In this document: piece after piece, positions 1-64,000 of the stretch
Layout of the letters: each line of letters starts with the position of its first letter
How positions within the stretch are numbered: position 1 is the stretch's first letter
Assembly (NCBI RefSeq): GCF_003664005.1
Contig: NZ_RCCJ01000001.1
Location: 248,001 to 312,000, forward strand
DNA: 64,000 nucleotides
Source of the DNA: Hydrogenivirga caldilitoris
GTDB taxonomy: Bacteria; Aquificota; Aquificia; Aquificales; Aquificaceae
Direction: 5' to 3'
Translations under genes and position numbers: made by a program
Notes under the pieces: generated by a model
Database searches by the model: none
Seen by the model: only the letters and a program-made list of their open reading frames with translations
Told to the model about the DNA's origin: nothing

Positions 1-2
1 GG

Positions 3-443
3 ATAAACGTAGCCGGGTTGATAATGAGGGAGATTCTTAAGGAAGCTAAAACCGCTCCCTCAGACAGGCTTATCGTCCTGGAGGAAGCTCACAACTTCGC
101 ACCGGAGAGGGGGACTGCGGAAGTTCAGGCAGGAAGAGAGAACTTAGCGTATTTGAGTGCCCGCAGGATAGCTATGGAGGGTCGCAAGCTGAGGCTTGGT
201 CTGGTAGCGATAACCCAAAGGCCGGCTAACATAAGCAAGTTCATACTTTCCCAGCTGAACACCCAGGTAATATTCAAACTCATAACAAAAAATGACCTTG
301 AGGCAGTTGCCCCCTTCTTTGAGAGCTCCAAAGATGACGTGTTTAACCTGCTTCCGTTTTTAAAGCCCGGAACAGCTTATATAAGCGGACTTGCCGTACC
401 TTTTAGCTTCCTCTTCCAGATGGAGGAGATTCCTTACTGGTGA
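3..443 (+). CDS. HerA-family ATPase/helicase, C-terminal part
   Basis: The reading frame is open from the first base, so this is the 3' end of a gene that starts outside the window. The visible 147 residues carry a Walker B-like LIVLEEAHNF motif, the AITQRPANI segment and a C-terminal PGTAYISG region, as in the HerA/DUF87 hexameric DNA-pumping ATPases. Family members work with NurA nuclease in DNA end processing or act as generic DNA translocases; no nurA is visible. The stop codon overlaps a possible GTG start of the following frame, but the downstream gene more likely starts at 491. Confidence 0.8.
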   Translation: MNVAGLIMREILKEAKTAPSDRLIVLEEAHNFAPERGTAEVQAGRENLAYLSARRIAMEGRKLRLGLVAITQRPANISKFILSQLNTQVIFKLITKNDLEAVAPFFESSKDDVFNLLPFLKPGTAYISGLAVPFSFLFQMEEIPYW

Positions 444-490
444 TACACTCGGTCGGCGAGGATTTAACAAAAGGGTTATCATATAAAGCC

Positions 491-1798
491 GTGAAGGTTA
501 GTGTCGGTATAGTCGGTTGCGGTGTGGTCGGGACTGGAACCGTAAAACTTCTCCTGACTAACAGGGAAATCCTCAGGAAGAAAACAGGTATAGATTTCCA
601 GCTTACGAAAGTGGCAGACCTTAACTGGGAAAGGAAGAGAGAGTTTGAAGTTCCAGAGGAGCTGAGAACGACCGATTATAGGGAGGTCATTGAATCCTGC
701 GATATAGTCGTTGAACTTGTTGGAGGAAAAGAGTTTGCCAAGAAATTGATGCTTGAAGCCCTTGAAAGTGGCAGACATGTTGTAACAGCCAATAAACACC
801 TCCTTGCCTTGGACGGAGAGGAAATTTTCCTAAAGGCTCAGGAGAAAGGGCTCAGGGTTGGTTTTGAAGCCTCCGTGGGAGGAGGTATACCTGTTATAAA
901 GGCTCTCAGGGAAGGTCTTGTGGGGAACAGGATAGAGACTATATACGGGATTCTAAACGGGACAACCAACTATATACTTACCAGGATGTTTGAAGAGAAC
1001 CTTGACTTTGAAAGTGCCCTTAGAGAGGCTTCAGAGAAGGGCTACGCCGAGGCTGACCCCTCGCTGGATATAGACGGATGGGATGCAGCCCATAAGATAA
1101 ACATACTTGCTTCCCTCGCCTTCGGTAGGTACTTTCCCTTTGAAGAGGTACACGTTGAGGGTATCCGCAACATACAGAAACTGGATGTTGAGCTTGGTAA
1201 GGAGCTTGGGTATACCCTGAAACTCCTTGCTATAGCCAAAAGGTTTGATGGGGAAGCTGAGGTAAGGGTACACCCAACCTTTATACACTCAGAGGAGGCT
1301 CTTGCAAAGGTCTCAGGCGTTTATAACGCTGTGATGATAGAGGGAGATTTCGTCGGAAAGACGATGTTCTATGGACAGGGAGCAGGTTCTTTGCCTACAG
1401 CCTCAGCTGTTGTCTCAGATATAGTGGATGCAGGTATAGCTATAGTATCTGGTAATGGAGGGGAGGTAACGCCTGTTGACTGGGAAAGTGAGCCTGTTAA
1501 GGTGAGGAGAAACTTCTTCAGCAGGTATTATCTGAGGTTTGATGTCCCAGATAAGCCTGGCGTTCTCGCTGCTATCTCAAGGGTCCTTGCAGACTTCAAC
1601 ATAAGTATAGCGGCTGTTCTTCAAAAAGAGATGGTTTGCCAGCTGGCAGGAAAAAGAGGAGAGCCGGTCGTCCCCCTTGTCATACTCACCCACAAAGCCT
1701 ACGAGCAGGACGTTCAGAGTGCTCTCAAGGAGATAAGAGAGCTTCCCGTAGTTGTTGGTGAACCCGTTCTTATAAGGGTGGAAGAAGAGGCAGAGTGA
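491..1798 (+). CDS. hom: Homoserine dehydrogenase
   Basis: NAD(P)-dependent oxidoreductase that reduces aspartate semialdehyde to homoserine in threonine, methionine and isoleucine synthesis. The 435-residue protein has an N-terminal GxGxxG nucleotide fold (G9, G11, G14), the VTANKHLLA and ILNGTTNYIL catalytic-domain motifs, and a C-terminal ACT domain (YLRFDVPDKPGVLAAIS, roughly residues 345-430) expected to bind threonine for feedback control. I chose the GTG at 491 because the Rossmann strand begins right after it; the frame extends to 440, but that extension matches nothing in the family. It lies downstream of the HerA-like gene and 19 bases before rpe. Confidence 0.95.
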   Translation: MKVSVGIVGCGVVGTGTVKLLLTNREILRKKTGIDFQLTKVADLNWERKREFEVPEELRTTDYREVIESCDIVVELVGGKEFAKKLMLEALESGRHVVTANKHLLALDGEEIFLKAQEKGLRVGFEASVGGGIPVIKALREGLVGNRIETIYGILNGTTNYILTRMFEENLDFESALREASEKGYAEADPSLDIDGWDAAHKINILASLAFGRYFPFEEVHVEGIRNIQKLDVELGKELGYTLKLLAIAKRFDGEAEVRVHPTFIHSEEALAKVSGVYNAVMIEGDFVGKTMFYGQGAGSLPTASAVVSDIVDAGIAIVSGNGGEVTPVDWESEPVKVRRNFFSRYYLRFDVPDKPGVLAAISRVLADFNISIAAVLQKEMVCQLAGKRGEPVVPLVILTHKAYEQDVQSALKEIRELPVVVGEPVLIRVEEEAE

Positions 1799-1817
1799 AA
1801 TAAAATTGTTATCTGTT

Positions 1818-2489
1818 ATGGTAAAACTTCTTGCACCTTCAATACTCGCCGGAGACTGGTGGAACATAGGAGAGCAGATAGAAGCCTGCATAAGGGGAGG
1901 AGCAGATCTGATCCACTTTGACGTTATGGACGGGCACTTCGTTCCCAACATAACGGTGGGTCCAGAGATACTTTCCCACATAAGAAAGAGGGTAAGCCTC
2001 CCGATAGATGCCCACCTCATGATAGAAAACCCAGACAGGTACATACCAGAATTTGTAAAGGCTGGGGCTGATTGGGTAAGCGTTCACATAGAGAACGTCC
2101 CCCACATACATAGAACCCTCTCCTTTATAAGAGAGCTGGGGGCTAAGGCAGGGGTGGTGATAAATCCCGGAACATCCCTTTCAGCTATTGAGGAAGCCCT
2201 TCACTACGCTGACTACGTACTCCTGATGTCTGTGAACCCCGGCTTCAGCGGTCAGAGATTTATAGAGCGTTCCTTGGAAAGGCTTGTACTTCTTAGGGAT
2301 ATGAGAGATAGACTTAACTCCGATTGTCTTATAGAGATAGATGGGGGAATAAAGGAAGAAAACATAGCAAGCGTTGTAAGAGCTGGAGCTGACGTTGTGG
2401 TTGTGGGTTCCGGCATATTCGCTTCGGAAGACCCGGAAGGTCAAACAAGGAAATTAAAGGAGCTTATCTTCTCCGCAACGGCAGTTTGA
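1818..2489 (+). CDS. rpe: Ribulose-phosphate 3-epimerase
   Basis: Interconverts ribulose 5-phosphate and xylulose 5-phosphate in the pentose phosphate pathway. The 223-residue TIM barrel shows the family motifs APSILAGDW, HFDVMDGHFVPN (metal and catalytic residues), MSVNPGFSGQ (phosphate-binding loop) and EIDGGI. The ATG at 1818 places APSIL at the usual distance from the N-terminus; an in-frame TTG at 1806 is less likely. The last 26 bases overlap the 3' end of the convergent lptD gene, so the two stop codons lie inside each other's coding sequence. Confidence 0.95.
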   Translation: MVKLLAPSILAGDWWNIGEQIEACIRGGADLIHFDVMDGHFVPNITVGPEILSHIRKRVSLPIDAHLMIENPDRYIPEFVKAGADWVSVHIENVPHIHRTLSFIRELGAKAGVVINPGTSLSAIEEALHYADYVLLMSVNPGFSGQRFIERSLERLVLLRDMRDRLNSDCLIEIDGGIKEENIASVVRAGADVVVVGSGIFASEDPEGQTRKLKELIFSATAV

Positions 2490-4461
2490 TGTCCTTCATG
2501 TTGAATAGGGTAAACACCAGGAACACCTCCCGTAAGTATCCTTTTTCACTTCCAAAGAAGCTCCTCCTGTAGTCGGCTTTCAACACCCAGCATGCCCCCT
2601 TTAATCCCAGGTACAGATTTCTGAACAGCTCCTGCTTAGTTATGTTGTCTTTCGTTATTGAGCCGCCGAATATAAATCTCCCTAAGTTCACTTCACCTTT
2701 CAGGGTGTATTGGTCTGTGAGTTTCTCCGCTTTGCTATCCTGGGACATAACGTAGCTTGCACTTAGGCTTGTGTTTAAAACCTTGATGCTGGCAGAACTC
2801 ACGCTGCTCGCAAAGATGCCGAGGTTTGCATCATAGGTTGTGTCTTCGGATAGAGTTAACCAGGTAGTGGGGTAAAGGGAGAGTATCAATCTGAAGGGTA
2901 GCAGGCTCTTTTCCACAAGCTTGCTGTCGGTTGGGAATCTGTAAGACCTCAGGAAGTTGTACCCGCCCTCCAGGAAAAGGCTTGAAAGAGTTCTACCCCC
3001 GTAACTCAGGCTTGAGCTATATCTGAGCTTGAGGTTGTTCTCTTTGGTAACCTGGTCAAAACCGTCAAGCTGGGGGTTATTGAAGTTCTCTGGAGAAAGG
3101 GAGTAAACAAACTCAATGCTATTGGAGAGGGACATATCCTTCCAGGAAAAGCTTTTGAAAAAGGGTAACCTGTTTTCAAACTGAAAGGAGCTTACTCTCT
3201 CGTCAGAGAACTCGTTGCTTCCTTCGGTGAAGTAAAAATTATTAACGAATTTAACACTCATATAGTTATTTAGATTGAAGAGTTTTACAGGAAGCTCCGC
3301 TTGAGGGATGAATATCAGCCTTTTCGTTCTGAGCCCTTCCTCTCTGTGAAAATTTGTGAAGGTACTGGTTAAGCTCAAGAACACGGGACCGAACTGTTTT
3401 GGTCTTGAGTAAAAACCGAACTCAGGCAAAAGGTTTAAGGTTGCCCTGTTGTCATCTGAGGTCAGATCATAGTAGTTTCTAAGGTTGAATGAGAGGAGAT
3501 AGTCTTTTTCAAGCCTGCTGTAGGTTATGTAGGAGAGTGTGTACGGCAAGGTTCTGCTCTCATGAGCGAAGTAAACGTCCTCAAAGAAGTAAGGGTCTGA
3601 GGGTATATCAAGTCCAAACTTCCACCCTCTGAACCCAGTATCAAACTCAAGCCTGAACCTGTTTTCCCTGAAGGTTTTAAGGTTCCTGCCCTCCCACCAT
3701 TCAGCGGGAGGTGCCGGTTCTTTGTAATAAGAAAGCCTGAAGTACAGCCTGTCCTTAACGGTGAAAGCCTGTCTGTACTCAAGGGATAAGCCTTTTGCCT
3801 GTTTGTCCCTGTAGTCTAAAGTCAAAGTTGCGTCCTTGTCTTCAGATATAGCCCAGTAAAAGGGCTGGATGTATACGAAGTTATTGTATGTATTACTGCC
3901 CAGCATAGGAGGTAAAAGACCGGACCTTCTCTCCCCCACGGGGAAAACGATCACAGGACTGTAGAGAATTGGTAAATTGAAGAACTTGAGGGAGTTGCTG
4001 AAGGAGAAGACATAGCTGTTAGTGACCTTTGCCTTCCAGAAGCAAACCTTCAGCTCCTTTTCATCAGGTGGACAGGTTGTCACCTCACCTTCATGGATCT
4101 CGTACATGTCCTCGGATATCTTGTCTACCCTCTTTGCATTAAAGTAGAACTTGTTAAATTTCCCCTCCGCATCCAGGAAATATCCCACCTCCTTTTCAAG
4201 GTCTATGTAGGCTTCTTTTCCGAGGACTTCAAGGGTTCCGTCTTTTCTCCTTATGTGGACATTGCCGTAAGCATAAACCTCCTTGCTCTTCGGGTTGTAC
4301 TTTACTCTTTCAGCCTTTATCGTGTATTCCCTGTACTCGGCTTCAACGCTACCTTCCGCTATCAGGTTTCCCTCTGTATCGGTGAAGAGTTTCTCGGATA
4401 AAATCTCAACGCCCAGAGATACAGAAACAAGCGTTAGCAGAAGAGCCAGCCATTTAATCAC
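2464..4461 (-). CDS. lptD: LPS-assembly protein LptD (OstA)
   Basis: Outer-membrane beta-barrel that inserts lipopolysaccharide into the outer leaflet. The 665-residue protein begins with a short signal peptide (about residues 1-17), followed by an OstA/LptA-like jellyroll domain (about 25-130, with the EAEYREYTIKAERVKYN segment typical of the family) and a long region of alternating aromatic/hydrophobic strands making the barrel. It ends in a basic LPLRRR tail after the last strand. The start is a GTG that overlaps the TGA stop of the upstream HAD gene (GTGA), so the two are translationally linked. It is the last gene of the moxR-HAD-lptD group. No lptE is seen nearby. Confidence 0.88.
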   Translation of the reverse strand: MIKWLALLLTLVSVSLGVEILSEKLFTDTEGNLIAEGSVEAEYREYTIKAERVKYNPKSKEVYAYGNVHIRRKDGTLEVLGKEAYIDLEKEVGYFLDAEGKFNKFYFNAKRVDKISEDMYEIHEGEVTTCPPDEKELKVCFWKAKVTNSYVFSFSNSLKFFNLPILYSPVIVFPVGERRSGLLPPMLGSNTYNNFVYIQPFYWAISEDKDATLTLDYRDKQAKGLSLEYRQAFTVKDRLYFRLSYYKEPAPPAEWWEGRNLKTFRENRFRLEFDTGFRGWKFGLDIPSDPYFFEDVYFAHESRTLPYTLSYITYSRLEKDYLLSFNLRNYYDLTSDDNRATLNLLPEFGFYSRPKQFGPVFLSLTSTFTNFHREEGLRTKRLIFIPQAELPVKLFNLNNYMSVKFVNNFYFTEGSNEFSDERVSSFQFENRLPFFKSFSWKDMSLSNSIEFVYSLSPENFNNPQLDGFDQVTKENNLKLRYSSSLSYGGRTLSSLFLEGGYNFLRSYRFPTDSKLVEKSLLPFRLILSLYPTTWLTLSEDTTYDANLGIFASSVSSASIKVLNTSLSASYVMSQDSKAEKLTDQYTLKGEVNLGRFIFGGSITKDNITKQELFRNLYLGLKGACWVLKADYRRSFFGSEKGYLREVFLVFTLFNMKDIKLPLRRR

Positions 4462-5237
4462 TCAAATATTTTATTCTCAAGCTCTCGGAGACTGTGGAAT
4501 ATGTAGTCTGGTTTAAAGTTTGCCCTCTCCAGCTCCTCTTCTTTATATTTTCCTGTTGTCATAAAGACAGTTTTTATACCGAGTTCTTTCGCCCCAATAA
4601 GGTCTGTGTATATATCGTCACTTACAAGGTATACCTCTTCCCTGGGGAGTCCTTTTAGAGCAAGCTCTATAAAATCTCTGGAAGGCTTGCCCAGATTTGG
4701 AAGCTCCTCCTTGTACTGGGTTGCGTAGGCGAGCATCTGTGCCACAGAGCCCGCTCCAGGGAAGTACAGCCCGTCCGAATCTTTCACTATCCGTGACAGA
4801 TTCACGGGTATTATCTTTGCCTTCTTCAGGAACACCGCTGATGTGGCAATCTTTAACTTCAAGAAATCTATCTCCTTATCCTGCCCAACGACTACAGCAT
4901 CAACCTCGTAGCTCTCTCTCACGTTGAATCCTTCATCCTTTAAAAAGCTTGCCAGCAGGCGAGTTCCTATAACGAATACCGAACTTATGCCTTTACTCCT
5001 AAGATACTCTGGCAATATTCCTACAGGGGAAACAAAATCTTCAAGGTTTAGAGGGAGACCCTTAACTCTCAGTTTGTGGACTATAAGATTCGGGGAACGG
5101 GTAGAGTTGTTGGATACTACTCTAAATGGAATTCCTTTATTTTTGAGATTTCTTATGAACTCTGGAGCATACTCAAAGGGGTTAAATTCTTTGTCCCTGG
5201 TGAGAACTCCATCCATGTCTATGAGAAGCGTAATCAT
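4458..5237 (-). CDS. HAD-superfamily phosphatase, NagD-like (HAD-IIA)
   Basis: Predicted Mg-dependent phosphatase of 259 residues. Motif I is LIDMDGVLTRD (nucleophile D7 and acid/base D9), motif II VVSNNSTRS, motif III the Lys of NLGKPSRD, and motif IV LVSDDIYTDLIGA. The large cap between motifs II and III places it in subclass IIA with NagD, 4-nitrophenylphosphatases and sugar-phosphate phosphatases. The substrate cannot be told from sequence. It starts 6 bases after the moxR stop and overlaps lptD by 4 bases, so all three are probably one transcript, although no functional link is obvious. Confidence 0.85.
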   Translation of the reverse strand: MITLLIDMDGVLTRDKEFNPFEYAPEFIRNLKNKGIPFRVVSNNSTRSPNLIVHKLRVKGLPLNLEDFVSPVGILPEYLRSKGISSVFVIGTRLLASFLKDEGFNVRESYEVDAVVVGQDKEIDFLKLKIATSAVFLKKAKIIPVNLSRIVKDSDGLYFPGAGSVAQMLAYATQYKEELPNLGKPSRDFIELALKGLPREEVYLVSDDIYTDLIGAKELGIKTVFMTTGKYKEEELERANFKPDYIFHSLRELENKIFE

Positions 5238-5243
5238 GATTAA

Positions 5244-6149
5244 CTACCTCGGAACTTCTATCCTCTGAAGTATACTTTTTATGGCTTCCTCCTTGTCTAC
5301 CCCTTCTCTTACGATTATCCTGTGGGAGAGAACCGGAACTGCCATTTCAAGGACATCCTCTGGAACCACAAAATCCCTTTCTTTGGAGTATGCCAGAGCA
5401 CGGGCGCACTGGACCAGGTGTATTGCTCCCCGCGTGGATATGCCGAGAATTATGTTCGGATCTGAGCGGGTTTGAGAGACCAAGTCAACGACCATTTCTG
5501 CTATCTCCGAGGATACATAAACCTTTTTAACCTCTTGTGTAGCATTCAGAATCTCCTGAGCGTTGGCTACCTCCCTTATTAGATTCACCCTTTCAAGGGG
5601 GTTTGTACCCATTACTATCTCTTTCTCAGTTTCACGGTCTGGATAGCCCAGAGAGAGCTTAACCATAAACCTGTCCATTTGGGATTCAGGCAGTGGGTAA
5701 GTACCGTAGTGCTCCAATGGGTTTTGGGTAGCTATCACGAAGAAGGGTTCAGGTAAAGGATAGGTTTTACCGTCAACAGTAACCTGCCTCTCAGCCATAG
5801 CCTCAAGCAGAGCGCTCTGGGTTTTAGGTGTAGCTCTGTTTATTTCATCAGCGAGGACTATGTTGTTAAATATCGGACCGGGTTTGAATACGAACTCCCT
5901 TTTAGACTGGTCAAAAACCGAGCTCCCGGTTATATCCGAGGGCAGGAGGTCACTTGTGAATTGAATTCTGGAAAAGGATAAGCTCATGGACCTTGATAGG
6001 GCAAGAGCAAGGGTGGTTTTTCCAACACCAGGTATGTCTTCAATCAGTAGATGTCCTCCGGCAAGGAGACAGACAACAGCTCTCCTTATCTCCTCTTCCT
6101 TCCCCCTTACTACCTTCGCTATCTCCTCAACCACAGCGTTTATATTCAT
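5244..6149 (-). CDS. MoxR-family AAA+ ATPase
   Basis: Chaperone-like AAA+ ATPase of 301 residues. Walker A is IPGVGKTTLA (K44) and Walker B VLADEINRATPKTQ (D101, E102); the sensor region ATQNPLEHYGTYPLPESQMDRF is diagnostic of the MoxR group. MoxR proteins usually assist metal-cofactor insertion or assembly of a partner complex together with DUF58/VWA proteins. Here no DUF58 or VWA gene is adjacent, so the partner is unknown. The start codon is only 28 bases from the divergent AEC transporter start, so the two promoters must overlap each other or the coding sequences. Confidence 0.9.
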   Translation of the reverse strand: MNINAVVEEIAKVVRGKEEEIRRAVVCLLAGGHLLIEDIPGVGKTTLALALSRSMSLSFSRIQFTSDLLPSDITGSSVFDQSKREFVFKPGPIFNNIVLADEINRATPKTQSALLEAMAERQVTVDGKTYPLPEPFFVIATQNPLEHYGTYPLPESQMDRFMVKLSLGYPDRETEKEIVMGTNPLERVNLIREVANAQEILNATQEVKKVYVSSEIAEMVVDLVSQTRSDPNIILGISTRGAIHLVQCARALAYSKERDFVVPEDVLEMAVPVLSHRIIVREGVDKEEAIKSILQRIEVPR

Positions 6150-6162
6150 TTCAAGTTAATGA

Positions 6163-6168
6163 TATACT
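6163..6168 (+). promoter_or_regulatory. -10 hexamer for the AEC transporter gene
   Basis: TATACT ends 9 bases before the ATG at 6178, with no Shine-Dalgarno sequence between. A start of transcription 6-7 bases downstream would leave a leader of only a few bases, so the mRNA would be leaderless. Confidence 0.4.
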
Positions 6169-6177
6169 AAAAAGTTC

Positions 6178-7050
6178 ATGTACGAAAGGGTCCTTTTCGT
6201 AGCCCTGATATTTCTGATCGCCTATGTCCTTAAGTTATCAAAGGTTTTCAAAGAGGAAGACTCAAAACCTTTTATAAATTACGTGATTTACTTTTCGCTC
6301 CCTTCCCTTGTCCTTTCAAAGATAAGGGATATTGAATTTACGGGGGAGGTATTGGGCGTTGTAGTTTACGCCTGGCTCATTATAGTAGCTTCCGTGGTTC
6401 TATCCTTCCTGGTGGGGAAGTTCCTCCGCATGGAGGAGAAAACCTTAAAGACTTTCGTTCTGGTTTCCTCCTTCGGGAATACAGCCTTTTTAGGCTATCC
6501 CTTTGCCTTTGCCCTTTTTGGAGACGAGGGTTTGAGGTTTGCAGTTCTCTACGACCAGCTTGGTTCTTTCCTTTTGGTGGTTTCACTTGGCTTCTTGGTT
6601 GCAACCGGAAAGTTTTCCTTTAAAGAGGTTTTACTCTTCCCACCTTTTTTAGCCCTTTTTATTGCCTTACTGACGAGAGGTTTTGAATTGCCACCTGCCT
6701 TTAATCTTTTCCTTGAGGTTTCGGGTAAATCTTTAATTCCGGTCGTTTTATTTGCCATAGGCTTGAGGTTTTCTCCCTCACACCTCTTTGATTCTCTCAG
6801 GTATGCAACCCTATCTATACTTGTGAAGATGGTTGTGGTCCCTTTAGTAGTGTTAGCTCTATTTAAGACCCTCGGGCTTACAGCCTTGAGTCACAGGGTT
6901 GTATTACTTGAGAGTGCTATGCCCCCTATGGTAATGGCAGGTGTACTTGCCATAAAGTACGGGCTTAACGAGAAGCTTGCTGTGTCGGTGATATCCCTTG
7001 GAATACTGCTGAGTTTCATAACGGTCCCTTTCCTCATTAGCTTCCTTTAA
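6178..7050 (+). CDS. AEC-family transporter (auxin efflux carrier-like permease)
   Basis: Integral membrane protein of 290 residues with about ten hydrophobic segments arranged as two five-helix halves. It resembles the auxin efflux carrier/malonate permease family, including the conserved FGNTAFLGYP stretch in the first half and LESAMPPMVMAGVLA in the second. Family members export small organic acids or amino-acid derivatives; the substrate is unknown here. It is monocistronic, divergent from moxR and convergent with the DNA ligase gene, with which it shares a TTAA double stop (4-base overlap). Confidence 0.8.
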   Translation: MYERVLFVALIFLIAYVLKLSKVFKEEDSKPFINYVIYFSLPSLVLSKIRDIEFTGEVLGVVVYAWLIIVASVVLSFLVGKFLRMEEKTLKTFVLVSSFGNTAFLGYPFAFALFGDEGLRFAVLYDQLGSFLLVVSLGFLVATGKFSFKEVLLFPPFLALFIALLTRGFELPPAFNLFLEVSGKSLIPVVLFAIGLRFSPSHLFDSLRYATLSILVKMVVVPLVVLALFKTLGLTALSHRVVLLESAMPPMVMAGVLAIKYGLNEKLAVSVISLGILLSFITVPFLISFL

Positions 7051-8735
7051 CCAGCCTTGTATTGCTTTTGTTGTAGATACATCTCTATTATCTCCTGTTC
7101 GGTCGTGGCGTCCTCAGGTCTCTTATCAAACCTGTACTTTCCTGTAAACCTTGGAAACCTGAGTCCGAGTCCCCTGCTGGGCTTGACCTTATCCCACGCG
7201 CAGGTGTGAACAGGGCTCAGTGTAAGCTCTGCACCTGTTATCTCAAGAACTAAAAAGGGTTCAAACCACATGTCTGCCGAGAGTATGGAGTTTACCCTTG
7301 GGTGTCTGTGCTCTATCCCGTGCTCCTTCAAAATCCCGTCAAGCTTTTTAAAATCGTCTTCCGTAAAGCCTGTCCCAACTTTACAGACAGTTTTAAACTG
7401 GTCTGTCTCAGAATCGTAACAAGCCATCAGCAGGGAGCCGAAGTATCCTGCCCTCTGCCCTTTGCCATAAAAAGCTCCGACCACAACAAGGTCCAGAGTG
7501 TCAGCGAGATGAGATTTGTAGTCCCTTTTGTACTTTATCCAAAGGAAGCCCCTTTTGCCTGCTTCATATATAGACTCCTTTGCCAGAGACTTACAGACTA
7601 TACCTTCACATCCCTCCTCTATAGCCTCGTGGAAGAAAGACTCCAGTTCCTCAACGCTGCTTACAACCTTTCTGGTTGCAAGGTTAACTCTATCTGTTGT
7701 TTTTACAACCTTCTCTAAAGTTTTTCTCCGTTCTGGGTAGGGTTTAGTAGTCAGGTCTTCTCCGTCAAGATAGAGGATATCAAAGAGAAACCCAGCAACA
7801 GGATATTTAAGTATATGAAAACGGCTGACGTACTTTACTCTCCTGTTCATAAGAACCTGAAAAGGTTGTATTTGCCCACTTGAAGGTTCTATAACGACAC
7901 ATTCAAGCTCAACTATAAAGTCGTAGGGTATAGCTCCTTTCAGGAACTCTATAAGGTCTGGAAACTGGTGGGTTATGTTCTCAAGCCTCCTTGAATACAG
8001 CCAGAACTGGTCTCCTTTCCTGTGAGCCTGTATCCTCTCTCCATCGTACTTATATTCGGCTCCGCATCTCCCTCCAAGCTTCTTCAGTATCAGAGAGGGG
8101 ACAGACATCCTTTCGGCGAGCATAGGTCTAACGGGTCTACCTACCTCAATCTTTATAGTTTTTACCCCTTCAAGCCCTTTTTCTACAAGAATCCTCGCTA
8201 CATACCCAAGGTCTGAAGTAAGGTTGTAAGCCCTCTCTATATGAACCCTGTTTTCCTGATTCCCTGTAAAGGCAACCGCCAGGGCATCCATTATAGTGTT
8301 GTCACCTATTCCGAGTCTCAGTCTCTCAATCACCGTTCTGAGGAGATACTTAACCTCTATGGGTGAGGCTTTTGATAGTAGTTCTTTAAACAACTCTACT
8401 TTCTTCTTCAAAGCTCCATAGCCTGAAGTTTTTGCTATCTCACTGAGAGTTCTGTAGACCTCTTCAACACTGAGCTTATCCTTTGGTTTAAAACCTTTCT
8501 CTTCGTAAAGGGCTTTTCCCGCATCTCCAAGGTCTCCAAGCTCAATGGTTTTCTCCTCGGTGGTGTGTTCGTCTATTCCTAATACCTCTGCAAGGGCTCT
8601 CATTGCCAACTTCTCACCAAAGTTGTAATCAAGCCCTGTGTACTCAGGAGCAATCCGTCCAACTGAGAGGTAAACAACCTTGTCTATAAGCTCAGGCGGA
8701 GTTTTCTTGAAGAGTTCCACAAGAGATTCCGTCAT
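7047..8735 (-). CDS. lig: ATP-dependent DNA ligase (archaeal type)
   Basis: Seals DNA nicks using ATP. The 562-residue protein has the archaeal/eukaryal ligase I layout: N-terminal DNA-binding domain (about 1-200), adenylation domain with the KYDGER nucleotide-binding motif (catalytic K229), downstream motifs ELECVV, EGCEGIVCKS and WIKYKRDY, and a C-terminal OB fold. Most bacteria rely on NAD-dependent LigA; an archaeal-type ligase of this full length is typical of Aquificaceae and is often attributed to ancient exchange with archaea. A separate ligA would be expected elsewhere. The 74 bases upstream (8736-8809) contain no gene that I can recognise. Confidence 0.93.
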   Translation of the reverse strand: MTESLVELFKKTPPELIDKVVYLSVGRIAPEYTGLDYNFGEKLAMRALAEVLGIDEHTTEEKTIELGDLGDAGKALYEEKGFKPKDKLSVEEVYRTLSEIAKTSGYGALKKKVELFKELLSKASPIEVKYLLRTVIERLRLGIGDNTIMDALAVAFTGNQENRVHIERAYNLTSDLGYVARILVEKGLEGVKTIKIEVGRPVRPMLAERMSVPSLILKKLGGRCGAEYKYDGERIQAHRKGDQFWLYSRRLENITHQFPDLIEFLKGAIPYDFIVELECVVIEPSSGQIQPFQVLMNRRVKYVSRFHILKYPVAGFLFDILYLDGEDLTTKPYPERRKTLEKVVKTTDRVNLATRKVVSSVEELESFFHEAIEEGCEGIVCKSLAKESIYEAGKRGFLWIKYKRDYKSHLADTLDLVVVGAFYGKGQRAGYFGSLLMACYDSETDQFKTVCKVGTGFTEDDFKKLDGILKEHGIEHRHPRVNSILSADMWFEPFLVLEITGAELTLSPVHTCAWDKVKPSRGLGLRFPRFTGKYRFDKRPEDATTEQEIIEMYLQQKQYKAG

Positions 8736-8809
8736 TTGAACCCTGCTTGTAGTCTCCTCAATTTAGGCGTAGAAATTTGCGAGCTCTGAATACTTCATCT
8801 GGATAAAGT

Positions 8810-9862
8810 TTACACCCTTGTAATGCTGTATGAGAAATCTTGAGGCTCTAAGTAGTTAAGGACGTATCCGTTGACCTCCGCATAGGGGTATCCGAAGAAG
8901 GGGAGTGGTTTCATTAGCTCCTGTTGGGGTTCAAGGTTTCCGTCCCTCAACCAGTTAAAGGCTACCCAGTGAGGGTCCCAGTTTCCGAAGAGGTATCTTT
9001 TGGCAAACTCAAGCCTTTTGCTTCCCTCCTTTAACTTCTCCCCAAGCCTCATCTTTGTTACATCGGCAGGGTCAACGGGAATCCACTCGCCTGCCCAGAA
9101 TTCAGCTCTGCAGTGCTGAGCCTTCGTAAGGTCCTTTGAACCCCTCTTTATGGACAGGCTTTCAGATACGTAAGCGGGTTCAACCCTTAAACCGAATACC
9201 TCCCTTGCGGGTATGCCTACAGACCTACACAGAGCCACAAATATGGAGCTCTGGTCTGCACATTTACCGCCTATCCTTCCTTCTCTTTCATAGACCTCAA
9301 TGAGCTCGTTTACGTTTCCTGGTCCGCAACCCTTCACTTTTGGGTCTCTGTACGTGTTTTCCACAACCCATTCATATATGGCGTAAGCCCTCTCAAGGGT
9401 GCTCCTTTTGTCCGCAGTTATCCTCTCGGCGAGCTCCTTTACCTTTCCTGTGGTAGGAAGGTGAGGGGTAGCCTTTAGATAGGGCTCAAGAGCCTTTGGA
9501 GGTTGAAAGTTTCCATCTATCAGACTTACGCGACGGGTTCTATACTCCACCGAAAAGGTAGCCTTCATAGACTTCTCCCCTTCAAGCTTCCCAAATTCCG
9601 CATAGAGTATGGGAGTTCCGTACTCCTTTTCTCTTATGACCTCGGCTCTCTCAAAGTTACCACCCAGGCTGAGTCCCTTAAGTTGTTGATATTCAGTGTT
9701 TACAGGTACTGGAATCCAGAGTCTTGCCTTTCCCCTTTCCTTTATCCTTACACTGCAGGTAAAGGTAACCTCCTTCCCTGAAGCTTGCATGCCTATGGTT
9801 ACCTTTGGAAAAGCCACAGCAAGAAGACTGCCGAGTACAAAACTCCTCCTTGAAAGCTTCAT
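8810..9862 (-). CDS. Tat-exported transglutaminase-like protein
   Basis: Protein of 350 residues beginning with a twin-arginine signal (SRRSFVLGS, R5-R6, then a hydrophobic stretch), so it is probably exported folded. Residues about 130-280 match the bacterial transglutaminase-like fold: Cys201 in GGKCADQSS, His250 in AQHCRAEFW and Asp264 in PVDPADV form the expected Cys-His-Asp triad. Such proteins are usually thiol peptidases or amidases; the substrate is unknown. Additional cysteines (C36, C179, C212, C251) are present. The ATG has a good ribosome site (GGGAGGT). The 97-base gap to nuoG contains only an AT-rich stretch and this leader. Confidence 0.8.
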   Translation of the reverse strand: MKLSRRSFVLGSLLAVAFPKVTIGMQASGKEVTFTCSVRIKERGKARLWIPVPVNTEYQQLKGLSLGGNFERAEVIREKEYGTPILYAEFGKLEGEKSMKATFSVEYRTRRVSLIDGNFQPPKALEPYLKATPHLPTTGKVKELAERITADKRSTLERAYAIYEWVVENTYRDPKVKGCGPGNVNELIEVYEREGRIGGKCADQSSIFVALCRSVGIPAREVFGLRVEPAYVSESLSIKRGSKDLTKAQHCRAEFWAGEWIPVDPADVTKMRLGEKLKEGSKRLEFAKRYLFGNWDPHWVAFNWLRDGNLEPQQELMKPLPFFGYPYAEVNGYVLNYLEPQDFSYSITRV

Positions 9863-9959
9863 GCCCTCTACCTCCCGGTGTTTTTAGAACAATATAAGTC
9901 CTAGGAGGATATATGTATTTCTATTTTTTCTAAAAAAGGAGCTTCCCTCTTATGACTTT

Positions 9960-11852
9960 CTAAATCCTGTACTCGCTTACCTCCCTGTTCTTCTCATAGA
10001 GCTTTGTCAGGTTCTCACTCCTCTTGGTTATCCAGCTGTTCCTGTATAGGTGTATCTCCGGCTTCAGAGGCGGGACACCCCCTCCTCTGAGGACCCTTAT
10101 CTCCCCTTCTTTGCCTGCAAAACTCTCCTCAAGATACTTCCAGAAGACTATATCATCAAAAGCCCATGGGAGAAATCTCTTCCCCTTTACCTCTCCAAAC
10201 AGGGTTGTGTAAGTACCCTCTGTCTCTCCGATAAGAGCCATGGGTATCTTGACGGTAGCTCTCACTGAGAGACCATAGTCATAAGGAGAAGCCACTATAA
10301 GGTGTTCAAGCCTTTCTGCAAGTTGCTCTATGGTTTCTGGCTCGTAATACTCTGTTATATCCTCTCCGAAGACCACAAGGCTGTTTATCTCCCCCTTAAG
10401 AGCCTTCTGGACAACCTCATCTATATCTGAGTAAAGTTCCTTAACCCTTTCGTAAAGCCCGTAAACGTTTCCATCCTTCGGAAGAAGGAGTATCTTATGC
10501 CCCTTATCCTTAAGGGCTTTCAACCTTTCCCCCAATTCCTTAGCCTCTTCACCTCTGAAGGAAGCTGCGTTCACTACCACGACACCGCTTCCCTCTAATC
10601 TTTCTATATCTTCAAGGTTTATATCCTCAGGCTCAAACTTCTCATCTCTTACCCCCTTTCCTACCCTGTAAACCTTACCTTTTGTATAGTAGGAAAGTAC
10701 TGTTGCGGTTGAGGTTATGTCATCTCCCACAAATACGTAAAAGTCTGCCTCTTTTATCTCATCTATTGTTGGGGGTCTATAATCTCCCAGAGCCTCAGCG
10801 AGCTTGAAGAAGTCTGTCGTCTGGGGCGCGGTTATGTAACTGCTGGTTGCTTTTGCTATGCTGACGACGCTGTCTATGATCTCGTTGGGTACGTATCCGG
10901 ATAAGACAAAGGCGGTTTCCCTCTCGTGGACTCCGAGGATTGAATTTAGTAGGTTTACAAGGTTTCCAACGCTCTCTTCTCTTCCGTGGGCGTAGGGCTT
11001 TAAAAGCCTGTCAACGTTTAGTGCATCGTATCCGAAGAAAGCCTTCGCACAGATGTTGAGCTCCTCCGTGGGCTTGGTTCTGTAGACTTTCCTCTTTGAC
11101 CTCCAGTCTCCCACACCGAACTCAAGCTGAATCTCACAACCTACAGGACAGAGGTTACATCTGGTTGTTTCCCTCTGAAGAAGCCAGCTCCTTGACCAGA
11201 ACTTAAAGGGTTTAGATATGATGGCTCCAACGGGGCAGACGTGAACGCATATCCCGCACATCTCGCAGGTGGAGGTATCCATGGGTCTGACCGTTGGAAC
11301 TATATTGGAGTCAAAACCCCTGTTCTCCACATAAAGGGCATGAGCACCTACAACCTCATCGCATGCTCTCGTGCATCTGTAACATACCACGCACCTGTTA
11401 GAGTAGTATTCAAGAAAATCGCTCTCCCAGTCATACTCCTCTCTCTCTTTTTCCAATGCCGATATGGGAACGACCTGCCTCTGGGGTCCGTATATTGCCC
11501 CGAAGTTCTGGAGGTCACATTCTCCAGCCTTGTCACATATAGGGCAGTCAAGGGGGTGCCTTGTCATAAGAGCCTGAAGGAGATACTTCTGGTTCTCTCT
11601 CACCTGTTCGCTCGTGTGGTGGGTTCTTATCACCATCCCTTCCTGGACGGGTGTGTTGCAGGATATGACAAGTCTGTTTATGTTCTCCCAGTAAACAACA
11701 CACATCCTGCAGGCACCGGCTATGGACAGCTTTGGGTGATAGCAGAAGTAAGGTATGTCTATTCCGTTTTCCAGGGCAGCCTGAAGGACCGTCTTTCCCT
11801 TCTCAACCTCATACTCTTTGTCGTCTATGACTATCTTCACTTTTTCAGCCAT
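9960..11852 (-). CDS. nuoG: NADH-quinone oxidoreductase subunit G-like iron-sulfur protein
   Basis: Large iron-sulfur subunit of complex I or a related dehydrogenase, 630 residues against about 900 in enterobacterial NuoG. In order: an N-terminal 2Fe-2S ferredoxin domain (YFCYHPK...GACRMC...SCNTP), the His-Cys cluster region (HPLDCPICDKAGECDLQ), two 4Fe-4S motifs (CVVCYRCTRAC and CEMCGICVHVCPVG), a further CNLCPVGC motif of the molybdopterin-oxidoreductase family, then a shortened C-terminal domain. It stands alone, with no other nuo gene next to it, so it may serve a complex I encoded elsewhere or another NADH- or H2-linked complex. A GGAGGAAGG ribosome site precedes the ATG. Confidence 0.85.
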   Translation of the reverse strand: MAEKVKIVIDDKEYEVEKGKTVLQAALENGIDIPYFCYHPKLSIAGACRMCVVYWENINRLVISCNTPVQEGMVIRTHHTSEQVRENQKYLLQALMTRHPLDCPICDKAGECDLQNFGAIYGPQRQVVPISALEKEREEYDWESDFLEYYSNRCVVCYRCTRACDEVVGAHALYVENRGFDSNIVPTVRPMDTSTCEMCGICVHVCPVGAIISKPFKFWSRSWLLQRETTRCNLCPVGCEIQLEFGVGDWRSKRKVYRTKPTEELNICAKAFFGYDALNVDRLLKPYAHGREESVGNLVNLLNSILGVHERETAFVLSGYVPNEIIDSVVSIAKATSSYITAPQTTDFFKLAEALGDYRPPTIDEIKEADFYVFVGDDITSTATVLSYYTKGKVYRVGKGVRDEKFEPEDINLEDIERLEGSGVVVVNAASFRGEEAKELGERLKALKDKGHKILLLPKDGNVYGLYERVKELYSDIDEVVQKALKGEINSLVVFGEDITEYYEPETIEQLAERLEHLIVASPYDYGLSVRATVKIPMALIGETEGTYTTLFGEVKGKRFLPWAFDDIVFWKYLEESFAGKEGEIRVLRGGGVPPLKPEIHLYRNSWITKRSENLTKLYEKNREVSEYRI

Positions 11853-11936
11853 AACCTTCCTCCGTGCAAATATGATACTTAAAAATTTCCTTCATGTAGT
11901 TACAACCTTGATGGTAAAGGTCATATATTTAAAAGC

Positions 11937-12737
11937 ATGAAGAGGAAACCTGCTGTAGCTGGAGCGTTCTATCCTGCTGATGTCGGGAAGTTAAACAAGC
12001 TTACAGATTTACTGTGTGGGGAGGAAGTCCAACAGAAGATGAAAGCAAAGGCTGTTCTTGTTCCCCACGCCGGATTAATATACTCAGGTAAAACCGCCTG
12101 TGAGGTTTACAAGAGGGTGTCCATACCTGAGAGGGTCATCCTTTTGGGTCCAAATCACACAGGATACGGGACTGATATATCAGTATATCCTGGAGAAGCT
12201 TGGGAGACACCTTACGGAGACGTGCCGATAGACGAGAAGCTGAGGGAACAGCTCCTTCAGTATCCGAGGGCACAGCCTGACGAGAGTGCCCACCTGTATG
12301 AGCATTCTTTGGAGGTTCAACTACCCTTCCTGTTCAGATACGCGGAGCGTCCTTTCAGAATACTTCCGATAGTTTTAGGATTTCTGGACTACGACACCGC
12401 CAGGGACTTCGGCAGATTTCTGGGGAGTCTTCTTCAGGGTATGGATGCCCTGATAGTTATAAGCTCCGACATGTCCCACTACATACCTGCGGAAGAGGCG
12501 AGAAGGAAGGACGAGATACTTATATCAGCTATGGAGAGGCTTCAAACGGACGAGCTTTACCTGAAGAGGGTTCAATACAACATAACTATGTGCGGTTTCA
12601 TACCTGCCGTTGTGGGCATTGAGGCAGCCAAGGTCTTAGGAGCGAGGCAGGGAGTTCTCATAGACTACACCAACTCCGGAGAGGTAACGGGAGATTATGA
12701 AAGGGTGGTTGCCTACGCAGGTATGGTGTTTGTTTGA
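11937..12737 (+). CDS. MEMO-family protein (AmmeMemoRadiSam system protein B)
   Basis: Protein of 266 residues matching the MEMO1/AMMECR-associated family: RKPAVAGAFYPAD at the N-terminus, then VPHAGLIYSGKTA, LLGPNHTGYG and SSDMSHYIP, which supply the metal-coordinating histidines of the dioxygenase-like fold. In bacteria and archaea it often sits next to AMMECR1 and a radical SAM gene (the AmmeMemoRadiSam set), whose chemistry is not known. Here its neighbour is a different radical SAM protein fused to TatD. There is no Shine-Dalgarno sequence, and a TATATT box lies about 10 bases before the ATG. Confidence 0.88.
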   Translation: MKRKPAVAGAFYPADVGKLNKLTDLLCGEEVQQKMKAKAVLVPHAGLIYSGKTACEVYKRVSIPERVILLGPNHTGYGTDISVYPGEAWETPYGDVPIDEKLREQLLQYPRAQPDESAHLYEHSLEVQLPFLFRYAERPFRILPIVLGFLDYDTARDFGRFLGSLLQGMDALIVISSDMSHYIPAEEARRKDEILISAMERLQTDELYLKRVQYNITMCGFIPAVVGIEAAKVLGARQGVLIDYTNSGEVTGDYERVVAYAGMVFV

Positions 12738-12760
12738 AAAATTCATATATTATTCTCTCC

Positions 12761-14125
12761 ATGATAGACACCCACTGCCACTTAGACCTCTTGAAGAAGG
12801 AGGACTTTGAGGAGACCGTTAAGGACGAAAGCCTTGAGTATCTGCTCACCGTGGGCTACGACAGGAAGACGATAAGGAACGCCCTCAAGCTCGCTCAGGA
12901 GTATGAACACGTTTACTGCGCCATAGGCTTCCATCCCCACGAAGCAGACAAAGTAACCGACGAGGATATAGAGTGGCTAAGGGAACTCGCCAAAAGCAAC
13001 CCCAAGGTGAAAGCCCTCGGAGAGATGGGACTTGACTTTTACAAGAACCACTCCGACAGGAAGAAACAGGAGGAGGTCTTCAGAAAGCAGCTCGCCCTCG
13101 CAAGGGAACTGGGGCTTCCCGTGGTTATCCACATGAGGGACGCCGAGGAAGAGACCATAAGGATACTTAAGGAGGAGAGAGCCTACGAGGTCGGGGGAAT
13201 AATGCACTGCTACACGGGAAGCTACGAGACTATGAAGAAGGCTGTGGATTTAGGCTTTTACATATCCTACTCGGGAATTCTAACCTACAAGAACGCCGAA
13301 GGCGTCCGTGAAGTGGCTAAGAAAACTCCTACCTCAAGGATACTTTTAGAGACCGATGCACCATTCTTGGCTCCCCAGCCCGTTAGAGGTAAACCCAACA
13401 AGCCCCCCTACATATGGCACACCGCCAAGGTCCTCGCCGAACTTCTACCCAACACCTCCTTAGAGGACGTGGACAGGATGACCTCAGAAAACGCCAAGCT
13501 CATCCTGAACATCGGAAACAACGGGAGGAGAGAGACGATAACCTACGTTATAAACGGAAAGCTCTACATAAACCTCACCAACAAGTGCAACCTCCACTGC
13601 GTCTTCTGCCAGAGGGAGAGGGAGAGGAACTTCATGGTGAAGGGATACTGGGTCTGGACGAGTAGGGACCCTTCTGTGGAAGAGGTGATAAAGGAACTCG
13701 GAGACCCCACCCACTACGAGGAGGTGGTCTTCTGCGGATACGGGGAGCCTACGCTCAGGTTCTCTGCCCTGAAGGAGATAGCTAAATACGTAAAGTCTAA
13801 AGGCGGAAAGGTCAGGGTAGACACCAACGGGCTGATGTTCACCTTCATACCCAAGGGGAAGCTAAAAGAACTCAAGGGTCTCGTGGACGTCTGGTCCGTA
13901 TCCCTCAACGCTCCCGATAAGGAAACCTACGAAGAGGTTTGCAAACCCGCCCAGCCCGATGCCTTTGAAAAAGTTTTAGAGTTCATAAAGGAGGCTCTGA
14001 AGGAGGGTTTTGAGGTAGTCGTCTCCGCCGTAGATTACCCCGGAGTGGATATGGAAAGGACCAAAAAACTCGTGGAGGAGTTGGGGGCTAAGTGGAAGTG
14101 GAGGCATTACGAGGTGGTGGGATAA
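12761..14125 (+). CDS. TatD-family hydrolase fused to a TatD-linked radical SAM domain
   Basis: A 454-residue fusion. Residues 1-255 are a TatD metal-dependent nuclease/hydrolase with ligands H5 and H7 (THCHLD), E88 (GEMGLD), H124, H149 and D199 (LETDAPF). Residues about 260-454 are a radical SAM domain with the CX3CX2C cluster motif (C276, C280, C283) and a GYGEPTLR glycine-rich segment. This matches the small radical SAM family known to be TatD-associated, here physically joined. Its reaction is unknown. Codons end in C or G more often than in the flanking genes. I chose the ATG at 12761; a TTG at 12734 would add a non-homologous extension. The 3' end overlaps the convergent gene by 38 bases. 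Confidence 0.88.
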   Translation: MIDTHCHLDLLKKEDFEETVKDESLEYLLTVGYDRKTIRNALKLAQEYEHVYCAIGFHPHEADKVTDEDIEWLRELAKSNPKVKALGEMGLDFYKNHSDRKKQEEVFRKQLALARELGLPVVIHMRDAEEETIRILKEERAYEVGGIMHCYTGSYETMKKAVDLGFYISYSGILTYKNAEGVREVAKKTPTSRILLETDAPFLAPQPVRGKPNKPPYIWHTAKVLAELLPNTSLEDVDRMTSENAKLILNIGNNGRRETITYVINGKLYINLTNKCNLHCVFCQRERERNFMVKGYWVWTSRDPSVEEVIKELGDPTHYEEVVFCGYGEPTLRFSALKEIAKYVKSKGGKVRVDTNGLMFTFIPKGKLKELKGLVDVWSVSLNAPDKETYEEVCKPAQPDAFEKVLEFIKEALKEGFEVVVSAVDYPGVDMERTKKLVEELGAKWKWRHYEVVG

Positions 14126-15299
14126 CTCCAAACCCCTCCGGTACCTTCCTCTCCTCAAGCCTCTTCAACTTCCTCTCAATGATATGCGGTGAATACTTTT
14201 TAACGTAGTAGTCTATCGTTTCAACCCTTATCCTTATGCTCCCCGAAGGTCTTGTCTCGTCAAGGTCTCCGAACTTAAAGTATAGTGTCCCTGAATATTC
14301 CACTATCTTCTGAACCGGAGTGTAAGTGGGCTGGTCCATTCCGCACTCATAGCTGGAAAGCCTCACTACCGCAGTTATCCAAGGGAACCTCGCAGCAAAC
14401 TTTGCGCCCCAGATTATCTCGTTGGTGTTGGAGCTGTAAGATGAGGTCCAAACGTCCGATATGTCAAAGGGACTCTTTATGATACCCGCCTCTATTTCCG
14501 CTCCGAAGAGCCAGTCCATCAGGTCTTTATCGGTTGGAAGATATTGACCCCAAACGACCGGATATCCGAGGCTCTGGAACTCCACATCTATCTCGTGTCC
14601 TATGCCTGGGTCCATGTGGTAAGGTCTTGCGAGTATGAGTATGCAGGGGTGGTTGTTCTGGGCACACCACTCTAAAATCTCTCTCGTTTTCTTTCTCATC
14701 TCTGAATCAAATCTCTTTAGCTCTTCAAGACCCTTCTTAACAGCCCTCTCAACTTCCTCATAGCTGACGTCCAAAGCATCCTTCAAGGACTCATATAGCT
14801 GCTTGGGGAGGAGGTGAGGTTCTGCAAAGCTGACGAAGGGATTCACAAACTTAACCCCGTGCTTTTCAAACTCGTTACACTCCTTTAAAAAACCAGCCTT
14901 TATGTTTTCAACGCTCATAGGAACCCTGGTACAGGAAAGGGTATCCACGACGTGACCTCTGAGGAAGGAGGGCAGCGAATAAACCATTGGGGCGAGTATT
15001 ATATCCAGTTTCTTTGTAGTCAGAAGCTCACCTATGTGCCCTGCAAGAACCTTCACAGGATAGCAGGAGTCCATACCTATCCTGCCCTTCCCGTACTCCC
15101 TGAACTGCTCCTCCGAGGTATCGGAGCTAAAGACTATGTTCTTTGCGGGAATACCTAAAGCTTTCAAGAAACCTATCCAGAAGCGGTGGGTTGACCAGAC
15201 GTTAAGGAACTTCGGTATTCCCACCCTTATATGACTTCTATCTTTTTTTAACTCACCGCCTTCGGCGGTCCTTCTCTTAAAAAGGCTAATAAAAGGCAT
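14088..15299 (-). CDS. CoA-dehydratase activase-associated protein (DUF2229/COG3580 type)
   Basis: Protein of 403 residues resembling the DUF2229/COG3580 component that elsewhere forms part of giant 2-hydroxyacyl-CoA dehydratase activase proteins. Visible family features are the N-terminal IRVGIPKFLNVW, GMDSCYPVKVLAGH, a cysteine in TLSCTRVP, LARPYHMDPGIGH and the SSYECGMDQPT segment near the C-terminus. The scattered cysteines could ligate an iron-sulfur cluster. It is the last gene of the operon, starting 3 bases after the activase stop. The substrate is unknown. Confidence 0.8.
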   Translation of the reverse strand: MPFISLFKRRTAEGGELKKDRSHIRVGIPKFLNVWSTHRFWIGFLKALGIPAKNIVFSSDTSEEQFREYGKGRIGMDSCYPVKVLAGHIGELLTTKKLDIILAPMVYSLPSFLRGHVVDTLSCTRVPMSVENIKAGFLKECNEFEKHGVKFVNPFVSFAEPHLLPKQLYESLKDALDVSYEEVERAVKKGLEELKRFDSEMRKKTREILEWCAQNNHPCILILARPYHMDPGIGHEIDVEFQSLGYPVVWGQYLPTDKDLMDWLFGAEIEAGIIKSPFDISDVWTSSYSSNTNEIIWGAKFAARFPWITAVVRLSSYECGMDQPTYTPVQKIVEYSGTLYFKFGDLDETRPSGSIRIRVETIDYYVKKYSPHIIERKLKRLEERKVPEGFGVIPPPRNASTST

Positions 15300-15302
15300 G
15301 TC

Positions 15303-17471
15303 TTATACCTCCACCCTCGTGTTGAAGGCTTCCTTATGAACGAACTGGGCTACGTTGGGGAATCTCCTCCTCACCTCTTCCATCTCCTCTTTTATAGCTT
15401 TCAGCTCGTTCTTGTCCTCAACAAGTCCCTTGGGGCAGGAATTGTTCACGATTATCCTCACCCAGCCCTCTGGAAGGGGAACCTTGGACCAGGGTCTCCC
15501 CTTTCCTCCGGGTAGCTTCACGTCTATGAAGGTCCTCCTGCACTCTATCGGACACCACCTGCAGACCGTATCCTCGGAGGTGGTGCTCTTATACTCCAGA
15601 GTCTCTATAGTCTCAAACCCTCTGAACCTCGTCCTTCCTGTCTTCTCCCAGTTTTCAAGGGCTATAAGAGCCGCACCTATCGCTCCCGCCTCACCCGAAT
15701 AGGGATGGACTACCACCTCGGCGTCGGGAATCTTTGACTTCAGGAAGTCCACCTGAGCCTTTACCACCGCAAGGTTCCTGTGGGTTCCTCCCTGAAGGAT
15801 AAACTTCCTCCCTATCTCCTTGAAGTTGGTTATGTTTCCGGCGTAAATCCAGACGTTCTGGGGCAGAACCCAGCACAGAGCCGCGAGAATCTCGTCGGCG
15901 TTCCATCCCTTCCTCTGCTGGTTCACTATATCGCTCTGGAGGAAAACTCCGCAACCCATGGTGAGCGTTGGCATGGCACGGGCTGAGAAGGCGCGCTCGG
16001 CTATCTCCTCAAGGGGTATTCCGAACCTCTCCGCTACACCCTGAAGGAAGGCACCGTTCCCCGAACTGCACTGGGAGTTAAGCCTAAAGTCCACGACCGC
16101 CCCGTTCCTGAGGATTATTATCTTTACATCCACTCCTCCCACGTCACATATGCAGTCCGCATCGGGGAAGAAGTGAAGTCCTGCGGCGGCGTGGGCGACG
16201 GTCTCCACTATCGGAGCGTCCGCACCTATTATGTCTTTGAGAAGGTCCTTACCGTATCCCGTTATCCCGACTCCCAAAACCTTCGCGTCCCCTATCCTCT
16301 CCTTTATCTCCCTGAAGAGGAACTTGGCGTCCTCTATGGGGTTACCCTTACTGAGGGTATAGACCGAGAAGAGAACCTCTTTATTTTTAGACAGACAGAC
16401 CGCTTTCGCGGTGGTAGAACCAAAGTCGCAACCTATGACGACCTCTTCAATCTTACCTGTGTAAGGCTTTCTGTTCCTGTAGGCAAAAACCTGCGGCTCG
16501 TAAACCCTCCTGAACTCCTCAAGCTCCTCTTTCGTCTTCCAGAGTCCCTTCCTGCCCTCCTTCTCCTTCTGCTGGTGCTGTCCCTCCTCAACCCACCACC
16601 TTAGTCTATCCATTCCTTTATAGACTCCGTTTTCTTCGGGTTCACTCTGAGCGGTGAAAGCACATCCGAGGGCGGCGTAGTAGAGGGCGTTCTCGGGAAC
16701 GATTATTAATTCTTGAGGTTCCTTCCCCTCCGGAAGGGGGACGTTCCTCTCCTCCCAGAGCCTCGTGAGGTGATGCCTCCACGCCTCCTGAAGACCCTTA
16801 AAGAAGAGGTTAGGTCCTCCTAAGAGTAGGACGTAGGGTCTGGGGGTGTTTCCCTTCGTGAGTATGGCAAGGTTCTGATATACGACCGCTTCAAATAGGC
16901 TCGCTATTATCTCCTCAACGGGGACACCCGCCTTAACGAGGGTGTTCACGTCCGCCTCGGCGAATATGCCGCACTTGGAGCTAACCTTGTGGAGCTGGTA
17001 GCCGAGATAACCCATCTGGGAAAGTTTCTCGGGAGGAATCCCCAACTTCCTCGCCGACTTCTCTATGAAGGCTCCCGTTCCTCCTGCGCAGGCGCTCTGC
17101 ATGAAGACCTGTCTCGTTTTCCTGTCCCCCTCTCCGTGGAAGAATATGGTCTTCATATCCTCCCCGCCTATCTCCGAGACGAACCTCACTTCAGGGTGGA
17201 GCTTCTCAACGGCGGTAGCGACCGCCACCACCTCCTGAACGAAGCGGGCACCTAGCATCTCCCCTATGATCCCCGCTCCAGAGCCCGTTATGTAGACCCT
17301 GTCCCTTCCCGGAGTGAATCCGTGTTCCTTCTCTAACCTCTCTAAAAACTCAAGAACCTTCTCCGCCTGCTTCGTGTTATGCCTCTCGTAATTCTTATCT
17401 ACTATCCTCCCTTCCTCATCTATGAGAACGTATTTACAGGTAGTTGAGCCAACGTCCAGTCCTAAAATCAT
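15303..17471 (-). CDS. Tandem-domain BcrAD/BadFG-type CoA dehydratase activase
   Basis: ATP-dependent electron activator of 722 residues containing two ASKHA-fold activase domains. Domain 1 begins LGLDVGSTTCKYV and has the cluster cysteines C128 (SACAGGTGAF) and C167 (SKCGIFAEADV). Domain 2 begins near residue 345 (IGCDFGSTTAKAV) with QCSSGNGAF and MGCGVFLQSDI. A C-terminal segment adds CRWCPIEC and NNSCPKG, a possible extra cluster. Family members hydrolyse ATP to drive a low-potential electron into a dehydratase-type partner such as benzoyl-CoA reductase, 2-hydroxyglutaryl-CoA dehydratase or a double-cubane protein. The next gene upstream is the likely partner. Confidence 0.88.
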   Translation of the reverse strand: MILGLDVGSTTCKYVLIDEEGRIVDKNYERHNTKQAEKVLEFLERLEKEHGFTPGRDRVYITGSGAGIIGEMLGARFVQEVVAVATAVEKLHPEVRFVSEIGGEDMKTIFFHGEGDRKTRQVFMQSACAGGTGAFIEKSARKLGIPPEKLSQMGYLGYQLHKVSSKCGIFAEADVNTLVKAGVPVEEIIASLFEAVVYQNLAILTKGNTPRPYVLLLGGPNLFFKGLQEAWRHHLTRLWEERNVPLPEGKEPQELIIVPENALYYAALGCAFTAQSEPEENGVYKGMDRLRWWVEEGQHQQKEKEGRKGLWKTKEELEEFRRVYEPQVFAYRNRKPYTGKIEEVVIGCDFGSTTAKAVCLSKNKEVLFSVYTLSKGNPIEDAKFLFREIKERIGDAKVLGVGITGYGKDLLKDIIGADAPIVETVAHAAAGLHFFPDADCICDVGGVDVKIIILRNGAVVDFRLNSQCSSGNGAFLQGVAERFGIPLEEIAERAFSARAMPTLTMGCGVFLQSDIVNQQRKGWNADEILAALCWVLPQNVWIYAGNITNFKEIGRKFILQGGTHRNLAVVKAQVDFLKSKIPDAEVVVHPYSGEAGAIGAALIALENWEKTGRTRFRGFETIETLEYKSTTSEDTVCRWCPIECRRTFIDVKLPGGKGRPWSKVPLPEGWVRIIVNNSCPKGLVEDKNELKAIKEEMEEVRRRFPNVAQFVHKEAFNTRVEV

Positions 17472-17481
17472 CTTACCCCTC

Positions 17482-18984
17482 CTAAACCCTCCCCATCAGC
17501 TTTGCCACGTGCATAACGTAGTTGGCGGATGTCCCCGCATAGCCGTAGTGGGGAACTTTGTAGGTAGCCTTCCTCAGCTCAGGTCTCTCATCCTCGTAGT
17601 TCCTTATATCTTCTACACTCAACCCGGTTCTCTCCAAAGCCTCTTCAAATTCCCTCTGTGCGCGCTTCTTAGCTTCGGTGAGTATCATCTGGCATCTTGA
17701 GAGGGCGTGAACTTCAGCATCTCCCTTTATTTCAATGGGAGCGTAGAGAAGGTCCGGATACTTACCCAAGACTGCCTGCATGGCACCTATAGACATGGTG
17801 TTGGGCATGCACCCGTAGGGAGATAGCTCGCATATCATGTGGGCGTGTTTATTTAGATGGGCATACAGGGCTTTACCTATAAGCATGTACCCTTCACCAC
17901 CCGCGAGAAAATGATGGAAGTAAGGTTTTGCTAAGCTTCTTAACTCTTCCTGAGGTGGAAGGGTGTTTGGTATGTTGTTCAGGGCTTTCCTCAGCCTGTT
18001 ATAGGTGAAGTGGTACAGGTTGAGAAGAAGTTTTATAACAGCCTTCTTGAGCCAGAACTTTTCAACAAACTCCCTGCTTTCCTCCATTTTCCATAGGCTA
18101 AGGTATATGAGGTAATCCATCCACACCGCTATCGGAGGAGGTATCACCTCAGCACCTTCCTGCTCAAGCCATCTCTTTATGTTGTAGTTCCCGTCTCCCT
18201 CGTGAGTTTGGAGCCAGAACTCTCCTGTTATCTTAACCCTCGGTTTTACCCTAAGCCTATCAACCTCTACTTTGTCCCAGAGCTCCCTGACCTCCTTAAG
18301 GACCTTCACGAAGTAAGGTGTGGTAACGTGCCACAGGAGTGAGCCCCACTTCTTACCCCGCGAGGGTCTATTCTTTAGCCTATCGTAAATCAATTCTATG
18401 CTCTCTTTAAGAACCTTATCGGTTTCGCCAGGGATAACCTCGTAGGGACGTATCGCGTACTCCATATCTGTCATCAGGTCTCCGAGAAACATTGAGTAGA
18501 CAAGACCAAAAGTAAGGGGCATGGTTATCTCCAGTCCACCTTCGTTCTGCTCCATCTGAAGCAGATCCAGCAGAAACATGCGGAAGTCTTTAAAATCCAG
18601 GTTCTCAAGCACCCTTTCGTAGGATTCGTGATACTGACCGAATCTGCAGGGTCCACAGGCGCCTATGGTTACGAATACGTAGCCCTCTTTTACACCTTCC
18701 CTACCCTCTCTTTCACTCTTCTCTTTAAGGAATCTTGCCAGATTTCCGGCTGTAAAGGTTGTTGGACAACAAGCCCCTGTATCTATCAGCTCTTTTCCTA
18801 TATCAAGGTCAGCCCTCTTTATTTCAGGAAGCGGTTCTGCTTTGTATCCTGCATTTTCAAGGGCGCCCTGTATAAGCCTCTCATGCTTCCAGGTAAGTCC
18901 CCCGTAAACTATCTTTACTTTGCCCCTCTCTTCCCCCTTGAGGGGTCTGGGTCTGTATGCTCTATACTGCTGAATTACCTCCAT
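17482..18984 (-). CDS. 2-hydroxyacyl-CoA dehydratase-family iron-sulfur protein (COG3581 type)
   Basis: Protein of 500 residues with cysteines typical of the HgdB/BcrB-related family: DTGACCPTTFTAGN, TIGACGPCRFGQYHE and CELSPYGCMPNT. It is probably the electron acceptor and catalytic partner of the activase encoded 10 bases downstream. The natural substrate is unknown; the same domain set occurs fused in one very large protein in many anaerobes. I chose the ATG at 18984 because GGGAGGTGA lies just upstream; a GTG at 18993 is also possible. The start lies inside the 3' end of the TetR gene, so the two are co-transcribed. Confidence 0.83.
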   Translation of the reverse strand: MEVIQQYRAYRPRPLKGEERGKVKIVYGGLTWKHERLIQGALENAGYKAEPLPEIKRADLDIGKELIDTGACCPTTFTAGNLARFLKEKSEREGREGVKEGYVFVTIGACGPCRFGQYHESYERVLENLDFKDFRMFLLDLLQMEQNEGGLEITMPLTFGLVYSMFLGDLMTDMEYAIRPYEVIPGETDKVLKESIELIYDRLKNRPSRGKKWGSLLWHVTTPYFVKVLKEVRELWDKVEVDRLRVKPRVKITGEFWLQTHEGDGNYNIKRWLEQEGAEVIPPPIAVWMDYLIYLSLWKMEESREFVEKFWLKKAVIKLLLNLYHFTYNRLRKALNNIPNTLPPQEELRSLAKPYFHHFLAGGEGYMLIGKALYAHLNKHAHMICELSPYGCMPNTMSIGAMQAVLGKYPDLLYAPIEIKGDAEVHALSRCQMILTEAKKRAQREFEEALERTGLSVEDIRNYEDERPELRKATYKVPHYGYAGTSANYVMHVAKLMGRV

Positions 18985-19561
18985 GGCTCTCACCTCCCAC
19001 TGGTTTCCAAACTCCCTTCATTCCCAGCTCAATTATCTCCTTTGCTACCCTGTACGTATCAGGGTTTTCCTCATCTAACAGACTGGATATTACCTCCTTC
19101 AAAGCTCCAAGTATGCCTCTTGCGATCAGATGTGTATCGCACTCCCTTATCAACCCCATCTCTATGCCGAGCCACAATGAGTTTTCTATGAGGCGCGTAA
19201 CCTCCTCAAAGAAGTCGTTTATCACCCTGAAGAGATCAGGGTCGCTGTTTCTCTGCAGTACTATCCTTGCCAGCTCCCTCTCTTCAAGGGCAAACTCTAT
19301 AACCCTTTCCACGTTTTCAATTACCTGCTCAACGGGGTCGTGGAAGGGGTCTATCACCCTTATCCTTTCCTTTAGCTCCTCCACCACTTCCTTGAGAAGC
19401 TCTTTGAAAATGTCTTCCTTACTCCTGAAGTAGAGGTAGAAGGTTCCCCTTGCAACACCTGCCTCATCTATTATGTGAGCTATCTGGGCATTATGATACC
19501 CCTTCCTTGAAAAGACCTTCTTTGCAGCCTCTATAAGCCTCCCTCTTGTGTGAACTGACAT
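18962..19561 (-). CDS. TetR-family transcriptional regulator
   Basis: Repressor-like protein of 199 residues. The N-terminal 50 residues form the classic TetR helix-turn-helix (RLIEAAKKVFSRKGYHNAQI, then IDEAGVARGTFYLYF); the rest is an all-helical ligand-binding domain. It is the first gene of the leftward activase operon and overlaps the next start, so it probably controls that operon and itself. A 14-base perfect palindrome spans its start codon, and a -10 hexamer lies about 16 bases upstream. The ligand might be an acyl-CoA, which is a guess from the neighbours only. Confidence 0.92.
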   Translation of the reverse strand: MSVHTRGRLIEAAKKVFSRKGYHNAQIAHIIDEAGVARGTFYLYFRSKEDIFKELLKEVVEELKERIRVIDPFHDPVEQVIENVERVIEFALEERELARIVLQRNSDPDLFRVINDFFEEVTRLIENSLWLGIEMGLIRECDTHLIARGILGALKEVISSLLDEENPDTYRVAKEIIELGMKGVWKPVGGESHGGNSAV

Positions 19562-19567
19562 GTCAGT
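19554..19567. promoter_or_regulatory. Palindrome over the TetR start codon (candidate operator)
   Basis: ACTGACATGTCAGT is a perfect 14-base palindrome whose central ATG is the start codon of the tetR gene. A TATAAT hexamer (minus strand, 19583-19578) would start transcription near 19571, so a bound TetR dimer would cover the start of the transcript and block RNA polymerase. The size and symmetry are typical of TetR operators. Binding is inferred. Confidence 0.55.
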
Positions 19568-19577
19568 CTAATTTGAG

Positions 19578-19583
19578 ATTATA
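19578..19583 (-). promoter_or_regulatory. -10 hexamer of the tetR/activase operon
   Basis: TATAAT on the minus strand, 16 bases before the tetR start codon. No convincing -35 hexamer is visible 16-18 bases upstream. The expected leader is about 10 bases and overlaps the candidate operator. Confidence 0.45.
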
Positions 19584-19667
19584 TACAGGATTTCACGGGT
19601 TTTATGATTTAGCTCAACCTGTGTCTAAAACATAGTTATAAAAGCATCTTTTGTTTACCATATTTTC

Positions 19668-22481
19668 ATGAAGTTCTTTGAGAAGCTCGTCGGCAAGAGA
19701 GAGGAGAAGGTAAACTTCAAGGAAACCTATGAGTTTGGGGACCTTAAACTTTACCTTACGGAAAGCCTTGAGAGAGACCCAGATGCAAAGATAGAGGAGT
19801 ATTGGATTGAGGCGATAGACTCCAGCGATGATGGGTATTGGACCTTAGTTGGGAGGAGGTATGGTGTTTTCCAGCTCTACGACTGGAGAGGAAAGCTCCA
19901 CAGACTTCCCGCAAGACCCCCTTCCCAGTCCGTAACGGACATAGTGTTCAGTGGGAAGTACCTCGGTATAGTCGCCTCTCCATACCTTGCTATCTATTAT
20001 CTCAACCAGCCAAAAGACCCTTCCTCCTGGAAGACCGTTAGGATATCTCAGGAAGGGTTAAGACCCACGGGTGGACTTGATATAAGGAACGGGACTTTGG
20101 CTTTTGGTGTGGTTGGGGAGAAGGTTTACACAATAGACCTTTCTGGAGACCTGTCTCAGGAAACCGTTGATTTTAAAAGCACATTTATATACAGAGATGC
20201 CGAAATAGGAGACCTGAAGGTCATAAAGATTCTGCCCAGTGCAAAGCTTGTCTTAGGAGGTACCCAGGGTACAGCCATATACAGCATAGGTGGAAACCTG
20301 CTCAAGAGGTTGGATTACGCCCCCTCAAGAGCGCTTGTAAACGTTGAGGATAAGCTGTACATTGCCGATAACTCCCAGAAAAAGATATTCATATACGACC
20401 CGAATCTTGACAACCTTGAAGCTGAAATACCCTTAGAACACCAAGTTTCTACAATGGATATTTCTCCCGATGGCAGGTATCTATTCTCAGCAGACCTGGA
20501 GGAGAACAGACTTGGTATTTACGACCTGTCATCAGGGGAGTTCCTTGACTTTATAGAAGGTTTCGGTTACAGCGTAGTGAAGGTTTCACCTGATGGTAGC
20601 CTGTACACGTCCAGATATGAAGATGCGGAAGATAAGAGACTGTACTACCTGGAGAAGTTTGAGACCAACCTCATAGACTTCATATATACGGAAGACAGAC
20701 AGAGGCAGATAATCAAGAATGCGGAGAAACTGTACAAAGAACTTTTAAAGAAGATAAAGACTGTAGGTGAAGAATCAGAGCTTGCGAATATAAAGGAATT
20801 TATTGAGTTAGACCGTATAGACATACCCATAAAGAGGGTGAGGGAGCTTATAAACGATGCAAGAGATAAGCTGGTTAATAGGTCTTACGAGATTTTTGTA
20901 GAGAAGATAGAGAACAAGCTCAAGAATAACGATATAACCGGGGAAGACTACAAGGAGATAGAGAGCAGGATAGAGAAAGCTGAAGAGGATTGGAAGGAAA
21001 GGCTTGAGGAATTAAGGGAGAGGGTGAGAGAGCATTTCCAGAGAGAGCTTGAAAATTACTTTGATAAAGTGAGAAGGGCAATAGCAGGGACAAATACAAC
21101 GGACATAAGGGAGCTTGAAGCTCTCCCTGAAGTTAAGGACACCCGTGCCTTTATCTCCAGGCTCCCCCGTGAGTTTTATAACCCAGCTTTGGAAAAACTC
21201 GTGAGGATACTTCAAGAAAAGCTAGTTGAGGACAGGCTTAAAACCTTTTCAATAGAGCTGCTGAAGGAGGAGGTCAGGTTCGGTAGGGAAACCTTCCCAA
21301 GATTTAGGGGACGGCCTGTAAGACTTAAGTGGAGGATAAAGGTAGAGGATAAACTTCTTCAGGAGGGGAAGGTATTTGGAAAACTTGTATTTGAAAGGGA
21401 AGATGGTATCTTGGCAGAACCCAAGAGGTACAACAATGTCCTTGCCCAGGAGGAGTTAAAGCATTTCCCCTCGTGGGTAAACAGATATCTTAGACACCTG
21501 AATGGACTCTGCTCCATAGAAAAACCCAGGGTTCCCGAATTTGTCTCTTACGAGGAGACCCCCTGGTTTGTCCAGAACCTTGAGAGGTTCACGTCCCTTG
21601 TGAAGGAACAACTTGATTTTAATGAAGGCATACTCATACTTGAGGGCGATGCCGGCGTTGGTAAGAACTTCCTGGTTGAGGTCTTTTCCGCCCTCACTAA
21701 CAGACCTCTCTTCATTGTTCCCTGCAACTCCAAAATGGAGAAAGAGGACATAACCTTTGTCTACGAGTTTGACCCCAAGAGGGGAACGAAGAGGGTTTAC
21801 TCTGACCTGGTAAAAGCTTTACAGACCCCAGGAGCTGTCATATACCTTGACGAGATTAACACCCTTCCTCCATCTCTCGTAAAGATATTCAACCCCCTCT
21901 TTGACTACAGAAGATACCTTGTCCTATCTTATGGGGAGGTCATAAAGGCGAGACCAGATGTGATCCTTATCGGTGGAATGAACCCCCAGAACTATTTGGG
22001 TGTATCGGAGCTACCTCAGGATATAAAGACGAGGGCTGACGTTATGTACGTTGATTATCCACCCTTCCAGGATGAGAGGGGTTTTTACTATCCTGATGAG
22101 GCTATGATTCTGAAGGACTACCTGAAACATGTAGCGTCTTTGAACAAGGAAGAGTTCACCTATCTATGGTATTTGGTGGTAAACGACGTAAAAACTACAA
22201 AGGGTGAAGAGCTGAGAACTCCAGAGCGGGAGCGTGAGATAAATCTCCTCTTTGAGCTTCTCAAAATAGCCAACGAGATAAGGAAAGCCTACAGAGCTTA
22301 TCAGACCCAACAATCTGAGGAACCGGTGGAGTTTGTGTTTTCTATAAGGGATACCATAAGGTGTGCCAGAAGACTGGAGAAGTTTTCAGATGCAAAGACT
22401 ACAGTTATAGAGACTATAATACCCAAGATAAGCTCCCCCCTTGAGAAGGAGATAGTTAAGAGCATAATTGAGAGGGTGTAG
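19668..22481 (+). CDS. Unrecognised propeller/coiled-coil/AAA+ ATPase
   Basis: I cannot assign a function to this 937-residue protein. Residues about 40-330 look like a beta-propeller of WD40/NHL style (repeated short strands; TMDISPDGRYLFSADLEENRLGIYDLSSG is cut here to its key DISPDGRYLFSAD piece). Residues about 340-530 are highly charged and helical, probably a coiled coil. Residues about 640-900 are an AAA+ domain of the MoxR/dynein-related type: Walker A GDAGVGKN (660-667), Walker B VIYLDEIN (D728, E729) and a sensor-like GGMNPQN near 769. Asn667 occupies the usual Ser/Thr position of Walker A. It is divergent from the tetR gene across 106 bases and has no Shine-Dalgarno site. Confidence 0.7.
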   Translation: MKFFEKLVGKREEKVNFKETYEFGDLKLYLTESLERDPDAKIEEYWIEAIDSSDDGYWTLVGRRYGVFQLYDWRGKLHRLPARPPSQSVTDIVFSGKYLGIVASPYLAIYYLNQPKDPSSWKTVRISQEGLRPTGGLDIRNGTLAFGVVGEKVYTIDLSGDLSQETVDFKSTFIYRDAEIGDLKVIKILPSAKLVLGGTQGTAIYSIGGNLLKRLDYAPSRALVNVEDKLYIADNSQKKIFIYDPNLDNLEAEIPLEHQVSTMDISPDGRYLFSADLEENRLGIYDLSSGEFLDFIEGFGYSVVKVSPDGSLYTSRYEDAEDKRLYYLEKFETNLIDFIYTEDRQRQIIKNAEKLYKELLKKIKTVGEESELANIKEFIELDRIDIPIKRVRELINDARDKLVNRSYEIFVEKIENKLKNNDITGEDYKEIESRIEKAEEDWKERLEELRERVREHFQRELENYFDKVRRAIAGTNTTDIRELEALPEVKDTRAFISRLPREFYNPALEKLVRILQEKLVEDRLKTFSIELLKEEVRFGRETFPRFRGRPVRLKWRIKVEDKLLQEGKVFGKLVFEREDGILAEPKRYNNVLAQEELKHFPSWVNRYLRHLNGLCSIEKPRVPEFVSYEETPWFVQNLERFTSLVKEQLDFNEGILILEGDAGVGKNFLVEVFSALTNRPLFIVPCNSKMEKEDITFVYEFDPKRGTKRVYSDLVKALQTPGAVIYLDEINTLPPSLVKIFNPLFDYRRYLVLSYGEVIKARPDVILIGGMNPQNYLGVSELPQDIKTRADVMYVDYPPFQDERGFYYPDEAMILKDYLKHVASLNKEEFTYLWYLVVNDVKTTKGEELRTPEREREINLLFELLKIANEIRKAYRAYQTQQSEEPVEFVFSIRDTIRCARRLEKFSDAKTTVIETIIPKISSPLEKEIVKSIIERV

Positions 22482-22585
22482 TTAGAGTAACTTACCCTGT
22501 TTCTTCCCTGTTATAAAGTAGGAGCATAAACCTCTATAGCTCTCAGGAGGGTTTCGTTCATGTGGTTGTATTATATATCTAAAGC

Positions 22586-23305
22586 ATGTCCGAGTTTGTA
22601 ATCTGGGGAAGAAACCCGATAATAGAAGCCCTCCGGGCTGGGAGGGAAGTTGAGAAGATATACGTTGCCCACGACTCCCATCCGCCAAGGGAACTTATGA
22701 AGCTTGCTAAGGAAAGGGGAATAAAGCTCCAGAAGGTTTCACGCCAGAAGGTTGAGGAGCTTGCCGGGACAAAGAAAACCCAGGGTGTTATCGCCCTTCT
22801 TAGCCCTGTATCCTACGTGAACCCTCGGGAGTTGTTTTCTGAAACCTTTAAAAGAAGTTCCTTCTTCGTGGTTATAGACCACATAACGGACCCTCAAAAC
22901 GTAGGAAACCTGTTAAGGACCTGTGAGGTTCTTGGCGGAGTTGGTGCTCTCCTATCAAAGGAAAAAACCACACCTGTAAATCAGACCGTAATAAAAGCTT
23001 CCTCGGGAGCCGTCTTTCACCTTAAACTCTCAAAGGTTTCAAGCTTGCATAGGGCTTTGAGGGAATTCAAAGATATGGGCGGCTGGGTTTTCTCCATAGA
23101 AAAGGGGGGCAAAGATATAAGGGACCTCCAGATAGTTCTCCCCTGCGCACTCGTTTTAGGCTCAGAAGACAAAGGGGTTTCAAAAAGCGTTCTTGATATC
23201 TCAGACGAGGTACTCACCATACCTATGAGGGGCAGGACGACCTCTCTGAACGTGGGAGCGGCAGGGGCTATAGCGATGTGGGAGGCTGTCAGGAGGGTGA
23301 TTTAA
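22586..23305 (+). CDS. rlmB: 23S rRNA 2'-O-ribose methyltransferase, RlmB/TrmH type
   Basis: SPOUT-class methyltransferase of 239 residues with an N-terminal L30e-like RNA-binding substrate domain (about 1-75) and a knotted C-terminal catalytic domain. It shows the three SpoU motifs: DHITDPQNVGNLLRTCE, LVLGSEDKGVS and IPMRGRTTSLNVGAAGAI. RlmB methylates the conserved G2251 of 23S rRNA in E. coli; other TrmH-type targets are possible. An AT-rich box just before the ATG and the lack of a ribosome site suggest a leaderless transcript. The 104-base gap upstream holds nothing else that I can identify. Confidence 0.88.
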   Translation: MSEFVIWGRNPIIEALRAGREVEKIYVAHDSHPPRELMKLAKERGIKLQKVSRQKVEELAGTKKTQGVIALLSPVSYVNPRELFSETFKRSSFFVVIDHITDPQNVGNLLRTCEVLGGVGALLSKEKTTPVNQTVIKASSGAVFHLKLSKVSSLHRALREFKDMGGWVFSIEKGGKDIRDLQIVLPCALVLGSEDKGVSKSVLDISDEVLTIPMRGRTTSLNVGAAGAIAMWEAVRRVI

Positions 23306-23320
23306 GACTATCATATACCT

Positions 23321-23905
23321 ATGAGGGAACACCTTTTGGACAGTACCTTTGTTGTTATAGACCTTGAAACCACAGGGTTTGATGTTAAACACGCCGAGGT
23401 TATAGATATAGGTGCTGTCAGGGTGGAAGGGGGAATTATAACGGATACCTTCTCAAGCCTGATAGACCCAGGATTCTTCATACCTGAAAGGATAAAGGAG
23501 CTTACCGGTATAACAAACGCGATGGTTGTTGGAAGTCCAAAGATGAGAGACGTACTTCCAGAATTTATGGAATTTGTTGGTGACGGCATTGTAGTTGGGC
23601 ACCATGTTACTCAAGACATAAAATTCATAGACAAGTACACCCGCCTTTACATGAAGGAGAGGTTCAAAAGACCTTATATATGCACCCTTGAGTTATCAAG
23701 GAAACTCCTTACCTCACTACCAAAGCATTCTCTGAAGGACGTTGCAGACTACTTTGGTATTGACTACTCCCGCCTACACAGGGCTCTGGACGACGCTGTA
23801 ATTACCGCTCACGTGTTTATGGAGCTTTTAAATCTCCTCTGGAGCAATTACGGAATAGGAGATTACTTCTCCATAAAGAAGTTGGCAAAGACAGGCAGGT
23901 TTTAA
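23321..23905 (+). CDS. 3'-5' exonuclease, DnaQ/epsilon type
   Basis: DEDDh exonuclease of 194 residues: motif ExoI VVIDLETTGFD, ExoII around VGHHVTQDIKFID, and ExoIII HRALDDAVITAHV with the His-4-Asp spacing. Proteins of this size act as polymerase III proofreading subunits or stand-alone exonucleases; the solo gene following rlmB by 15 bases does not decide between them. It converges with the PilZ gene, sharing a TTAA double stop. Confidence 0.85.
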   Translation: MREHLLDSTFVVIDLETTGFDVKHAEVIDIGAVRVEGGIITDTFSSLIDPGFFIPERIKELTGITNAMVVGSPKMRDVLPEFMEFVGDGIVVGHHVTQDIKFIDKYTRLYMKERFKRPYICTLELSRKLLTSLPKHSLKDVADYFGIDYSRLHRALDDAVITAHVFMELLNLLWSNYGIGDYFSIKKLAKTGRF

Positions 23906-25047
23906 GATAGGTATTCTTTAACGTACTCGTTTATATCTCTGACTATCTCCTTCTGCCTGCAGGTTATGTAAACCGAGAGTTTCGTTTCCTCCTGAGGGGT
24001 GGTATTTAAACGGAAAACCACAGAGCTACCCTTTGGAGGGGTTCTTATAGCCCTCACTATTCCTTCTGTGTTCACCTCCATATACTGCTTGTTCCTGCAG
24101 TCTTCAAGTTTAAAGCTCAGTTTCAGAGCCTCGCCCTCTTCAAAGGGGAGTTCCCTCTTGGGAATGAACACATTTACGTGGTCTATGGATATATCAAGTA
24201 TGTACCCGAGAAGGTCAATACCTTTTTCGCTGTTTATTGATACTTCAACTATATCCTTAGGTTTCACCCTTACAGAGCTTCTCTTTTCCTCTTTGCCCTC
24301 GGCTCTCTTGAATCTCCACAACTTTACCCTTTTACTCTCAGGTTCTATAACCTTTACCTCACCGTATATACCTTCTCCGAACTCCGGGTGTTTTAATAGG
24401 GTGAATCTATCTATAGCTATAACACCGAGTTGTGTCAGTCCAACTTCCAATAGGACTCCATCCTCTTTAACATCCATTATGGGAACAAAACTTCTTATAT
24501 GAAGCCCCTTATATATGTTGAAAAGCTCAACACTCTCACCTTTCTTCTTAAGGTCTTTGAATTTCTCAAGTAGTTTCTTGTTCTCTTCACCCTCAGGTTC
24601 TACGTTGCTGAAATCAACAGCCTTTTCCCTGTGAGATATAAGACTCCTTACCAGAGAGCTTATATCCTCATAGTCCTCTATTATCTTCTTGGAGCAGCCT
24701 TCCAGGACCTCATCTATCCTTGCCACGATGCCTCTAACGGCATCTAAAGAGCTTTCTTTGTGGAAACACTGGATTGAAAAATCCCCTACCAGCAGCAGGA
24801 ACGCTTTCGTGGAAATGAACTTCAGGTCAACGCCCCTTGCTTTCATCTTCTCTATAAACTCCACACAGCTGGAGAGGTCCATGTCCTTAGAGAAAAATGT
24901 TTGGTGGTACAGGTTTACAAAGAAGCTTTTTAGCTCCTCCTGCGGAACATCCACCTTCAGGGCTGAGCAAACCTTTAGGGCTGTGAAGACAAACTTCTTC
25001 TCGTAATTCCTCAGATAGGCTTCCCAACGGGAGATAAAATCTTCCAT
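23902..25047 (-). CDS. PilZ-domain protein with helical N-terminus
   Basis: Candidate c-di-GMP receptor of 381 residues. Residues 1-150 are helical with no recognised domain, residues about 170-250 look like a YcgR N-terminal (PilZN) barrel, and a PilZ domain follows. The arginine motif is intact (R256-SSV-R260), but the second motif reads DISIDH (285-290) instead of D/NxSxxG, with His in place of Gly, so binding may be altered. The layout matches the PilZ protein at 48308-49405, suggesting paralogues. Its ATG is only 12 bases from the GTG of the divergent DUF71 gene. Confidence 0.75.
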   Translation of the reverse strand: MEDFISRWEAYLRNYEKKFVFTALKVCSALKVDVPQEELKSFFVNLYHQTFFSKDMDLSSCVEFIEKMKARGVDLKFISTKAFLLLVGDFSIQCFHKESSLDAVRGIVARIDEVLEGCSKKIIEDYEDISSLVRSLISHREKAVDFSNVEPEGEENKKLLEKFKDLKKKGESVELFNIYKGLHIRSFVPIMDVKEDGVLLEVGLTQLGVIAIDRFTLLKHPEFGEGIYGEVKVIEPESKRVKLWRFKRAEGKEEKRSSVRVKPKDIVEVSINSEKGIDLLGYILDISIDHVNVFIPKRELPFEEGEALKLSFKLEDCRNKQYMEVNTEGIVRAIRTPPKGSSVVFRLNTTPQEETKLSVYITCRQKEIVRDINEYVKEYLS

Positions 25048-25059
25048 ACTTTTAATATC

Positions 25060-25704
25060 GTGGCGAGCGGTTTATCTTTCATCCTTTGGAGTGGAGGTAA
25101 AGACAGTTACCTCTCCTATAGGAAGGCTATCTCAAGAGGGTTGGTGGTAAAGTACGCCCTTTCCTATGTTGAAGAAAGAAGTAGACGTTTGATAGGCTGT
25201 TATCTGCGAGAATCCGTAATAAGAGAGCAGGTAAAGAGGCTTGGGCTGGAATTCATACCAGTCTATGGAAGTAAGAGGAAAGGGGACTTCGGCAAGAAGC
25301 TCCTTGAAATCCTCAGCAGGATAAGCCCTGTTAGCGGGGTCTTTGGAGATATATACCAGTTGGAGCACAGGATGTTTATTGAAAGAATCTGCTCGGAGCT
25401 AGGTATAAGGGCTGTTTTTCCCTTGTGGTACATGGATGAGGAACTGCTTCTAAGGGAGGTTCTGGAACTCTCAAAGCCTTTTGTAGTGTGCAGAAGGGTC
25501 AGGAAACTACCCACAAAGTTTCTCGGTGTGTACCTTGGAGCTGAACTCCTGGAGTTCCTCCATTCAAGAGGCTACTCAAAGAGCGGGGAAAATGGAGAGT
25601 ATCAGACCTTTGTAATGGAGTGTAAGGACTTTAAGCTTGATTTAAGCTTTGGTAAGAGATTTCGCAGGTCTTATTATGAATGTATAGATATGGAGGTAAA
25701 GTGA
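25060..25704 (+). CDS. DUF71 PP-loop ATP-binding protein (Dph6-like)
   Basis: Protein of 214 residues with an N-terminal PP-loop (FILWSGGKDSYLS) and the GVFGDIY and PLWYMDEELLLREVL segments of the DUF71/Dph6 family. In eukaryotes and archaea the family amidates diphthamide on elongation factor 2, a modification absent from bacteria, so the bacterial substrate is unknown. The GTG at 25060 is required because the PP-loop begins at once. The gene ends 1 base before the next ATG, indicating an operon with the epimerase-like gene. Confidence 0.8.
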   Translation: MASGLSFILWSGGKDSYLSYRKAISRGLVVKYALSYVEERSRRLIGCYLRESVIREQVKRLGLEFIPVYGSKRKGDFGKKLLEILSRISPVSGVFGDIYQLEHRMFIERICSELGIRAVFPLWYMDEELLLREVLELSKPFVVCRRVRKLPTKFLGVYLGAELLEFLHSRGYSKSGENGEYQTFVMECKDFKLDLSFGKRFRRSYYECIDMEVK

Positions 25705-26646
25705 ATGAGAGTATTTGTAACAGGGGGAACGGGTTTCGTAGGTAGGTATGTGGTCAGGTATCTGATGGAGAGAGGGCATAAGGTTGTCCTGGGTGTAAGG
25801 AGTCCAGAAAAGGCAAGGGCTCTCTTCGGTGATAAGGCTGAAGTGTACAGCGTTGACTTCTCCGATAAAGCTTCTCTGAGAGAAGTCCTGAGCCTTTCAA
25901 AGATAGAGGCAGTGGTTCATCTTATAGGGATACTTTTTGAAAACAAGAGAAGGGGTTTAACCTTTGAAAAGGTGCATTACCTTTACTCCTTAAACCTTTA
26001 CCAGACCATGAAAGAGCTTGGCATAGAGAGAGCCGTTCATATGAGTGCTTTGGGAACTCATGATGAAGCACCCTCTCGTTACCACCAGACTAAGAGGTGG
26101 GCTGAAAAGCACCTCATGGAGAGCGGGATTAGATACACAATCTTTAGACCGTCTTTGATACTTGGACCTGAACAGAAGCTCTTTTATGACATGGACAGCA
26201 TAACCAGAGTGATCCCCATAGTTGCGTTGCCTGGGGGAGGCAACTACAGATTCCAACCAGTTGATGTGAGAGATGTAGCACAGTGTTTCGTTGCTTCCCT
26301 TGAGAAGCCGGAAACGGAAAACAGTATATACGAACTGTGTGGAACGAAGCAGGTTAGCTTTAGGGAACTTCTACAAGATATATTCTCCCGCTGGAACAGA
26401 AGGGTTCTTATGGTTCCACTGCCCAAGTTTTTGATGTACTATATGGGAAAGGTTGTTGAGCTCTTCGTTCAGCCACCGCCCTTTTCCTCAGACCAGATAC
26501 TCATGATGTGGAAAGACAACGTGTGTGGAATTCTGGGAGATGCCCAGTCAGATGGGGTCCAGAAGGTGCTTGAAAAGGAACCGGTGCCCTATGAGGAATC
26601 CCTATCCTGGGCTCTTGAGGAGTATAAAAAAATTATCTCTTCTTGA
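25705..26646 (+). CDS. NAD(P)-binding epimerase-like protein (NDUFA9/atypical SDR type)
   Basis: Rossmann-fold protein of 313 residues with the N-terminal VTGGTGFVGRYVVRYL dinucleotide motif and a segment near AVVHLIGILFE typical of atypical short-chain dehydrogenases related to NDUFA9, a complex I assembly subunit. The usual catalytic YxxxK appears as YHQTK (SRYHQTKRWAEKHL). It could act in quinone or complex I metabolism or on a nucleotide sugar. It directly follows the DUF71 gene and overlaps the 3' end of convergent yidC by 14 bases. Confidence 0.78.
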   Translation: MRVFVTGGTGFVGRYVVRYLMERGHKVVLGVRSPEKARALFGDKAEVYSVDFSDKASLREVLSLSKIEAVVHLIGILFENKRRGLTFEKVHYLYSLNLYQTMKELGIERAVHMSALGTHDEAPSRYHQTKRWAEKHLMESGIRYTIFRPSLILGPEQKLFYDMDSITRVIPIVALPGGGNYRFQPVDVRDVAQCFVASLEKPETENSIYELCGTKQVSFRELLQDIFSRWNRRVLMVPLPKFLMYYMGKVVELFVQPPPFSSDQILMMWKDNVCGILGDAQSDGVQKVLEKEPVPYEESLSWALEEYKKIISS

Positions 26647-28168
26647 GAATCACGTTCTTTATTAGGTAGTTCTGTCCTATGTTCAGTATGTTGTTTACGG
26701 TCCAGTAAAGGACAAGTCCGGAGGGGAAGTTGGCAAACAGAAAGGTGAAGGCAACAGCTGATATGTACATTATCAGGTTTTGTTTTGGGTCAGGATTGGG
26801 AGTGAACTTCTGCTGTAGTATCATCGTGAGTCCCATAATCACAGGTAGTATATAGAAGGGGTCTTTGTCTGCAAGGGAGTGTATCCACAGCATTCCCGAA
26901 AGCTTAAGGTCAACGGTGATTATGAGGACCTTGTAAAGGGCAAAAAATACAGGTATCTGGACAAGTATAGGTAAACAGCCACTCATAGGGTTGAACCCTA
27001 TTTCTGAGTAGAGTTTCATCATCTCCTGTTGCATCTTTACAGGGTCATCCTTGTATTTCTTCTTTATTTTTTCAAGCTGAGGAGCAGCCTCTTGAAGTTT
27101 CATCATAGAGGTTGTGCTCTTGTAGTTTAATGGGAAGAAGACAAGCCTCAGAAGGAAAGTGAGTATAACAATGGACAACACCCAGCTTCCTGTGTGTTCG
27201 TATACCCAGTACATAAAGATGAAAAGAGGTTTAACGGCAACCTTGAGCATCCCCCAGTCCAGCAGGTCTGATAGTTCCAGCTCCCTAAGACGGGAGTAAT
27301 ACTTTGCTCCCATATAGAGTGTTAGAGGTTCGTCGTATCCAACGTATGTGAAGGTTATCTCCTTTTCCTTCTCCTCACCCTCAGGTTTGTAGCTCACCTT
27401 GTTTATCACAACGTGGCTTATCTTTCCCTTGAAACCCTTAAAGAAGTATCTGCTCTCCTCACCTGCAAACTCAATATTTCCCTCTATAAACTCTCTTGCC
27501 TTTATGTCATCCTTGTCAATCCTGAGGACCTCACCACCAAGTTTTAAAACCGGACCCTCATGGGTGTAAAAGGAAGCCTCAAAGGGATGGGTGCCCACAA
27601 GGACATAGACCTTCCTATTCAGGTTGCTTTTGACTGTAAGCTTTACGTAAAAGTCTTTGAATTCAAGCTCCTTTGTTAGCTCCTTTCCCCCTTTTTTGAA
27701 GGTGAGTATGAGTTTATCCTCTCTTTTTTCTATTTTGTATTCTCCGAAGTTAAGGTCGTAGTCAATATCAGGGTTTCCAGTATAAACCTCAAGGGGGTAC
27801 ACATTGAGCTTCTTCTCAGCTTCAGTTATCAGGTCAAAACCGAACTGCTTGTCCACAAAGCTTACAATTCTCCCTCCTTCGGGAGAAACCTCTATGCTGA
27901 AACTTCCTACATCGTATTTTAGTGTCTTTACAGGTTTCTTCTTCTCCCTGGTTGTTCCAAGCATAAGCTGTGGTGCGGAGGCTTTTTCTTCGGGCTCAGT
28001 TTTCTTAACCTCCTTTGCTGTTTGCTCTTGTTGAGGTGGAGGCGTTTGTTGAGGGGCGGGTCTTAGGAAGTAAGAGGAGAAAAGTTCATAGCCTAAAAGG
28101 AAAAAGGCTATAAGGGTCATGGCTATAAAGATTCTCTTAGGGTCTGGACCCTGCTGTTGCGGCATCAA
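26633..28168 (-). CDS. yidC: Membrane protein insertase YidC
   Basis: Inserts membrane proteins with or without SecYEG. The 511-residue protein has one N-terminal transmembrane helix (about 12-30), a proline/glutamine/glutamate-rich linker, a large periplasmic beta domain (about 75-320) and the conserved five-helix core (about 325-505) that includes [20 protein letters not shown]. The start overlaps the yidD stop by 4 bases. Order rpmH-yidD-yidC is conserved in bacteria, except that rnpA is missing here. It presumably inserts the F1Fo c-subunit encoded just upstream in the same direction. Confidence 0.96.
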
Positions 28169-28371
28169 GGTATATCCACACCTCCTTTAGACCAGGGATT
28201 GCACCTTAAAATCCTCCAAAAAGCTTTAAGCGAGCCTTTCAAAGCTCCATGTTTTTCTATAGCAAGGGCTGCGTACTCTGAACAGGTAGGGTGGTATTTA
28301 CAGCTTGGCGGATAGAGGGGAGACACAAAGAGCTGCCAAAACCTAAGCAGTTTTATCAAAAACCAACTCAT
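28165..28371 (-). CDS. yidD: Membrane protein insertion efficiency factor YidD
   Basis: Small amphipathic protein of 68 residues with the family core [15 protein letters not shown] and the NPWSKGG C-terminal segment. It helps YidC-dependent insertion at the membrane. The ATG follows the rpmH TAG with no intervening base, leaving no room for the rnpA gene that normally lies between them. Confidence 0.95.
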
Positions 28372-28512
28372 CTAAGGTGCCAGCCTCTTTCTCCCCTTTT
28401 GCCTTCTCCTCTTGATTACCTTCCTGCCAGCCCTGCTCTTCATCCTGGCGAGGAAACCACTTTTCCTCTTTTTCTTTCTGTTGGAGATGTGCGGCTTTAA
28501 AGCCTCAGGCAT
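28372..28512 (-). CDS. rpmH: 50S ribosomal protein bL34
   Basis: Very short, strongly basic protein of 46 residues, read by eye: it starts MPEALKPHISNRKKKRKSG, continues through FLARMKSRAGRKVIKRRRQ and ends RKRLAP. The FLARMKSRAGRKV core and the following arginine-rich tail are the bL34 signature. The N-terminus differs from the usual MKRTYQPS start. A GGAGGTTTAACCT leader gives a good ribosome site. It heads the rpmH-yidD-yidC group. Confidence 0.95.
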   Translation of the reverse strand: MPEALKPHISNRKKKRKSGFLARMKSRAGRKVIKRRRQKGRKRLAP

Positions 28513-28536
28513 AGGTTAAACCTCCTCTCTTAGAAG

Positions 28537-28549
28537 GAAGGCGGAGCCT

Positions 28550-28551
<2 letters not shown>
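28537..28551 (-). terminator. GC-rich hairpin at the atpE stop codon
   Basis: On the minus strand GAAGGC-TCC-GCCTTC forms a 6-base-pair stem with a 3-base loop, beginning within the TGA stop of atpE and ending 24 bases before the rpmH ATG. It lacks a clear U-run (CTTCT follows), so it may be an attenuating or RNA-processing hairpin rather than a full terminator. Confidence 0.4.
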
Positions 28552-28897
<346 letters not shown>

Positions 28898-28907
28898 TTA
28901 CCTCCTT

Positions 28908-29318
28908 TTACTTTATTATCACAGATGGAATATCTAACTCATCAATAATTCTACACATTAACGGAGTTGGCTGACAGCCCCATAGGACCATATCGGGCTT
29001 CTTGTCTTTCACAAACTTTGGCACTTCCTCCTGTAAGTCACCCGCAACACTCTCTATGATAATCTTTGCTTCCTCACTACCTTTTACGTGTTTCCAGGTG
29101 TGGGTTACTTTATTCCTTACTCTTTCCTTCGCGTTCTTAACCGTGTCTGGGGGTAGAGGTACTCCAAGGGAGACACTTGCCTTCTCAAGTCTATATAAGT
29201 CTTCAAGGACGACAAAAACGCTCACTTCGGCAGAAAATAACTCTTCATACCTCGCAAGCATATCAAGAGCCTTTTTACACTCTGGTGCCCCATCTGTAAG
29301 AATTAATACTATTCTCAT
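28908..29318 (-). CDS. Universal stress protein-like protein between atpB and atpE
   Basis: Protein of 136 residues with an alpha/beta UspA-like fold: MRIVLILTDGAPECKKALDML at the N-terminus is typical, here shortened to its key IVLILTDGAPECKKAL. Later KKPDMVLWGC and IPSVIIK match the ends of such proteins. The Gly-rich ATP loop of classical Usp proteins (GxxG9GS/T) is not evident. It sits between the genes for Fo subunits a and c, separated by 1 and 13 bases, so it is co-expressed with the ATP synthase membrane sector; a role in assembly or regulation is possible but unproven. Confidence 0.6.
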   Translation of the reverse strand: MRIVLILTDGAPECKKALDMLARYEELFSAEVSVFVVLEDLYRLEKASVSLGVPLPPDTVKNAKERVRNKVTHTWKHVKGSEEAKIIIESVAGDLQEEVPKFVKDKKPDMVLWGCQPTPLMCRIIDELDIPSVIIK

Positions 29319-29319
29319 A

Positions 29320-29979
29320 TCAGTGCTCCTCGTGGGCTACAGCTCCTGCCAAATAAACTACGGAAAGAATCATAAAGACATAGGTCTGTATAAATATGGC
29401 CAAGAACTTTATCGCTACTATAAATACCAAGGCTACCGGAGATACAGCCATCGTAAGGGGATTCTTAATGGCTATACCAACCAGGGCTAAGAGGAGTATA
29501 GCACCACCTTTCATGTTTGCGAACAACCTCAAGGACAGGGTTATAGGTCTTGCTATGTGGGATATTATCTCCACTACAACGAAAAAAGGTGCTAAAAACT
29601 TTATGGGTCCAAGAAAGTGTTTGAAGTAAGCCAGACCGTTAACCCTTATACCTTCAAAGTTATAAAATAGAAACACTGTCAGAGCCATAGCCAGGTTCGT
29701 ATTCATATTTCCCGTTGGCGCATCAAGTCCGGGCACCATTCCCAAAAGGTTTGAGAAGAAGATAAATAATCCCATAGCGGCTATGAGCGGTGTGTACCTT
29801 AGCCCTTCATCCCCTATGTTGTCTTTCAGCATCCCCCTTACGAATCTTAGATAGCCCTCAAGGAGAGCCTGATACTTTGTCGGCTTTATGGAGGGCTTAC
29901 CACCCAGAAGTATGAGGGTTAGGGATATTCCCATTGCAACGAGACCAAGTATCACGTGATTCAGGCTTACCCCTTCCAT
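29320..29979 (-). CDS. atpB: F1Fo ATP synthase subunit a
   Basis: Stator channel subunit of Fo, 219 residues and five to six membrane helices. The essential Arg lies in LSLRLFANMKGG, and the last helix has the conserved Gln in FIQTYVFMILSVVYL. It is shorter than the E. coli protein (271). It heads atpB-usp-atpE; F1 and b-subunit genes are not in the window, a split arrangement. A TATAAT box lies upstream and AAAGGAGC provides a ribosome site. Confidence 0.93.
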   Translation of the reverse strand: MEGVSLNHVILGLVAMGISLTLILLGGKPSIKPTKYQALLEGYLRFVRGMLKDNIGDEGLRYTPLIAAMGLFIFFSNLLGMVPGLDAPTGNMNTNLAMALTVFLFYNFEGIRVNGLAYFKHFLGPIKFLAPFFVVVEIISHIARPITLSLRLFANMKGGAILLLALVGIAIKNPLTMAVSPVALVFIVAIKFLAIFIQTYVFMILSVVYLAGAVAHEEH

Positions 29980-30039
29980 TCCTTCAGCTCCTTTCTTTTC
30001 GGCTGGAAAATTATATCATAACAGCCTTCTGATTATGGG

Positions 30040-31011
30040 CTAAAGGTTTATCTCGGCTCTGAGTATGTCATGGAGATGGATTATCCCCTCCGGCTTTCCC
30101 TCGCCGTTGACAACTATGAGTACTGTTATCTTGTGTTCTTCCATTCTTCTCAACGCTTCCAGAGCCATCTCCTCCGCCCTTGTAGTTTTTGGATTCGGAG
30201 TCATGACATCTCTTGCAAGGCTTGAGTTTAAGTCTCCCCCTCGCTTTACGAACCTTCTTAGGTCACCATCGGTTATTATCCCTGTAAGCCTTCCCGAACT
30301 GTCAACTACCGCTGTTGCTCCAAAACCCTTTGAAGTTATCTCAAGGACAACCTCCTTCATAGGGGTATCCTCCCTGACAACGGGGAGTTCCTCCCCTGTG
30401 TGGTAAAGGTCTCTTACAAGTCTCAGTTTCCTTCCTAATGTCCCGCCGGGATGTCTGAGGGCAAAATCCCTTTCAGTAAACCCCTTGAGTTCAAGTAGGG
30501 TCATCGCAAGGGCATCTCCGAGGACCAGGGTAGCTGTGGATGATGTGGTGGGTGCAAGCTGGAGTGGACAGGCTTCCTTATCCACGTTAAGGTACAGGTG
30601 AACATCACTGTACTTGGCTAAGGTTGAATCTCTGCGGTTTGTTATAGCTATAAGGGGGTTGCCAAGCATCTTTATGTAAGGTAAAAGCTGGACGACCTCT
30701 GCGGATTCCCCACTGTTGGATATGGCGATAACAACATCTCCTTTGTCTATAACACCGAGGTCTCCGTGAAGAGCTTCGGAAGGGTGGAGGAAGTGGGCTG
30801 GCGTCCCAGTACTTGCAAGGGTTGAAGCTATCTTCCGTGCCACATGCCCTGACTTGCCTATACCTGTAACGATAACCTTGCCTTTACAGTTCAGTATAAG
30901 TTCAACAGCCCTAACAAAGTTTTCGTCCAGACCTGTTTTTAATCTCTCTAAACCCTCTATCTCCTCTTTTATTACCCTCTTTGCCCTGCTCAGTACATCT
31001 TCTGGGTTCAT
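30040..31011 (-). CDS. kdsD: Arabinose-5-phosphate isomerase
   Basis: Converts ribulose 5-phosphate to arabinose 5-phosphate, the first step to the LPS sugar Kdo. The 323-residue protein has an N-terminal SIS domain ([27 protein letters not shown] cut to key [26 protein letters not shown]) followed by two CBS domains (about 205-320). It fits with lptD elsewhere in the window, indicating that the cell makes LPS. The ATG overlaps the ppa stop by 4 bases. Confidence 0.92.
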
Positions 31012-31538
31012 TTCTTCGCCTTATAGTTATCTATACCTTTCTTGATCTCTTCTATGGCGCTCTGGATTCCCTTGAAACTTTCCACCTTAACCCACTTGCC
31101 GGGTTCAAGCTCCTTATAGTGTTCAAAGAAGTGTTTTATCTTGTCTCGGAGAACCTGAGGAAGGTCATCAACGGTCTTCACGTTTTCGTACGTCGGGTCA
31201 AGCTTTGAGTGGGGTACGGCTATAAGCTTGGTGTCCACACCTTCCTCGTCCCGCATCTCAAGCATACCTACAGGTCTGCACCTTATAACTGAGCCAGGGA
31301 CAACAGGCTCCCTTGATATTACCAAGACATCAACCGGGTCCCCATCGTCTGCAAGGGTCTGGGGAATGAAACCGTAGTTAAAGGGATAGTACATGGCGGT
31401 GAAGAGAAACCTGTCAACGAAGACTGCACCCGTCTCCTTATCCACCTCGTACTTTATACCGCTTCCCTGGGGTATCTCAACGACCACGTATATGTCCTCG
31501 GGAGGGTTTTTGCCTGCAGGGATATCCTTCAGTCCCAT
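31008..31538 (-). CDS. ppa: Inorganic pyrophosphatase
   Basis: Soluble family I pyrophosphatase of 176 residues that hydrolyses PPi to drive biosynthesis. Signature residues include [16 protein letters not shown], the metal-binding [11 protein letters not shown] motif and the [17 protein letters not shown]-terminal segment. Length and order fit the E. coli-type enzyme. A strong AAGGAGGTG ribosome site precedes the ATG; rseP lies 15 bases upstream and kdsD overlaps its 3' end. Confidence 0.97.
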
Positions 31539-31553
31539 CTCTTCACACCTCCT

Positions 31554-32870
31554 TCATCTCATAATCAAACGTAGTATATCGTTTATAACAACGAATGCCA
31601 TAAGAGATATTATCAAAGCAAATCCTACCTTCTGCCAATACTCCTTGAACTTTTCTGGCAGGGGCTTTCTCCTCAACGTTTCTATGAGGAACAGGAGTAT
31701 CAACCCTCCGTCTAAGACCGGAAGGGGTAGGAGGTTGAATATCCCCAACTGTAGGGATATGAAAGCCATTGACGATAGGTAGGGGATTATTCCGCTTTCG
31801 GCAGCCTGCCCTGCAAACTGGGCTATAGCTATGGGACCCCCAAGGGTCTTTACAGATATAGCTCCGGTAACGAGACCTCCAAGAACTTTGAAGGTTAACA
31901 CTACAAGCTCTTTGGTTCTTGTAATAGCCAGACTGAGGGATTCACCTAAAGGGTGAGCTTCCTTTAAACTCTCCATATGGGGAGCTATCCCCAAAACGGG
32001 TTGCTTTGTCTGGGGATGCATAGCAGGTATAACCTCTTTAGTTAGTATCTTTCCGTCCCTTTCCACCGTGAGTTTTATTGAGTTTCCGTTGCTTTCTCTT
32101 ATGAGCTTAACAGCCTGATACCAGCTATTTACAGGTATACCGTTAACCTTTAAGATTCTGTCCCCCTCCTTTAGTCCTATCTGCTTGGCAGGAGAAGGTC
32201 CTATCCCCGGTAGTTCATCAAACACCCTGCCTATCACCGGTGGAATGTGTGGGTTTATACCAAGACTCTCCTGTCCAGTTTCAATCTCTGGCGCCTTTGC
32301 CGTTAGGGTAAGAGTTTTACCGTCTCTCTCAACTACAATTATTAGCTCTTCTTTCTTCCCAAGGGCGTTCTCTACTATGGCTCTCCTTATGTCCTCCCAC
32401 TTTTCAATCTTTACACTTCCTATCTGGATTATCTTGTCTCCCTGTTTTATACCCGAACTTTGCGCCCATGAGTTCTCCTCAACGTAACCTACCAGTGCCG
32501 GCTCTTTCATGTACTTAGGTACGTCAACCCCAACCCAGAATACAACCGTGAACAGGGCTATAGTAAGTATTATGTTGAAGAAGGGACCTCCAAAGGCTAT
32601 GAGTATCTTCTGCCAGTTGGGTTTTGCGGAGAATGCCCTTTTATCTTCAACCTTTTCCTCTTCACCGTAGAGCTTTACATAACCACCAAGAGGTATAACC
32701 GCTATCTGATAAAGGGTTTCTCCAAACCTTTTGGCAAGTATAGGTGGTCCGAAACCAACGGAGAAGACTTCAACTTTAACACCGAACAGCTTAGCCATCA
32801 GAAAGTGGCCAAGCTCATGAAACCATATAAGGAATCCAACTAAGACTAAAAAGGCAAGTAAGGTTTCCAT
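31554..32870 (-). CDS. rseP: RIP metalloprotease RseP (site-2 protease)
   Basis: Intramembrane zinc protease of 438 residues. The first helix carries the HExxH site (FHELGHFL), PDZ domains occupy about 115-190 and 195-285, and the C-terminal membrane segment has the NLLPLPVLDGG motif that supplies the third ligand. In bacteria it releases anti-sigma factors or cleaves signal-peptide remnants. It is co-transcribed with ppa and yjbQ and has an AAGGAGG ribosome site. Confidence 0.94.
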   Translation of the reverse strand: METLLAFLVLVGFLIWFHELGHFLMAKLFGVKVEVFSVGFGPPILAKRFGETLYQIAVIPLGGYVKLYGEEEKVEDKRAFSAKPNWQKILIAFGGPFFNIILTIALFTVVFWVGVDVPKYMKEPALVGYVEENSWAQSSGIKQGDKIIQIGSVKIEKWEDIRRAIVENALGKKEELIIVVERDGKTLTLTAKAPEIETGQESLGINPHIPPVIGRVFDELPGIGPSPAKQIGLKEGDRILKVNGIPVNSWYQAVKLIRESNGNSIKLTVERDGKILTKEVIPAMHPQTKQPVLGIAPHMESLKEAHPLGESLSLAITRTKELVVLTFKVLGGLVTGAISVKTLGGPIAIAQFAGQAAESGIIPYLSSMAFISLQLGIFNLLPLPVLDGGLILLFLIETLRRKPLPEKFKEYWQKVGFALIISLMAFVVINDILRLIMR

Positions 32871-33274
32871 TACTCCTCCTTGATTATTTTGAGAACAACC
32901 TTTCTCTCACGGGGACCGTCAAATTCTGCAAGGAATATAGCCTCCCATGTACCCAGCGTCAAGCCTCCATCAATTATTGGTATCACCCTTGAATTGCCTA
33001 TTATCGCACTCCTTATGTGAGCAGCCGAGTTTCCCTCACCGTGTTCATAGTTGGGGTCGTTCCATGGGACTATCCTTTCTAACATGTAGACCATGTCTTT
33101 GACCACGTCAGGGTCTGCCCCTTCGTTTATGAGGACGCAGGCTGTTGTGTGGGGAACGTAAACTATACATATACCTTCCCTTACCCCTGAACGCTTCACC
33201 GCATCTTTGACCTGCTGGGTTATGTTAACTATGCTGGTATGTTTGGTTGTCCTAACTTTGAATACTTCCGTCAT
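32870..33274 (-). CDS. YjbQ/UPF0047 family protein
   Basis: Small protein of 134 residues of the YjbQ family, with VYVPHTTACVLINEGADP, the histidine-rich HGEGNSAAHI region and GTWEAIFLAEFDGPR. Family members show weak thiamine-phosphate synthase activity in E. coli complementation, but the real role is unclear. I chose the ATG at 33274; an upstream TTG at 33301 would overlap the preceding gene. Its stop touches the rseP start. Confidence 0.85.
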   Translation of the reverse strand: MTEVFKVRTTKHTSIVNITQQVKDAVKRSGVREGICIVYVPHTTACVLINEGADPDVVKDMVYMLERIVPWNDPNYEHGEGNSAAHIRSAIIGNSRVIPIIDGGLTLGTWEAIFLAEFDGPRERKVVLKIIKEE

Positions 33275-33284
33275 GGAGAGTATT

Positions 33285-33647
33285 TTAACCTTCTCCCCCA
33301 AAATCCTGAAGTCTTTTGCGTATAAACTCCCAGCTCCATGCCTTCTGCTGCGTTAAGGGAAGCTGTTTACCTATGTGTTCCTCATACCCTTCAACCCACA
33401 CGTATTCTCCATCGGTAAGCAGCTTAAAGTTGTTGGTTCTGCTTGCCCACGTCCAGTAATTGTGGGGTGTTATTCCCATTCCCTTTTTGAAGGTTTCAAG
33501 TTCATGGGGGAGAAGGGGTCTTGCCACCTTCTCCTCTTCCTGAGCAACCTCCTGAACCGTCTCCTGTACTTCTTTATCTTCCTTTTGGGAAACCTCTTTC
33601 TTCTCCTCTTCTCTCTTTCCAAAGAGTCTTCTTAACTTGTTTAACAC
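33285..33647 (-). CDS. Hypothetical protein with charged N-terminal region
   Basis: I do not recognise this 120-residue protein. Residues 1-50 are a low-complexity Lys/Glu/Gln-rich stretch that may be disordered or a coiled coil. Residues about 50-118 look folded and are rich in aromatics (HNYWTWASRTNNF, EYVWVEGYEEHI, QKAWSWEFIRKRL). There is no signal peptide or membrane helix. It is the first gene of a leftward group with yjbQ, rseP, ppa and kdsD. The 75-base gap to hemE contains divergent promoters. Confidence 0.6.
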   Translation of the reverse strand: MLNKLRRLFGKREEEKKEVSQKEDKEVQETVQEVAQEEEKVARPLLPHELETFKKGMGITPHNYWTWASRTNNFKLLTDGEYVWVEGYEEHIGKQLPLTQQKAWSWEFIRKRLQDFGGEG

Positions 33648-33708
33648 GTCTTTATTGTAAGGTTAAACACCACTGCCCGAAAAGGATTTAGCTCATACTT
33701 CCAGCGGT

Positions 33709-33714
33709 TATAAT
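33709..33714 (+). promoter_or_regulatory. -10 hexamer of hemE
   Basis: A perfect TATAAT ends 8 bases before the hemE ATG, with no ribosome site in between. Transcription would start about 2 bases before the start codon, giving a leaderless mRNA. Confidence 0.5.
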
Positions 33715-33722
33715 CTTCTTTC

Positions 33723-34736
33723 ATGAAGAACGACCTCCTTTTGAGGGCTATAAGGAAGGAGCCTATAGAGCGTTTTCCTGTTTGGCTGATGCGTCAGGCG
33801 GGCAGGTACATGAGAGAGTACAGAGACCTCAGAGCCCGCGAGGAGAACTTCCTAAGCTTCTGCAAGAATGTTGAGCTTGCAGTAAAGGTTTCCCTTTTAC
33901 CTCTGGAACTCCTCGGAGTTGATGCGATAATAATCTTCTCGGATATACTCGTGCCCTTAGAGTCAATAGGTGTGAAGGTTGATTTTGTTGAGGGGGAGGG
34001 TCCAAGGTTAGAGTGGAGCGGGAAGGTCTCAGAGCTTAAAAGGTACAACCCAGAGGATAACGCCTTCGTTTATGAGATTATCAGGAATGTCAAAGAGGCT
34101 CAGGATGAGGTTCCCGTTATAGGCTTTGCAGGAGCACCCTTTACCCTTGCAAGTTATGTGATAGAGGGAAGCTCAAGCAGAGATTTCAGAAAAACCAAAC
34201 TCTTTATGTGGGAGAGGGAGTATGACTTCAAGAAGCTTATGGAGATTCTCAGCGAGACCCTGTACAGGTATATACTAAAGCAGATAGAAGCCGGAGCGGA
34301 CGTTGTTCAACTATTTGATAGCTGGACGAATTACTTGAGCAGGAACGATTATGAGGAGTATGTATTTCCCTACGTGCGGGAGCTGATAAACAGGATAAAG
34401 TCTAAGACGGATACACCACTTATTTACTTTTTTAAGGGCTCATCCTCTTTTATAGACCTTGCGAAGCAGACCCAAGCTGATGTTCTCTCCGTTGACTGGA
34501 GTGTTGACCTGTCCTTAGAAGCGGTCAGGAATGATAAAGTTTTGCAGGGCAACCTTGAGCCGAGCGTCCTTTACGCAAAGGAAGAGACCATAAAATTTAA
34601 GACTCTTGAACTTCTGAACGGAATCCCCCGTAAGACTGGATACATATTTAACCTTGGACATGGGCTCGCTCCCGATATGGAGTTTGATAAGGTTAAGTTC
34701 CTTGTTGATACTGTTAAAGGTTTTAGAATTAATTGA
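33723..34736 (+). CDS. hemE: Uroporphyrinogen decarboxylase
   Basis: Decarboxylates the four acetate side chains of uroporphyrinogen III in heme synthesis. The 337-residue TIM barrel begins with the substrate-binding FPVWLMRQAGRYM motif and has the catalytic Asp in FSDILVPLE plus the GFAGAPFTLASY signature; NLGHGLAPDME near the C-terminus supplies the conserved His. It is followed after 3 bases by hisIE. Confidence 0.96.
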   Translation: MKNDLLLRAIRKEPIERFPVWLMRQAGRYMREYRDLRAREENFLSFCKNVELAVKVSLLPLELLGVDAIIIFSDILVPLESIGVKVDFVEGEGPRLEWSGKVSELKRYNPEDNAFVYEIIRNVKEAQDEVPVIGFAGAPFTLASYVIEGSSSRDFRKTKLFMWEREYDFKKLMEILSETLYRYILKQIEAGADVVQLFDSWTNYLSRNDYEEYVFPYVRELINRIKSKTDTPLIYFFKGSSSFIDLAKQTQADVLSVDWSVDLSLEAVRNDKVLQGNLEPSVLYAKEETIKFKTLELLNGIPRKTGYIFNLGHGLAPDMEFDKVKFLVDTVKGFRIN

Positions 34737-34739
34737 GGT

Positions 34740-35357
34740 ATGCTTAAGCTCAACTTTAACGAGGAAGGTCTTATACCCGTGATAGCCCAGGACTACAGAA
34801 CCGGAGAGGTACGTATGCTTGCCTGGGCAAACGAGGAGGCGGTCAGGAAAACCCTTGAAACAGGCTACGCCCATTACTATTCAAGGAGCAGAAAGGAGTT
34901 GTGGAAGAAGGGTGAGAGTTCCGGGGAGCTCCAAAGGGTATTGGAAATAAGGGTTGATTGTGATGAGGATGCTCTTATATACATAGTAGAGCAGGAAAAG
35001 AACAGGGCGTGCCACACCGGTGAAAGGAACTGCTTTTTTAGGAACATTCAAGGTGAAAGGATAGAAAAACCCCTCCCCTTTGAGGCGCTTCCAAGGTTGC
35101 AGGAGATTATCCAGAGGCGCCTTGAGGAGAAGCCCGAAGGTTCATACACGGTTAAGCTAGCCAGCGAAGGACTGGACAAAGTCATTCAAAAATTTGGTGA
35201 AGAGGCTGTGGAAACTCTGATAGCCCTGAAAAACCGTGAGAAAGGGGAGATACTTTATGAGACGGCGGATATGCTTTACATGCTCTCCTTGGCTCTTACC
35301 CTCAACGATATAGATGTGAAGGAAGTAATGGAAGAGCTTATAAAAAGGATGAAGTGA
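34740..35357 (+). CDS. hisIE: Bifunctional phosphoribosyl-AMP cyclohydrolase / phosphoribosyl-ATP pyrophosphatase
   Basis: Catalyses steps 2 and 3 of histidine synthesis. The HisI domain (about 1-105) has ARG-containing [15 protein letters not shown], the metal-binding [11 protein letters not shown] and the cysteine-rich [10 protein letters not shown]. The HisE domain (about 115-205) has [19 protein letters not shown] and the [11 protein letters not shown] helix with acidic residues binding Mg. Fusion of the two is common. It follows hemE closely; its stop lies 2 bases from the stop of the convergent KaiC-like gene. Confidence 0.96.
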
Positions 35358-35359
35358 CT

Positions 35360-36253
35360 CTAACCAACCTTTATGGGCTCTCCAATCCTAACGAGACCAG
35401 TCTCGGTTATCTCTAAGAAATGGGTTTTTGTATCGTGTCCGCAGAGTCTGCACCCGTCTATCCTGAAAAGCCTTACTATATCGCCTATCGGTCTCTTGTA
35501 GAGGGATTCTTGTGCCCTTGTCATTATCAGCTCCTTAGCGAGGACCATAGTGCAGTCAACTATGTGGCTAACAGCGTATCCTCCGGCAGCCTCTGCAGAA
35601 AGCTCTTCATGTCCGCTCCTCTTTTGGGAGACAAATAAAGCCGTTTGATACCACTTCTTCATGAAGTTGAATAGCTGCCTAACCACAGTTCTTGCAAGCA
35701 TCTCCTTGGCTTCGTATAAGCCCGTGACCGAATCTATAACCGTGTGTCTGACTTTGTAGTTCTTTATCGCAAAGGCAAGGGTTGCAAGCAGGTTGGGTAT
35801 GTTGTCTCTCAAGCTCGTGTGGCTGGCAGCGTCTATCAGAATTATCCTGTCCTGGATGCTATCAAAATCAATGCCCATGGCGGTAGCTCTCTCTTTAAGT
35901 CCCATGGTTACAAAGGGAGCGGGACTCTCAACGGTTATGAAGGCAACGACGTCTCCCCTCTCTGCTTGTTTCACTGTGTATTGTTCAGCCATAAGAGACT
36001 TTCCTGTGTCTGATACCCCTGTCAAGTTTACTACGGCGTACTCAGGTATCCCTCCGAGGGGCTTCTTTACCACCTTGCCCTTTTCAAGTTCCGTGTGAAA
36101 GAAGAGCTCATCAAGCCCCTCTATTCCCGTTGGGATACCTCTGAGCCTGGGAGCCTTCTTTATGGCTTCTCCCGCCACCCATATACCTTCTTCAATAACT
36201 CTCGGCTTTTCGTACTCCTCCTCTTTACGAAAACCTTTTTCTTCCTTGTCCAT
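35360..36253 (-). CDS. KaiC/RAD55-like RecA-superfamily ATPase
   Basis: Single-domain KaiC-like ATPase of 297 residues. Walker A is GVSDTGKS, preceded by the GIPTGIEGLDELFF segment of the KaiC/RadA family, and the Walker B-like strand is HTVIDSVTGLYE. The C-terminal part has two cysteines (CRLCGHD), possibly a partial zinc site. Proteins of this family act in signal transduction or DNA-related processes; the role is unknown. I chose the ATG at 36253 because GGAGGGGAAA lies immediately upstream. Confidence 0.78.
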   Translation of the reverse strand: MDKEEKGFRKEEEYEKPRVIEEGIWVAGEAIKKAPRLRGIPTGIEGLDELFFHTELEKGKVVKKPLGGIPEYAVVNLTGVSDTGKSLMAEQYTVKQAERGDVVAFITVESPAPFVTMGLKERATAMGIDFDSIQDRIILIDAASHTSLRDNIPNLLATLAFAIKNYKVRHTVIDSVTGLYEAKEMLARTVVRQLFNFMKKWYQTALFVSQKRSGHEELSAEAAGGYAVSHIVDCTMVLAKELIMTRAQESLYKRPIGDIVRLFRIDGCRLCGHDTKTHFLEITETGLVRIGEPIKVG

Positions 36254-36308
36254 TTTCCCCTCCAACAGGATAAACTATATCATTAAATGTAATTCCGGAG
36301 GTCTGAAT

Positions 36309-37772
36309 ATGAAAGTCAGCGTTTATAAAGGAGAGCTCAGAGACTTAAAGATAAAATCTGCGGTAGCTTTCGTTTATGAGGACGAGTTACGCACGCTATC
36401 CAAGCTTGGCAGGGGTGTATCAACGAAAGTCAAGAAAGCCCTTTCCATAGAAGATTACAAAGGAAAGGAAGGGGAGATTGAGAAGGTCCTTTTACCGGGT
36501 CAGAGGATAGAGGTAGTGTATGTGATAGGTCTGGGGAAGAAGTCCGAAGCTGATACAGATACCTTCAGGAGGGCAAGTGCGGTTGCCGTAAAGAGGCTCA
36601 AGAAAGATAAGATGGAAGAGTCGGTATTCCTACTGCCCGGTAGGGCTGGTGGCAAACTTTCCCAGGCGGTGGCTGAGGGGATTATCCTTGGTGATTACAG
36701 CTTTGATAAGTACAAATCAAAAAAGGAAGAAAACGAGTTTGAAGTAAAGGAGATACGGATTTACGAGGGAGATGAGGAGGCTGTAAAGAAGGGCTTGCTG
36801 CTTGCCGAGGCTCAAAACTACGCCAGAAACCTTGTGAACGAGCCCGGGAACGTGATAAATCCCATCACCCTTGCAGAGGAGGCACAGAAACTTGCCAGGG
36901 AGCACAACCTAAAATGTAAGGTTTATGACGAAAAGGACATACAGAAAATGGGTATGCTCGCCCTGTGGAGTGTGGGTAAAGGCTCCGCCACACCTCCAAG
37001 ATTCATACACCTGACCTACGAACCTAAGGGCAAGGCGAAGGACAGGATAGTTATAGTGGGGAAAGGGCTGACCTTTGATAGCGGTGGTCTGAATATAAAA
37101 ACTGGAGACTATATGAGAACCATGAAGATGGATAAATCGGGAGCCTGCGCAGTGCTCGGTATAATGAAAGCCATAGCTCAGCTTAAGCCAAGCGTTGAGG
37201 TACACGGTATAATCGGTGCTGCGGAGAATATGCCCTCTGGGACAGCCTACAGACCAGATGACATAATAAGGGCAAAGAACGGTAAGTATATAGAGATAGA
37301 CAACACCGATGCGGAGGGTAGGGTGACCCTTGCCGATGCCCTGTCTTATGCCTCGGAACTGAAACCCTCAAAGATAATAGATATGGCTACTCTGACCGGA
37401 GCTTGTATGGTAGCCCTTGGCGAGTACACAGCCGGTCTATTTACGAACTCTGGGAGGTTCGCACAGGAGATAAAGGAGGTTGCCAGGGAGACCGGAGAGA
37501 GGGTATGGGAACTACCTATGGACGACAAGAGGCTCAGGAAGAAGATAAAGAAGGGACCCGCTGACGTGGTGAATACAGGGGGAAGGTACGGTGGTGCTAT
37601 AACTGCAGCTATGTTTCTGGAGGAGTTTGTCGGCGAGGGTATAGAATGGGTTCACCTTGATATAGCCGGTCCTGCCTGGTCCAGGGAGAGCTACGGATAC
37701 TACGTAGAGGGAGGAACAGGTTTTGGAGTCAGAACGTGCCTTGAGTACATCCTGAGGCTTGATAAGAGATGA
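36309..37772 (+). CDS. pepA: Leucyl aminopeptidase (M17)
   Basis: Dinuclear-metal aminopeptidase of 487 residues. The N-terminal macro-like domain (about 1-160) is followed by the catalytic domain with GKGLTFDSGGLNIK (Lys and Asp metal ligands) and the invariant NTDAEGRVTLADAL signature. The ATG at 36309 has a good GGAGGT site 7 bases upstream. The frame continues open to 36162, but that stretch is antisense to the KaiC-like gene. It overlaps the next gene by 4 bases (ATGA). Confidence 0.94.
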   Translation: MKVSVYKGELRDLKIKSAVAFVYEDELRTLSKLGRGVSTKVKKALSIEDYKGKEGEIEKVLLPGQRIEVVYVIGLGKKSEADTDTFRRASAVAVKRLKKDKMEESVFLLPGRAGGKLSQAVAEGIILGDYSFDKYKSKKEENEFEVKEIRIYEGDEEAVKKGLLLAEAQNYARNLVNEPGNVINPITLAEEAQKLAREHNLKCKVYDEKDIQKMGMLALWSVGKGSATPPRFIHLTYEPKGKAKDRIVIVGKGLTFDSGGLNIKTGDYMRTMKMDKSGACAVLGIMKAIAQLKPSVEVHGIIGAAENMPSGTAYRPDDIIRAKNGKYIEIDNTDAEGRVTLADALSYASELKPSKIIDMATLTGACMVALGEYTAGLFTNSGRFAQEIKEVARETGERVWELPMDDKRLRKKIKKGPADVVNTGGRYGGAITAAMFLEEFVGEGIEWVHLDIAGPAWSRESYGYYVEGGTGFGVRTCLEYILRLDKR

Positions 37773-39160
37773 GAGTCGTAGTGGTTGGAAACGGACCGGC
37801 TGCTGCCAGCGCAATTGAGGCTTTCAGAAAAGTAGATAAGGATAGTGAGCTTATAGTCCTTTCCGATGAAGAGTATCCTACGTACGCTCCCAACTGCATG
37901 GAGAATGTTATAAGGGACGATATACTCCCGGAGGCTCTCTTTTATAAGGGAGGGGAGAAGTTTTATGAAAGGTACAGGGTGGACTTCAGACCCAAGAAGG
38001 AGGTTGTAAGGCTAGACAACAGGAGGAAGGTGGTTGTTACCAAAGATGGAGATGAAATTAGATACGACAGGTGTCTCCTCGCGGCTGGAGCTTACGCCTT
38101 TGTTCCTCCCATACAGGGCATTGAACTGGAAGGTATCACAACCGCGAAAACCCTCAAGGATGCTTATCAGATAAGGGAGTGGGTAGTCTCAGGCAGGGTT
38201 AAGAGGGCGGTTATAGTGGGTGCCGGTCCCATAGGCATAGAAGATGCTGAGACATTGAGGCATATGGGTGTTGATGTTTCTGTGGTTGAGATTTTTGATA
38301 GGGTTCTTCCACGTATGCTTGATAGGGAGATGGGGAAGATTTACGGGGATACCCTCCAGAAGGAAACCGGTATAAAGGTTTACCTTGAGCACCAGGTTGT
38401 CGCATTTCACGGAAGCGGATGGGTTGAAGCGGTGGAGATAAAACCTCGTGGCTCAGACAGCAGCCTTTTCATTGAAACCGACATGGTTATAGTGTCAACA
38501 GGGGTTAGACCGAGAACCTACCTGGTGGAGGGGACAGACATAGCCATACATATAGATAAAAAGCTCAACCGTCCCATAGGAGGTATTTTAACGAACGAGT
38601 ATCAGCAATCTTCAGACCCTGACGTGTTCGCCGCGGGGGATATAGCTTCAGGTGTGGACGTCTGGGGTAATCACAGGTGGATAGCTCTCTTCCCTCCTGC
38701 CCAACAGGCAGGCTACGTGGCAGGCTTCAACCTTGCGGGGAAAAGGGTGAAGAATCCTGGTCTTGTGGACTACAACGCCGTTAAGACGCGCTCAGTGACT
38801 GCTGGTTCAGGGGGACTCTTTGAAGATGCGGAAGAGGAGTTCTTTGTAGAGAGCGGGAATTACCTTGTAAAGGTTTTTCTCCTGGAAGGTAAGGTTAGAG
38901 GCTATCAGTTTGTTGGGATTCCGAGAAAACCCACCCTAAACCCCCACAACAAGCTCCTTAAGGCGTTTAACGGGAAAATCAAGACCTGGGAGGAGAAGGT
39001 CCTCTCCGATAAGGGTTTCGGTCTTGAAGCTTCTGGAGTTATATTCCACTGCTTTTTGAAGCTTCACAGAGAGCTAAGGGGTTTTACAAAAACCGCTGTT
39101 GAGAATATGCTGATAAGGGCTCTGGCTAACCCTGCCCTTGACCTTCCTCTTTATATTTAA
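37769..39160 (+). CDS. FAD/NAD(P)-dependent pyridine nucleotide-disulfide oxidoreductase
   Basis: Flavoprotein of 463 residues. The FAD-binding GxGPAAASA motif is at the N-terminus (VVVGNGPAAASAIEAF), the NAD-binding GAGPIGIEDAETL near residue 150, and the second FAD motif DVFAAGDIAS near 288. It resembles NADH oxidases, CoA-disulfide reductases and rubredoxin reductases. The active-site Cys of CoA-disulfide reductases may be C42 in APNCMENVI, the position expected for SFVNC-type enzymes. The C-terminal 90 residues are an unusual extension without clear homology. It overlaps the convergent diguanylate cyclase by 35 bases. Confidence 0.82.
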   Translation: MRVVVVGNGPAAASAIEAFRKVDKDSELIVLSDEEYPTYAPNCMENVIRDDILPEALFYKGGEKFYERYRVDFRPKKEVVRLDNRRKVVVTKDGDEIRYDRCLLAAGAYAFVPPIQGIELEGITTAKTLKDAYQIREWVVSGRVKRAVIVGAGPIGIEDAETLRHMGVDVSVVEIFDRVLPRMLDREMGKIYGDTLQKETGIKVYLEHQVVAFHGSGWVEAVEIKPRGSDSSLFIETDMVIVSTGVRPRTYLVEGTDIAIHIDKKLNRPIGGILTNEYQQSSDPDVFAAGDIASGVDVWGNHRWIALFPPAQQAGYVAGFNLAGKRVKNPGLVDYNAVKTRSVTAGSGGLFEDAEEEFFVESGNYLVKVFLLEGKVRGYQFVGIPRKPTLNPHNKLLKAFNGKIKTWEEKVLSDKGFGLEASGVIFHCFLKLHRELRGFTKTAVENMLIRALANPALDLPLYI

Positions 39161-40559
39161 AGACAACTACCCTGTCTTTACCTTCCCTCTTTGCCTCGTA
39201 GAGTGCTGAGTCCGCCTTCTTTATTAGAGTTTCCAGGTCGTCTCCCTCTTCAAGGATAGATATCCCCAGACTTACCGTTGTCCATATCTCCTTTCCGTTT
39301 ACCTTCACGCTTGAGTTTCTAAAATCCTTTCTTATTCTCTCAGCAACCATAAAAGCTCCCCTGTCGTCCGTCTTGGGGAGTAAAACTATGAACTCCTCTC
39401 CGCCGAACCTTGCGGATATGTCTGAGCTCCTCAGGTTTTTCCTTATAACTTCTGCAAGTTGTTTCAAGACAAGGTCTCCAACGTCATGCCCGTACTCGTC
39501 GTTTATCCTCTTGAAGTTGTCTATATCCATCAGTATTAGGGACAGAGGCTCTTTATACCTCTTGCTGAGGTCAATCAAAGCTTTTGCCTCTTCCTCAAAG
39601 AATCTCCTGTTATTTAACCCGGTTAACGGGTCTCTGTAAGCGAGCTCTTCAAACTTCTCCTTTTCACTTTTGAGCTGGTTTATGTGGACTTCAAGCTCCT
39701 GAGCCATAGTCAAAACTGAGCGCTTAAGGGTAAAGAGCTCGTCCCTCGTCTTCTCCTTCCTGAGATGCTCGTTCAGTTTAGGTATGTCCGAAAAGTCAAG
39801 TTCCTTGAACCTATAAGCCATATTCTTGAGCATGGTTATGTCACTTACAAGCCTGTTGAACATAAGGAACAGTACCGTGGAGAGAGCCACTACAAGTATG
39901 AAGGTGTAGAACAGGAATACAAGCGGGGTGAATATTAGCTCCCTGAGGGTCTCGGAAAAGTCCTTTACAAACACTACCCTCCCTACGGGTATGGAGTTGT
40001 CAACAACTATCGGCACGTCTATAACCAGAGTTTTAAAGCCGTTGATTAACCTATAACCTGTTGAGATTTGTAGGCTCTGTAATACATCAGGGCTGTACTT
40101 TCCCTCAATTACAGAATCGTCAAGAACGGTCTTTCCTGCTATGAACCTGTCAAAAAACTCGGGTTCTTTCTCTCCAAGCCTCTCAAGGACGTATCTATCG
40201 TAGATTATCAACCAGTTGAGCTCCTTTACGCTTACGGTAAAATCAAGGACTTTTAAAAAGTCGGTACCGTAAAATTTGCAGTTTTCAACCCTTCCCACCA
40301 GAAGCCTGTTCCCAAAGAAGGTAATGTAAGTGCTTGCCCTCCTCACACTGCACTCAGGGAGTTCAAAACTTACATCTCCCGCACTCTTTGCAACAGCCTT
40401 TTGGGCAAAGGTGTAAGTCTTCAAGACCTCACCGTATATCTGCTCAACGTTTTTATCCATGTGATGTTTCACGATTAGAGTGAAAATCAGTATGGTCACG
40501 AGGAAGAGGGAAAGGGATACCGATACGGTCGTAAGTATTAACCTATTTCTCAGAGACAT
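39126..40559 (-). CDS. Membrane diguanylate cyclase (GGDEF)
   Basis: Makes c-di-GMP from two GTP. The 477-residue protein has two membrane helices (about 6-30 and 208-235) flanking a periplasmic sensor region of some 170 residues with two cysteines (PECSVRR, ENCKFYG), a HAMP-like linker, a coiled coil and a GGDEF domain (about 310-470). The active site is GGEEF (386-390) and the RSSD inhibitory I-site (377-380) is at the canonical distance, so the enzyme should be active and product-inhibited. I chose the ATG at 40559; TTG at 40577 is less likely. It is 20 bases from divergent nadD. Confidence 0.92.
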   Translation of the reverse strand: MSLRNRLILTTVSVSLSLFLVTILIFTLIVKHHMDKNVEQIYGEVLKTYTFAQKAVAKSAGDVSFELPECSVRRASTYITFFGNRLLVGRVENCKFYGTDFLKVLDFTVSVKELNWLIIYDRYVLERLGEKEPEFFDRFIAGKTVLDDSVIEGKYSPDVLQSLQISTGYRLINGFKTLVIDVPIVVDNSIPVGRVVFVKDFSETLRELIFTPLVFLFYTFILVVALSTVLFLMFNRLVSDITMLKNMAYRFKELDFSDIPKLNEHLRKEKTRDELFTLKRSVLTMAQELEVHINQLKSEKEKFEELAYRDPLTGLNNRRFFEEEAKALIDLSKRYKEPLSLILMDIDNFKRINDEYGHDVGDLVLKQLAEVIRKNLRSSDISARFGGEEFIVLLPKTDDRGAFMVAERIRKDFRNSSVKVNGKEIWTTVSLGISILEEGDDLETLIKKADSALYEAKREGKDRVVVFKYKEEGQGQG

Positions 40560-40564
40560 TATCC

Positions 40565-40574
40565 ATATAATATT
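40565..40574. promoter_or_regulatory. Overlapping divergent -10 hexamers (nadD and diguanylate cyclase)
   Basis: Within a 20-base gap between two divergent ATGs, the plus strand reads TATAAT (40566-40571) and the minus strand TATTAT (40572-40567), sharing the same bases. Each ends 7-8 bases before its start codon, and there is no ribosome site on either side. Both mRNAs would be leaderless, and polymerases at the two promoters would exclude each other. Confidence 0.5.
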
Positions 40575-40579
40575 CAAGC

Positions 40580-41173
40580 ATGTTTATCCTTTTTGGAGGA
40601 AGCTTTGACCCTGTCCATATAGGGCACCTTATAGTGGCAAGGGATGTAAGGGAGAAGCTACAGGCTGATAAGGTCGTTTTCCTCCCGGCTTACCGTGCAC
40701 CCCTGAAGGAGGAACACAGGGCAAGCCCTGAAGACAGACTTAACATGCTCAAGTTAGCTATTGAAGGGGAGGAGGGTTTTGATATAGAGGACTACGAGCT
40801 TAAGAAGGGTGGCATATCCTACACAGTTGAAACCCTTGAATACCTGTACCCAAAGGTAGGTGAAAAGCCTTTCCTAATCCTGGGTGCCGATAGCGTCCTG
40901 AAGTTCCATCTCTGGAAGGAACCTGAAAGGGTTCTGGAGTTATCAAAGATTATAGTTGTGGACAGAGAAGGTAAGATCGGAGAGGTTAGGGATTACATAG
41001 GAGAGAACTTCCCGTGGCTTTCTGAAGGGGAAGACTTCCTCATGCTTAGCGTGAGGAGGATAGACGTGTCCGCTACGGAGATAAGAAGCAGGGTGAGGGA
41101 AGGGAAGAGCATATACTGCCTGGTTCCCGATAGGGTCAGGAGATACATAGAGGAAAGGGGTCTGTACAGATAG
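40580..41173 (+). CDS. nadD: Nicotinate-nucleotide adenylyltransferase
   Basis: Transfers AMP from ATP to nicotinate mononucleotide in NAD synthesis. The 197-residue protein starts with the nucleotidyltransferase signature GGSFDPVHIGHL and has FLPAYRAPLK, LGADSVLKFHLWK and a C-terminal ISATEIRSR-like motif (DVSATEIRSRVREG). It is monocistronic, and its stop directly abuts the stop of the convergent exonuclease gene. Confidence 0.94.
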   Translation: MFILFGGSFDPVHIGHLIVARDVREKLQADKVVFLPAYRAPLKEEHRASPEDRLNMLKLAIEGEEGFDIEDYELKKGGISYTVETLEYLYPKVGEKPFLILGADSVLKFHLWKEPERVLELSKIIVVDREGKIGEVRDYIGENFPWLSEGEDFLMLSVRRIDVSATEIRSRVREGKSIYCLVPDRVRRYIEERGLYR

Positions 41174-42085
41174 TTAAAGGGGGAGCTCCCGTATCCTCTT
41201 AAATATATCAATTATCAGGGAAACATTCCTCTTTGTGGCTGATTCACCTATGCCAAGCTCCTCTATAATCTCCTCTACCACCTCTCTGCTGACCCCTGTC
41301 GCGCCGCTTATGAGGTCTATTAGGTAATTGAGCTGTTTCTCGGTGGGTAGTTCACCTTCTGGGACTTCCTCACCAATATACTTCCTCAACTTCTGGTAAA
41401 GCTGGGCTAAAGCTATGCTGTCCTTAAGGTTATAAAGGGCTATGGTATCGTAGTTACCTTTGTAAAACTCCTCCGGGACCTTGCTACCGTCAAGTATATC
41501 TTTGGGAGTATATATTCCAAACTTCCTGCAAATGAAATCAAGCTTATACCTCTTCTCCCTTTCCCCGTTTGAGAGGAAACGTAGAAGGTCAAAGTGAAAC
41601 TCCCTGTCCCTCAGGAATCTCTCAGGTATGTCAATCCCATGTATCATAGACCTTAACTTCAAGACGTAGCCGTCAAAGCTATAACCGTTGAAACTCACAA
41701 GTCTATCCGCTGTACTTGCCTCCTCCCAGAACCTTGCTATCAACTCCTCCTCAAGCTCATAAAGCTTACCCTCAACGAAGTCAGCCCTAAAGGGTAAATA
41801 CCTTACCCTTGTGGAACGTCCCTCGGCATAAAATACCTCTTCCTCTCTCTCCTCCGATGAAAGGTCTGACATGTAAAAAACAAAACTCTCACCGATATCC
41901 CCGTCGTGTATGTAAGTTCCCGCAACGGACACTATAAATAGAGTGAAAGGGTTCAGGGAGAACTCCTTTGTTACTTCCTCTTCGCTTCTCTCCCTTGCCC
42001 CTCTTGAGCGGAGGTACTGGTAATCTCTGTAGTTCAGCCCATTCAAGTCTGGAACCGTTTCAATATCAAAGGCTAATACCCTCAA
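41174..42085 (-). CDS. Predicted PolB-like 3'-5' exonuclease
   Basis: Protein of 303 residues with RNase H-fold exonuclease motifs: LAFDIETVPDL (DxE), LVSFNGYSFDGYVL (second Asp) and a YNLKDSIALAQLY motif III. This resembles the family of predicted exonucleases related to the exonuclease domain of DNA polymerase B. The C-terminal 60 residues are helical. I chose a TTG start at 42085, which follows an AAAGGAGGGG ribosome site by 7 bases; a longer ATT-initiated frame has no support. Function in DNA repair is inferred. Confidence 0.75.
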   Translation of the reverse strand: MRVLAFDIETVPDLNGLNYRDYQYLRSRGARERSEEEVTKEFSLNPFTLFIVSVAGTYIHDGDIGESFVFYMSDLSSEEREEEVFYAEGRSTRVRYLPFRADFVEGKLYELEEELIARFWEEASTADRLVSFNGYSFDGYVLKLRSMIHGIDIPERFLRDREFHFDLLRFLSNGEREKRYKLDFICRKFGIYTPKDILDGSKVPEEFYKGNYDTIALYNLKDSIALAQLYQKLRKYIGEEVPEGELPTEKQLNYLIDLISGATGVSREVVEEIIEELGIGESATKRNVSLIIDIFKRIRELPL

Positions 42086-42102
42086 AACTACCCCTCCTTT
42101 AA

Positions 42103-42108
42103 TATAAT
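42103..42108 (+). promoter_or_regulatory. -10 hexamer of pyrK-ribE
   Basis: TATAAT ends 8 bases before the pyrK ATG and overlaps the leader region of the divergent exonuclease gene. There is no ribosome site before the ATG, so a leaderless transcript is likely. Confidence 0.5.
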
Positions 42109-42116
42109 TTAACGGG

Positions 42117-42872
42117 ATGCAAGATAGTATTCTGACTATCAATGAAAACTCCTTTATATCAGGAAAGCTATGGCTTATGAGGCTGAAAGCTCCCCAACTT
42201 GCCGGCAGGGTTAAAGGTGGTCATTTCGTTATGATTGAGGTCTCCCCAACCTACGACCCGATGGGGCGCAGAGCTTTTGCCATTGGCGACGTACGAGGAG
42301 ATGAGATTCTGATATTTTACGATGTGGTTGGGAGGGGAACATACCTCTTGTCTACTATGAAGAAGGGTGATAAGGTCAGGGTTTTTGGTCCTCTGGGGAA
42401 GAGGCTCTTCAGTTATGAAGGGGAGAAGCACCTGCTTATTGGAGGAGGTGTTGGGCTTGCAGGGCTATCACTTTACGGGAAAGAGCTCAGGGCTATGGGA
42501 AAGGAGGTTGTGTTCGTTTACGGAGCGAGGTCTGCGGAGCATCTCGGTATGCTTGACTGGTTAAGGGATGAGAGCTTTGAGTATGTGATATTTACAGACG
42601 ACGGGAGCGCAGGTAGGAAGGGGCTTGTAACTGATATCTTGCGAGAGTTTGATAGGGAATGGGTAGTTTCAGCCTGCGGACCGAAGCCCATGCTTAAAGC
42701 CCTTTCTAAACTTTCTCAGGAGACCGGACATAGAGTCTTCATGTCCCTTGAGGAGCGTATGGCTTGTGGGTGGGGAGTGTGCTTAGGGTGTGTGGTTAAA
42801 AACCCACAAGGTGCATATCAGAGGGTGTGTTATGAAGGTCCTGTATTTGAAGCCAGTGAGGTAGTGTTCTGA
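42117..42872 (+). CDS. pyrK: Dihydroorotate dehydrogenase electron-transfer subunit
   Basis: FAD- and 2Fe-2S-containing subunit of 251 residues that passes electrons from dihydroorotate oxidation to NAD. The ferredoxin-reductase-like FAD domain (about 1-100) is followed by the NAD domain ([17 protein letters not shown]) and the C-terminal cluster motif [12 protein letters not shown] plus a fourth cysteine in RVCYEGP. No pyrD is adjacent. It overlaps the riboflavin synthase start by one base (TGATG). Confidence 0.92.
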
Positions 42873-43492
42873 TGTTTACAGGACTGGTTGAAGAGCTTGG
42901 TGAGGTCTTTTCCATAAGTAAAGGTCAAAGAGGTGGAGCTCTTGAGGTAAAGAGTTCCTTTACCGATGTCAGGCTTGGAGACAGTGTGGCTGTGAACGGA
43001 GCTTGCCTCACGGTTGTCAAGCTTGGAAAGGGCACCCTTACCTTTGAGCTTTCTCCAGAAACCCTTGATAGAACAAACCTGAAATTTTTGAAAAAGGGTG
43101 ACCTGGTTAATCTGGAGAGAGCGCTTCGGGCAGACTCAAGACTTGGTGGACACTTCGTCTTGGGGCATGTGGACTTTACGGCAAGGGTGTTGAGCTTTAA
43201 AAACTTAGGCAGGCACAGGGAACTCTTAGTTGAAGTTCCTCCTCAGCAGAGGAAGTTCTTCGTTGAAAAGGGCTCAGTGGCGATAGACGGGATTAGCCTA
43301 ACGGTCAATTACGTCGGGGATAGCTCTATATCAATAAACGTCATACCCCACACCTATGAGAACACAAACCTTAAAACCCGAAAACCCGGAGACATTGTGA
43401 ACGTTGAGGTAGATATACTCGGGAAGTACGTGTTGAACTACCTGGATTTGAACAGGGGAAATATCGGACAGAAGCTGGAGAAGCTTTTTTAA
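42872..43492 (+). CDS. ribE: Riboflavin synthase, alpha chain
   Basis: Dismutates two 6,7-dimethyl-8-ribityllumazines to riboflavin. The 206-residue protein consists of two similar lumazine-binding beta barrels: [12 protein letters not shown] and VNGACLTVV in the first, [14 protein letters not shown] and [11 protein letters not shown] in the second. Co-transcription with pyrK, a flavoenzyme, is a plausible link. It shares a TTAA double stop with the convergent biotin carboxylase gene. Confidence 0.95.
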
Positions 43493-44823
43493 ACCATCAT
43501 CTCTTCCACAAAGCCTATGTGGTGTCTGCCTTCCTTGAATTCCTTAGTTTTCAGAACGCGCTTGTGAAACTCTATGTTTGTCTTTAAGCCTTCACCGGAT
43601 ATTATGAACTCACCCAGTGCCCTGAGCCCACGTTTTATAGCCTCTTCCCTGGTGTTCCCCCAAACTATAACCTTTGCGAGAAGAGAGTCGTAATAGGGAG
43701 GAATTTTATAACCTGTGTATATGTGGGTATCAACCCTCACACCTACACCACCCGGCAAGATTAACTCTTCTATCTTTCCTGGCGATGGAAGAAAGCTATC
43801 TGGGTCCTCCGCATTTATCCTGAACTCAATGGCGAAGCCGTTCCTTTTTACCTCTGGGAGTTTTAACTTCTGTCCACTTGCAACTCTAAATTGCCACTTT
43901 ACTATGTCTACGCCCGTCACAACTTCCGTAACTGGATGCTCCACCTGTATCCTGCCGTTCATTTCCATAAAGTAGAAGTTTCCATCCTCGTCCATGAGGA
44001 ACTCTACCGTTCCTGCGCCCTCGTACCCTATCTCCCTGCAGAACTCAATTACCGCTTCCTCTATCTCCTTTTTCTTACTTTCATCAACGGACACGCTCGG
44101 TGCTTCCTCTATGAGCTTCTGATGCCTTCTCTGGATTGAACACTCCCTCTCTCCGAGGACTACAACGTTTCCGTGGGAATCGGCGAGAACCTGGAATTCA
44201 ATATGTTTTGGGTTTATTATGAACTTCTCAACGTAAACCCTCCCGTCGCCAAAGGAGACTTCAGCCTCTTGAACGGCAACGGGAAACTTCTCCCTTAACT
44301 CCTTCTCGTTCATGACAATCCTTATTCCTCTCCCGCCTCCTCCGGCAGATGCCTTCAATACAACCGGATACCCTATCTCGCTGGCTATCTCTAAAGCTTT
44401 CTCCAGGTCTGTAGCTCCAGAGCTCCCCGGTACAAGAGGTATCCCTACTTTCCCCGCTATCTCCTTAGTCTTTATCTTGTCTCCTATAAGGTCAAGGGTT
44501 ACAGGAGAAGGTCCTATAAACTTTACACCGCTCTTTGAGACTATCTCGGCAAACTTTGGGTTCTCTGCGAGGAACCCGTACCCAGGATAGACCGCATCAG
44601 CCTTTGATACTTCAACAGCTGACATTATCGTGGGAACGTCAAGGTAGCTCTTGGCAGGTTCCGGAGGTCCTATGCGGATAGCTTCATCCGCAAGCCTTAC
44701 ATGTAGAGAATTTTCATCTGCCTCTGAATACACAGCGACGGTTTTTATCCCGAGTTCTTTACAAGCCCTTATAGCCCTAACAGCTATCTCTCCCCTGTTA
44801 GCGATTAATACCTTCTTAAACAT
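43489..44823 (-). CDS. accC: Biotin carboxylase (acetyl-CoA carboxylase subunit AccC type)
   Basis: ATP-grasp enzyme of 444 residues that carboxylates biotin. Motifs include [22 protein letters not shown] (key [10 protein letters not shown]), [11 protein letters not shown] for [22 protein letters not shown] and the catalytic [14 protein letters not shown]. In Aquificaceae paralogues serve 2-oxoglutarate or pyruvate carboxylase in the reductive TCA cycle, so the assignment to acetyl-CoA carboxylase rather than those is tentative. No accB or carboxyltransferase gene is adjacent. Confidence 0.85.
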
Positions 44824-44826
44824 CCG

Positions 44827-45882
44827 TCAGACTATCTTACCAGAAGAAACCGAGTTTAAGAGAGTACCTATGATGAGTTCAACCTCCTGGTCTTTAAGGT
44901 ATGGGTGAACAGGTATGGAAAACACCTCCCTTCGGAATCTTTCCGCGTTGGGCGTCGGTAAGTGCTCGGCGTTTCTGAGTTCATGGAGTAGGTAGGTGTA
45001 ATATACCCTTGCGTCTATCTCCCTATTACCTAACTCCTCAACCACTCTCTCCCTTTCAGGATGCATCAAGGTATAGAGATGATATACATGATAGGAGTGG
45101 GGTCGCTCCTTTGGGGTTTTGAAGTGCTCAGAGAGAAGCTCCGTATATTTCTTGGCTATAGCCCTACGTCTTTCATTCCTCTCCTTTAACTTTCTCAGCT
45201 GCAAGGTTCCTATGGCAGCCTGGAACTCTGTTATCCTCACATTGAAGGCAGGATGCTCTCCGAAATCTATCCACTGCTTTATCTTCCTGGCTATCTCCGG
45301 GTCATCGGTAGTGAGCGCTCCACCTTCTCCCATGGGGACGTTCTTGGATGCATAAAAGCTGAAAGCTCCTATGTGTCCCCAGGCTCCTGCTTTCTTATCT
45401 TTCAGCTGTGCACCGTGAGCCTGGGCAGAGTCCTCAACCACATAAAAACCGTACCTGTCCGCCAAGAACATTATGTTTTCCATATCAGCCATGCCCCCGT
45501 AGAGGTGCACAGGCATAACAACTTTTGGGCTGTATCTCTTCACTGCGTCTTCAAGCTGATTCAGGTCCATTGTAAAGTATTCGTCCACATCAACAACAAC
45601 AGGCTCACCACACGCTAAGTAAACGGAGTCTATGGTTGCCATAAAGCTCATAGCCGGAACTATAACCCTGTCACCCTTATCAACACCAAGAGCCTTAAGG
45701 GCTATAAAGAGGGCTACGGTTCCCGAGCATACTGTAAAGCAGTGCTCTACTCCCAGAAATCTGGCAAACTCTTCCTGAAAAGTTTGGGTCCACCTGCCTC
45801 TGGTTATCTGGTGGCTTTCAATTATCTCTAAAACTGCCCTTTTTTCCTCTTCTGAAAATGTGGGTTCTACAATCCTTATCAT
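44827..45882 (-). CDS. DegT/DnrJ/EryC1/StrS-family PLP aminotransferase
   Basis: Sugar aminotransferase-like enzyme of 351 residues. The PLP Lys is in FSFYASKNVPMGEGGA and the phosphate-binding and ring-stacking segments are CSGTVALFIALKALG and EDSAQAHGA. Family members aminate nucleotide-linked keto sugars for LPS or glycan. It lies 3 bases upstream of accC and 31 bases downstream of the DUF2207 gene; no sugar nucleotide dehydratase is next to it, so the substrate is unknown. Confidence 0.88.
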   Translation of the reverse strand: MIRIVEPTFSEEEKRAVLEIIESHQITRGRWTQTFQEEFARFLGVEHCFTVCSGTVALFIALKALGVDKGDRVIVPAMSFMATIDSVYLACGEPVVVDVDEYFTMDLNQLEDAVKRYSPKVVMPVHLYGGMADMENIMFLADRYGFYVVEDSAQAHGAQLKDKKAGAWGHIGAFSFYASKNVPMGEGGALTTDDPEIARKIKQWIDFGEHPAFNVRITEFQAAIGTLQLRKLKERNERRRAIAKKYTELLSEHFKTPKERPHSYHVYHLYTLMHPERERVVEELGNREIDARVYYTYLLHELRNAEHLPTPNAERFRREVFSIPVHPYLKDQEVELIIGTLLNSVSSGKIV

Positions 45883-45913
45883 GGCTATAAGGGAGATATT
45901 ATATCAGGGAAGT

Positions 45914-47737
45914 TCACCTCCCTCCTGCTCCACCACCACCAAAACCCCCTCCACCACCGAATCCCCCTCCAGAACCTATACCGCTGGAGGAGGAAGACAC
46001 GACAACAGCCTTGTAAGCACTTCCAAGGTCTTGGTATACGTTCCCCAACATCAATCTCATGTACCTTCTCTCCCACAACTCCGGTATCTTGACCTTCAGC
46101 TTGTCCATAGCTTCCTCAACCTTATCGGCTACACCTAAAGCCACTGCGTATATCAACCATTCCTTCCAAAGGTTAACGTCCTCAGGGGCGTACTTCTGAA
46201 GCATTGCCATATCTGAAAGGAAGTTCCTGAAGGCTTCCCACTCAAGCTTCTCTTTATAGTAGTTTTCTTTCCATCTGCCGAAGACCTGAGGTGGCATTAA
46301 GACCCACGGAAGGTTAGACACCAAAATCCCCCCGATAGCAAGGATAACAAGGTCATATACGTAAACGCTTTCCTTCCTGAATAGGGTTAAAAGCACAGCC
46401 ACAAGAAGAGCGAGGAGAAAGGCTGTAGCTATCCCGAGCCTTTTAACTATGCTGTGTCCTCTAGTGCTGAGGAAGGTTTTAACAAATTTCGGACTGCTGA
46501 ACTCAAACACCTCCTTGAAGTCGCCCATCAGCCTCTGCAATCCGTATTTGTTCTTCTGGTTCTGGTAAGCACTTATAAGCTTCTTCATTTCCTTTGAGGA
46601 AAACTCACCGTTGCCGTACACAGAGTATCTTTCTATAAAAGAAAGAAGTTTCATTTCGTAAAGGTCGCTGGATACCTTGCCCAAGTTTTTTATCCTTATG
46701 TCATCACCTTCAAACCTTATCTGAAGGAAACCCCTCTTTTCAAGGTCAAGGAGTGTGGCATAGAAAGCGTTCTCGTCCGCATGTGTAGAATTACCGTGGA
46801 ATAACATGTTAACCAGCCAGGGTTTCCTTTCTGGGTTAGGCACGTAGCTTAGGAACTCTGGAACCGTAAAGTTTTTCTCTGAGCCGAACTTCCAGTAGAG
46901 CACCAGTAAGGAGAAAGGGACGCTGAGCACGTAGATAACCAGAAAGGTTTTAAGGGTACCCCTCACGCCATGGAGAAACCCGTAAAGCCTATTCGCTCCT
47001 TCCGTTCTCGCTTCCACACCGGTTACATATCTTGGAAACCCTTCTATATCAATAGGCTTTAGGAGCATCTCTACCTCAACGAGTCCATCTGTGGGAGCTT
47101 TTCCCTCTATCAGCCAAAGCCCATCAAGCTTTTTGACCGAAAACTCCGGCAGGTGAGGGTATAACCTCTCAACGGCGTTTAACCTATCCTCTACCCTTAT
47201 CTCAACCCTTTCGTAGTATATGTGTCTGTCTGCGAGTTTCAGGTTCAGGTGCCTTTTGAAACTATCAAACTCAACTGGCGGAAAGAGCTCATACTCAAAA
47301 ACCGCCGTGTAGGAGCCAGGTTTGAAGGTATTTAGGTTGACTATTCCCGCTTCATTTTTCAGAGCCTTTGACAGGACTATTTCATAAACCTCCGGGTTTT
47401 CCTCACTTAGATAAACCTCCCCCTTGTAATCCTTCACGTAGGGCACTCCGTTACCTTTAAAGCTCCTGATTTTTATAAAAGGGTGTTCCAGTTCCCCATC
47501 AACCAGAAGTGGGGCTCTCCATACGCGGTAGAGCATCCTAAACCTGCTTTCATCTTTAACCTTGAACACGTACGTTTCTCTAAGGCTCAATCGTTGGGAA
47601 ATCTCAAGCTCTGCCCTGTAAGTTGCAGTAAGTCCCCCAAATACAGTTCTTAGGTCAAACTCTGACAGAACAACCAGCAGGATGGCAAGCAGGAGAGAGA
47701 GAACAATCAGTCTGAAGAGCTTCTTATCCTCGCCCAT
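45914..47737 (-). CDS. DUF2207 membrane protein with glycine-rich tail
   Basis: Protein of 607 residues with an N-terminal membrane helix (about 10-27), a large beta-rich extracytoplasmic domain (about 35-250), further membrane helices (about 262-282, and a pair near 430-490) and a cytoplasmic region. It ends in a serine- then glycine-rich tail (GSGGGFGGGGGFGGGG). This layout and the coupling to lemA are typical of DUF2207 proteins. Function is unknown; a membrane-stress or envelope role is often proposed. Its start overlaps the lemA stop by one base. Confidence 0.83.
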   Translation of the reverse strand: MGEDKKLFRLIVLSLLLAILLVVLSEFDLRTVFGGLTATYRAELEISQRLSLRETYVFKVKDESRFRMLYRVWRAPLLVDGELEHPFIKIRSFKGNGVPYVKDYKGEVYLSEENPEVYEIVLSKALKNEAGIVNLNTFKPGSYTAVFEYELFPPVEFDSFKRHLNLKLADRHIYYERVEIRVEDRLNAVERLYPHLPEFSVKKLDGLWLIEGKAPTDGLVEVEMLLKPIDIEGFPRYVTGVEARTEGANRLYGFLHGVRGTLKTFLVIYVLSVPFSLLVLYWKFGSEKNFTVPEFLSYVPNPERKPWLVNMLFHGNSTHADENAFYATLLDLEKRGFLQIRFEGDDIRIKNLGKVSSDLYEMKLLSFIERYSVYGNGEFSSKEMKKLISAYQNQKNKYGLQRLMGDFKEVFEFSSPKFVKTFLSTRGHSIVKRLGIATAFLLALLVAVLLTLFRKESVYVYDLVILAIGGILVSNLPWVLMPPQVFGRWKENYYKEKLEWEAFRNFLSDMAMLQKYAPEDVNLWKEWLIYAVALGVADKVEEAMDKLKVKIPELWERRYMRLMLGNVYQDLGSAYKAVVVSSSSSGIGSGGGFGGGGGFGGGGAGGR

Positions 47738-48297
47738 TAAAGGCTCCAGCTCACGTCAGGCTTCTCCTTCACTTCCTCTTCAAACTCAAGGTATTCCATC
47801 TTCTTAAAACCAAAGTTTCTCGCTATCAGGTTGGAGGGAAAGGTATCCGTTTTGGTATTGAACTCCTGAACTATGTTGTTGTATGTATATCTGTGTCTTG
47901 CAAGCTCGTCCTCTATAGACTTTATAGAGGAGGTCAACTCCTTTACGACCTCAGAGGTTTTCAGCTCAGGGTAAGCCTCAACCGTAAGAAGGAGGTTTCC
48001 AAGGAGGCTTCTTGATTCCCTCTCTATACTGCCCAGTTCGGAGGGTGTTGGGGGTTTGAGTACGGAAGACCTGAGCTCTGTGACCTTTTCAAGGGTTTCT
48101 CTTTCAAACTTAGCATAGCTCTTCACAGAGTCAACAAGTTGGGAAATCATGTCAAGACGTTTCTTTAGAGCTACCTGAACCTGTCCAAGGGTGGCTTCGG
48201 CCCCGTTCTTTAGAGTCTGGAAACGGTTATAGGTGCTGATTACATAAAAACCTGCAAGAGCAAGAACCACAAGTACGACTATGGTAGCTATCTCCAT
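47737..48297 (-). CDS. LemA-family protein
   Basis: Protein of 186 residues with an N-terminal membrane anchor (about 4-22) followed by the LemA helical bundle: [28 protein letters not shown] (key [15 protein letters not shown]), then [10 protein letters not shown]-like [13 protein letters not shown] and the [21 protein letters not shown] segment. LemA proteins occur widely with DUF2207 proteins, as here. The exact role is unknown. A GGGAAAG ribosome site precedes the ATG. Confidence 0.92.
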
Positions 48298-48307
48298 CTT
48301 TCCCTCC

Positions 48308-49405
48308 TCAGGAGCCCTTCAACTCCTTTAAAATTTCAAATTGCCTCTCCATAATGTAATCGCTGATTATATCCTCCTTCTTTAGGTCAAGCTCATAGCT
48401 TATACCAACCCTGAAGACACCTTCCCGTTCCTCTATATGCCTAACTGTTGCCCTGGTTTCAATGTCTCCCTTTGGCAACTTTAGGTAAAGGTCTATGGTA
48501 TCACCGCTAACCAGTTCCCCTTTATCCTTGAGGTAAACACCGACACCACCCACGGATATGTCCCCCACTATTCCCAGAGTTTCCCAGCTCCCTTTCCTGA
48601 GCCTGACCTTCATGGGCTCCCTTGGAGTTACCCTTACGTATCCTCTCCTCTCCTGGGGAAGGTCAACAAAACCGATTAGCTCAACCTCCATGACCTCGTT
48701 CCTGTTATCTATATCCCTTATCACTGCGGCAACCGTCTTGGGCAGGTTAGGGTGTTTTATGTATACCTCTTCATCTATATTGAACACCTTTAAGTCACAA
48801 AGCTTCACTGTTAGCAATCCCTCCTCCATGTCCAGTATCCTGGAACGACAGACAACGGGGACTTCCTTGTAGAAGGTTATTAACTCTATGCTCCTGTTCT
48901 TCCTGTTAAACTGGTTTTCAAAGAACTCAATTATCAGCCCCCGCTCACCCTCAACCTTTGGCTTTTCCCTCCTCTCCGTAATTTTGCCCAGCTCGTTCGC
49001 ATACTTCGTGTAAGCCCCTTCAACTTCAGACATGTACAGTTCTATCAGGGATAGGAAGACCTTGACACTTTTATGACTTGCGTGTGTGTTTATCACGTGG
49101 TCCGTGTAATCCTTTAGCATTTCCAGGAGAGTTTTTGATAATGCGGTTCTTAGGTCTATATCGTAACTTGCGAGCTGATAGGATAGCTCTCCAATCTCCC
49201 TTAAGGGATTTCTGTTAAAGGAGAACATCAGTAGGTACAACTTGTCTATAAGCGTGTTCATTCCCTGGGCGCTCAACAGCTTCGGCTCGTCTCTACCGAT
49301 ATTATTGGAGAACACCTCCTGAAACTTCTGCTTGTATCTTACAAAGAACTCCCTGTCTGGAAAGAGTCTCTCAACTATATCTCTGAACTCCCTCTGGGAT
49401 TCCAT
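48308..49405 (-). CDS. PilZ-domain protein with helical N-terminus
   Basis: Candidate c-di-GMP receptor of 365 residues. Residues 1-150 are helical, about 155-250 resemble a YcgR N-terminal barrel, and the PilZ domain follows with both binding motifs intact (R254-GYV-R258 and DISVGG, 282-287). The layout parallels the protein at 23902-25047. It lies 10 bases upstream of lemA and 33 bases downstream of the globin-GGDEF-EAL gene, so it may be controlled by that enzyme's product or substrate level. Confidence 0.82.
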
Positions 49406-49438
49406 TGATTAAATTATATGTTCTCTGAAATTTATGGC

Positions 49439-51940
49439 TTACCTTATGTAACTCTCAAACTCTTCAGGGGGAACGGGCTTCCCAAAGTAGTAACCCTGGG
49501 CGTAATCGCATCCAAGTTCCTTTAAAATCTCAGCCTGCTCTCTCGTTTCAACCCCTTCCGCCACAGTTTTAAGACCAAAGCTCTTCGCGATATTCACGGT
49601 GGCTTTCACTATCTCAAGGTTGTCTTCGTCTTGGGGTATACCCTTTACGAACTCCCTGTCTATCTTTAGAGCGTAAACGGGGAGTTTTTTCAGGTACGCG
49701 AGGGAGGAGTAACCTGTCCCGAAGTCATCTATGTACGTCCTTATACCCCTCACCGTAAGGATTTTGAGTATCTCTATCATCCTCTCTACGTCCTCCATGA
49801 CAGCGGATTCTGTTATCTCAACCTCTATACTCCCAGAACCTTCTCCACACCCAAATATGAGCATCATGAAGCTCTCCGCAAAGAGGGGAACCTTCATCTG
49901 CAGAGGGGAAACGTTCACGGCTATGGATAGCTCTATTCCCTTTGACCTCCACTCCTGTGCCTGTCTGCAGGCTTCCCTTACCACCCACTCCCCAACCTCA
50001 TGTATGAGCTCACTCTCCTCCAGGAGAGGTATGAACTTTATGGGGGGGACTATCTCTCCACCTCTGTTCCACCTGAGGAGAGCTTCGGCACCAACCACCT
50101 TCTCCGTTCTCAGCTCAACCTTAGGCTGGTAGTAGAGGAGGAACTCCTCCCTCTCCAATGCTCTTCTGAGTTCTGTCCTGAGCTTGACCTTCTCAAAAAC
50201 CTCCCTCTCAGCGGTTTCTGAGTAGTAAACGGTCCTGTTCCCACCAAACTCCTTAGCCCTCTGGAGTGCTGAGAGGGCTTTTGAATAAAGCTCTTCTATC
50301 TCCTCCGGAAAGGAGGATACACCTGCGGAGAGGGTTATAAAGAGCTCGTTTGAGTTTATCTTGAAGGGTTTTCTAAGCCTGTTTCTTATCCTCCTGAGAA
50401 GCTTTTCCGCAGCTTCCCCTGCGTCCTCGGCAAGGAGTATTATGCCGAACTCATCAGCACCAACCCTGCCGATAAGGTCAGACCCTCTTATCTCCTTCTT
50501 TAACCTGGTGGCTATCTCTTTGAGTAGTCTGTCAACCTTTTTGTGTCCAAAGGCTTCATTAAGCTCCGAAAAGTTATCTATATCAAGGAGAAGGAAGGCA
50601 ACCTCCTTCTTATCCCTCTTTGCCCTCTCAAGGACTGTTGGTAGCTTGCTCAGGAGTGAGGTTCTGTTCAGGAGACCCGTCAGGGGGTCATAAACTTCAA
50701 GGGCTTTGAGTTTCTCTTTAGTCCTTAAATTCCTCAGACTGAAGGATATGTCATGGGCAACCTCTCTGAGGAGCTCAATCTCTTCCTTAGTGAAGTCCTC
50801 CTCAAACCACCTTGATATGAGCAGGTAAAGACCGTTCTCCTCCATAGGCACGCAGGCTGAGGTGTCGCTTTCCAGGAACGTCCCCTCCTCCGCTATGGCT
50901 TTGTCCTCCCCTTTTCTAAAAATACCCACGTATCTGAAACCTCCCTCCCTAATTATGCTTACGGCTGAGCTAAAAAGCTCCTCCTCTGAACCTGCCGTTG
51001 TGGTAATGAAGTTTATCCGGCTGAGGGTCTCATAAAGCCTGTTTAACCGCCTTATAGCTTCTTCTCTCCTTAGTCTCTCCCTTATGTCTCTGAATACTCC
51101 CACAACGTAAGTTCTTTCCTCGTGTTCAAAGGTTCCGTAGCCTATCTCAACGGGTATCCATTCTCCCGTTCTCTTGTTCTCTACGTACTCAACTTCGGTA
51201 ATCCCTGCTCCCTTCTCTATGTACCTACTGAACTTCTCTCCAACGGTGTGCCTTACCTCCTCCGGGTGGACCCAGAGGGCGTCCCTCCCTATAGCTTCCC
51301 TTTCGTTCTCAAGACCGAGGAGTTCAAGGGCAGAGGCATTCAGGTCAGCTATCCTACGCGTTTCAAGGTCAACCACTATTATCGCGTCTCTTACAGAGTT
51401 CAGTATAACCCTGTACCTCTCAGCCTCAACCTTTATGATCTTTGAAAAGAGGTAAGCGTCAAGGGAGAGGGTCAGGTCAAGGATGACCACCTTAAAGAGC
51501 GCAAGGAGTGTGGACAGGAGCTTATCTTTTTCCGTTTTTTCTTCTATTACGGGCAGGACAGACTCAACCCATTTGGCAAAGGCTCCTGTGTAATACTTTG
51601 GCTCAACACCGGCTTTCTCATGAACCTGTCCCACCTTCAGCCTTGAGAGGGCGTAGTCAAGGCTGTATTCCCCTTCAAGGAGTTCCCTGAAGTACTTAGC
51701 CTGAGCTTTCTTCAGTCTTTCAATGAGGCCCTCCTCCCTCTCAAGTATCTTTCTCATCTCCTCAAAGGATAATAGGTGTCTGTAAAACTCTCCAAAGAGT
51801 TCTGCTATCTTCTCCTCACTAACCTTACCAGATAGCTCTCTCAGGAGCCCTATATCTTCCTCGGACAGGCTTACGTAAGAGAGTCTTCTCTTTATTTCCT
51901 CTTCACTGAGTTTAAGGAGTTTGGCTATCCTCTCTATCAC
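49439..51940 (-). CDS. Globin-coupled PAS-GAF-GGDEF-EAL protein (probable c-di-GMP phosphodiesterase)
   Basis: Multidomain signalling protein of 833 residues. Residues 1-175 are a globin-coupled sensor with the proximal His107 in QVHEKAGVEPKYY, so it probably binds heme and senses O2 or another gas. A PAS domain (about 175-300), a GAF-like region (about 315-405), a GGDEF domain with degenerate GADEF (RVGADEF) and an EAL domain follow. The EAL domain has EALLRW, NVSP, ITES, DDFGTGYSSL and AEGVET, so it should hydrolyse c-di-GMP. I chose the GTG at 51940, seven bases after a TATATT box; TTG at 51949 is an alternative. Confidence 0.87.
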   Translation of the reverse strand: MIERIAKLLKLSEEEIKRRLSYVSLSEEDIGLLRELSGKVSEEKIAELFGEFYRHLLSFEEMRKILEREEGLIERLKKAQAKYFRELLEGEYSLDYALSRLKVGQVHEKAGVEPKYYTGAFAKWVESVLPVIEEKTEKDKLLSTLLALFKVVILDLTLSLDAYLFSKIIKVEAERYRVILNSVRDAIIVVDLETRRIADLNASALELLGLENEREAIGRDALWVHPEEVRHTVGEKFSRYIEKGAGITEVEYVENKRTGEWIPVEIGYGTFEHEERTYVVGVFRDIRERLRREEAIRRLNRLYETLSRINFITTTAGSEEELFSSAVSIIREGGFRYVGIFRKGEDKAIAEEGTFLESDTSACVPMEENGLYLLISRWFEEDFTKEEIELLREVAHDISFSLRNLRTKEKLKALEVYDPLTGLLNRTSLLSKLPTVLERAKRDKKEVAFLLLDIDNFSELNEAFGHKKVDRLLKEIATRLKKEIRGSDLIGRVGADEFGIILLAEDAGEAAEKLLRRIRNRLRKPFKINSNELFITLSAGVSSFPEEIEELYSKALSALQRAKEFGGNRTVYYSETAEREVFEKVKLRTELRRALEREEFLLYYQPKVELRTEKVVGAEALLRWNRGGEIVPPIKFIPLLEESELIHEVGEWVVREACRQAQEWRSKGIELSIAVNVSPLQMKVPLFAESFMMLIFGCGEGSGSIEVEITESAVMEDVERMIEILKILTVRGIRTYIDDFGTGYSSLAYLKKLPVYALKIDREFVKGIPQDEDNLEIVKATVNIAKSFGLKTVAEGVETREQAEILKELGCDYAQGYYFGKPVPPEEFESYIR

Positions 51941-52036
51941 AACCTCCAATATACAGAATTTTACAGAAAAAACCAACTGGTTTCCGTCATACAGTGAAAC
52001 TTCTTGAGGAGTAAAGTAAAAGAGGGGTGGTGCAGT

Positions 52037-52321
52037 TTGAAAAAGAAAACTTACGTATTTGACAACGCCACGCTTGAAGTGCTCCAAACTCTTAGGGAAG
52101 AGCTGGGGAAGAAGGAGACGCAGATAATCCGTGAGGCTCTCAGGCTTTACTTAGACAACCACAGAACCAACGGTGAAGTTATGAACTCTCTTAACAAGCT
52201 TGTAGAGAGGATAGAAAACGTTGTAGAGCGAGTATCGGAACTTTCCTACAAACTCGGAAGGTGCGAGGAGAGAACAAAAAGGCTTGAAGAGGAGATAAGA
52301 AAGCTTAGAGGGGAAAGGTGA
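52037..52321 (+). CDS. Small ribbon-helix-helix protein with coiled-coil tail
   Basis: Protein of 94 residues. Residues 1-45 look like a ribbon-helix-helix DNA-binding domain (KKTYVFDNATLEVLQTL, then KKETQIIREALRLYLDN); the rest is a charged helix predicted to form a coiled coil. It starts at a TTG after a GAGGGGTGG site; an earlier TTG at 52004 would overlap the upstream promoter region. It is divergent from the globin-GGDEF-EAL gene and 12 bases before trxB, so it could regulate either. No toxin partner is visible. Confidence 0.65.
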   Translation: MKKKTYVFDNATLEVLQTLREELGKKETQIIREALRLYLDNHRTNGEVMNSLNKLVERIENVVERVSELSYKLGRCEERTKRLEEEIRKLRGER

Positions 52322-52333
52322 TATCATAACTCT

Positions 52334-53269
52334 ATGGCGGATATTGAGAAGGTGGTTATCATAGGTGGGGCTCCGGCTGGTCTTACGGCTGCAGTTTACA
52401 CCTCAAGGGCTATGCTTGAACCCCTCGTCTTCGGTGGTCACATGTTCGGTGGTCAGCTCATGCTCACGACCGATGTTGAGAACTATCCAGGCTTCCCAGA
52501 GGGCATTCAGGGTCCAGAGCTTATAGACAGGATGAGACAGCAAGCTGAGAAGTTCGGAGCGAGGATAATTTACGAGAACGTTGTTAAGGTGGATTTCAAG
52601 ACAAAACCCTTCAGGTTATGGGCTGGGGAGAAGGAATACCTCGCTGAGAGTGTTATAGTGGCAACTGGTGCGAGACCAAGGATGCTGGGACTTGAATCGG
52701 AAGCCCTCCTGATGGGGAAGGGAGTATCTTACTGCGCTGTCTGTGACGGAGCCTTTTTCAAGGATATGGACGTCGTTGTGGTTGGTGGAGGGGATTCGGC
52801 TATGGAGGAGGCTCTCCACCTTACCCAGCATGCCCGGAGCGTGACGGTTATCCACAGGAGGGACAAGCTGAGAGCTTCAAAGATAATGCAGGATAGGGCT
52901 TTTTCTAACCCGAAGATAAAGTTCGTTTGGAACAGCGTTGTGGAGGAGGTATACGACGTCAATAAGGGGAAAGTCACAGGGGTTCTCGTAAAGGACGTAA
53001 AGACCAATGAGCTCAGGGAGATTAAGTGTGAGGGTGTTTTCATAGCCATAGGGCACATTCCGAACACTGACATTTTCACAGGGCAGTTAGAGCTGGACTC
53101 CCAGGGATACATAAAGACCCACGACTTCGTAAAGACCTCCGTTGAAGGTGTTTTTGCAGCAGGGGACGTTCACGATAAGAGGTACAGGCAGGCTATAACG
53201 GCTGCAGCCTTTGGATGCATGGCAGCCCTTGAGTGCGAAAGATACTTAGCTGAGAAAGGTATCATTTAG
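52334..53269 (+). CDS. trxB: Thioredoxin reductase
   Basis: NADPH-dependent flavoenzyme of 311 residues that reduces thioredoxin. It shows the FAD motif IIGGAPAGLTAAVYTSRA (key GGAPAGLTAA), the redox-active CAVC in SYCAVCDGAFF, the NADPH motif VVGGGDSAMEEA and the C-terminal FAAGDVHDKRYRQ. The first FAD motif reads GGAPAG rather than GGGPAG. It shares a TTAG stop overlap with the convergent lolD gene. Confidence 0.94.
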   Translation: MADIEKVVIIGGAPAGLTAAVYTSRAMLEPLVFGGHMFGGQLMLTTDVENYPGFPEGIQGPELIDRMRQQAEKFGARIIYENVVKVDFKTKPFRLWAGEKEYLAESVIVATGARPRMLGLESEALLMGKGVSYCAVCDGAFFKDMDVVVVGGGDSAMEEALHLTQHARSVTVIHRRDKLRASKIMQDRAFSNPKIKFVWNSVVEEVYDVNKGKVTGVLVKDVKTNELREIKCEGVFIAIGHIPNTDIFTGQLELDSQGYIKTHDFVKTSVEGVFAAGDVHDKRYRQAITAAAFGCMAALECERYLAEKGII

Positions 53270-53925
53270 GCAACGACCTCCCCGTCTTTAAGGCTTACTA
53301 TCCTGTGGAAGAAAGGTTTTAAGTCTGGGTTATGGGTGGCTACTATGAAGGTGATACCCTCCTCCTCGTTCAATTTCTTGAAGAGTTCAAATATCTTCCT
53401 TCCCTCCTCCCAGTCTATGTTTCCCGTCGGCTCGTCGGCAAGTATCAGCGCAGGTTCACTTATCAAAGCCCTCCCTATAGCGACCCTCTGTTGCTCTCCG
53501 CCTGAGAGCTGGTAGGGTTTGTGCTTTAGCCTGTGGGAGAGTCTCAGAAAGTCTAAAATCCTAAGAGCTTTCTCCTCTGTGTCCTTTATATCAAGGAGCT
53601 CTCCAATTATCAGAAGGTTTTCAAGTACGTTGAAATCCTCCAGAAGATAGTAAAACTGGAAGATGTAGGCTACCTTTCTCTTTCTAAACTGGGCAAGCTC
53701 ATCCTCTCCCATACCGCTCAGGGATTTCCCGAACAGGAGAACCTCACCCTCTGTGGGTTTGTCCAGTCCACCCACGAGGTGAAGGAGGGTACTCTTTCCC
53801 GAGCCCGAAGGACCCATGACACCCACGAACTCGCCCTTGCCTACCGAGAAACTTACCCCTCTCAAAGCTTTAGTGCCATCAGGATAGACCTTCCATAGGT
53901 TTTCCGCTCTGACTATCTCTTTCAT
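53266..53925 (-). CDS. lolD: Lipoprotein-releasing ABC transporter ATPase LolD
   Basis: ATPase subunit of 219 residues that powers extraction of lipoproteins from the inner membrane. Walker A is GPSGSGKSTLL, the signature LSGGEQQRVAIGRAL, Walker B LILADEPTGNID and the H-loop VATHNP. MacB/LolD-type proteins share these features; adjacency to the LolC/E-like permease decides for Lol. I chose the ATG at 53925 (AGGA nine bases upstream); 53934 is also possible. Confidence 0.9.
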   Translation of the reverse strand: MKEIVRAENLWKVYPDGTKALRGVSFSVGKGEFVGVMGPSGSGKSTLLHLVGGLDKPTEGEVLLFGKSLSGMGEDELAQFRKRKVAYIFQFYYLLEDFNVLENLLIIGELLDIKDTEEKALRILDFLRLSHRLKHKPYQLSGGEQQRVAIGRALISEPALILADEPTGNIDWEEGRKIFELFKKLNEEEGITFIVATHNPDLKPFFHRIVSLKDGEVVA

Positions 53926-53926
53926 G

Positions 53927-55114
53927 TTACTCATTCCTCAGTATATTGACCACATTCTCCTTTGCCGCTCTGAAGGCAGGAAGAAGGGAAGAGAAGAAAG
54001 ATAGAAGCAAGGTTCCCATAAAGGTTGCAACGAGGTCAAGGGTCTTTATATGAACGGGTATGTAACTCATCATGTAAACCTCTTCAGGCACCCTTATAAG
54101 CCTGTATTCGTTTATAAAGTATGCGAGTACAAAGGATACGATAACACCTAATGTGGCGCCTACAAAGCCTATACTCAATCCTACGGAGATGAATATTCTG
54201 AGGATACCCCTACTTTCCATACCGAAGGTCTTTAAGACAGCTATGTCCCTTACCTTTTCCTTAGATTTTACAAACAGGAGGCTCGTTATGTTGAAGGAGG
54301 CTACCAAAACCATGAGAAGCAGTATCAGGAACAGGGCTAACTTCTCAAGCTGAAGAGCATTGAAGAGGGGTTTATTCAGGTCTATCCAAGAGCGGACAAG
54401 CACAAGCTCGTTGCTTATCAGCTTTTCTATGTTCTCTTTAACCTCCTGAGCCCTGTAAGGATCATGTATGTAAATCTCAATTCCTTCAAAACGCATACCC
54501 CTCTTAAAGAAAGCTCTGGCTTCCTTTTCATCCATGTAGGCTATGACGAAGTCTTTATCGTAAGCACCGGTCTGGAATATACCACCTATGTAAACTTCCT
54601 TAGTCTTGGGTATAAATCCTGTGGGTGTCCTTATACCTGTGGGAAATATAAGGACAGCTGAACCTCCCGGAGATACACCCAGAACATCTGCAATACCCTT
54701 TCCTATAACAACGTCTTTAAGCTCACCCCTTATCAGGTGGCTACCTACAAGCTCCCTAAAAGCTTTTTCCCTGTAGTTTACAGCCTTAACTGTAACAGGT
54801 TGAAGTCTATCTTCCCTGCCGAGTATGGCGCTGTACAGTGTAAAGGGAAGAGTGTCTTTAACACCGGGTACATTCTCAATTTTCCTCCTTATACCTTCTA
54901 AATCTGCCTCTCCTATGACGCTTACGATTACGTGGGGTGCTGTTGAGAGTATCTTTTCCTTTAACGAGTCCTGGAATCCTGTGAACACACCAAGCGTGAG
55001 CAATATTGCGCAGACACTCAGGAAGACCCCCAGAAAGGATATCAACGTTATAAGAAGAGTGCTGCCTTTAACTGACAGCAGGTACCTGAGTGCGAGCTTG
55101 AATGTGAGACTCAT
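53927..55114 (-). CDS. Lipoprotein-releasing ABC transporter permease (LolC/LolE type)
   Basis: Membrane protein of 395 residues with one N-terminal helix (about 17-45), a large periplasmic MacB-PCD-like domain (about 50-245) and three C-terminal helices of the FtsX-like permease domain, including KVRDIAVLKTFGMESRGI and the final LLPAFRAAKENVVNILRNE (key PAFRAAKENVVNILR). Only one permease gene is present, so the transporter is probably a homodimer of a LolF-like protein. It overlaps the PilZ gene upstream by 4 bases. Confidence 0.88.
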   Translation of the reverse strand: MSLTFKLALRYLLSVKGSTLLITLISFLGVFLSVCAILLTLGVFTGFQDSLKEKILSTAPHVIVSVIGEADLEGIRRKIENVPGVKDTLPFTLYSAILGREDRLQPVTVKAVNYREKAFRELVGSHLIRGELKDVVIGKGIADVLGVSPGGSAVLIFPTGIRTPTGFIPKTKEVYIGGIFQTGAYDKDFVIAYMDEKEARAFFKRGMRFEGIEIYIHDPYRAQEVKENIEKLISNELVLVRSWIDLNKPLFNALQLEKLALFLILLLMVLVASFNITSLLFVKSKEKVRDIAVLKTFGMESRGILRIFISVGLSIGFVGATLGVIVSFVLAYFINEYRLIRVPEEVYMMSYIPVHIKTLDLVATFMGTLLLSFFSSLLPAFRAAKENVVNILRNE

Positions 55115-55809
55115 TCAATAAACCTCAGAGCCTGTATTATCTCCTTCTGTCTGTTAATTACGTACCTCCTTATCTTTGTAAGCTCCTCTTTTGGAAAATC
55201 AACCTCAAAACCAAGACGGACGTAAATGTCTTTACCCAAGCCAACCACATTCTTCAATCTACCTTTGCCAACTGCGGTACCGTTTTCTGGCAGGTGTATC
55301 TTTAGGGGAAACTCTACCGATTCGTCTTCTTTCAGCTCCTCTATACTATCCTGCAAAAACTTTACAAACTCTTTGTTCTCGTCAATTTTCAAGGACAATC
55401 CTATGCCCCTTTCACTTATATCCTTTACCGGGAGTTCAAACTTGTGTCCATCAAAGGTCAGCTCAACAATCACAGGTCTGTTGTCGTCAGGTTCAACACG
55501 AACGGAGTGTCTTTTGATGAACTCCGGAGGTTCAACGAAGTTTTCCAACGTAAGAACAAGCTCTTTGCCAAGGTTGCTAAAGACCTGTGTTTGAGCGTAC
55601 TCCTTTGAAGATAGTCTTATGTAAACCGGGTCAAGGGTTGAGAAGGCTGCCCTTATGTGGGTCTTTCCCCAATCAAATCCCAAGAGCCTCCCCTCGTTGT
55701 CAACCCATTTTAATCTCAGTTGGACCTTTACAGGAATCTCTTTGTATTTGGTCACTATGTCATACTGGTCCCCAACTTTAAATATCTCCGAAACCTTCAG
55801 CTTATCCAT
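55111..55809 (-). CDS. YcgR-like PilZ-domain protein
   Basis: Candidate c-di-GMP receptor of 232 residues with a PilZN/YcgR-N-like barrel (about 1-95) and a PilZ domain that has both motifs intact (R100-HSV-R104, DISERG at 130-135). It lacks the helical N-terminus of the other two PilZ proteins. In many bacteria YcgR-type proteins act as flagellar brakes, but here it is cotranscribed with lolC-lolD. Confidence 0.82.
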   Translation of the reverse strand: MDKLKVSEIFKVGDQYDIVTKYKEIPVKVQLRLKWVDNEGRLLGFDWGKTHIRAAFSTLDPVYIRLSSKEYAQTQVFSNLGKELVLTLENFVEPPEFIKRHSVRVEPDDNRPVIVELTFDGHKFELPVKDISERGIGLSLKIDENKEFVKFLQDSIEELKEDESVEFPLKIHLPENGTAVGKGRLKNVVGLGKDIYVRLGFEVDFPKEELTKIRRYVINRQKEIIQALRFIE

Positions 55810-55843
55810 AGGATTTCAATAGTATAATCAAGATTTAATATGC

Positions 55844-55872
55844 TTGACACAAAGAAGCCAGGTGCTTATAAT
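55844..55872 (+). promoter_or_regulatory. Sigma-70 promoter of tRNA-Glu
   Basis: A consensus promoter: TTGACA (55844-55849), a 17-base spacer and TATAAT (55867-55872). It ends 21 bases before the mature tRNA-Glu. Confidence 0.85.
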
Positions 55873-55893
55873 ACTCCTCTGTCTTTATAGGCT

Positions 55894-55971
55894 GCCCCCA
55901 TCGTCTAGCCTGGCCTAGGACGCCGGCCTTTCACGCCGGAAACGCGGGTTCAAATCCCGCTGGGGGTGCCA
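55894..55971 (+). tRNA. tRNA-Glu (anticodon TTC)
   Basis: 78 bases including an encoded CCA. It folds as a standard cloverleaf: acceptor GCCCCCA with TGGGGGT, the latter giving a G-U pair at 1:72, anticodon stem-loop GCCGGCCTTTCACGCCGG with TTC, T loop GTTCAAATC. It follows its own sigma-70 promoter and lies upstream of uvrB. Confidence 0.97.
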
Positions 55972-56054
55972 TTCACTTTCAAATTATGAACTGTCCAACC
56001 TTCAAGCTGAAATAAAACTTCCTGTCAGCCCTGAAGGGTATATCTTTATCTTGT

Positions 56055-58049
56055 ATGAAGACCGTCCCCGGAAGATTTGAATTGAAGACCAAGCTCAAGC
56101 CTGCAGGAGACCAGCCAAGGGCAATAGAGGAGCTACTGGATAACCTTGAGAGGGGTGTAAGGGAACAGGTTCTCCTTGGAGCCACGGGTACAGGGAAAAC
56201 ATACACTATAGCCAACGTAATAGCTAACTACAATAAGCCTACCCTTGTGGTGGTTCACAACAAGATACTTGCGGCGCAACTTTACAGAGAGTTCAAAGAA
56301 CTCTTCCCGGACAACGCAGTGGAGTTCTTCATATCCTACTACGACTACTACCAGCCGGAGGCTTACATACCCGAGAAAGACCTGTACATTGAGAAGGATG
56401 CAAGCATAAACGAAGTTCTTGAAAGATACAGACACTCAGCAACTATATCTGTCTTAGAGAGAAGGGACGTTATAGTGGTTGCTTCCGTTTCCTGCATATA
56501 CGGTCTTGGCTCACCAGAACATTATGAGAGTATGAGGATAAGGGTCAGTAAAGGTTCCGCTTTGAATCTTACCAAATTTGTGAGGAAACTTGTAGAGCTG
56601 GGGTACGAGAGGAACGATTATGCCTACAAGAGAGCCACCTTCTCTGTTAAGGGCGATGCGGTAGAGGTAATACCCTCGGAGGCTGAGGACTACACGGTCA
56701 GAATAGAGCTCTGGGACGATGAGGTTGAGAGGATAGTCCTACTGGACACCCTAAACAGACATCAGATAAAGGAACTTAACGAGGTCTCTTTCTTCCCGGC
56801 GTCTCACTATATAGCCCCCAGACCTACGGTTGAGAAAGCCCTTGAGGAGATAGAGAGAGACCTGAGGGAGAGGGTTGACTGGTTCAGGAGACAGGGTAAG
56901 CATGTTGAGGCTCAGAGGCTCTATCAGAGAACCATGTACGACATAGAGATGATAAGGGAACTTGGACACTGCAAAGGTATAGAGAACTACTCAAGGTATT
57001 TTGACGGACGTCAACCCGGAGAGCCACCCTTTACGCTACTGGATTACTTCCCAGAGGATTTTCTCCTCGTCGTTGATGAGTCCCATATGACTGTACCCCA
57101 GATAAGGGCGATGTACAACGGTGACAGGTCTCGTAAGGAAAAGCTTGTTGAGTACGGTTGGAGACTCCCCTCAGCCCTTGACAACAGACCTTTGAAGTTT
57201 GAAGAGTTCCTTGAGAGGATAAACCAGGTGATATACGTGTCTGCAACTCCTGGAGACTGGGAGATAGAGAGAAGTCACGGGGTTATAGTTGAGCAGATAG
57301 TCCGTCCTACAGGTCTTGTTGACCCAGAGGTTGAAGTGAGACCGACCAAGAACCAGCTGGAAGACCTCGTCAAGGAGATACAGGATAGGGTTAGGAGGAA
57401 CGAGCGTGCCCTCGTACTCACGACCACAAAAAGGCTCGCCGAGGAAGTGGCTGACTATTTAACCGAAAGAAGAATTAAAGCCACCTATATGCACTCTGAG
57501 CTTGACGCTATAGAGAGGGCAAGGATAGTGAAGGAACTTCGGGAGGGCTCCGTTCATGTGGTTGTTGGTGTAAACCTCCTCAGAGAGGGACTTGACCTTC
57601 CGGAGGTATCTCTGGTTGCTATACTGGAGGCTGATAAGGAGGGTTTCCTTAGGAGCTACACCTCGCTTATACAGACCATCGGCAGGGCTGCGAGGAATAT
57701 AAATGGAAAGGCTATCCTTTACGCTGACAGAATTACAAGGTCAATAGAAAAAGCCATAGAGGAAACAAACAGGAGAAGAAGCAAGCAACAGAGATATAAC
57801 CAGGAGCATGGCATAACCCCCAGGAGCATAGTGAAACCCATAAAGGAGCTGCTTGCTCTTGAGGAACTTGATTACGTCAAGCTTCCCATAAAGCTTCCGA
57901 GAGGTATAAAAACTGAAGAAGACCTTATAAAGAGAATTGAGAAACTTGAAAAGGAGATGTGGGAGGCGGCAAAGAACTGGGAGTTTGAAAGGGCTGCAAA
58001 ACTTAGGGATGAGATAAAGAGTTTACGGGGTTACCTTAACCTCAATTGA
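56055..58049 (+). CDS. uvrB: UvrABC system protein B
   Basis: DNA-damage recognition helicase of nucleotide excision repair, 664 residues. Walker A is [14 protein letters not shown], the beta-hairpin region is [12 protein letters not shown], the DEAD-like box is [11 protein letters not shown], followed by [15 protein letters not shown] and QTIGRAARN, with the C-terminal UvrC-binding UVR motif ([23 protein letters not shown], key [16 protein letters not shown]). It is expressed alone, and its stop lies 2 bases from the convergent NIL gene. Confidence 0.97.
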
Positions 58050-58051
58050 GG

Positions 58052-58294
58052 TTACTCCATAAATATCTGACCTTCTATGGGCTGAACGCTTATACCCCTT
58101 TCCTCAATGAACTTTATAGCTTTCTCTATCTCTTCAGCTTCACCGTCCATTTCCACTGTAAGTATGCCTGTATCCTGGGTAACCTTCGCTGTCCTTATGT
58201 TTAAAACCACATCAAAGTTTTTACATACCATACAGAGAACGGGCTCCTTAACAAGCTCCTCCGGGTATATCAGCTGAAGCCTTACCATATTCAT
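58052..58294 (-). CDS. NIL-domain protein
   Basis: Small protein of 80 residues with the NIL fold: VRLQLIYPEELVKEPVL at the N-terminus, then NIRTAKVTQDTGILTVEMDG and AIKFIEERGISVQPI. NIL domains usually bind methionine and act as regulatory parts of ABC transporters or ferredoxin-linked proteins. Here it is a stand-alone domain with a Cys pair (CMVC). The start is either 58294 or 58288. Confidence 0.8.
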   Translation of the reverse strand: MNMVRLQLIYPEELVKEPVLCMVCKNFDVVLNIRTAKVTQDTGILTVEMDGEAEEIEKAIKFIEERGISVQPIEGQIFME

Positions 58295-58305
58295 GATACC
58301 TTATG

Positions 58306-58320
58306 ATTATAAGCTATAAT
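58306..58320. promoter_or_regulatory. Divergent -10 hexamers (NIL protein and epimerase)
   Basis: Minus-strand TATAAT (58311-58306) and plus-strand TATAAT (58315-58320) are separated by three bases in a 35-base gap between divergent start codons. Each places transcription start within about five bases of the ATG, and no ribosome site is visible. Confidence 0.5.
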
Positions 58321-58329
58321 ACAGCTCTC

Positions 58330-59295
58330 ATGAAAGTCTTGGTTACAGGTAGCGCCGGTTTTATAGGCTGGAAGGTCTGCGAGGTTCTTCTGGATACTGG
58401 ATACGAGGTTGTGGGTGTTGACAATCTCAATGACTATTATGACCCGAGTGTAAAACTCTGGAGGTTAAGACAGCTTGAGAATAGAGAGGGTTTTAAGTTT
58501 TATGAGTTAGACATAGAGGACTACAAAGCGCTTGAAAGACTCTTTTCTTGCGAAAGGTTTGATGCGGTTATAAACGAAGCTGCCAGAGCAGGAGTAAGGT
58601 ACTCTATGGAAAACCCGCACGTTTACATAAGCACCAACGTTGCAGGCACCCTTAACCTCCTTGAGCTCATGAAAAAACAGGGCATAAAAAAATTTGTTCT
58701 CGCTTCAACCTCATCCCTTTATGCGGGACAGCCGATGCCTTTTAAGGAAGAGCTACCCGTAAACACACCCATATCACCTTACGCAGCTTCAAAGAAAGCT
58801 GCCGAAGTTCTCTCCTATACCTACCACTACCTCTACGGTATAGATGTGGCTGTACTCAGGTACTTTACCGTTTACGGTCCTGCGGGCAGACCAGATATGA
58901 GTCCTTTCAGATTTATATACTGGGTTATGAAAGGGGAACCCATACAACTTTACGGGGACGGTTCACAGGTAAGAGACTTTACCTACGTGGATGACATTGC
59001 CAATGGTACTGTAAAAGCTTTAAGCGTAAAGGGCTATGAAATAATAAATCTGGGAAATAATACTCCTCATAAGCTCACGTATATGATAGAGCTTATAGAG
59101 AGGTTCACAGGTAGGAAAGCGAAGATAAATTTTGGAGAGTTTCACAAGGCTGACATGAAAGAAACATGGGCGGACATAACAAAAGCGAAAAATATATTGG
59201 GCTGGGAGCCAAAAACCTCTTTAGAGGAAGGCATTGAGAGAACGGTAAGGTGGTTTGAGGATAACTGGGACTGGATTGAGAGCATCAGGGTATAG
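58330..59295 (+). CDS. NAD-dependent nucleotide-sugar epimerase (UDP-glucuronate epimerase-like)
   Basis: Extended short-chain dehydrogenase of 321 residues. The Rossmann motif is VTGSAGFIGWKV, followed by the NDYYDPSVK segment characteristic of UDP-glucuronate 4-epimerases, an ASTSSLYAG serine and the catalytic YAASKKAAE. A role in LPS or exopolysaccharide precursor synthesis fits the adjacent cellulose synthase locus. The stop TAG overlaps the 3' end of the opposite-strand tRNA-Val gene by 3 bases. Confidence 0.9.
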   Translation: MKVLVTGSAGFIGWKVCEVLLDTGYEVVGVDNLNDYYDPSVKLWRLRQLENREGFKFYELDIEDYKALERLFSCERFDAVINEAARAGVRYSMENPHVYISTNVAGTLNLLELMKKQGIKKFVLASTSSLYAGQPMPFKEELPVNTPISPYAASKKAAEVLSYTYHYLYGIDVAVLRYFTVYGPAGRPDMSPFRFIYWVMKGEPIQLYGDGSQVRDFTYVDDIANGTVKALSVKGYEIINLGNNTPHKLTYMIELIERFTGRKAKINFGEFHKADMKETWADITKAKNILGWEPKTSLEEGIERTVRWFEDNWDWIESIRV

Positions 59296-59365
59296 GCGGG
59301 ACGGGACTTGAACCCGTGACCTCCGCCTTGTAAGGGCGGCGCTCTCCCAACTGAGCTACCCGCCT
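59293..59365 (-). tRNA. tRNA-Val (anticodon TAC)
   Basis: 73-base cloverleaf on the minus strand: acceptor AGGCGGG with CCCGCCT, D arm TAGCTCAGTTGGGAGAGC, anticodon stem-loop CGCCCTTACAAGGCG with TAC, T arm ACGGGTTCAAGTCCCGT. The discriminator is A and CCA is not encoded (TAC follows), unlike tRNA-Glu. The 3' end overlaps the stop codon of the epimerase gene. Confidence 0.95.
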
Positions 59366-59380
59366 TAATGGGAGTTCTTA

Positions 59381-59410
59381 ATTATAACCCAATTTATCCT
59401 CAACGCTCAA
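59381..59410 (-). promoter_or_regulatory. Sigma-70-type promoter of tRNA-Val
   Basis: On the minus strand TTGAGC (59410-59405), an 18-base spacer and TATAAT (59386-59381), with 15 bases to the mature 5' end of tRNA-Val. Confidence 0.65.
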
Positions 59411-59441
59411 CGGCTTACGTATTTGATGGTAATTTTCACAT

Positions 59442-59465
59442 ATATGATGCACTTATATATCATAT
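59442..59465. repeat. Inverted repeat upstream of the PilZ-type activator gene
   Basis: ATATGAT (59442-59448) and ATCATAT (59459-59465) are perfect inverted arms with a 10-base spacer, 49 bases before the ATG. It lies in a strongly AT-rich stretch next to possible TATAAT and TATAAA hexamers (59463-59478), so it could be a regulator site or just promoter composition. The enhancer motif of bcsA is not found here. Confidence 0.4.
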
Positions 59466-59513
59466 AATTTAAATATAAAGACCTAAATTATAGTTAGAGA
59501 GGGGGGTAAGTAT

Positions 59514-60938
59514 ATGAGACTAGCCCCAAGAATTCCCTTTAAAAGGGTAATCTATGTAAAATGCAGGAATGGGTGGCTTAAAGCTTCTGGGGAGGACATA
59601 TCTCTATTTGGTGTTAAGTTCAGCCTTGAGAGATGGGAGGAATGTGAAGATAAAGACTGGGTAAAACTTAGGATAAAGTTTAACGGCAGTGAAGCAACCC
59701 TAAACGGGAAGATATATAGGAAAGAGAATAGCATTAGGGGTGTGGTTCTTTTCAATGAGGATGATTCCTTCCTTTCTAAGACGGTCGGACGTATAATAAC
59801 GACCCGCATAAAGGACAGCAGAACCTGTCCGTACTGTAAATCCCAGGTTAATGATGATGATGATGTAGAGTGCCCAAATTGTCATATGCCTCTTGACTTC
59901 ACAAAAGTTGACCTTATAAAGGCTCTCCGACGTATAAAGTTAGGGGATATACTGTCCGGTAAAGTTCCAGACCTGATAAAGGGACAGATTTGCCAGGAAG
60001 AGAAGGTAGAGTTTATAGGTACCTGCGATTGTATGAAGAAGGTCTTTGATCTGATAAGGAAGTATGCCCTTACGGATTATCCTGTTTTGATACTCGGTGA
60101 GACGGGAACAGGGAAAGAGCTTACAGCAAAGGCTATTCACGAGAAGAGCCCTCGCCGGAATGGACCCTTTATAGCTATCAACTGTGCAGCTATACCTAAG
60201 GAGCTCCTTGAAGCCGAGCTCTTCGGGTACGAGAAGGGAGCCTTTACAGGAGCTGATAAGCAGAAAAGGGGTAAGATAGAGGTTGCGGACGGAGGCACTC
60301 TATTCCTAGACGAGGTGGGAGAGCTTCCCCTTGAGCTCCAAGCCAAACTCCTCAGATTTCTGGAAGACCTATCCTTTGAAAGGGTAGGTGGCACTGACAG
60401 GATTAGAGCGAACGTTAGGGTAATAGCTGCTACAAACAGAAACCTTGAAGAGCTTGTTGAGAAAGGTCTGTTTAGAGAAGACCTCTACTACAGGCTGAAG
60501 GTGTTGACCATTGAACTTCCACCCCTAAGGGAGCGTGGGGACGATGTGATAGTTATGGCAAAGTACTTTCTTGAAAAATTTACAAGAGAGCAGGGTAAAG
60601 AGATATTGGGCTTCACCGATGACGCCCTTGAGCTTATAAAGAGTTATCAATGGCCCGGAAATGTAAGAGAACTCATAAACACCATCAGGAAGGCTATAGT
60701 CTTAACTGATAAGAAATACATTGATTCTGGAGACCTTGACATAGATGTAGAAAAGCTCTCAAAGGATATAAGCGGTAAAGGTATATTCAACCTGAAGGAG
60801 CACGTTGAAAAACTTGAAAGGGAATTGGTTGAAAAGGCTTTCAGGATCACCGGGGGGAATATAAGCAGGATGGCTTCTATGCTTGGTGTGAGCAGACCCA
60901 CCATCTACAAACTTATGGAAAAGTACGGTCTCCTTTAG
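59514..60938 (+). CDS. Sigma-54 activator with PilZ-like and zinc-ribbon N-terminus
   Basis: Bacterial enhancer-binding protein of 474 residues without a receiver domain. Residues 1-95 form a PilZ-like domain with both c-di-GMP motifs (R2-LAP-R6; DISLFG at 28-33). Residues 105-123 form a CPYC...CPNC zinc ribbon. An AAA+ sigma-54 interaction domain follows with Walker A GETGTGKE (195-202), the GAFTGA loop (242-247) that contacts sigma-54, and Walker B FLDEVGELP; residues about 440-474 are a Fis-type helix-turn-helix. GAGAGGGGGG is the ribosome site. The likely target is the convergent bcsA operon, which carries a sigma-54 promoter. It shares a 4-base TTAG overlap with the BcsS-like gene. Confidence 0.88.
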   Translation: MRLAPRIPFKRVIYVKCRNGWLKASGEDISLFGVKFSLERWEECEDKDWVKLRIKFNGSEATLNGKIYRKENSIRGVVLFNEDDSFLSKTVGRIITTRIKDSRTCPYCKSQVNDDDDVECPNCHMPLDFTKVDLIKALRRIKLGDILSGKVPDLIKGQICQEEKVEFIGTCDCMKKVFDLIRKYALTDYPVLILGETGTGKELTAKAIHEKSPRRNGPFIAINCAAIPKELLEAELFGYEKGAFTGADKQKRGKIEVADGGTLFLDEVGELPLELQAKLLRFLEDLSFERVGGTDRIRANVRVIAATNRNLEELVEKGLFREDLYYRLKVLTIELPPLRERGDDVIVMAKYFLEKFTREQGKEILGFTDDALELIKSYQWPGNVRELINTIRKAIVLTDKKYIDSGDLDIDVEKLSKDISGKGIFNLKEHVEKLERELVEKAFRITGGNISRMASMLGVSRPTIYKLMEKYGLL

Positions 60939-61606
60939 AATCCCCAGTAAAGCTCAACTCCTGCGTAGGCACTGTTTCCCTTAGAGCTATTCTTATAACC
61001 GCCTCTCAACCCTAAGGACAGACCATAAAACTTTAACTCTACGATAAGTCCGCTTTGAATGGCGCTGTAGTCCTTGTTCCCCTGACCTATGACCTCTCCA
61101 CCGATATTTAAGCTTCTGTTAAGTTCCTTTTTCAACCTTGCCCTTGACCACAGGTAAGAGGTGGCGGAGCTGTAGCTTGCTATAAAGTCTGCCCCATAGC
61201 CTTTTCCAAGGCTACCGTAAGCTTCTATCTGGGCAAGTAAGCTATCCTTCATACCTTTGACCTCAACCCCTGGTATATTCGGGCTTACATCGGTATCCCT
61301 TCTCTCCCAGCCTGCCCATAGGGTAAAACTCCATGCGTTGTACCTTCTCTTTACACCTCCTGATAGTTGAAAGGCAGGTGCTTCAGCTCTCACGTTTGTA
61401 CCGTTTTGCTCAAACTTATAGACCAGATAGTCTCCCCAAAACTTGGCAAGAAGTGACGTTTTTGAGTTAACTGACTTCTCAGCCATTAAACCAACGTAGG
61501 AGTATGACTGCCCTTTTGTATCAGCCTCAGAGCCTGATAAAAAACTGAGAGACTGAGCGTAAGAGCATGAAACTAAGAATGCGGTGACGATTATAAAATT
61601 TCTCAC
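60935..61606 (-). CDS. BcsS-like outer-membrane beta-barrel protein
   Basis: Secreted protein of 223 residues. The N-terminus is a signal peptide with a possible SPI site after SYA or a lipobox (LVSC with Cys14); I cannot decide between them. The rest alternates short amphipathic strands rich in Tyr, Phe and Gly and ends in the aromatic YWGF expected of outer-membrane barrels. Resemblance to cellulose biosynthesis protein BcsS is suggested by fold and neighbourhood. It starts 15 bases after bcsA and is co-transcribed with it, so it may help export or organise the polysaccharide. Confidence 0.65.
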   Translation of the reverse strand: MRNFIIVTAFLVSCSYAQSLSFLSGSEADTKGQSYSYVGLMAEKSVNSKTSLLAKFWGDYLVYKFEQNGTNVRAEAPAFQLSGGVKRRYNAWSFTLWAGWERRDTDVSPNIPGVEVKGMKDSLLAQIEAYGSLGKGYGADFIASYSSATSYLWSRARLKKELNRSLNIGGEVIGQGNKDYSAIQSGLIVELKFYGLSLGLRGGYKNSSKGNSAYAGVELYWGF

Positions 61607-61621
61607 GATTTACTCTCCTTA

Positions 61622-63772
61622 TCAGGTTGTTACCTGCATATCCTGTACTCCAAAGTCATAGCTTGGTCTTTGCACCAGAACTACTCCGTATCTGTATGCC
61701 TTTATGCCGTAAAAATTTATCTCCTTTGACCAGAGAATTTCTCCGTTCACGAGGCTTTCCTCGCCCTCACTGACGACCTTTAGTGAGATATAACGGCTTT
61801 CTATAGGTTTGTAGGTCAGTATCCTTAATCCCTGTTCACTTATATCCTCCGTTGTATAGGGAACAAAATCTCCGTTCACAAACACAAGACCCGGTCTATG
61901 GATTTCCAGTCTCTTGGTTCTTCTCTTGGGGCGTTTCTCTTTTAGATAGGAGACGACGAGGGATATCGGAGTGTTTGAGGGCTTATCATGTTTTTCCATA
62001 TACTTCTTAAGCAGAAAGCGGAAGTTAAAGAGATTTATAACCTTTTCCTCCTCTGGGGTTATGTTGTTAAATCTGACACCAAGCTTAAAGAGTCCTGACT
62101 CCTCTATCTTCTTTGAATACAGAACCTCCCCTTTGAGATTAAGCTTCCTGTCCTTGAAACTAATTTGTACCTCTATATTCTCACCCCTTTCAAAGCCTAT
62201 CTGAGATAGGAGCGCTGTGCCTCTTTCGTGGAGGTCCTCAACGGTGACGGCTGTATGAGTGTTCTTGATTCTCGCTATGGCAGGAAAGTTCGCCGGAAAC
62301 CTGAACCTCTCCCTTTGGTGTCTTTTGTGTAAGGTCCAGAACAGACATGCCCCGGCTATTCCAGTATTCAAAGAAGCCCAGAACATATTTGCCACGTAAA
62401 GGTCCTTGTTTGGAAGAACTTTAAAGTTCACGAGGGCGTAGAGAATACCCACTGCTCCAGCGCTGAGAACCCCAAGCTGTGGCAGAACTTCCCTTAAAGG
62501 TACTTCCCTTCCGTTTTCCTTACTGGTTACCCTGAATCCTGTCTTCCTTTTTAGGAAGCTAAAGACCGATTTTATAAAGGTAAAGAACCTTGCCATGTTG
62601 TACTGTTCAAGGAGCAGAAACTTTCCATGACCCCTTGACATCTCATCAAAAGCCCACAGGGATAGGAGTATGTGGGGCAGGAATACAGGTAGAAACTCTT
62701 TCAAGCCGACACTTATGGGAAATATCCCAGTAAGTAAGACGACTGCGGGAGCCGTGTAATATATCGCCTTCTGAAAACCGTCAAAGTAAGTTGTCATAGA
62801 GGCAAGGTAGCTTATCCTCTGAGGCAGACTCAATCCCCTTCTAAAAATTGGGTTTTCTTTGCTGAAAAGAATTTGCATAGCACCTTTTCCCCACCTCTCT
62901 CTCTGAGTTCTATAGGGAGAGAAAGTTGAGGGTGCCACTCCGTAAGCGAGGGTTTCTGGGTGGTACACCGACTTCCACCCTTTTGCATGAAGCCTTATGG
63001 CTGTGTGGATATCCTCCGTCACGGTTCCTGTGGCAAAACCGCCTATGCTTTTAAGAGCCTCTCTCCTTATGACTGCGCAGCTACCGCAAAAGAAGGCTGA
63101 ATTTATCCTGTCTTTACCCCTAAGTATCACCTTATAGAAGAGCGACTCCTCGTGCCATAACTTTCCTTTTGCAACCCTGTGCTCATAGGAATCTATATTG
63201 TAAAAATCCTGAGGGGTTTGAACGAAAGCTACCTTTTCATCCTCAAAGTATCCGAGGGTCTTGTGCAGGAAGTCCGGTTCAGGGACATGGTCGGCATCAA
63301 AGATAGCTATGAAGTCTCCTTCAGTGCTCTGAAGTGCGTTGTTAAGGTTGCCGGCTTTCCCTTCCGTATTCTTATCCCTGGCTATGTATTCACATCCCAG
63401 CTCCGCGCACAACCTTCTTATCTCCGGTCTGTTCTTGTCATCAAGGACGTAGGTCTTATGAGGGTACTCTATGGCGAGGGCTCCCTGTATGGTCTTTTTG
63501 AGTATATCAGGACTTTCGTTGTAGGTTGGTATGTAAACGTCAACCTTTAAACCAGCCTTTGGTGACTTTGGTTCTCTTTTTGGAAACTTCCAAACCATGA
63601 AGAAGAACATCAAGCCTGCTAAGAATCCGTAAACCTCAGCTCCGTAAACAAGAAGGGAAAAGAACATGGCATCCTTGTTCAAGGTACCGAGTCTCCAGAT
63701 AAGGTAGTAAAGGGAAACTCCTACCGATACAACAACTAAGGCTCTTCTCAGGCTATCTATATCCATGCGCAT
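61622..63772 (-). CDS. bcsA: Cellulose synthase-like glycosyltransferase with two PilZ-like regions
   Basis: Membrane GT2 processive glycosyltransferase of 716 residues. Two N-terminal helices (about 10-62), the catalytic domain with LDD (110-112), DAD (159-161), FFCG (227-230), TED (252-254) and QRERW (290-294), then further helices (about 320-390, 430-480). Two PilZ-like regions follow: the first (about 484-590) has R487-ERF-R491 but DLHERG (513-518) with His instead of Ser; the second (about 612-716) has R617-RTK-R621 and intact DISEQG (643-648). C-di-GMP activation is therefore likely. No bcsB or bcsC is in the window. The ATG at 63772 follows AGGAGGT; a sigma-54 promoter lies just upstream. 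Confidence 0.92.
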   Translation of the reverse strand: MRMDIDSLRRALVVVSVGVSLYYLIWRLGTLNKDAMFFSLLVYGAEVYGFLAGLMFFFMVWKFPKREPKSPKAGLKVDVYIPTYNESPDILKKTIQGALAIEYPHKTYVLDDKNRPEIRRLCAELGCEYIARDKNTEGKAGNLNNALQSTEGDFIAIFDADHVPEPDFLHKTLGYFEDEKVAFVQTPQDFYNIDSYEHRVAKGKLWHEESLFYKVILRGKDRINSAFFCGSCAVIRREALKSIGGFATGTVTEDIHTAIRLHAKGWKSVYHPETLAYGVAPSTFSPYRTQRERWGKGAMQILFSKENPIFRRGLSLPQRISYLASMTTYFDGFQKAIYYTAPAVVLLTGIFPISVGLKEFLPVFLPHILLSLWAFDEMSRGHGKFLLLEQYNMARFFTFIKSVFSFLKRKTGFRVTSKENGREVPLREVLPQLGVLSAGAVGILYALVNFKVLPNKDLYVANMFWASLNTGIAGACLFWTLHKRHQRERFRFPANFPAIARIKNTHTAVTVEDLHERGTALLSQIGFERGENIEVQISFKDRKLNLKGEVLYSKKIEESGLFKLGVRFNNITPEEEKVINLFNFRFLLKKYMEKHDKPSNTPISLVVSYLKEKRPKRRTKRLEIHRPGLVFVNGDFVPYTTEDISEQGLRILTYKPIESRYISLKVVSEGEESLVNGEILWSKEINFYGIKAYRYGVVLVQRPSYDFGVQDMQVTT

Positions 63773-63797
63773 ATGTTTTACCTCCTGGTGTTATATG

Positions 63798-63813
63798 TGC
63801 AATTTTCATGCCA
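63798..63813 (-). promoter_or_regulatory. Sigma-54 (-24/-12) promoter of bcsA
   Basis: The minus strand reads TGGCATGAAAATTGCA, matching the sigma-54 consensus TGGCACG-N4-TTGCW at all but one base, with the GG and GC elements 10 bases apart as required. The start of transcription would be near 63787, giving a 15-base leader that includes the AGGAGGT site of bcsA. Confidence 0.85.
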
Positions 63814-63865
63814 GTAGCAAACTGTTGCTAATAAAGGCTTTTCTTTTAGGGCTATTTTTATCATG

Positions 63866-63882
63866 TGTATAGGATGTTTACA
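63866..63882. promoter_or_regulatory. Candidate activator site 1 (TGTATA-N5-TTTACA)
   Basis: TGTATAGGATGTTTACA: inverted arms with one mismatch and a 5-base spacer. The centre is about 87 bases upstream of the predicted bcsA transcription start, a typical position for a sigma-54 enhancer site. Confidence 0.55.
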
Positions 63883-63920
63883 CTATTCCGCAAGTGTATG
63901 TGTCTGCTTAACGAATCCTG

Positions 63921-63937
63921 TGTAAACACTCTTTACA
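63921..63937. promoter_or_regulatory. Candidate activator site 2 (TGTAAA-N5-TTTACA)
   Basis: TGTAAACACTCTTTACA: perfect 6-base inverted arms with a 5-base spacer, centred about 142 bases upstream of the predicted bcsA start. It is the best copy of the motif. Confidence 0.65.
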
Positions 63938-63940
63938 GAA

Positions 63941-63957
63941 TGTAAGTCTTCTTTACA
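63941..63957. promoter_or_regulatory. Candidate activator site 3 (TGTAAG-N5-TTTACA)
   Basis: TGTAAGTCTTCTTTACA: inverted arms with one mismatch and the same spacer, exactly 20 bases from site 2, about two helical turns, which would place two activator dimers on the same face. The remaining bases of 63773-64000 show no gene. Confidence 0.6.
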
Positions 63958-64000
63958 CAAAGTCAAAACTTTATAGGTATCCTTAGCTCAACCATATAGT

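Follow-up and report, generated by a model that had tools for sequence, protein, structure and literature searches.

The bcsA-like locus

Near one end of the window (the whole stretch of 64,000 nt of Hydrogenivirga caldilitoris DNA that was analyzed) lies a gene for a bcsA-like glycosyltransferase, followed by one for a BcsS-like protein (Table 1). The gene of a sigma-54 activator (enhancer-binding protein) converges on the latter, and no bcsB was found between the bcsA-like gene and this convergent gene. On the other side, across a gap of 190 nt and on the same strand, a FapF-like gene ends; it is the last gene of an amyloid operon. The initial annotation had named the glycosyltransferase gene bcsA. 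The name is one of homology: the product scores 431.9 bits against the BcsA family TIGR03030, whose curated cut-off is 699.1, and we write bcsA-like.

Table 1. Features of the bcsA-like locus, with positions in the window
Feature	Position	Strand	Basis or remark
Enhancer-binding protein gene (PilZ-type), convergent on bcsS	59514..60938	+	domain matches
BcsS-like protein (PF17036)	60935..61606	-	Pfam
bcsA-like glycosyltransferase, two PilZ stretches	61622..63772	-	homology
Predicted 15-nt leader; AGGAGG at 63786-63781	63773..63787	-	start inferred from -12 position
Sigma-54 -24/-12 element TGGCATGAAAATTGCA	63798..63813	-	consensus match, kept before bcsA orthologues
Proximal operator TGTATAGGATGTTTACA (on +), 1 mismatch	63866..63882	.	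52 nt from sigma-54 element
Operator 2 TGTAAACACTCTTTACA, perfect	63921..63937	.	107 nt from sigma-54 element
Operator 3 TGTAAGTCTTCTTTACA, 1 mismatch	63941..63957	.	127 nt from sigma-54 element; 20 nt start-to-start from operator 2
3' end of FapF-like gene, last of amyloid operon	63963..64000	-	operon beyond window (L033 6963-11814)

The sigma-54 element

Promoters recognized by sigma-54 have the consensus TGGCACGNNNNTTGCW. The element in front of the bcsA-like gene, TGGCATGAAAATTGCA, differs from it at one base, has GG at -24 and GC at -12 at the fixed spacing, and is separated by 25 nt from the ATG at 63772. The initial annotation had described just this, a near-perfect sigma-54 promoter 25 bases before the start codon, the only such match noticed in the intergenic regions of the window, with a short leader holding the ribosome site, and it has held up well. 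The element is the only match at one mismatch or fewer within the 64,000 nt. When up to two mismatches are allowed, the window holds three matches vs. 4.2 expected in shuffles, and the other two both lack the G of the -12 GC. The transcript is predicted to start at about 63787, and the ribosome site AGGAGG would thus begin at +2 and extend to +7, with a spacer of 8 nt to the ATG, in agreement with the short leader proposed.

The hexamers at 63798-63813 are modest evidence when taken alone. A scan of the 1.753-Mb genome at one mismatch or fewer found 15 sites vs. 7 for the reversed pattern, so that such hexamers are only about two-fold above chance; 9 of the 15 are intergenic by our own ORF calls. 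Confidence in the promoter comes from the operators upstream and from conservation. The genome also encodes RpoN (PF04552, one match, E 2.6e-48).

Operators upstream of the element

Three copies of a 17-nt near-palindrome, TGTAAA-N5-TTTACA, were read from repeated blocks upstream of the sigma-54 element. The motif was defined from these copies, and no further copy at one mismatch or fewer was found within the window beside the triplet. Genome-wide, it occurs 194 times at two mismatches or fewer vs. 58 times for the reversed pattern. A control with an N6 spacer gave 10 forward and 12 reverse matches, the reversed pattern giving 7 and 6, and no match fell on the bcsA operators. At one mismatch or fewer there are at least 15 operator places in the genome, the matches listed covering about half of it (to about 883,000); 6 of these 15 single-operator places are in the bcsA and fap clusters and 9 are isolated. 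The only other perfect operator among the matches listed for that half lies with two near-copies at 316911-317018, directly upstream of a sigma-54-like site at 316829, whose flanks were read only after the motif search had matched there.

Three operators each (at one mismatch or fewer, within 260 nt) are found at 4 of the 15 sigma-54-like sites, and the remaining 11 have none within the same limits. At all four triplet promoters the proximal operator is 52-74 nt from the sigma-54 site and the outer pair is 20 nt apart. The probability that at least three of the other 14 sites would have two operators is about 3e-7 at the rate seen in the window, a rough estimate because the rate includes the bcsA cluster itself. 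Besides the bcsA-like gene and the site at 316829, the triplets are at 953053 (L008 1501-1516) and 1383377 (L011 1501-1516), and the genes so preceded are the bcsA-like gene, the amyloid operon, a DUF7948/beta-propeller gene and a beta-helix gene, the last two of which probably encode secreted proteins.

The promoter at 316829 heads the six-gene amyloid set, which encodes a small protein whose start is signal-like, a repeat protein of 646 aa built of QDNNNNSVQLNDSAQSGAS units, two further small proteins, a C39 peptidase of the FilB/FapD type and the FapF/FilC-type protein. A Pfam scan of the repeat protein returned no family at E<=1. The scores against the curated families are 160 of 700 bits for FapF, 119 of 330 for FapD, 143.3 of 630 for FilC and 168.9 of 475 for FilB. 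Since all are under their cut-offs, the genes are best regarded as Fap/Fil relatives and not as equivalogs.

Conservation of the promoters

We examined 31 promoters in related genomes (14 of bcsA and 17 of the amyloid operon), with gene starts set by hand. The sigma-54 match with the most operators was chosen in each region, and the control was first-order Markov resampling. A sigma-54 site accompanied by at least one operator was present in 28 of the 31 and by at least two in 26, and in none of 6200 resampled regions. The other three have a sigma-54 site and only 2-mismatch operators (bcsA of G009, fap of G011 and of G001). All 14 bcsA orthologues are preceded by a site that keeps GG and GC and has two mismatches at most, and in 13 it is joined by an operator. 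The distance from operator to sigma-54 site averages 59.2 nt (SD 11.2, n=28). In the amyloid set, the promoters of G016 (L191) and G040 (L195) lie on contigs that do not connect to the C39 gene, one of two promoters was counted in G078, and those of G005, G014, G009, G006 and G094 were left out, as the contig stops within the operon or close to it.

In four genomes of the genus g3, neither fap nor the activator shares a contig with bcsA, and fap lies about 20 kb from the activator or on a separate contig. All four keep three operators before bcsA, and the amyloid promoter does likewise. Taken with RpoN and the recurrence in 13 of 14 orthologues, the operators support the assignment of the sigma-54 promoter to the bcsA-like gene, and the promoter is very probably real; with its conserved triple operator it is almost certain on sequence grounds. 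The finding is larger than the one initially annotated, as it adds the operators, a nearby activator of the PilZ type and an adjoining amyloid operon.

The PilZ-type activator

The activator encoded by the convergent gene has a PilZ domain (about residues 1-102), a zinc ribbon (105-123), an AAA+ sigma-54 interaction domain with lid (168-413) and a Fis-type HTH (431-471). The AAA+ domain carries GAFTGA and, together with the HTH, marks the product as an enhancer-binding protein. PilZ scores 30.6 bits vs. the Pfam cut-off of 22.5. When 22 orthologues were scanned, PF00158 and PF02954 were seen in all and Pfam PilZ in 19; four (L090, L092, L094, and L095) have GAFTDA instead of GAFTGA in the loop that contacts sigma-54. 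PilZ domains that bind c-di-GMP have the motifs RxxxR and [DN]xSxxG. The corresponding residues in the window activator are R2, R6 and DISLFG. All 25 full-length orthologues retain MRxxxR and [DN]xS; four of the 25 have Ala in place of the last Gly of [DN]xSxxG.

The N-terminal 128 residues were modeled at pLDDT 89. In the PDB this model is closest in fold to the PilZ domains of cellulose synthase, PA0012, Alg44, MapZ, and MotI, several of them c-di-GMP-bound structures; a profile search of PDB sequences with the N-terminal part gave nothing at E<=1. The fold comparison used the N-terminal model and not the full-length one (mean pLDDT 81, pTM 0.48). The recognition helix of the PilZ activators reads SRP[TK]xY. 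They form a single clade in two trees (support 100/100 and 96/100), the second of which included five paralogues from the genome of the window and dropped five long rows. PrsR-like proteins appeared as the sister of the clade in one tree (92/86); no sister was resolved in the second, and the placement was not retained. The window encodes another PilZ protein at 55111-55809 (PF07238, 29 bits), an apparent relative of which adjoins a small-protein promoter with three operators in G016 (L191).

Co-occurrence across related genomes

Every search covered the same 101 related genomes, and it should be noted that relatedness inflates the counts. The activator is found in 26 of them (E<1e-149; the next matches are at about E 1e-92), counting G015, whose contig breaks off at the PilZ end. 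At the search threshold bcsA matches in 23 genomes. Of these, 14 match at E<=1e-230 and are all within the 26; none of the other nine, whose matches are weaker (E 1e-64 to 1e-77), is among the 26. The C39 peptidase of the FapD/FilB type likewise matches in 26 genomes at threshold. We rejected as too generous the reading that this set of 26 and that of the activator are equal, because in G086, G090, G092, and G093, all of which have the activator, the match is a weak one, at E 1e-10 to 1e-22, and no fapF adjoins it. These four are taken to be without a peptidase of this type, and we use the 22 genomes with matches at E<=3e-60, all of which are within the 26. Weak second C39 matches occur likewise in G079 and G082.

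Paired operators are present in 17 of the 101 genomes, again all within the 26. None were found in the 75 genomes without the activator, and the reversed pattern gave none in the 101. The strict pattern finds no pair in 9 of the 26 genomes with the activator; G005, G006, G014, and G098 are among these nine, yet operators were found in them when the promoters were examined.

A survey of 80 named fap loci, with flanks of differing length, included five Aquificota records. No PilZ-type activator was seen beside fap in the 75 non-Aquificota loci. One of the loci surveyed (L251) has a 1058-aa enhancer-binding-like ORF near fap that matches from query residue 164, and its N-terminal part was left unclassified. 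Searching 50 of the 75 non-Aquificota fap genomes with the activator gave matches in 49, and among the matches listed none begins before query residue 123. When 30 such proteins with loci were aligned, the earliest start was at query residue 106 (L305). Six of these 30 were scanned, three being PrsR above the cut-off and three below. On three Campylobacterota MAG contigs (L198, L202, and L203), operators at one mismatch or fewer were not seen, the region upstream of the amyloid gene being present only in L202; these contigs carry fap-like genes with a C39 peptidase 49-53% identical to the Aquificales one.

A model for regulation and its alternatives

We consider it likely, with some assurance, that a PilZ-fused enhancer-binding protein, probably responsive to c-di-GMP, drives a sigma-54 matrix regulon that includes the bcsA-like gene and the amyloid operon. 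Sigma-54 RNA polymerase would transcribe the bcsA-like operon from the site at 63798-63813. Activation would require the PilZ-AAA+-HTH protein, bound to the three operators, whose centers lie upstream of the predicted start by about 87, 142 and 162 nt. Filling of the N-terminal PilZ domain by c-di-GMP would let the AAA+ ring assemble, and the promoter would be opened by DNA looping. The same protein would also fire the Fap/Fil-like amyloid operon and at least two genes of secreted proteins. Operator binding, c-di-GMP binding, and activation rather than inhibition are what we infer from the elements, their conservation and co-occurrence, and the predicted PilZ fold. With one activator for both gene sets, polysaccharide and amyloid matrix would rise together. 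And since the synthase bears PilZ domains of its own, c-di-GMP would have two points of action, transcription and the enzyme itself.

That the element is a chance consensus match is hardly credible: the 15 genomic sites vs. 7 for the reversed pattern leave room for it, but the operators, their spacing and their conservation across orthologues do not. It is very unlikely that the sigma-54 site is a relic and that bcsA is expressed either from a sigma-70 promoter in the gap or by read-through of transcription that begins at the amyloid operon. Such expression would be favored by the shared strand, by the shortness of the gap, in which no terminator-like site was found, and by one sigma-70-like match (9/12) on the same strand at about 63966-63939; the region scanned holds 12 sigma-70-like matches vs. 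6.7 in shuffles. It does not account, however, for the four genomes with bcsA off the fap contig, where the sigma-54 site and three operators are kept.

The identity of the activator and that of its signal are separate matters. The sequence evidence makes the PilZ protein the likely activator of the bcsA promoter. The genome has seven strong matches to enhancer-binding proteins, the PilZ activator and six others, any of which could in principle own the operators and leave the PilZ protein a bystander. We find this improbable. Other enhancer-binding proteins, counted at E<=1e-60 (94 of 101 genomes match), are present in 68 of the 75 genomes without the PilZ activator, yet paired operators are present in none of the 75. 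The helix SRP[TK]xY, moreover, resembles that of PrsR proteins, whose motif, as given in the available text of the report, ends in TTTACA (PMC1569441), and both of the paralogues with recovered ends, out of the six, differ in the recognition helix. As to the signal, c-di-GMP is the probable one, judging from the motifs and the modeled fold. Some PilZ domains do not bind c-di-GMP, and the domain could be structural or sense something else, for example a metal through the zinc ribbon, leaving the regulon outside c-di-GMP control. The four activators with Ala for Gly lend this a degree of support, and a fold match shows no function, so we hold it to be a serious though unlikely alternative. It has to contend with the retention of RxxxR and [DN]xS in all 25 full-length activators, with best fold matches that include c-di-GMP-bound PilZ domains, and with a genome that has 25 GGDEF matches and PilZ also on the bcsA product.

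Comparison with known systems

In the available part of its description, the PrsR regulon of PEP-CTERM genes in Proteobacteria has a 17-nt motif that ends in TTTACA, is sometimes repeated and stands on average 62.8 nt (SD 10.6) from the -24/-12 element, PrsR being a two-component activator with the kinase PrsK (Haft 2006, PMC1569441). On that description, the two systems share an operator length of 17 nt, the TTTACA end and a spacing of about 60 nt, with usually three copies in the Aquificales; the comparison is one of length, end, repetition and spacing, the full PrsR motif not being part of it. The two are also alike, so far as the description goes, in having extracellular, exopolysaccharide-linked targets. 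The targets themselves differ: PEP-CTERM genes in the available account of PrsR, and amyloid, bcsA-like and other probable secreted genes in the Aquificales. Among the NCBIfam families the activator matches PrsR (TIGR02915) best, at 409.4 bits vs. the cut-off of 502.6, with the next family at 366.9; the match is limited to residues 165-473, which cover the AAA+ domain and HTH. The SRP[TK]xY helix is common to the Aquificales activator and proteins such as L276 and L277, which pass the PrsR cut-off. The activator is nevertheless not a PrsR, because PilZ and zinc ribbon stand where PrsR has its receiver domain and the TIGR02915 cut-off is missed. Given the matching motif length, TTTACA end and spacing, it resembles a switch of the PrsR type whose input domain has been changed.

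The combination of c-di-GMP, RpoN and matrix genes is already known. In the literature searched, which reached few subscription papers, we found no PilZ-fused sigma-54 activator, no joint amyloid and polysaccharide targets and no PrsR-like operator in Aquificales, nor any account of matrix regulation in Aquificales. To our knowledge, VpsR has no PilZ domain. FleQ and VpsR are described, in the portion of the report available, as NtrC-family c-di-GMP-binding regulators of matrix genes, FleQ having a divergent receiver domain and binding c-di-GMP at the AAA+ domain, unlike the PilZ-fused activator (PMC12564702). BerB of Burkholderia cenocepacia activates exopolysaccharide control in a manner dependent on c-di-GMP and RpoN; the available text describes it as without an N-terminal sensory domain and as acting through BerA, whereas the Aquificales activator has an N-terminal PilZ (PMC5552954). 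BrfA of Pseudomonas fluorescens PF07 responds to c-di-GMP and acts with RpoN at the fap promoter, its gene lying reversed just downstream of fapA-F (PMC9207406, PMC13101488). This convergent order is also found in six Aquificales loci (L090-L095). The word PilZ is absent from the available text of both reports on BrfA, and no cellulose target is described there (PMC9207406, PMC13101488).

On balance, we lean toward the view that enhancer-binding proteins of a class not described before, with the order PilZ-zinc ribbon-AAA+-Fis, govern a whole matrix regulon in the Aquificales through a PrsR-like operator and geometry, the input having been exchanged between phosphorylation and c-di-GMP. If so, c-di-GMP control of matrix genes would sit in a PilZ domain fused to the sigma-54 activator, and the regulon would comprise amyloid, a cellulose-like or Wza/Wzc-type polysaccharide, and secreted beta-helix and beta-propeller proteins. 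A single promoter guess thereby becomes a defined, testable regulon in thermophiles. The likeness suggests a matrix operator code that is common to different phyla and in which the sensor domain is exchanged.

Further targets

The operator is short and distinctive enough to locate targets in related genomes. In family f3, operators and a -24/-12 site precede operons with Glycos_transf_4, Wza-like and Wzc-like genes (L085 4113-4300 in G079; L188 4992-5186 in G090). Activator genomes of this family are without this bcsA, and a different polysaccharide may thus replace it. At two paired-operator places (L185 in G086 and L186 in G092) no sigma-54 site was found within the set limits. Short proteins that resemble the start of the amyloid protein (L193 and L194) are also preceded by operators and a sigma-54 site, the one in L193 having no Pfam match, and the same holds for other probable secreted proteins (L189 and L190). 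In the genome of the window, a sigma-54-like site at 199912 (L003 1501-1516) is without these operators. It precedes a 167-aa ORF near another enhancer-binding protein gene (200434) and perhaps belongs to a separate regulon.

Follow-up and report, generated by a model that had tools for sequence, protein, structure and literature searches.

A three-site palindrome array upstream of bcsA in Hydrogenivirga caldilitoris and its candidate PilZ-domain sigma-54 activator

Background

Two features of the locus described here, the class of DNA site (the PrsR box) and the use of three sites at one promoter, were already known. Haft et al. (2006) attributed to the regulator PrsR a 17-nt motif with TTTACA at its end, which is sometimes repeated and lies about 63 nt upstream of a sigma-54 site (PMC1569441). 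In NorR, three enhancer sites are needed for oligomer assembly and ATPase activity, the oligomer most likely being a hexamer (PMC2941729). FleQ, the type case of c-di-GMP-responsive enhancer-binding proteins (bEBPs), binds c-di-GMP at its AAA+ domain (PMC12564702). BrfA of Pseudomonas fluorescens, an enhancer-binding protein that senses c-di-GMP, is described as a direct activator of the fap amyloid operon (PMC13101488), and co-located fapD-fapF homologues occur in five phyla beyond Proteobacteria (PMC6173800). The literature surveyed contained little on matrix control in thermophilic Aquificota.

Here we analyze a 64 kb stretch of the 1.75 Mb H. caldilitoris genome (G000:C1:248001-312000, hereafter the window), in which palindromes precede a cellulose-synthase-like gene and a PilZ-containing sigma-54 activator is encoded close by.

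Results

Three palindromes upstream of bcsA

The bcsA gene (61622..63772, minus strand) encodes, according to Pfam and NCBIfam models, a cellulose-synthase-like glycosyltransferase with two PilZ domains, and is accompanied by a gene for a bcsS-like outer-membrane cellulose biosynthesis protein (60935..61606, minus strand; Pfam CBP_BcsS, E=1.7e-13). The second, C-terminal PilZ domain of BcsA (61622-62020, minus strand) scores 22.9 bits against a cut-off of 22.5 and carries RRTKR and DISEQG, and the first has DLHERG in place of DxSxxG. The intergenic region upstream of bcsA (63773-63962) contains a predicted sigma-54 promoter of the -24/-12 type (63798..63813, minus strand; TGGCATGAAAATTGCA), which agrees with the consensus used at 11/12 positions and is conserved in relatives; sigma-54 itself is encoded in the genome.

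All three TGTAWR-N5-TTTACA palindromes of the preliminary description were recovered, at 63866, 63921 and 63941. The putative proximal enhancer site (63866..63882; TGTATAGGATGTTTACA; 11/12) is centred 61 bp upstream of the -24 TGGCA and is kept in relatives. The putative distal pair comprises a promoter-nearer site (63921..63937; TGTAAACACTCTTTACA), which is a perfect 6+6 palindrome, and a far site (63941..63957; TGTAAGTCTTCTTTACA; 11/12) offset from its partner by 20 bp, as originally noted. Relative to the T of TGGCA the centres lie at -61, -116 and -136, and the distances first given (-87, -142 and -162) agree with these if the start site is placed 26 bp further down. The outermost palindrome ends 5 bp from the stop codon of the upstream gene, whose 3' end (63963..64000, minus strand) is, by profile matches, that of a FapF/FilC-like channel gene, the last gene of an amyloid-type operon.

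Short AT-rich dyads form easily, and about six weaker 10/12 sites are scattered over the window, which would favor a chance origin. Against this, none of 20,000 dinucleotide shuffles of the 228 bp upstream of bcsA contained at least three sites of at least 11/12 (mean 0.004), and no further site of this quality was found elsewhere in the 64 kb window. With one mismatch allowed, there were 8 strand matches in the window versus 1.0 expected, a number that none of 100 shuffles reached. Taken together with the conservation of the sites in relatives, the shuffles rule out chance, the probability of which we consider negligible.

Genome-wide distribution of the sites

Scanning the genome for the motif and its enrichment at -24/-12 promoters, a check proposed when the palindromes were first noticed, bore out the association. 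The genome contains 11 strict sites (TGTAWRN5YWTACA), compared to 3 for a reversed control, and eight of the 11 lie upstream of sigma-54 promoters, at four promoters, against a chance expectation of about 0.01. From the promoter side, 4 of the 14 strong sigma-54 sites (TGGCAN6TTGCW) are preceded by strict palindromes. When weaker sites are admitted, each of the four promoters has a pair offset by exactly 20 bp plus, 55-73 bp nearer to the promoter, a proximal site, and a tandem-pair scan (at most 2 mismatches) returned exactly those four loci, the reversed pattern returning none. The initial statement that other intergenic regions lack the motif therefore holds within the window but not for the genome, where it also stands before three further sigma-54 promoters. 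These data support widening the interpretation from the bcsA promoter to a four-promoter regulon with fixed array geometry.

Besides bcsA-bcsS, the array precedes the operon directly upstream of bcsA and in the same direction (L011, G000:C1:310500-322000, 1464-5933, minus strand), which lies mostly beyond the window and has its own sigma-54 promoter and three-site array about 5 kb outside it. This operon encodes proteins of 646 aa (with a signal-like start), 127 aa and 129 aa, none of them named by a Pfam or NCBIfam model, together with a C39 peptidase and a channel. The peptidase resembles FapD/FilB (E=2e-34 / 1.5e-49) and the channel FapF/FilC (E=8e-47 / 1e-41), in each case below the curated NCBIfam cut-offs (119 of 330 bits for FapD, 160 of 700 bits for FapF), and on these sequence matches we call the operon only Fap/Fil-like. 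The two remaining targets are predicted to be secreted repeat proteins, one of 929 aa with DUF7948 and SBBP beta-propeller repeats and the other a beta-helix protein of 453 aa; in relatives the array likewise precedes amyloid-like and adhesin-like genes.

Three strict palindromes have no strong sigma-54 promoter in reach. One, at 1158360 (L013 2861; G000:C1:1158360), overlaps a type IV pilin-like gene at its start, and the intragenic singletons are at 206625 and 218359. We regard these three as background or undecided.

Conservation and geometry of the array in relatives

Ten relatives with a bcsA orthologue have upstream sites at matching distances from the sigma-54 promoter, three in most cases and only two, degenerate, in G001 and G011. 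In an alignment of six bcsA upstream regions, the arms of the sites and the promoter are conserved and the remaining sequence is scrambled. The arrays of relatives precede bcsA, genes for beta-helix-like proteins and genes for proteins that share the same ELEEVSA-type start. A second genus (G018, G076-G078) has the same array at bcsA and at the amyloid-type operon, with the activator gene and bcsA on different contigs.

Among 25 tabulated arrays the pair is spaced by 20 bp in 19 and by 18-22 bp in all, a set that was partly found with the 20-bp pattern and is therefore biased towards 20; neither the bcsA set in relatives nor the four H. caldilitoris promoters were selected in this way. The distance from the pair to the proximal site is 54-58 or 65-80 bp in the same 25 arrays.

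The tandem pair was also found in named records, including Aquificaceae/Aquificales MAGs. In the Bacteroidales loci L127, L136, L139, L141, L142 and L143, a tandem pair lies about 70 bp upstream of sigma-54-like sequences, of the TGGCATNNTTTTGGCA type in four loci and TGGCATGGCGATTGCT in L142, no good sigma-54 site being found near the pair in L127. The genomes of these six Bacteroidales contain genes for activators of the receiver type that end in (I/V)SRPTLY helices. As this helix is probably common, its presence is only suggestive of a link between site and helix. The Bacteroidales loci probably form a regulon of their own with sites of the same class.

A sigma-54 activator with an N-terminal PilZ domain

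The activator gene (59514..60938, plus strand) was identified from Pfam matches, alignments and the predicted fold. It encodes a PilZ domain (59517-59732; Pfam E=4e-7), a zinc-ribbon-like CxxC-CxxC motif seen in alignments (59826-59882), a AAA+ sigma-54 interaction domain (60015-60515; PF00158, E=1e-72) and a C-terminal Fis-type HTH (60804-60926; PF02954, E=4e-10, residues 431-471). The GAFTGA motif is present in nearly all orthologues. With this architecture, and with putative target promoters of the -24/-12 type having upstream dyad sites, the protein has the hallmarks of a bEBP. It is one of seven bEBPs encoded in the genome and the only one with an SRPTIY recognition helix (GVSRPTIYKLMEKYG).

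In the PilZ domain, RxxxR is represented by R2/R6 and (D/N)xSxxG by D28-I-S-L-F-G33. None of 26 orthologues departs from R2, R6 or S30; position 28 holds D or N, and position 33 is G in all but genus g3, which has A. The four cysteines of the zinc-ribbon-like motif are as conserved as the PilZ arginines. Solved structures yielded no match to the N-terminal domain by sequence. A fold search did find matches: the N-terminal model (mean pLDDT 83) has PilZ domains, including 4i86, as its best structural matches, and many of these structures were solved with c-di-GMP.

No array was found upstream of the activator gene in the window, and autoregulation through such an array was rejected. A tRNA-Val(tac) gene (59293-59365, minus strand) lies between an epimerase gene and the activator gene. 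Also in the vicinity are genes for a protoglobin-PAS-GGDEF-EAL protein (49439-52087, minus strand), about 7 kb from the activator, and for a further PilZ protein (55111-55809, minus strand), and it is possible that these reflect oxygen-linked c-di-GMP control. In genome G014, a singleton site near the activator had no sigma-54 site with a score of at least 9 in the stretch examined.

Co-occurrence of array and activator

Of 136 Aquificota genomes, 11 have the tandem pair and 29 the N-terminal part of the activator; 10 have both (Fisher p=4.5e-7, a value that ignores shared ancestry). Within the genus, activator-bearing genomes have more sites (one-sided Mann-Whitney p=0.017). The 20-bp pair, with 2 mismatches allowed, is missing from 19 activator-bearing genomes, and six of these (G001, G005, G006, G009, G011 and G014) have a bcsA with 18-22 bp pairs or degenerate sites. 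Conversely, G010, a 91% complete assembly, has an array and no detectable activator, and all of its five bEBPs are without an SRPTIY-type recognition helix. Its array (L193, G010:C1:698500-702500, 1593-1763) is complete, with three sites and a sigma-54 promoter, and precedes an open frame of 177 aa. This case may reflect loss of the activator, a missing contig or another binder.

Discussion

Which protein binds the array

Because the distribution of the tandem pair in the phylum follows that of the activator gene, even where activator and bcsA are on different contigs, the palindromes are candidate sites of this activator, and the activator is in turn the candidate binder because it alone among the seven bEBPs carries the SRPTIY helix. 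The link between site and helix has independent support, since PrsR was assigned a 17-nt motif ending in TTTACA and no NCBIfam model matches the activator better than TIGR02915, that of PrsR (409.4 bits, below the curated cut-off of 502.6). The prediction that the palindromes are enhancer sites of the neighboring activator thus gains from the promoter association, the conservation before bcsA and the co-distribution with the activator gene, and we are fairly confident that they are upstream activating sites of the protein encoded at 59514-60938, serving a matrix regulon under c-di-GMP-gated sigma-54 activation. Binding by this protein, and activation rather than repression as the outcome, are what we infer from the arrangement.

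The sites might instead belong to one of the six other sigma-54 activators, mostly of receiver or GAF types, with the PilZ protein a mere passenger. The array of G010 without a PilZ activator would fit this, as would the receiver-type activators with an SRPTLY helix in Bacteroidales carrying the same tandem pair. Nevertheless, the six have different recognition helices, bEBPs that share C-terminal helices with three or four of them are present in other genomes, G010 included, and do not follow the arrays, and it is the PilZ activator that the tandem pair follows; we consider this explanation quite unlikely. Still less probable, and in our judgment very improbable, is that an unrelated regulator, e.g. 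a repressor, uses the palindromes as operators and acts at the same promoters by coincidence. TGTAAA-N5-TTTACA is a generic dyad, and there are singletons inside genes and at the pilin-like gene without a strong sigma-54 site, but the placement upstream of sigma-54 promoters is fixed at many loci, the sites co-occur with the activator, and the PrsR-box precedent agrees.

The nature of the signal is a separate question. PilZ domains that do not bind c-di-GMP are known, and it is conceivable, if rather unlikely, that the activator binds the array and responds to something else, its PilZ ligand having been lost or changed and its input being the zinc ribbon or the expression level. The substitution in DxSxxG in genus g3 and the strict conservation of the four-cysteine motif could be taken this way, whereas the retention of R2, R6, S30 and a D or N at position 28 in 26 orthologues, and the presence of BcsA, itself a PilZ protein, among the targets, argue for c-di-GMP. 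Given a conserved PilZ fold and signature, a PilZ-containing BcsA and a GGDEF-EAL protein nearby, c-di-GMP is the likely signal of the activator.

Proposed mechanism

In the model that we favor, one Fis-HTH dimer would sit on each 17-bp palindrome. As three dyads correspond to three HTH dimers, the array could hold the six DNA-binding domains of a single AAA+ hexamer; within it the members of the close pair are separated by about two helical turns, and the proximal site is found 54-80 bp further towards the promoter. Sensing of c-di-GMP most likely falls to the N-terminal PilZ domain, which may thereby gate hexamer assembly or ATPase activity, after which the DNA would loop and the AAA+ ring would open the sigma-54 polymerase complex at TGGCATGAAAATTGCA. 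Since the same array serves the Fap/Fil-like amyloid export operon, bcsA-bcsS and the two secreted repeat proteins, one signal may switch on the whole extracellular matrix.

Significance

The presence of the three-site array before amyloid-like and adhesin-like genes as well as bcsA suggests that a single switch controls the whole biofilm matrix. We lean, by a narrow margin, towards placing the activator in a class of sigma-54 activators whose c-di-GMP receptor is a dedicated PilZ domain rather than the AAA+ domain, and for which a three-dimer array has nearly fixed geometry, and one Aquificota matrix switch covers amyloid-type fibres, a cellulose-like polymer and adhesins, with BcsA itself as a second c-di-GMP gate. 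The literature surveyed yielded no bEBP described as having a PilZ receptor, which is not proof of absence, and the combination of PilZ input with an amyloid-cellulose regulon in Aquificota appears to be new. The locus offers a complete predicted regulon, from receptor and DNA site to promoters and targets, for biofilm-matrix production in thermophilic Aquificota. The about 25 natural arrays with nearly fixed spacing provide material for asking why a hexameric sigma-54 activator needs exactly three dimer sites. Furthermore, that a PilZ domain stands in place of a receiver domain while the class of DNA site is apparently shared suggests a route by which c-di-GMP control could be grafted onto an existing sigma-54 matrix regulon.

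Comparison with described systems

The closest relative in terms of DNA site is the PrsK-PrsR system with its PEP-CTERM promoter motif 1, which shares the AAA+/Fis family, the site class and the -24/-12 promoter, and whose targets are secreted matrix-associated proteins. The palindromes match the published motif in the features compared, namely a length of 17 nt, a TTTACA end and a position upstream of a sigma-54 promoter, and in both systems the link between motif and regulator came from phylogenetic-profile logic. PrsR carries a receiver domain and is partnered by a histidine kinase, whereas no N-terminal receiver domain of the PrsR type was found in the activator with Pfam, its place being taken by PilZ and the zinc ribbon. 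The strict three-site array and the amyloid/cellulose targets also set H. caldilitoris apart from PrsR.

Three sites upstream of a sigma-54 promoter, as at the array promoters here, are likewise found for NorR, although the NorR site sequence differs and its input is a GAF domain sensing nitric oxide. FleQ, FlrA, VpsR and BerB resemble the activator in being AAA+ activators that couple c-di-GMP to exopolysaccharide genes, but as described in the literature surveyed they have no PilZ receptor domain. The operon upstream of bcsA resembles Fap / Fil operons in its adjacent C39 peptidase (FapD/FilB-like), outer-membrane channel (FapF/FilC-like) and secreted proteins. Functionally, BrfA is the nearest case, with c-di-GMP sensing and a fap amyloid operon as its target; in the literature surveyed (PMC13101488), a connection of BrfA to cellulose or PilZ, such as that seen in H. 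caldilitoris, is not described.
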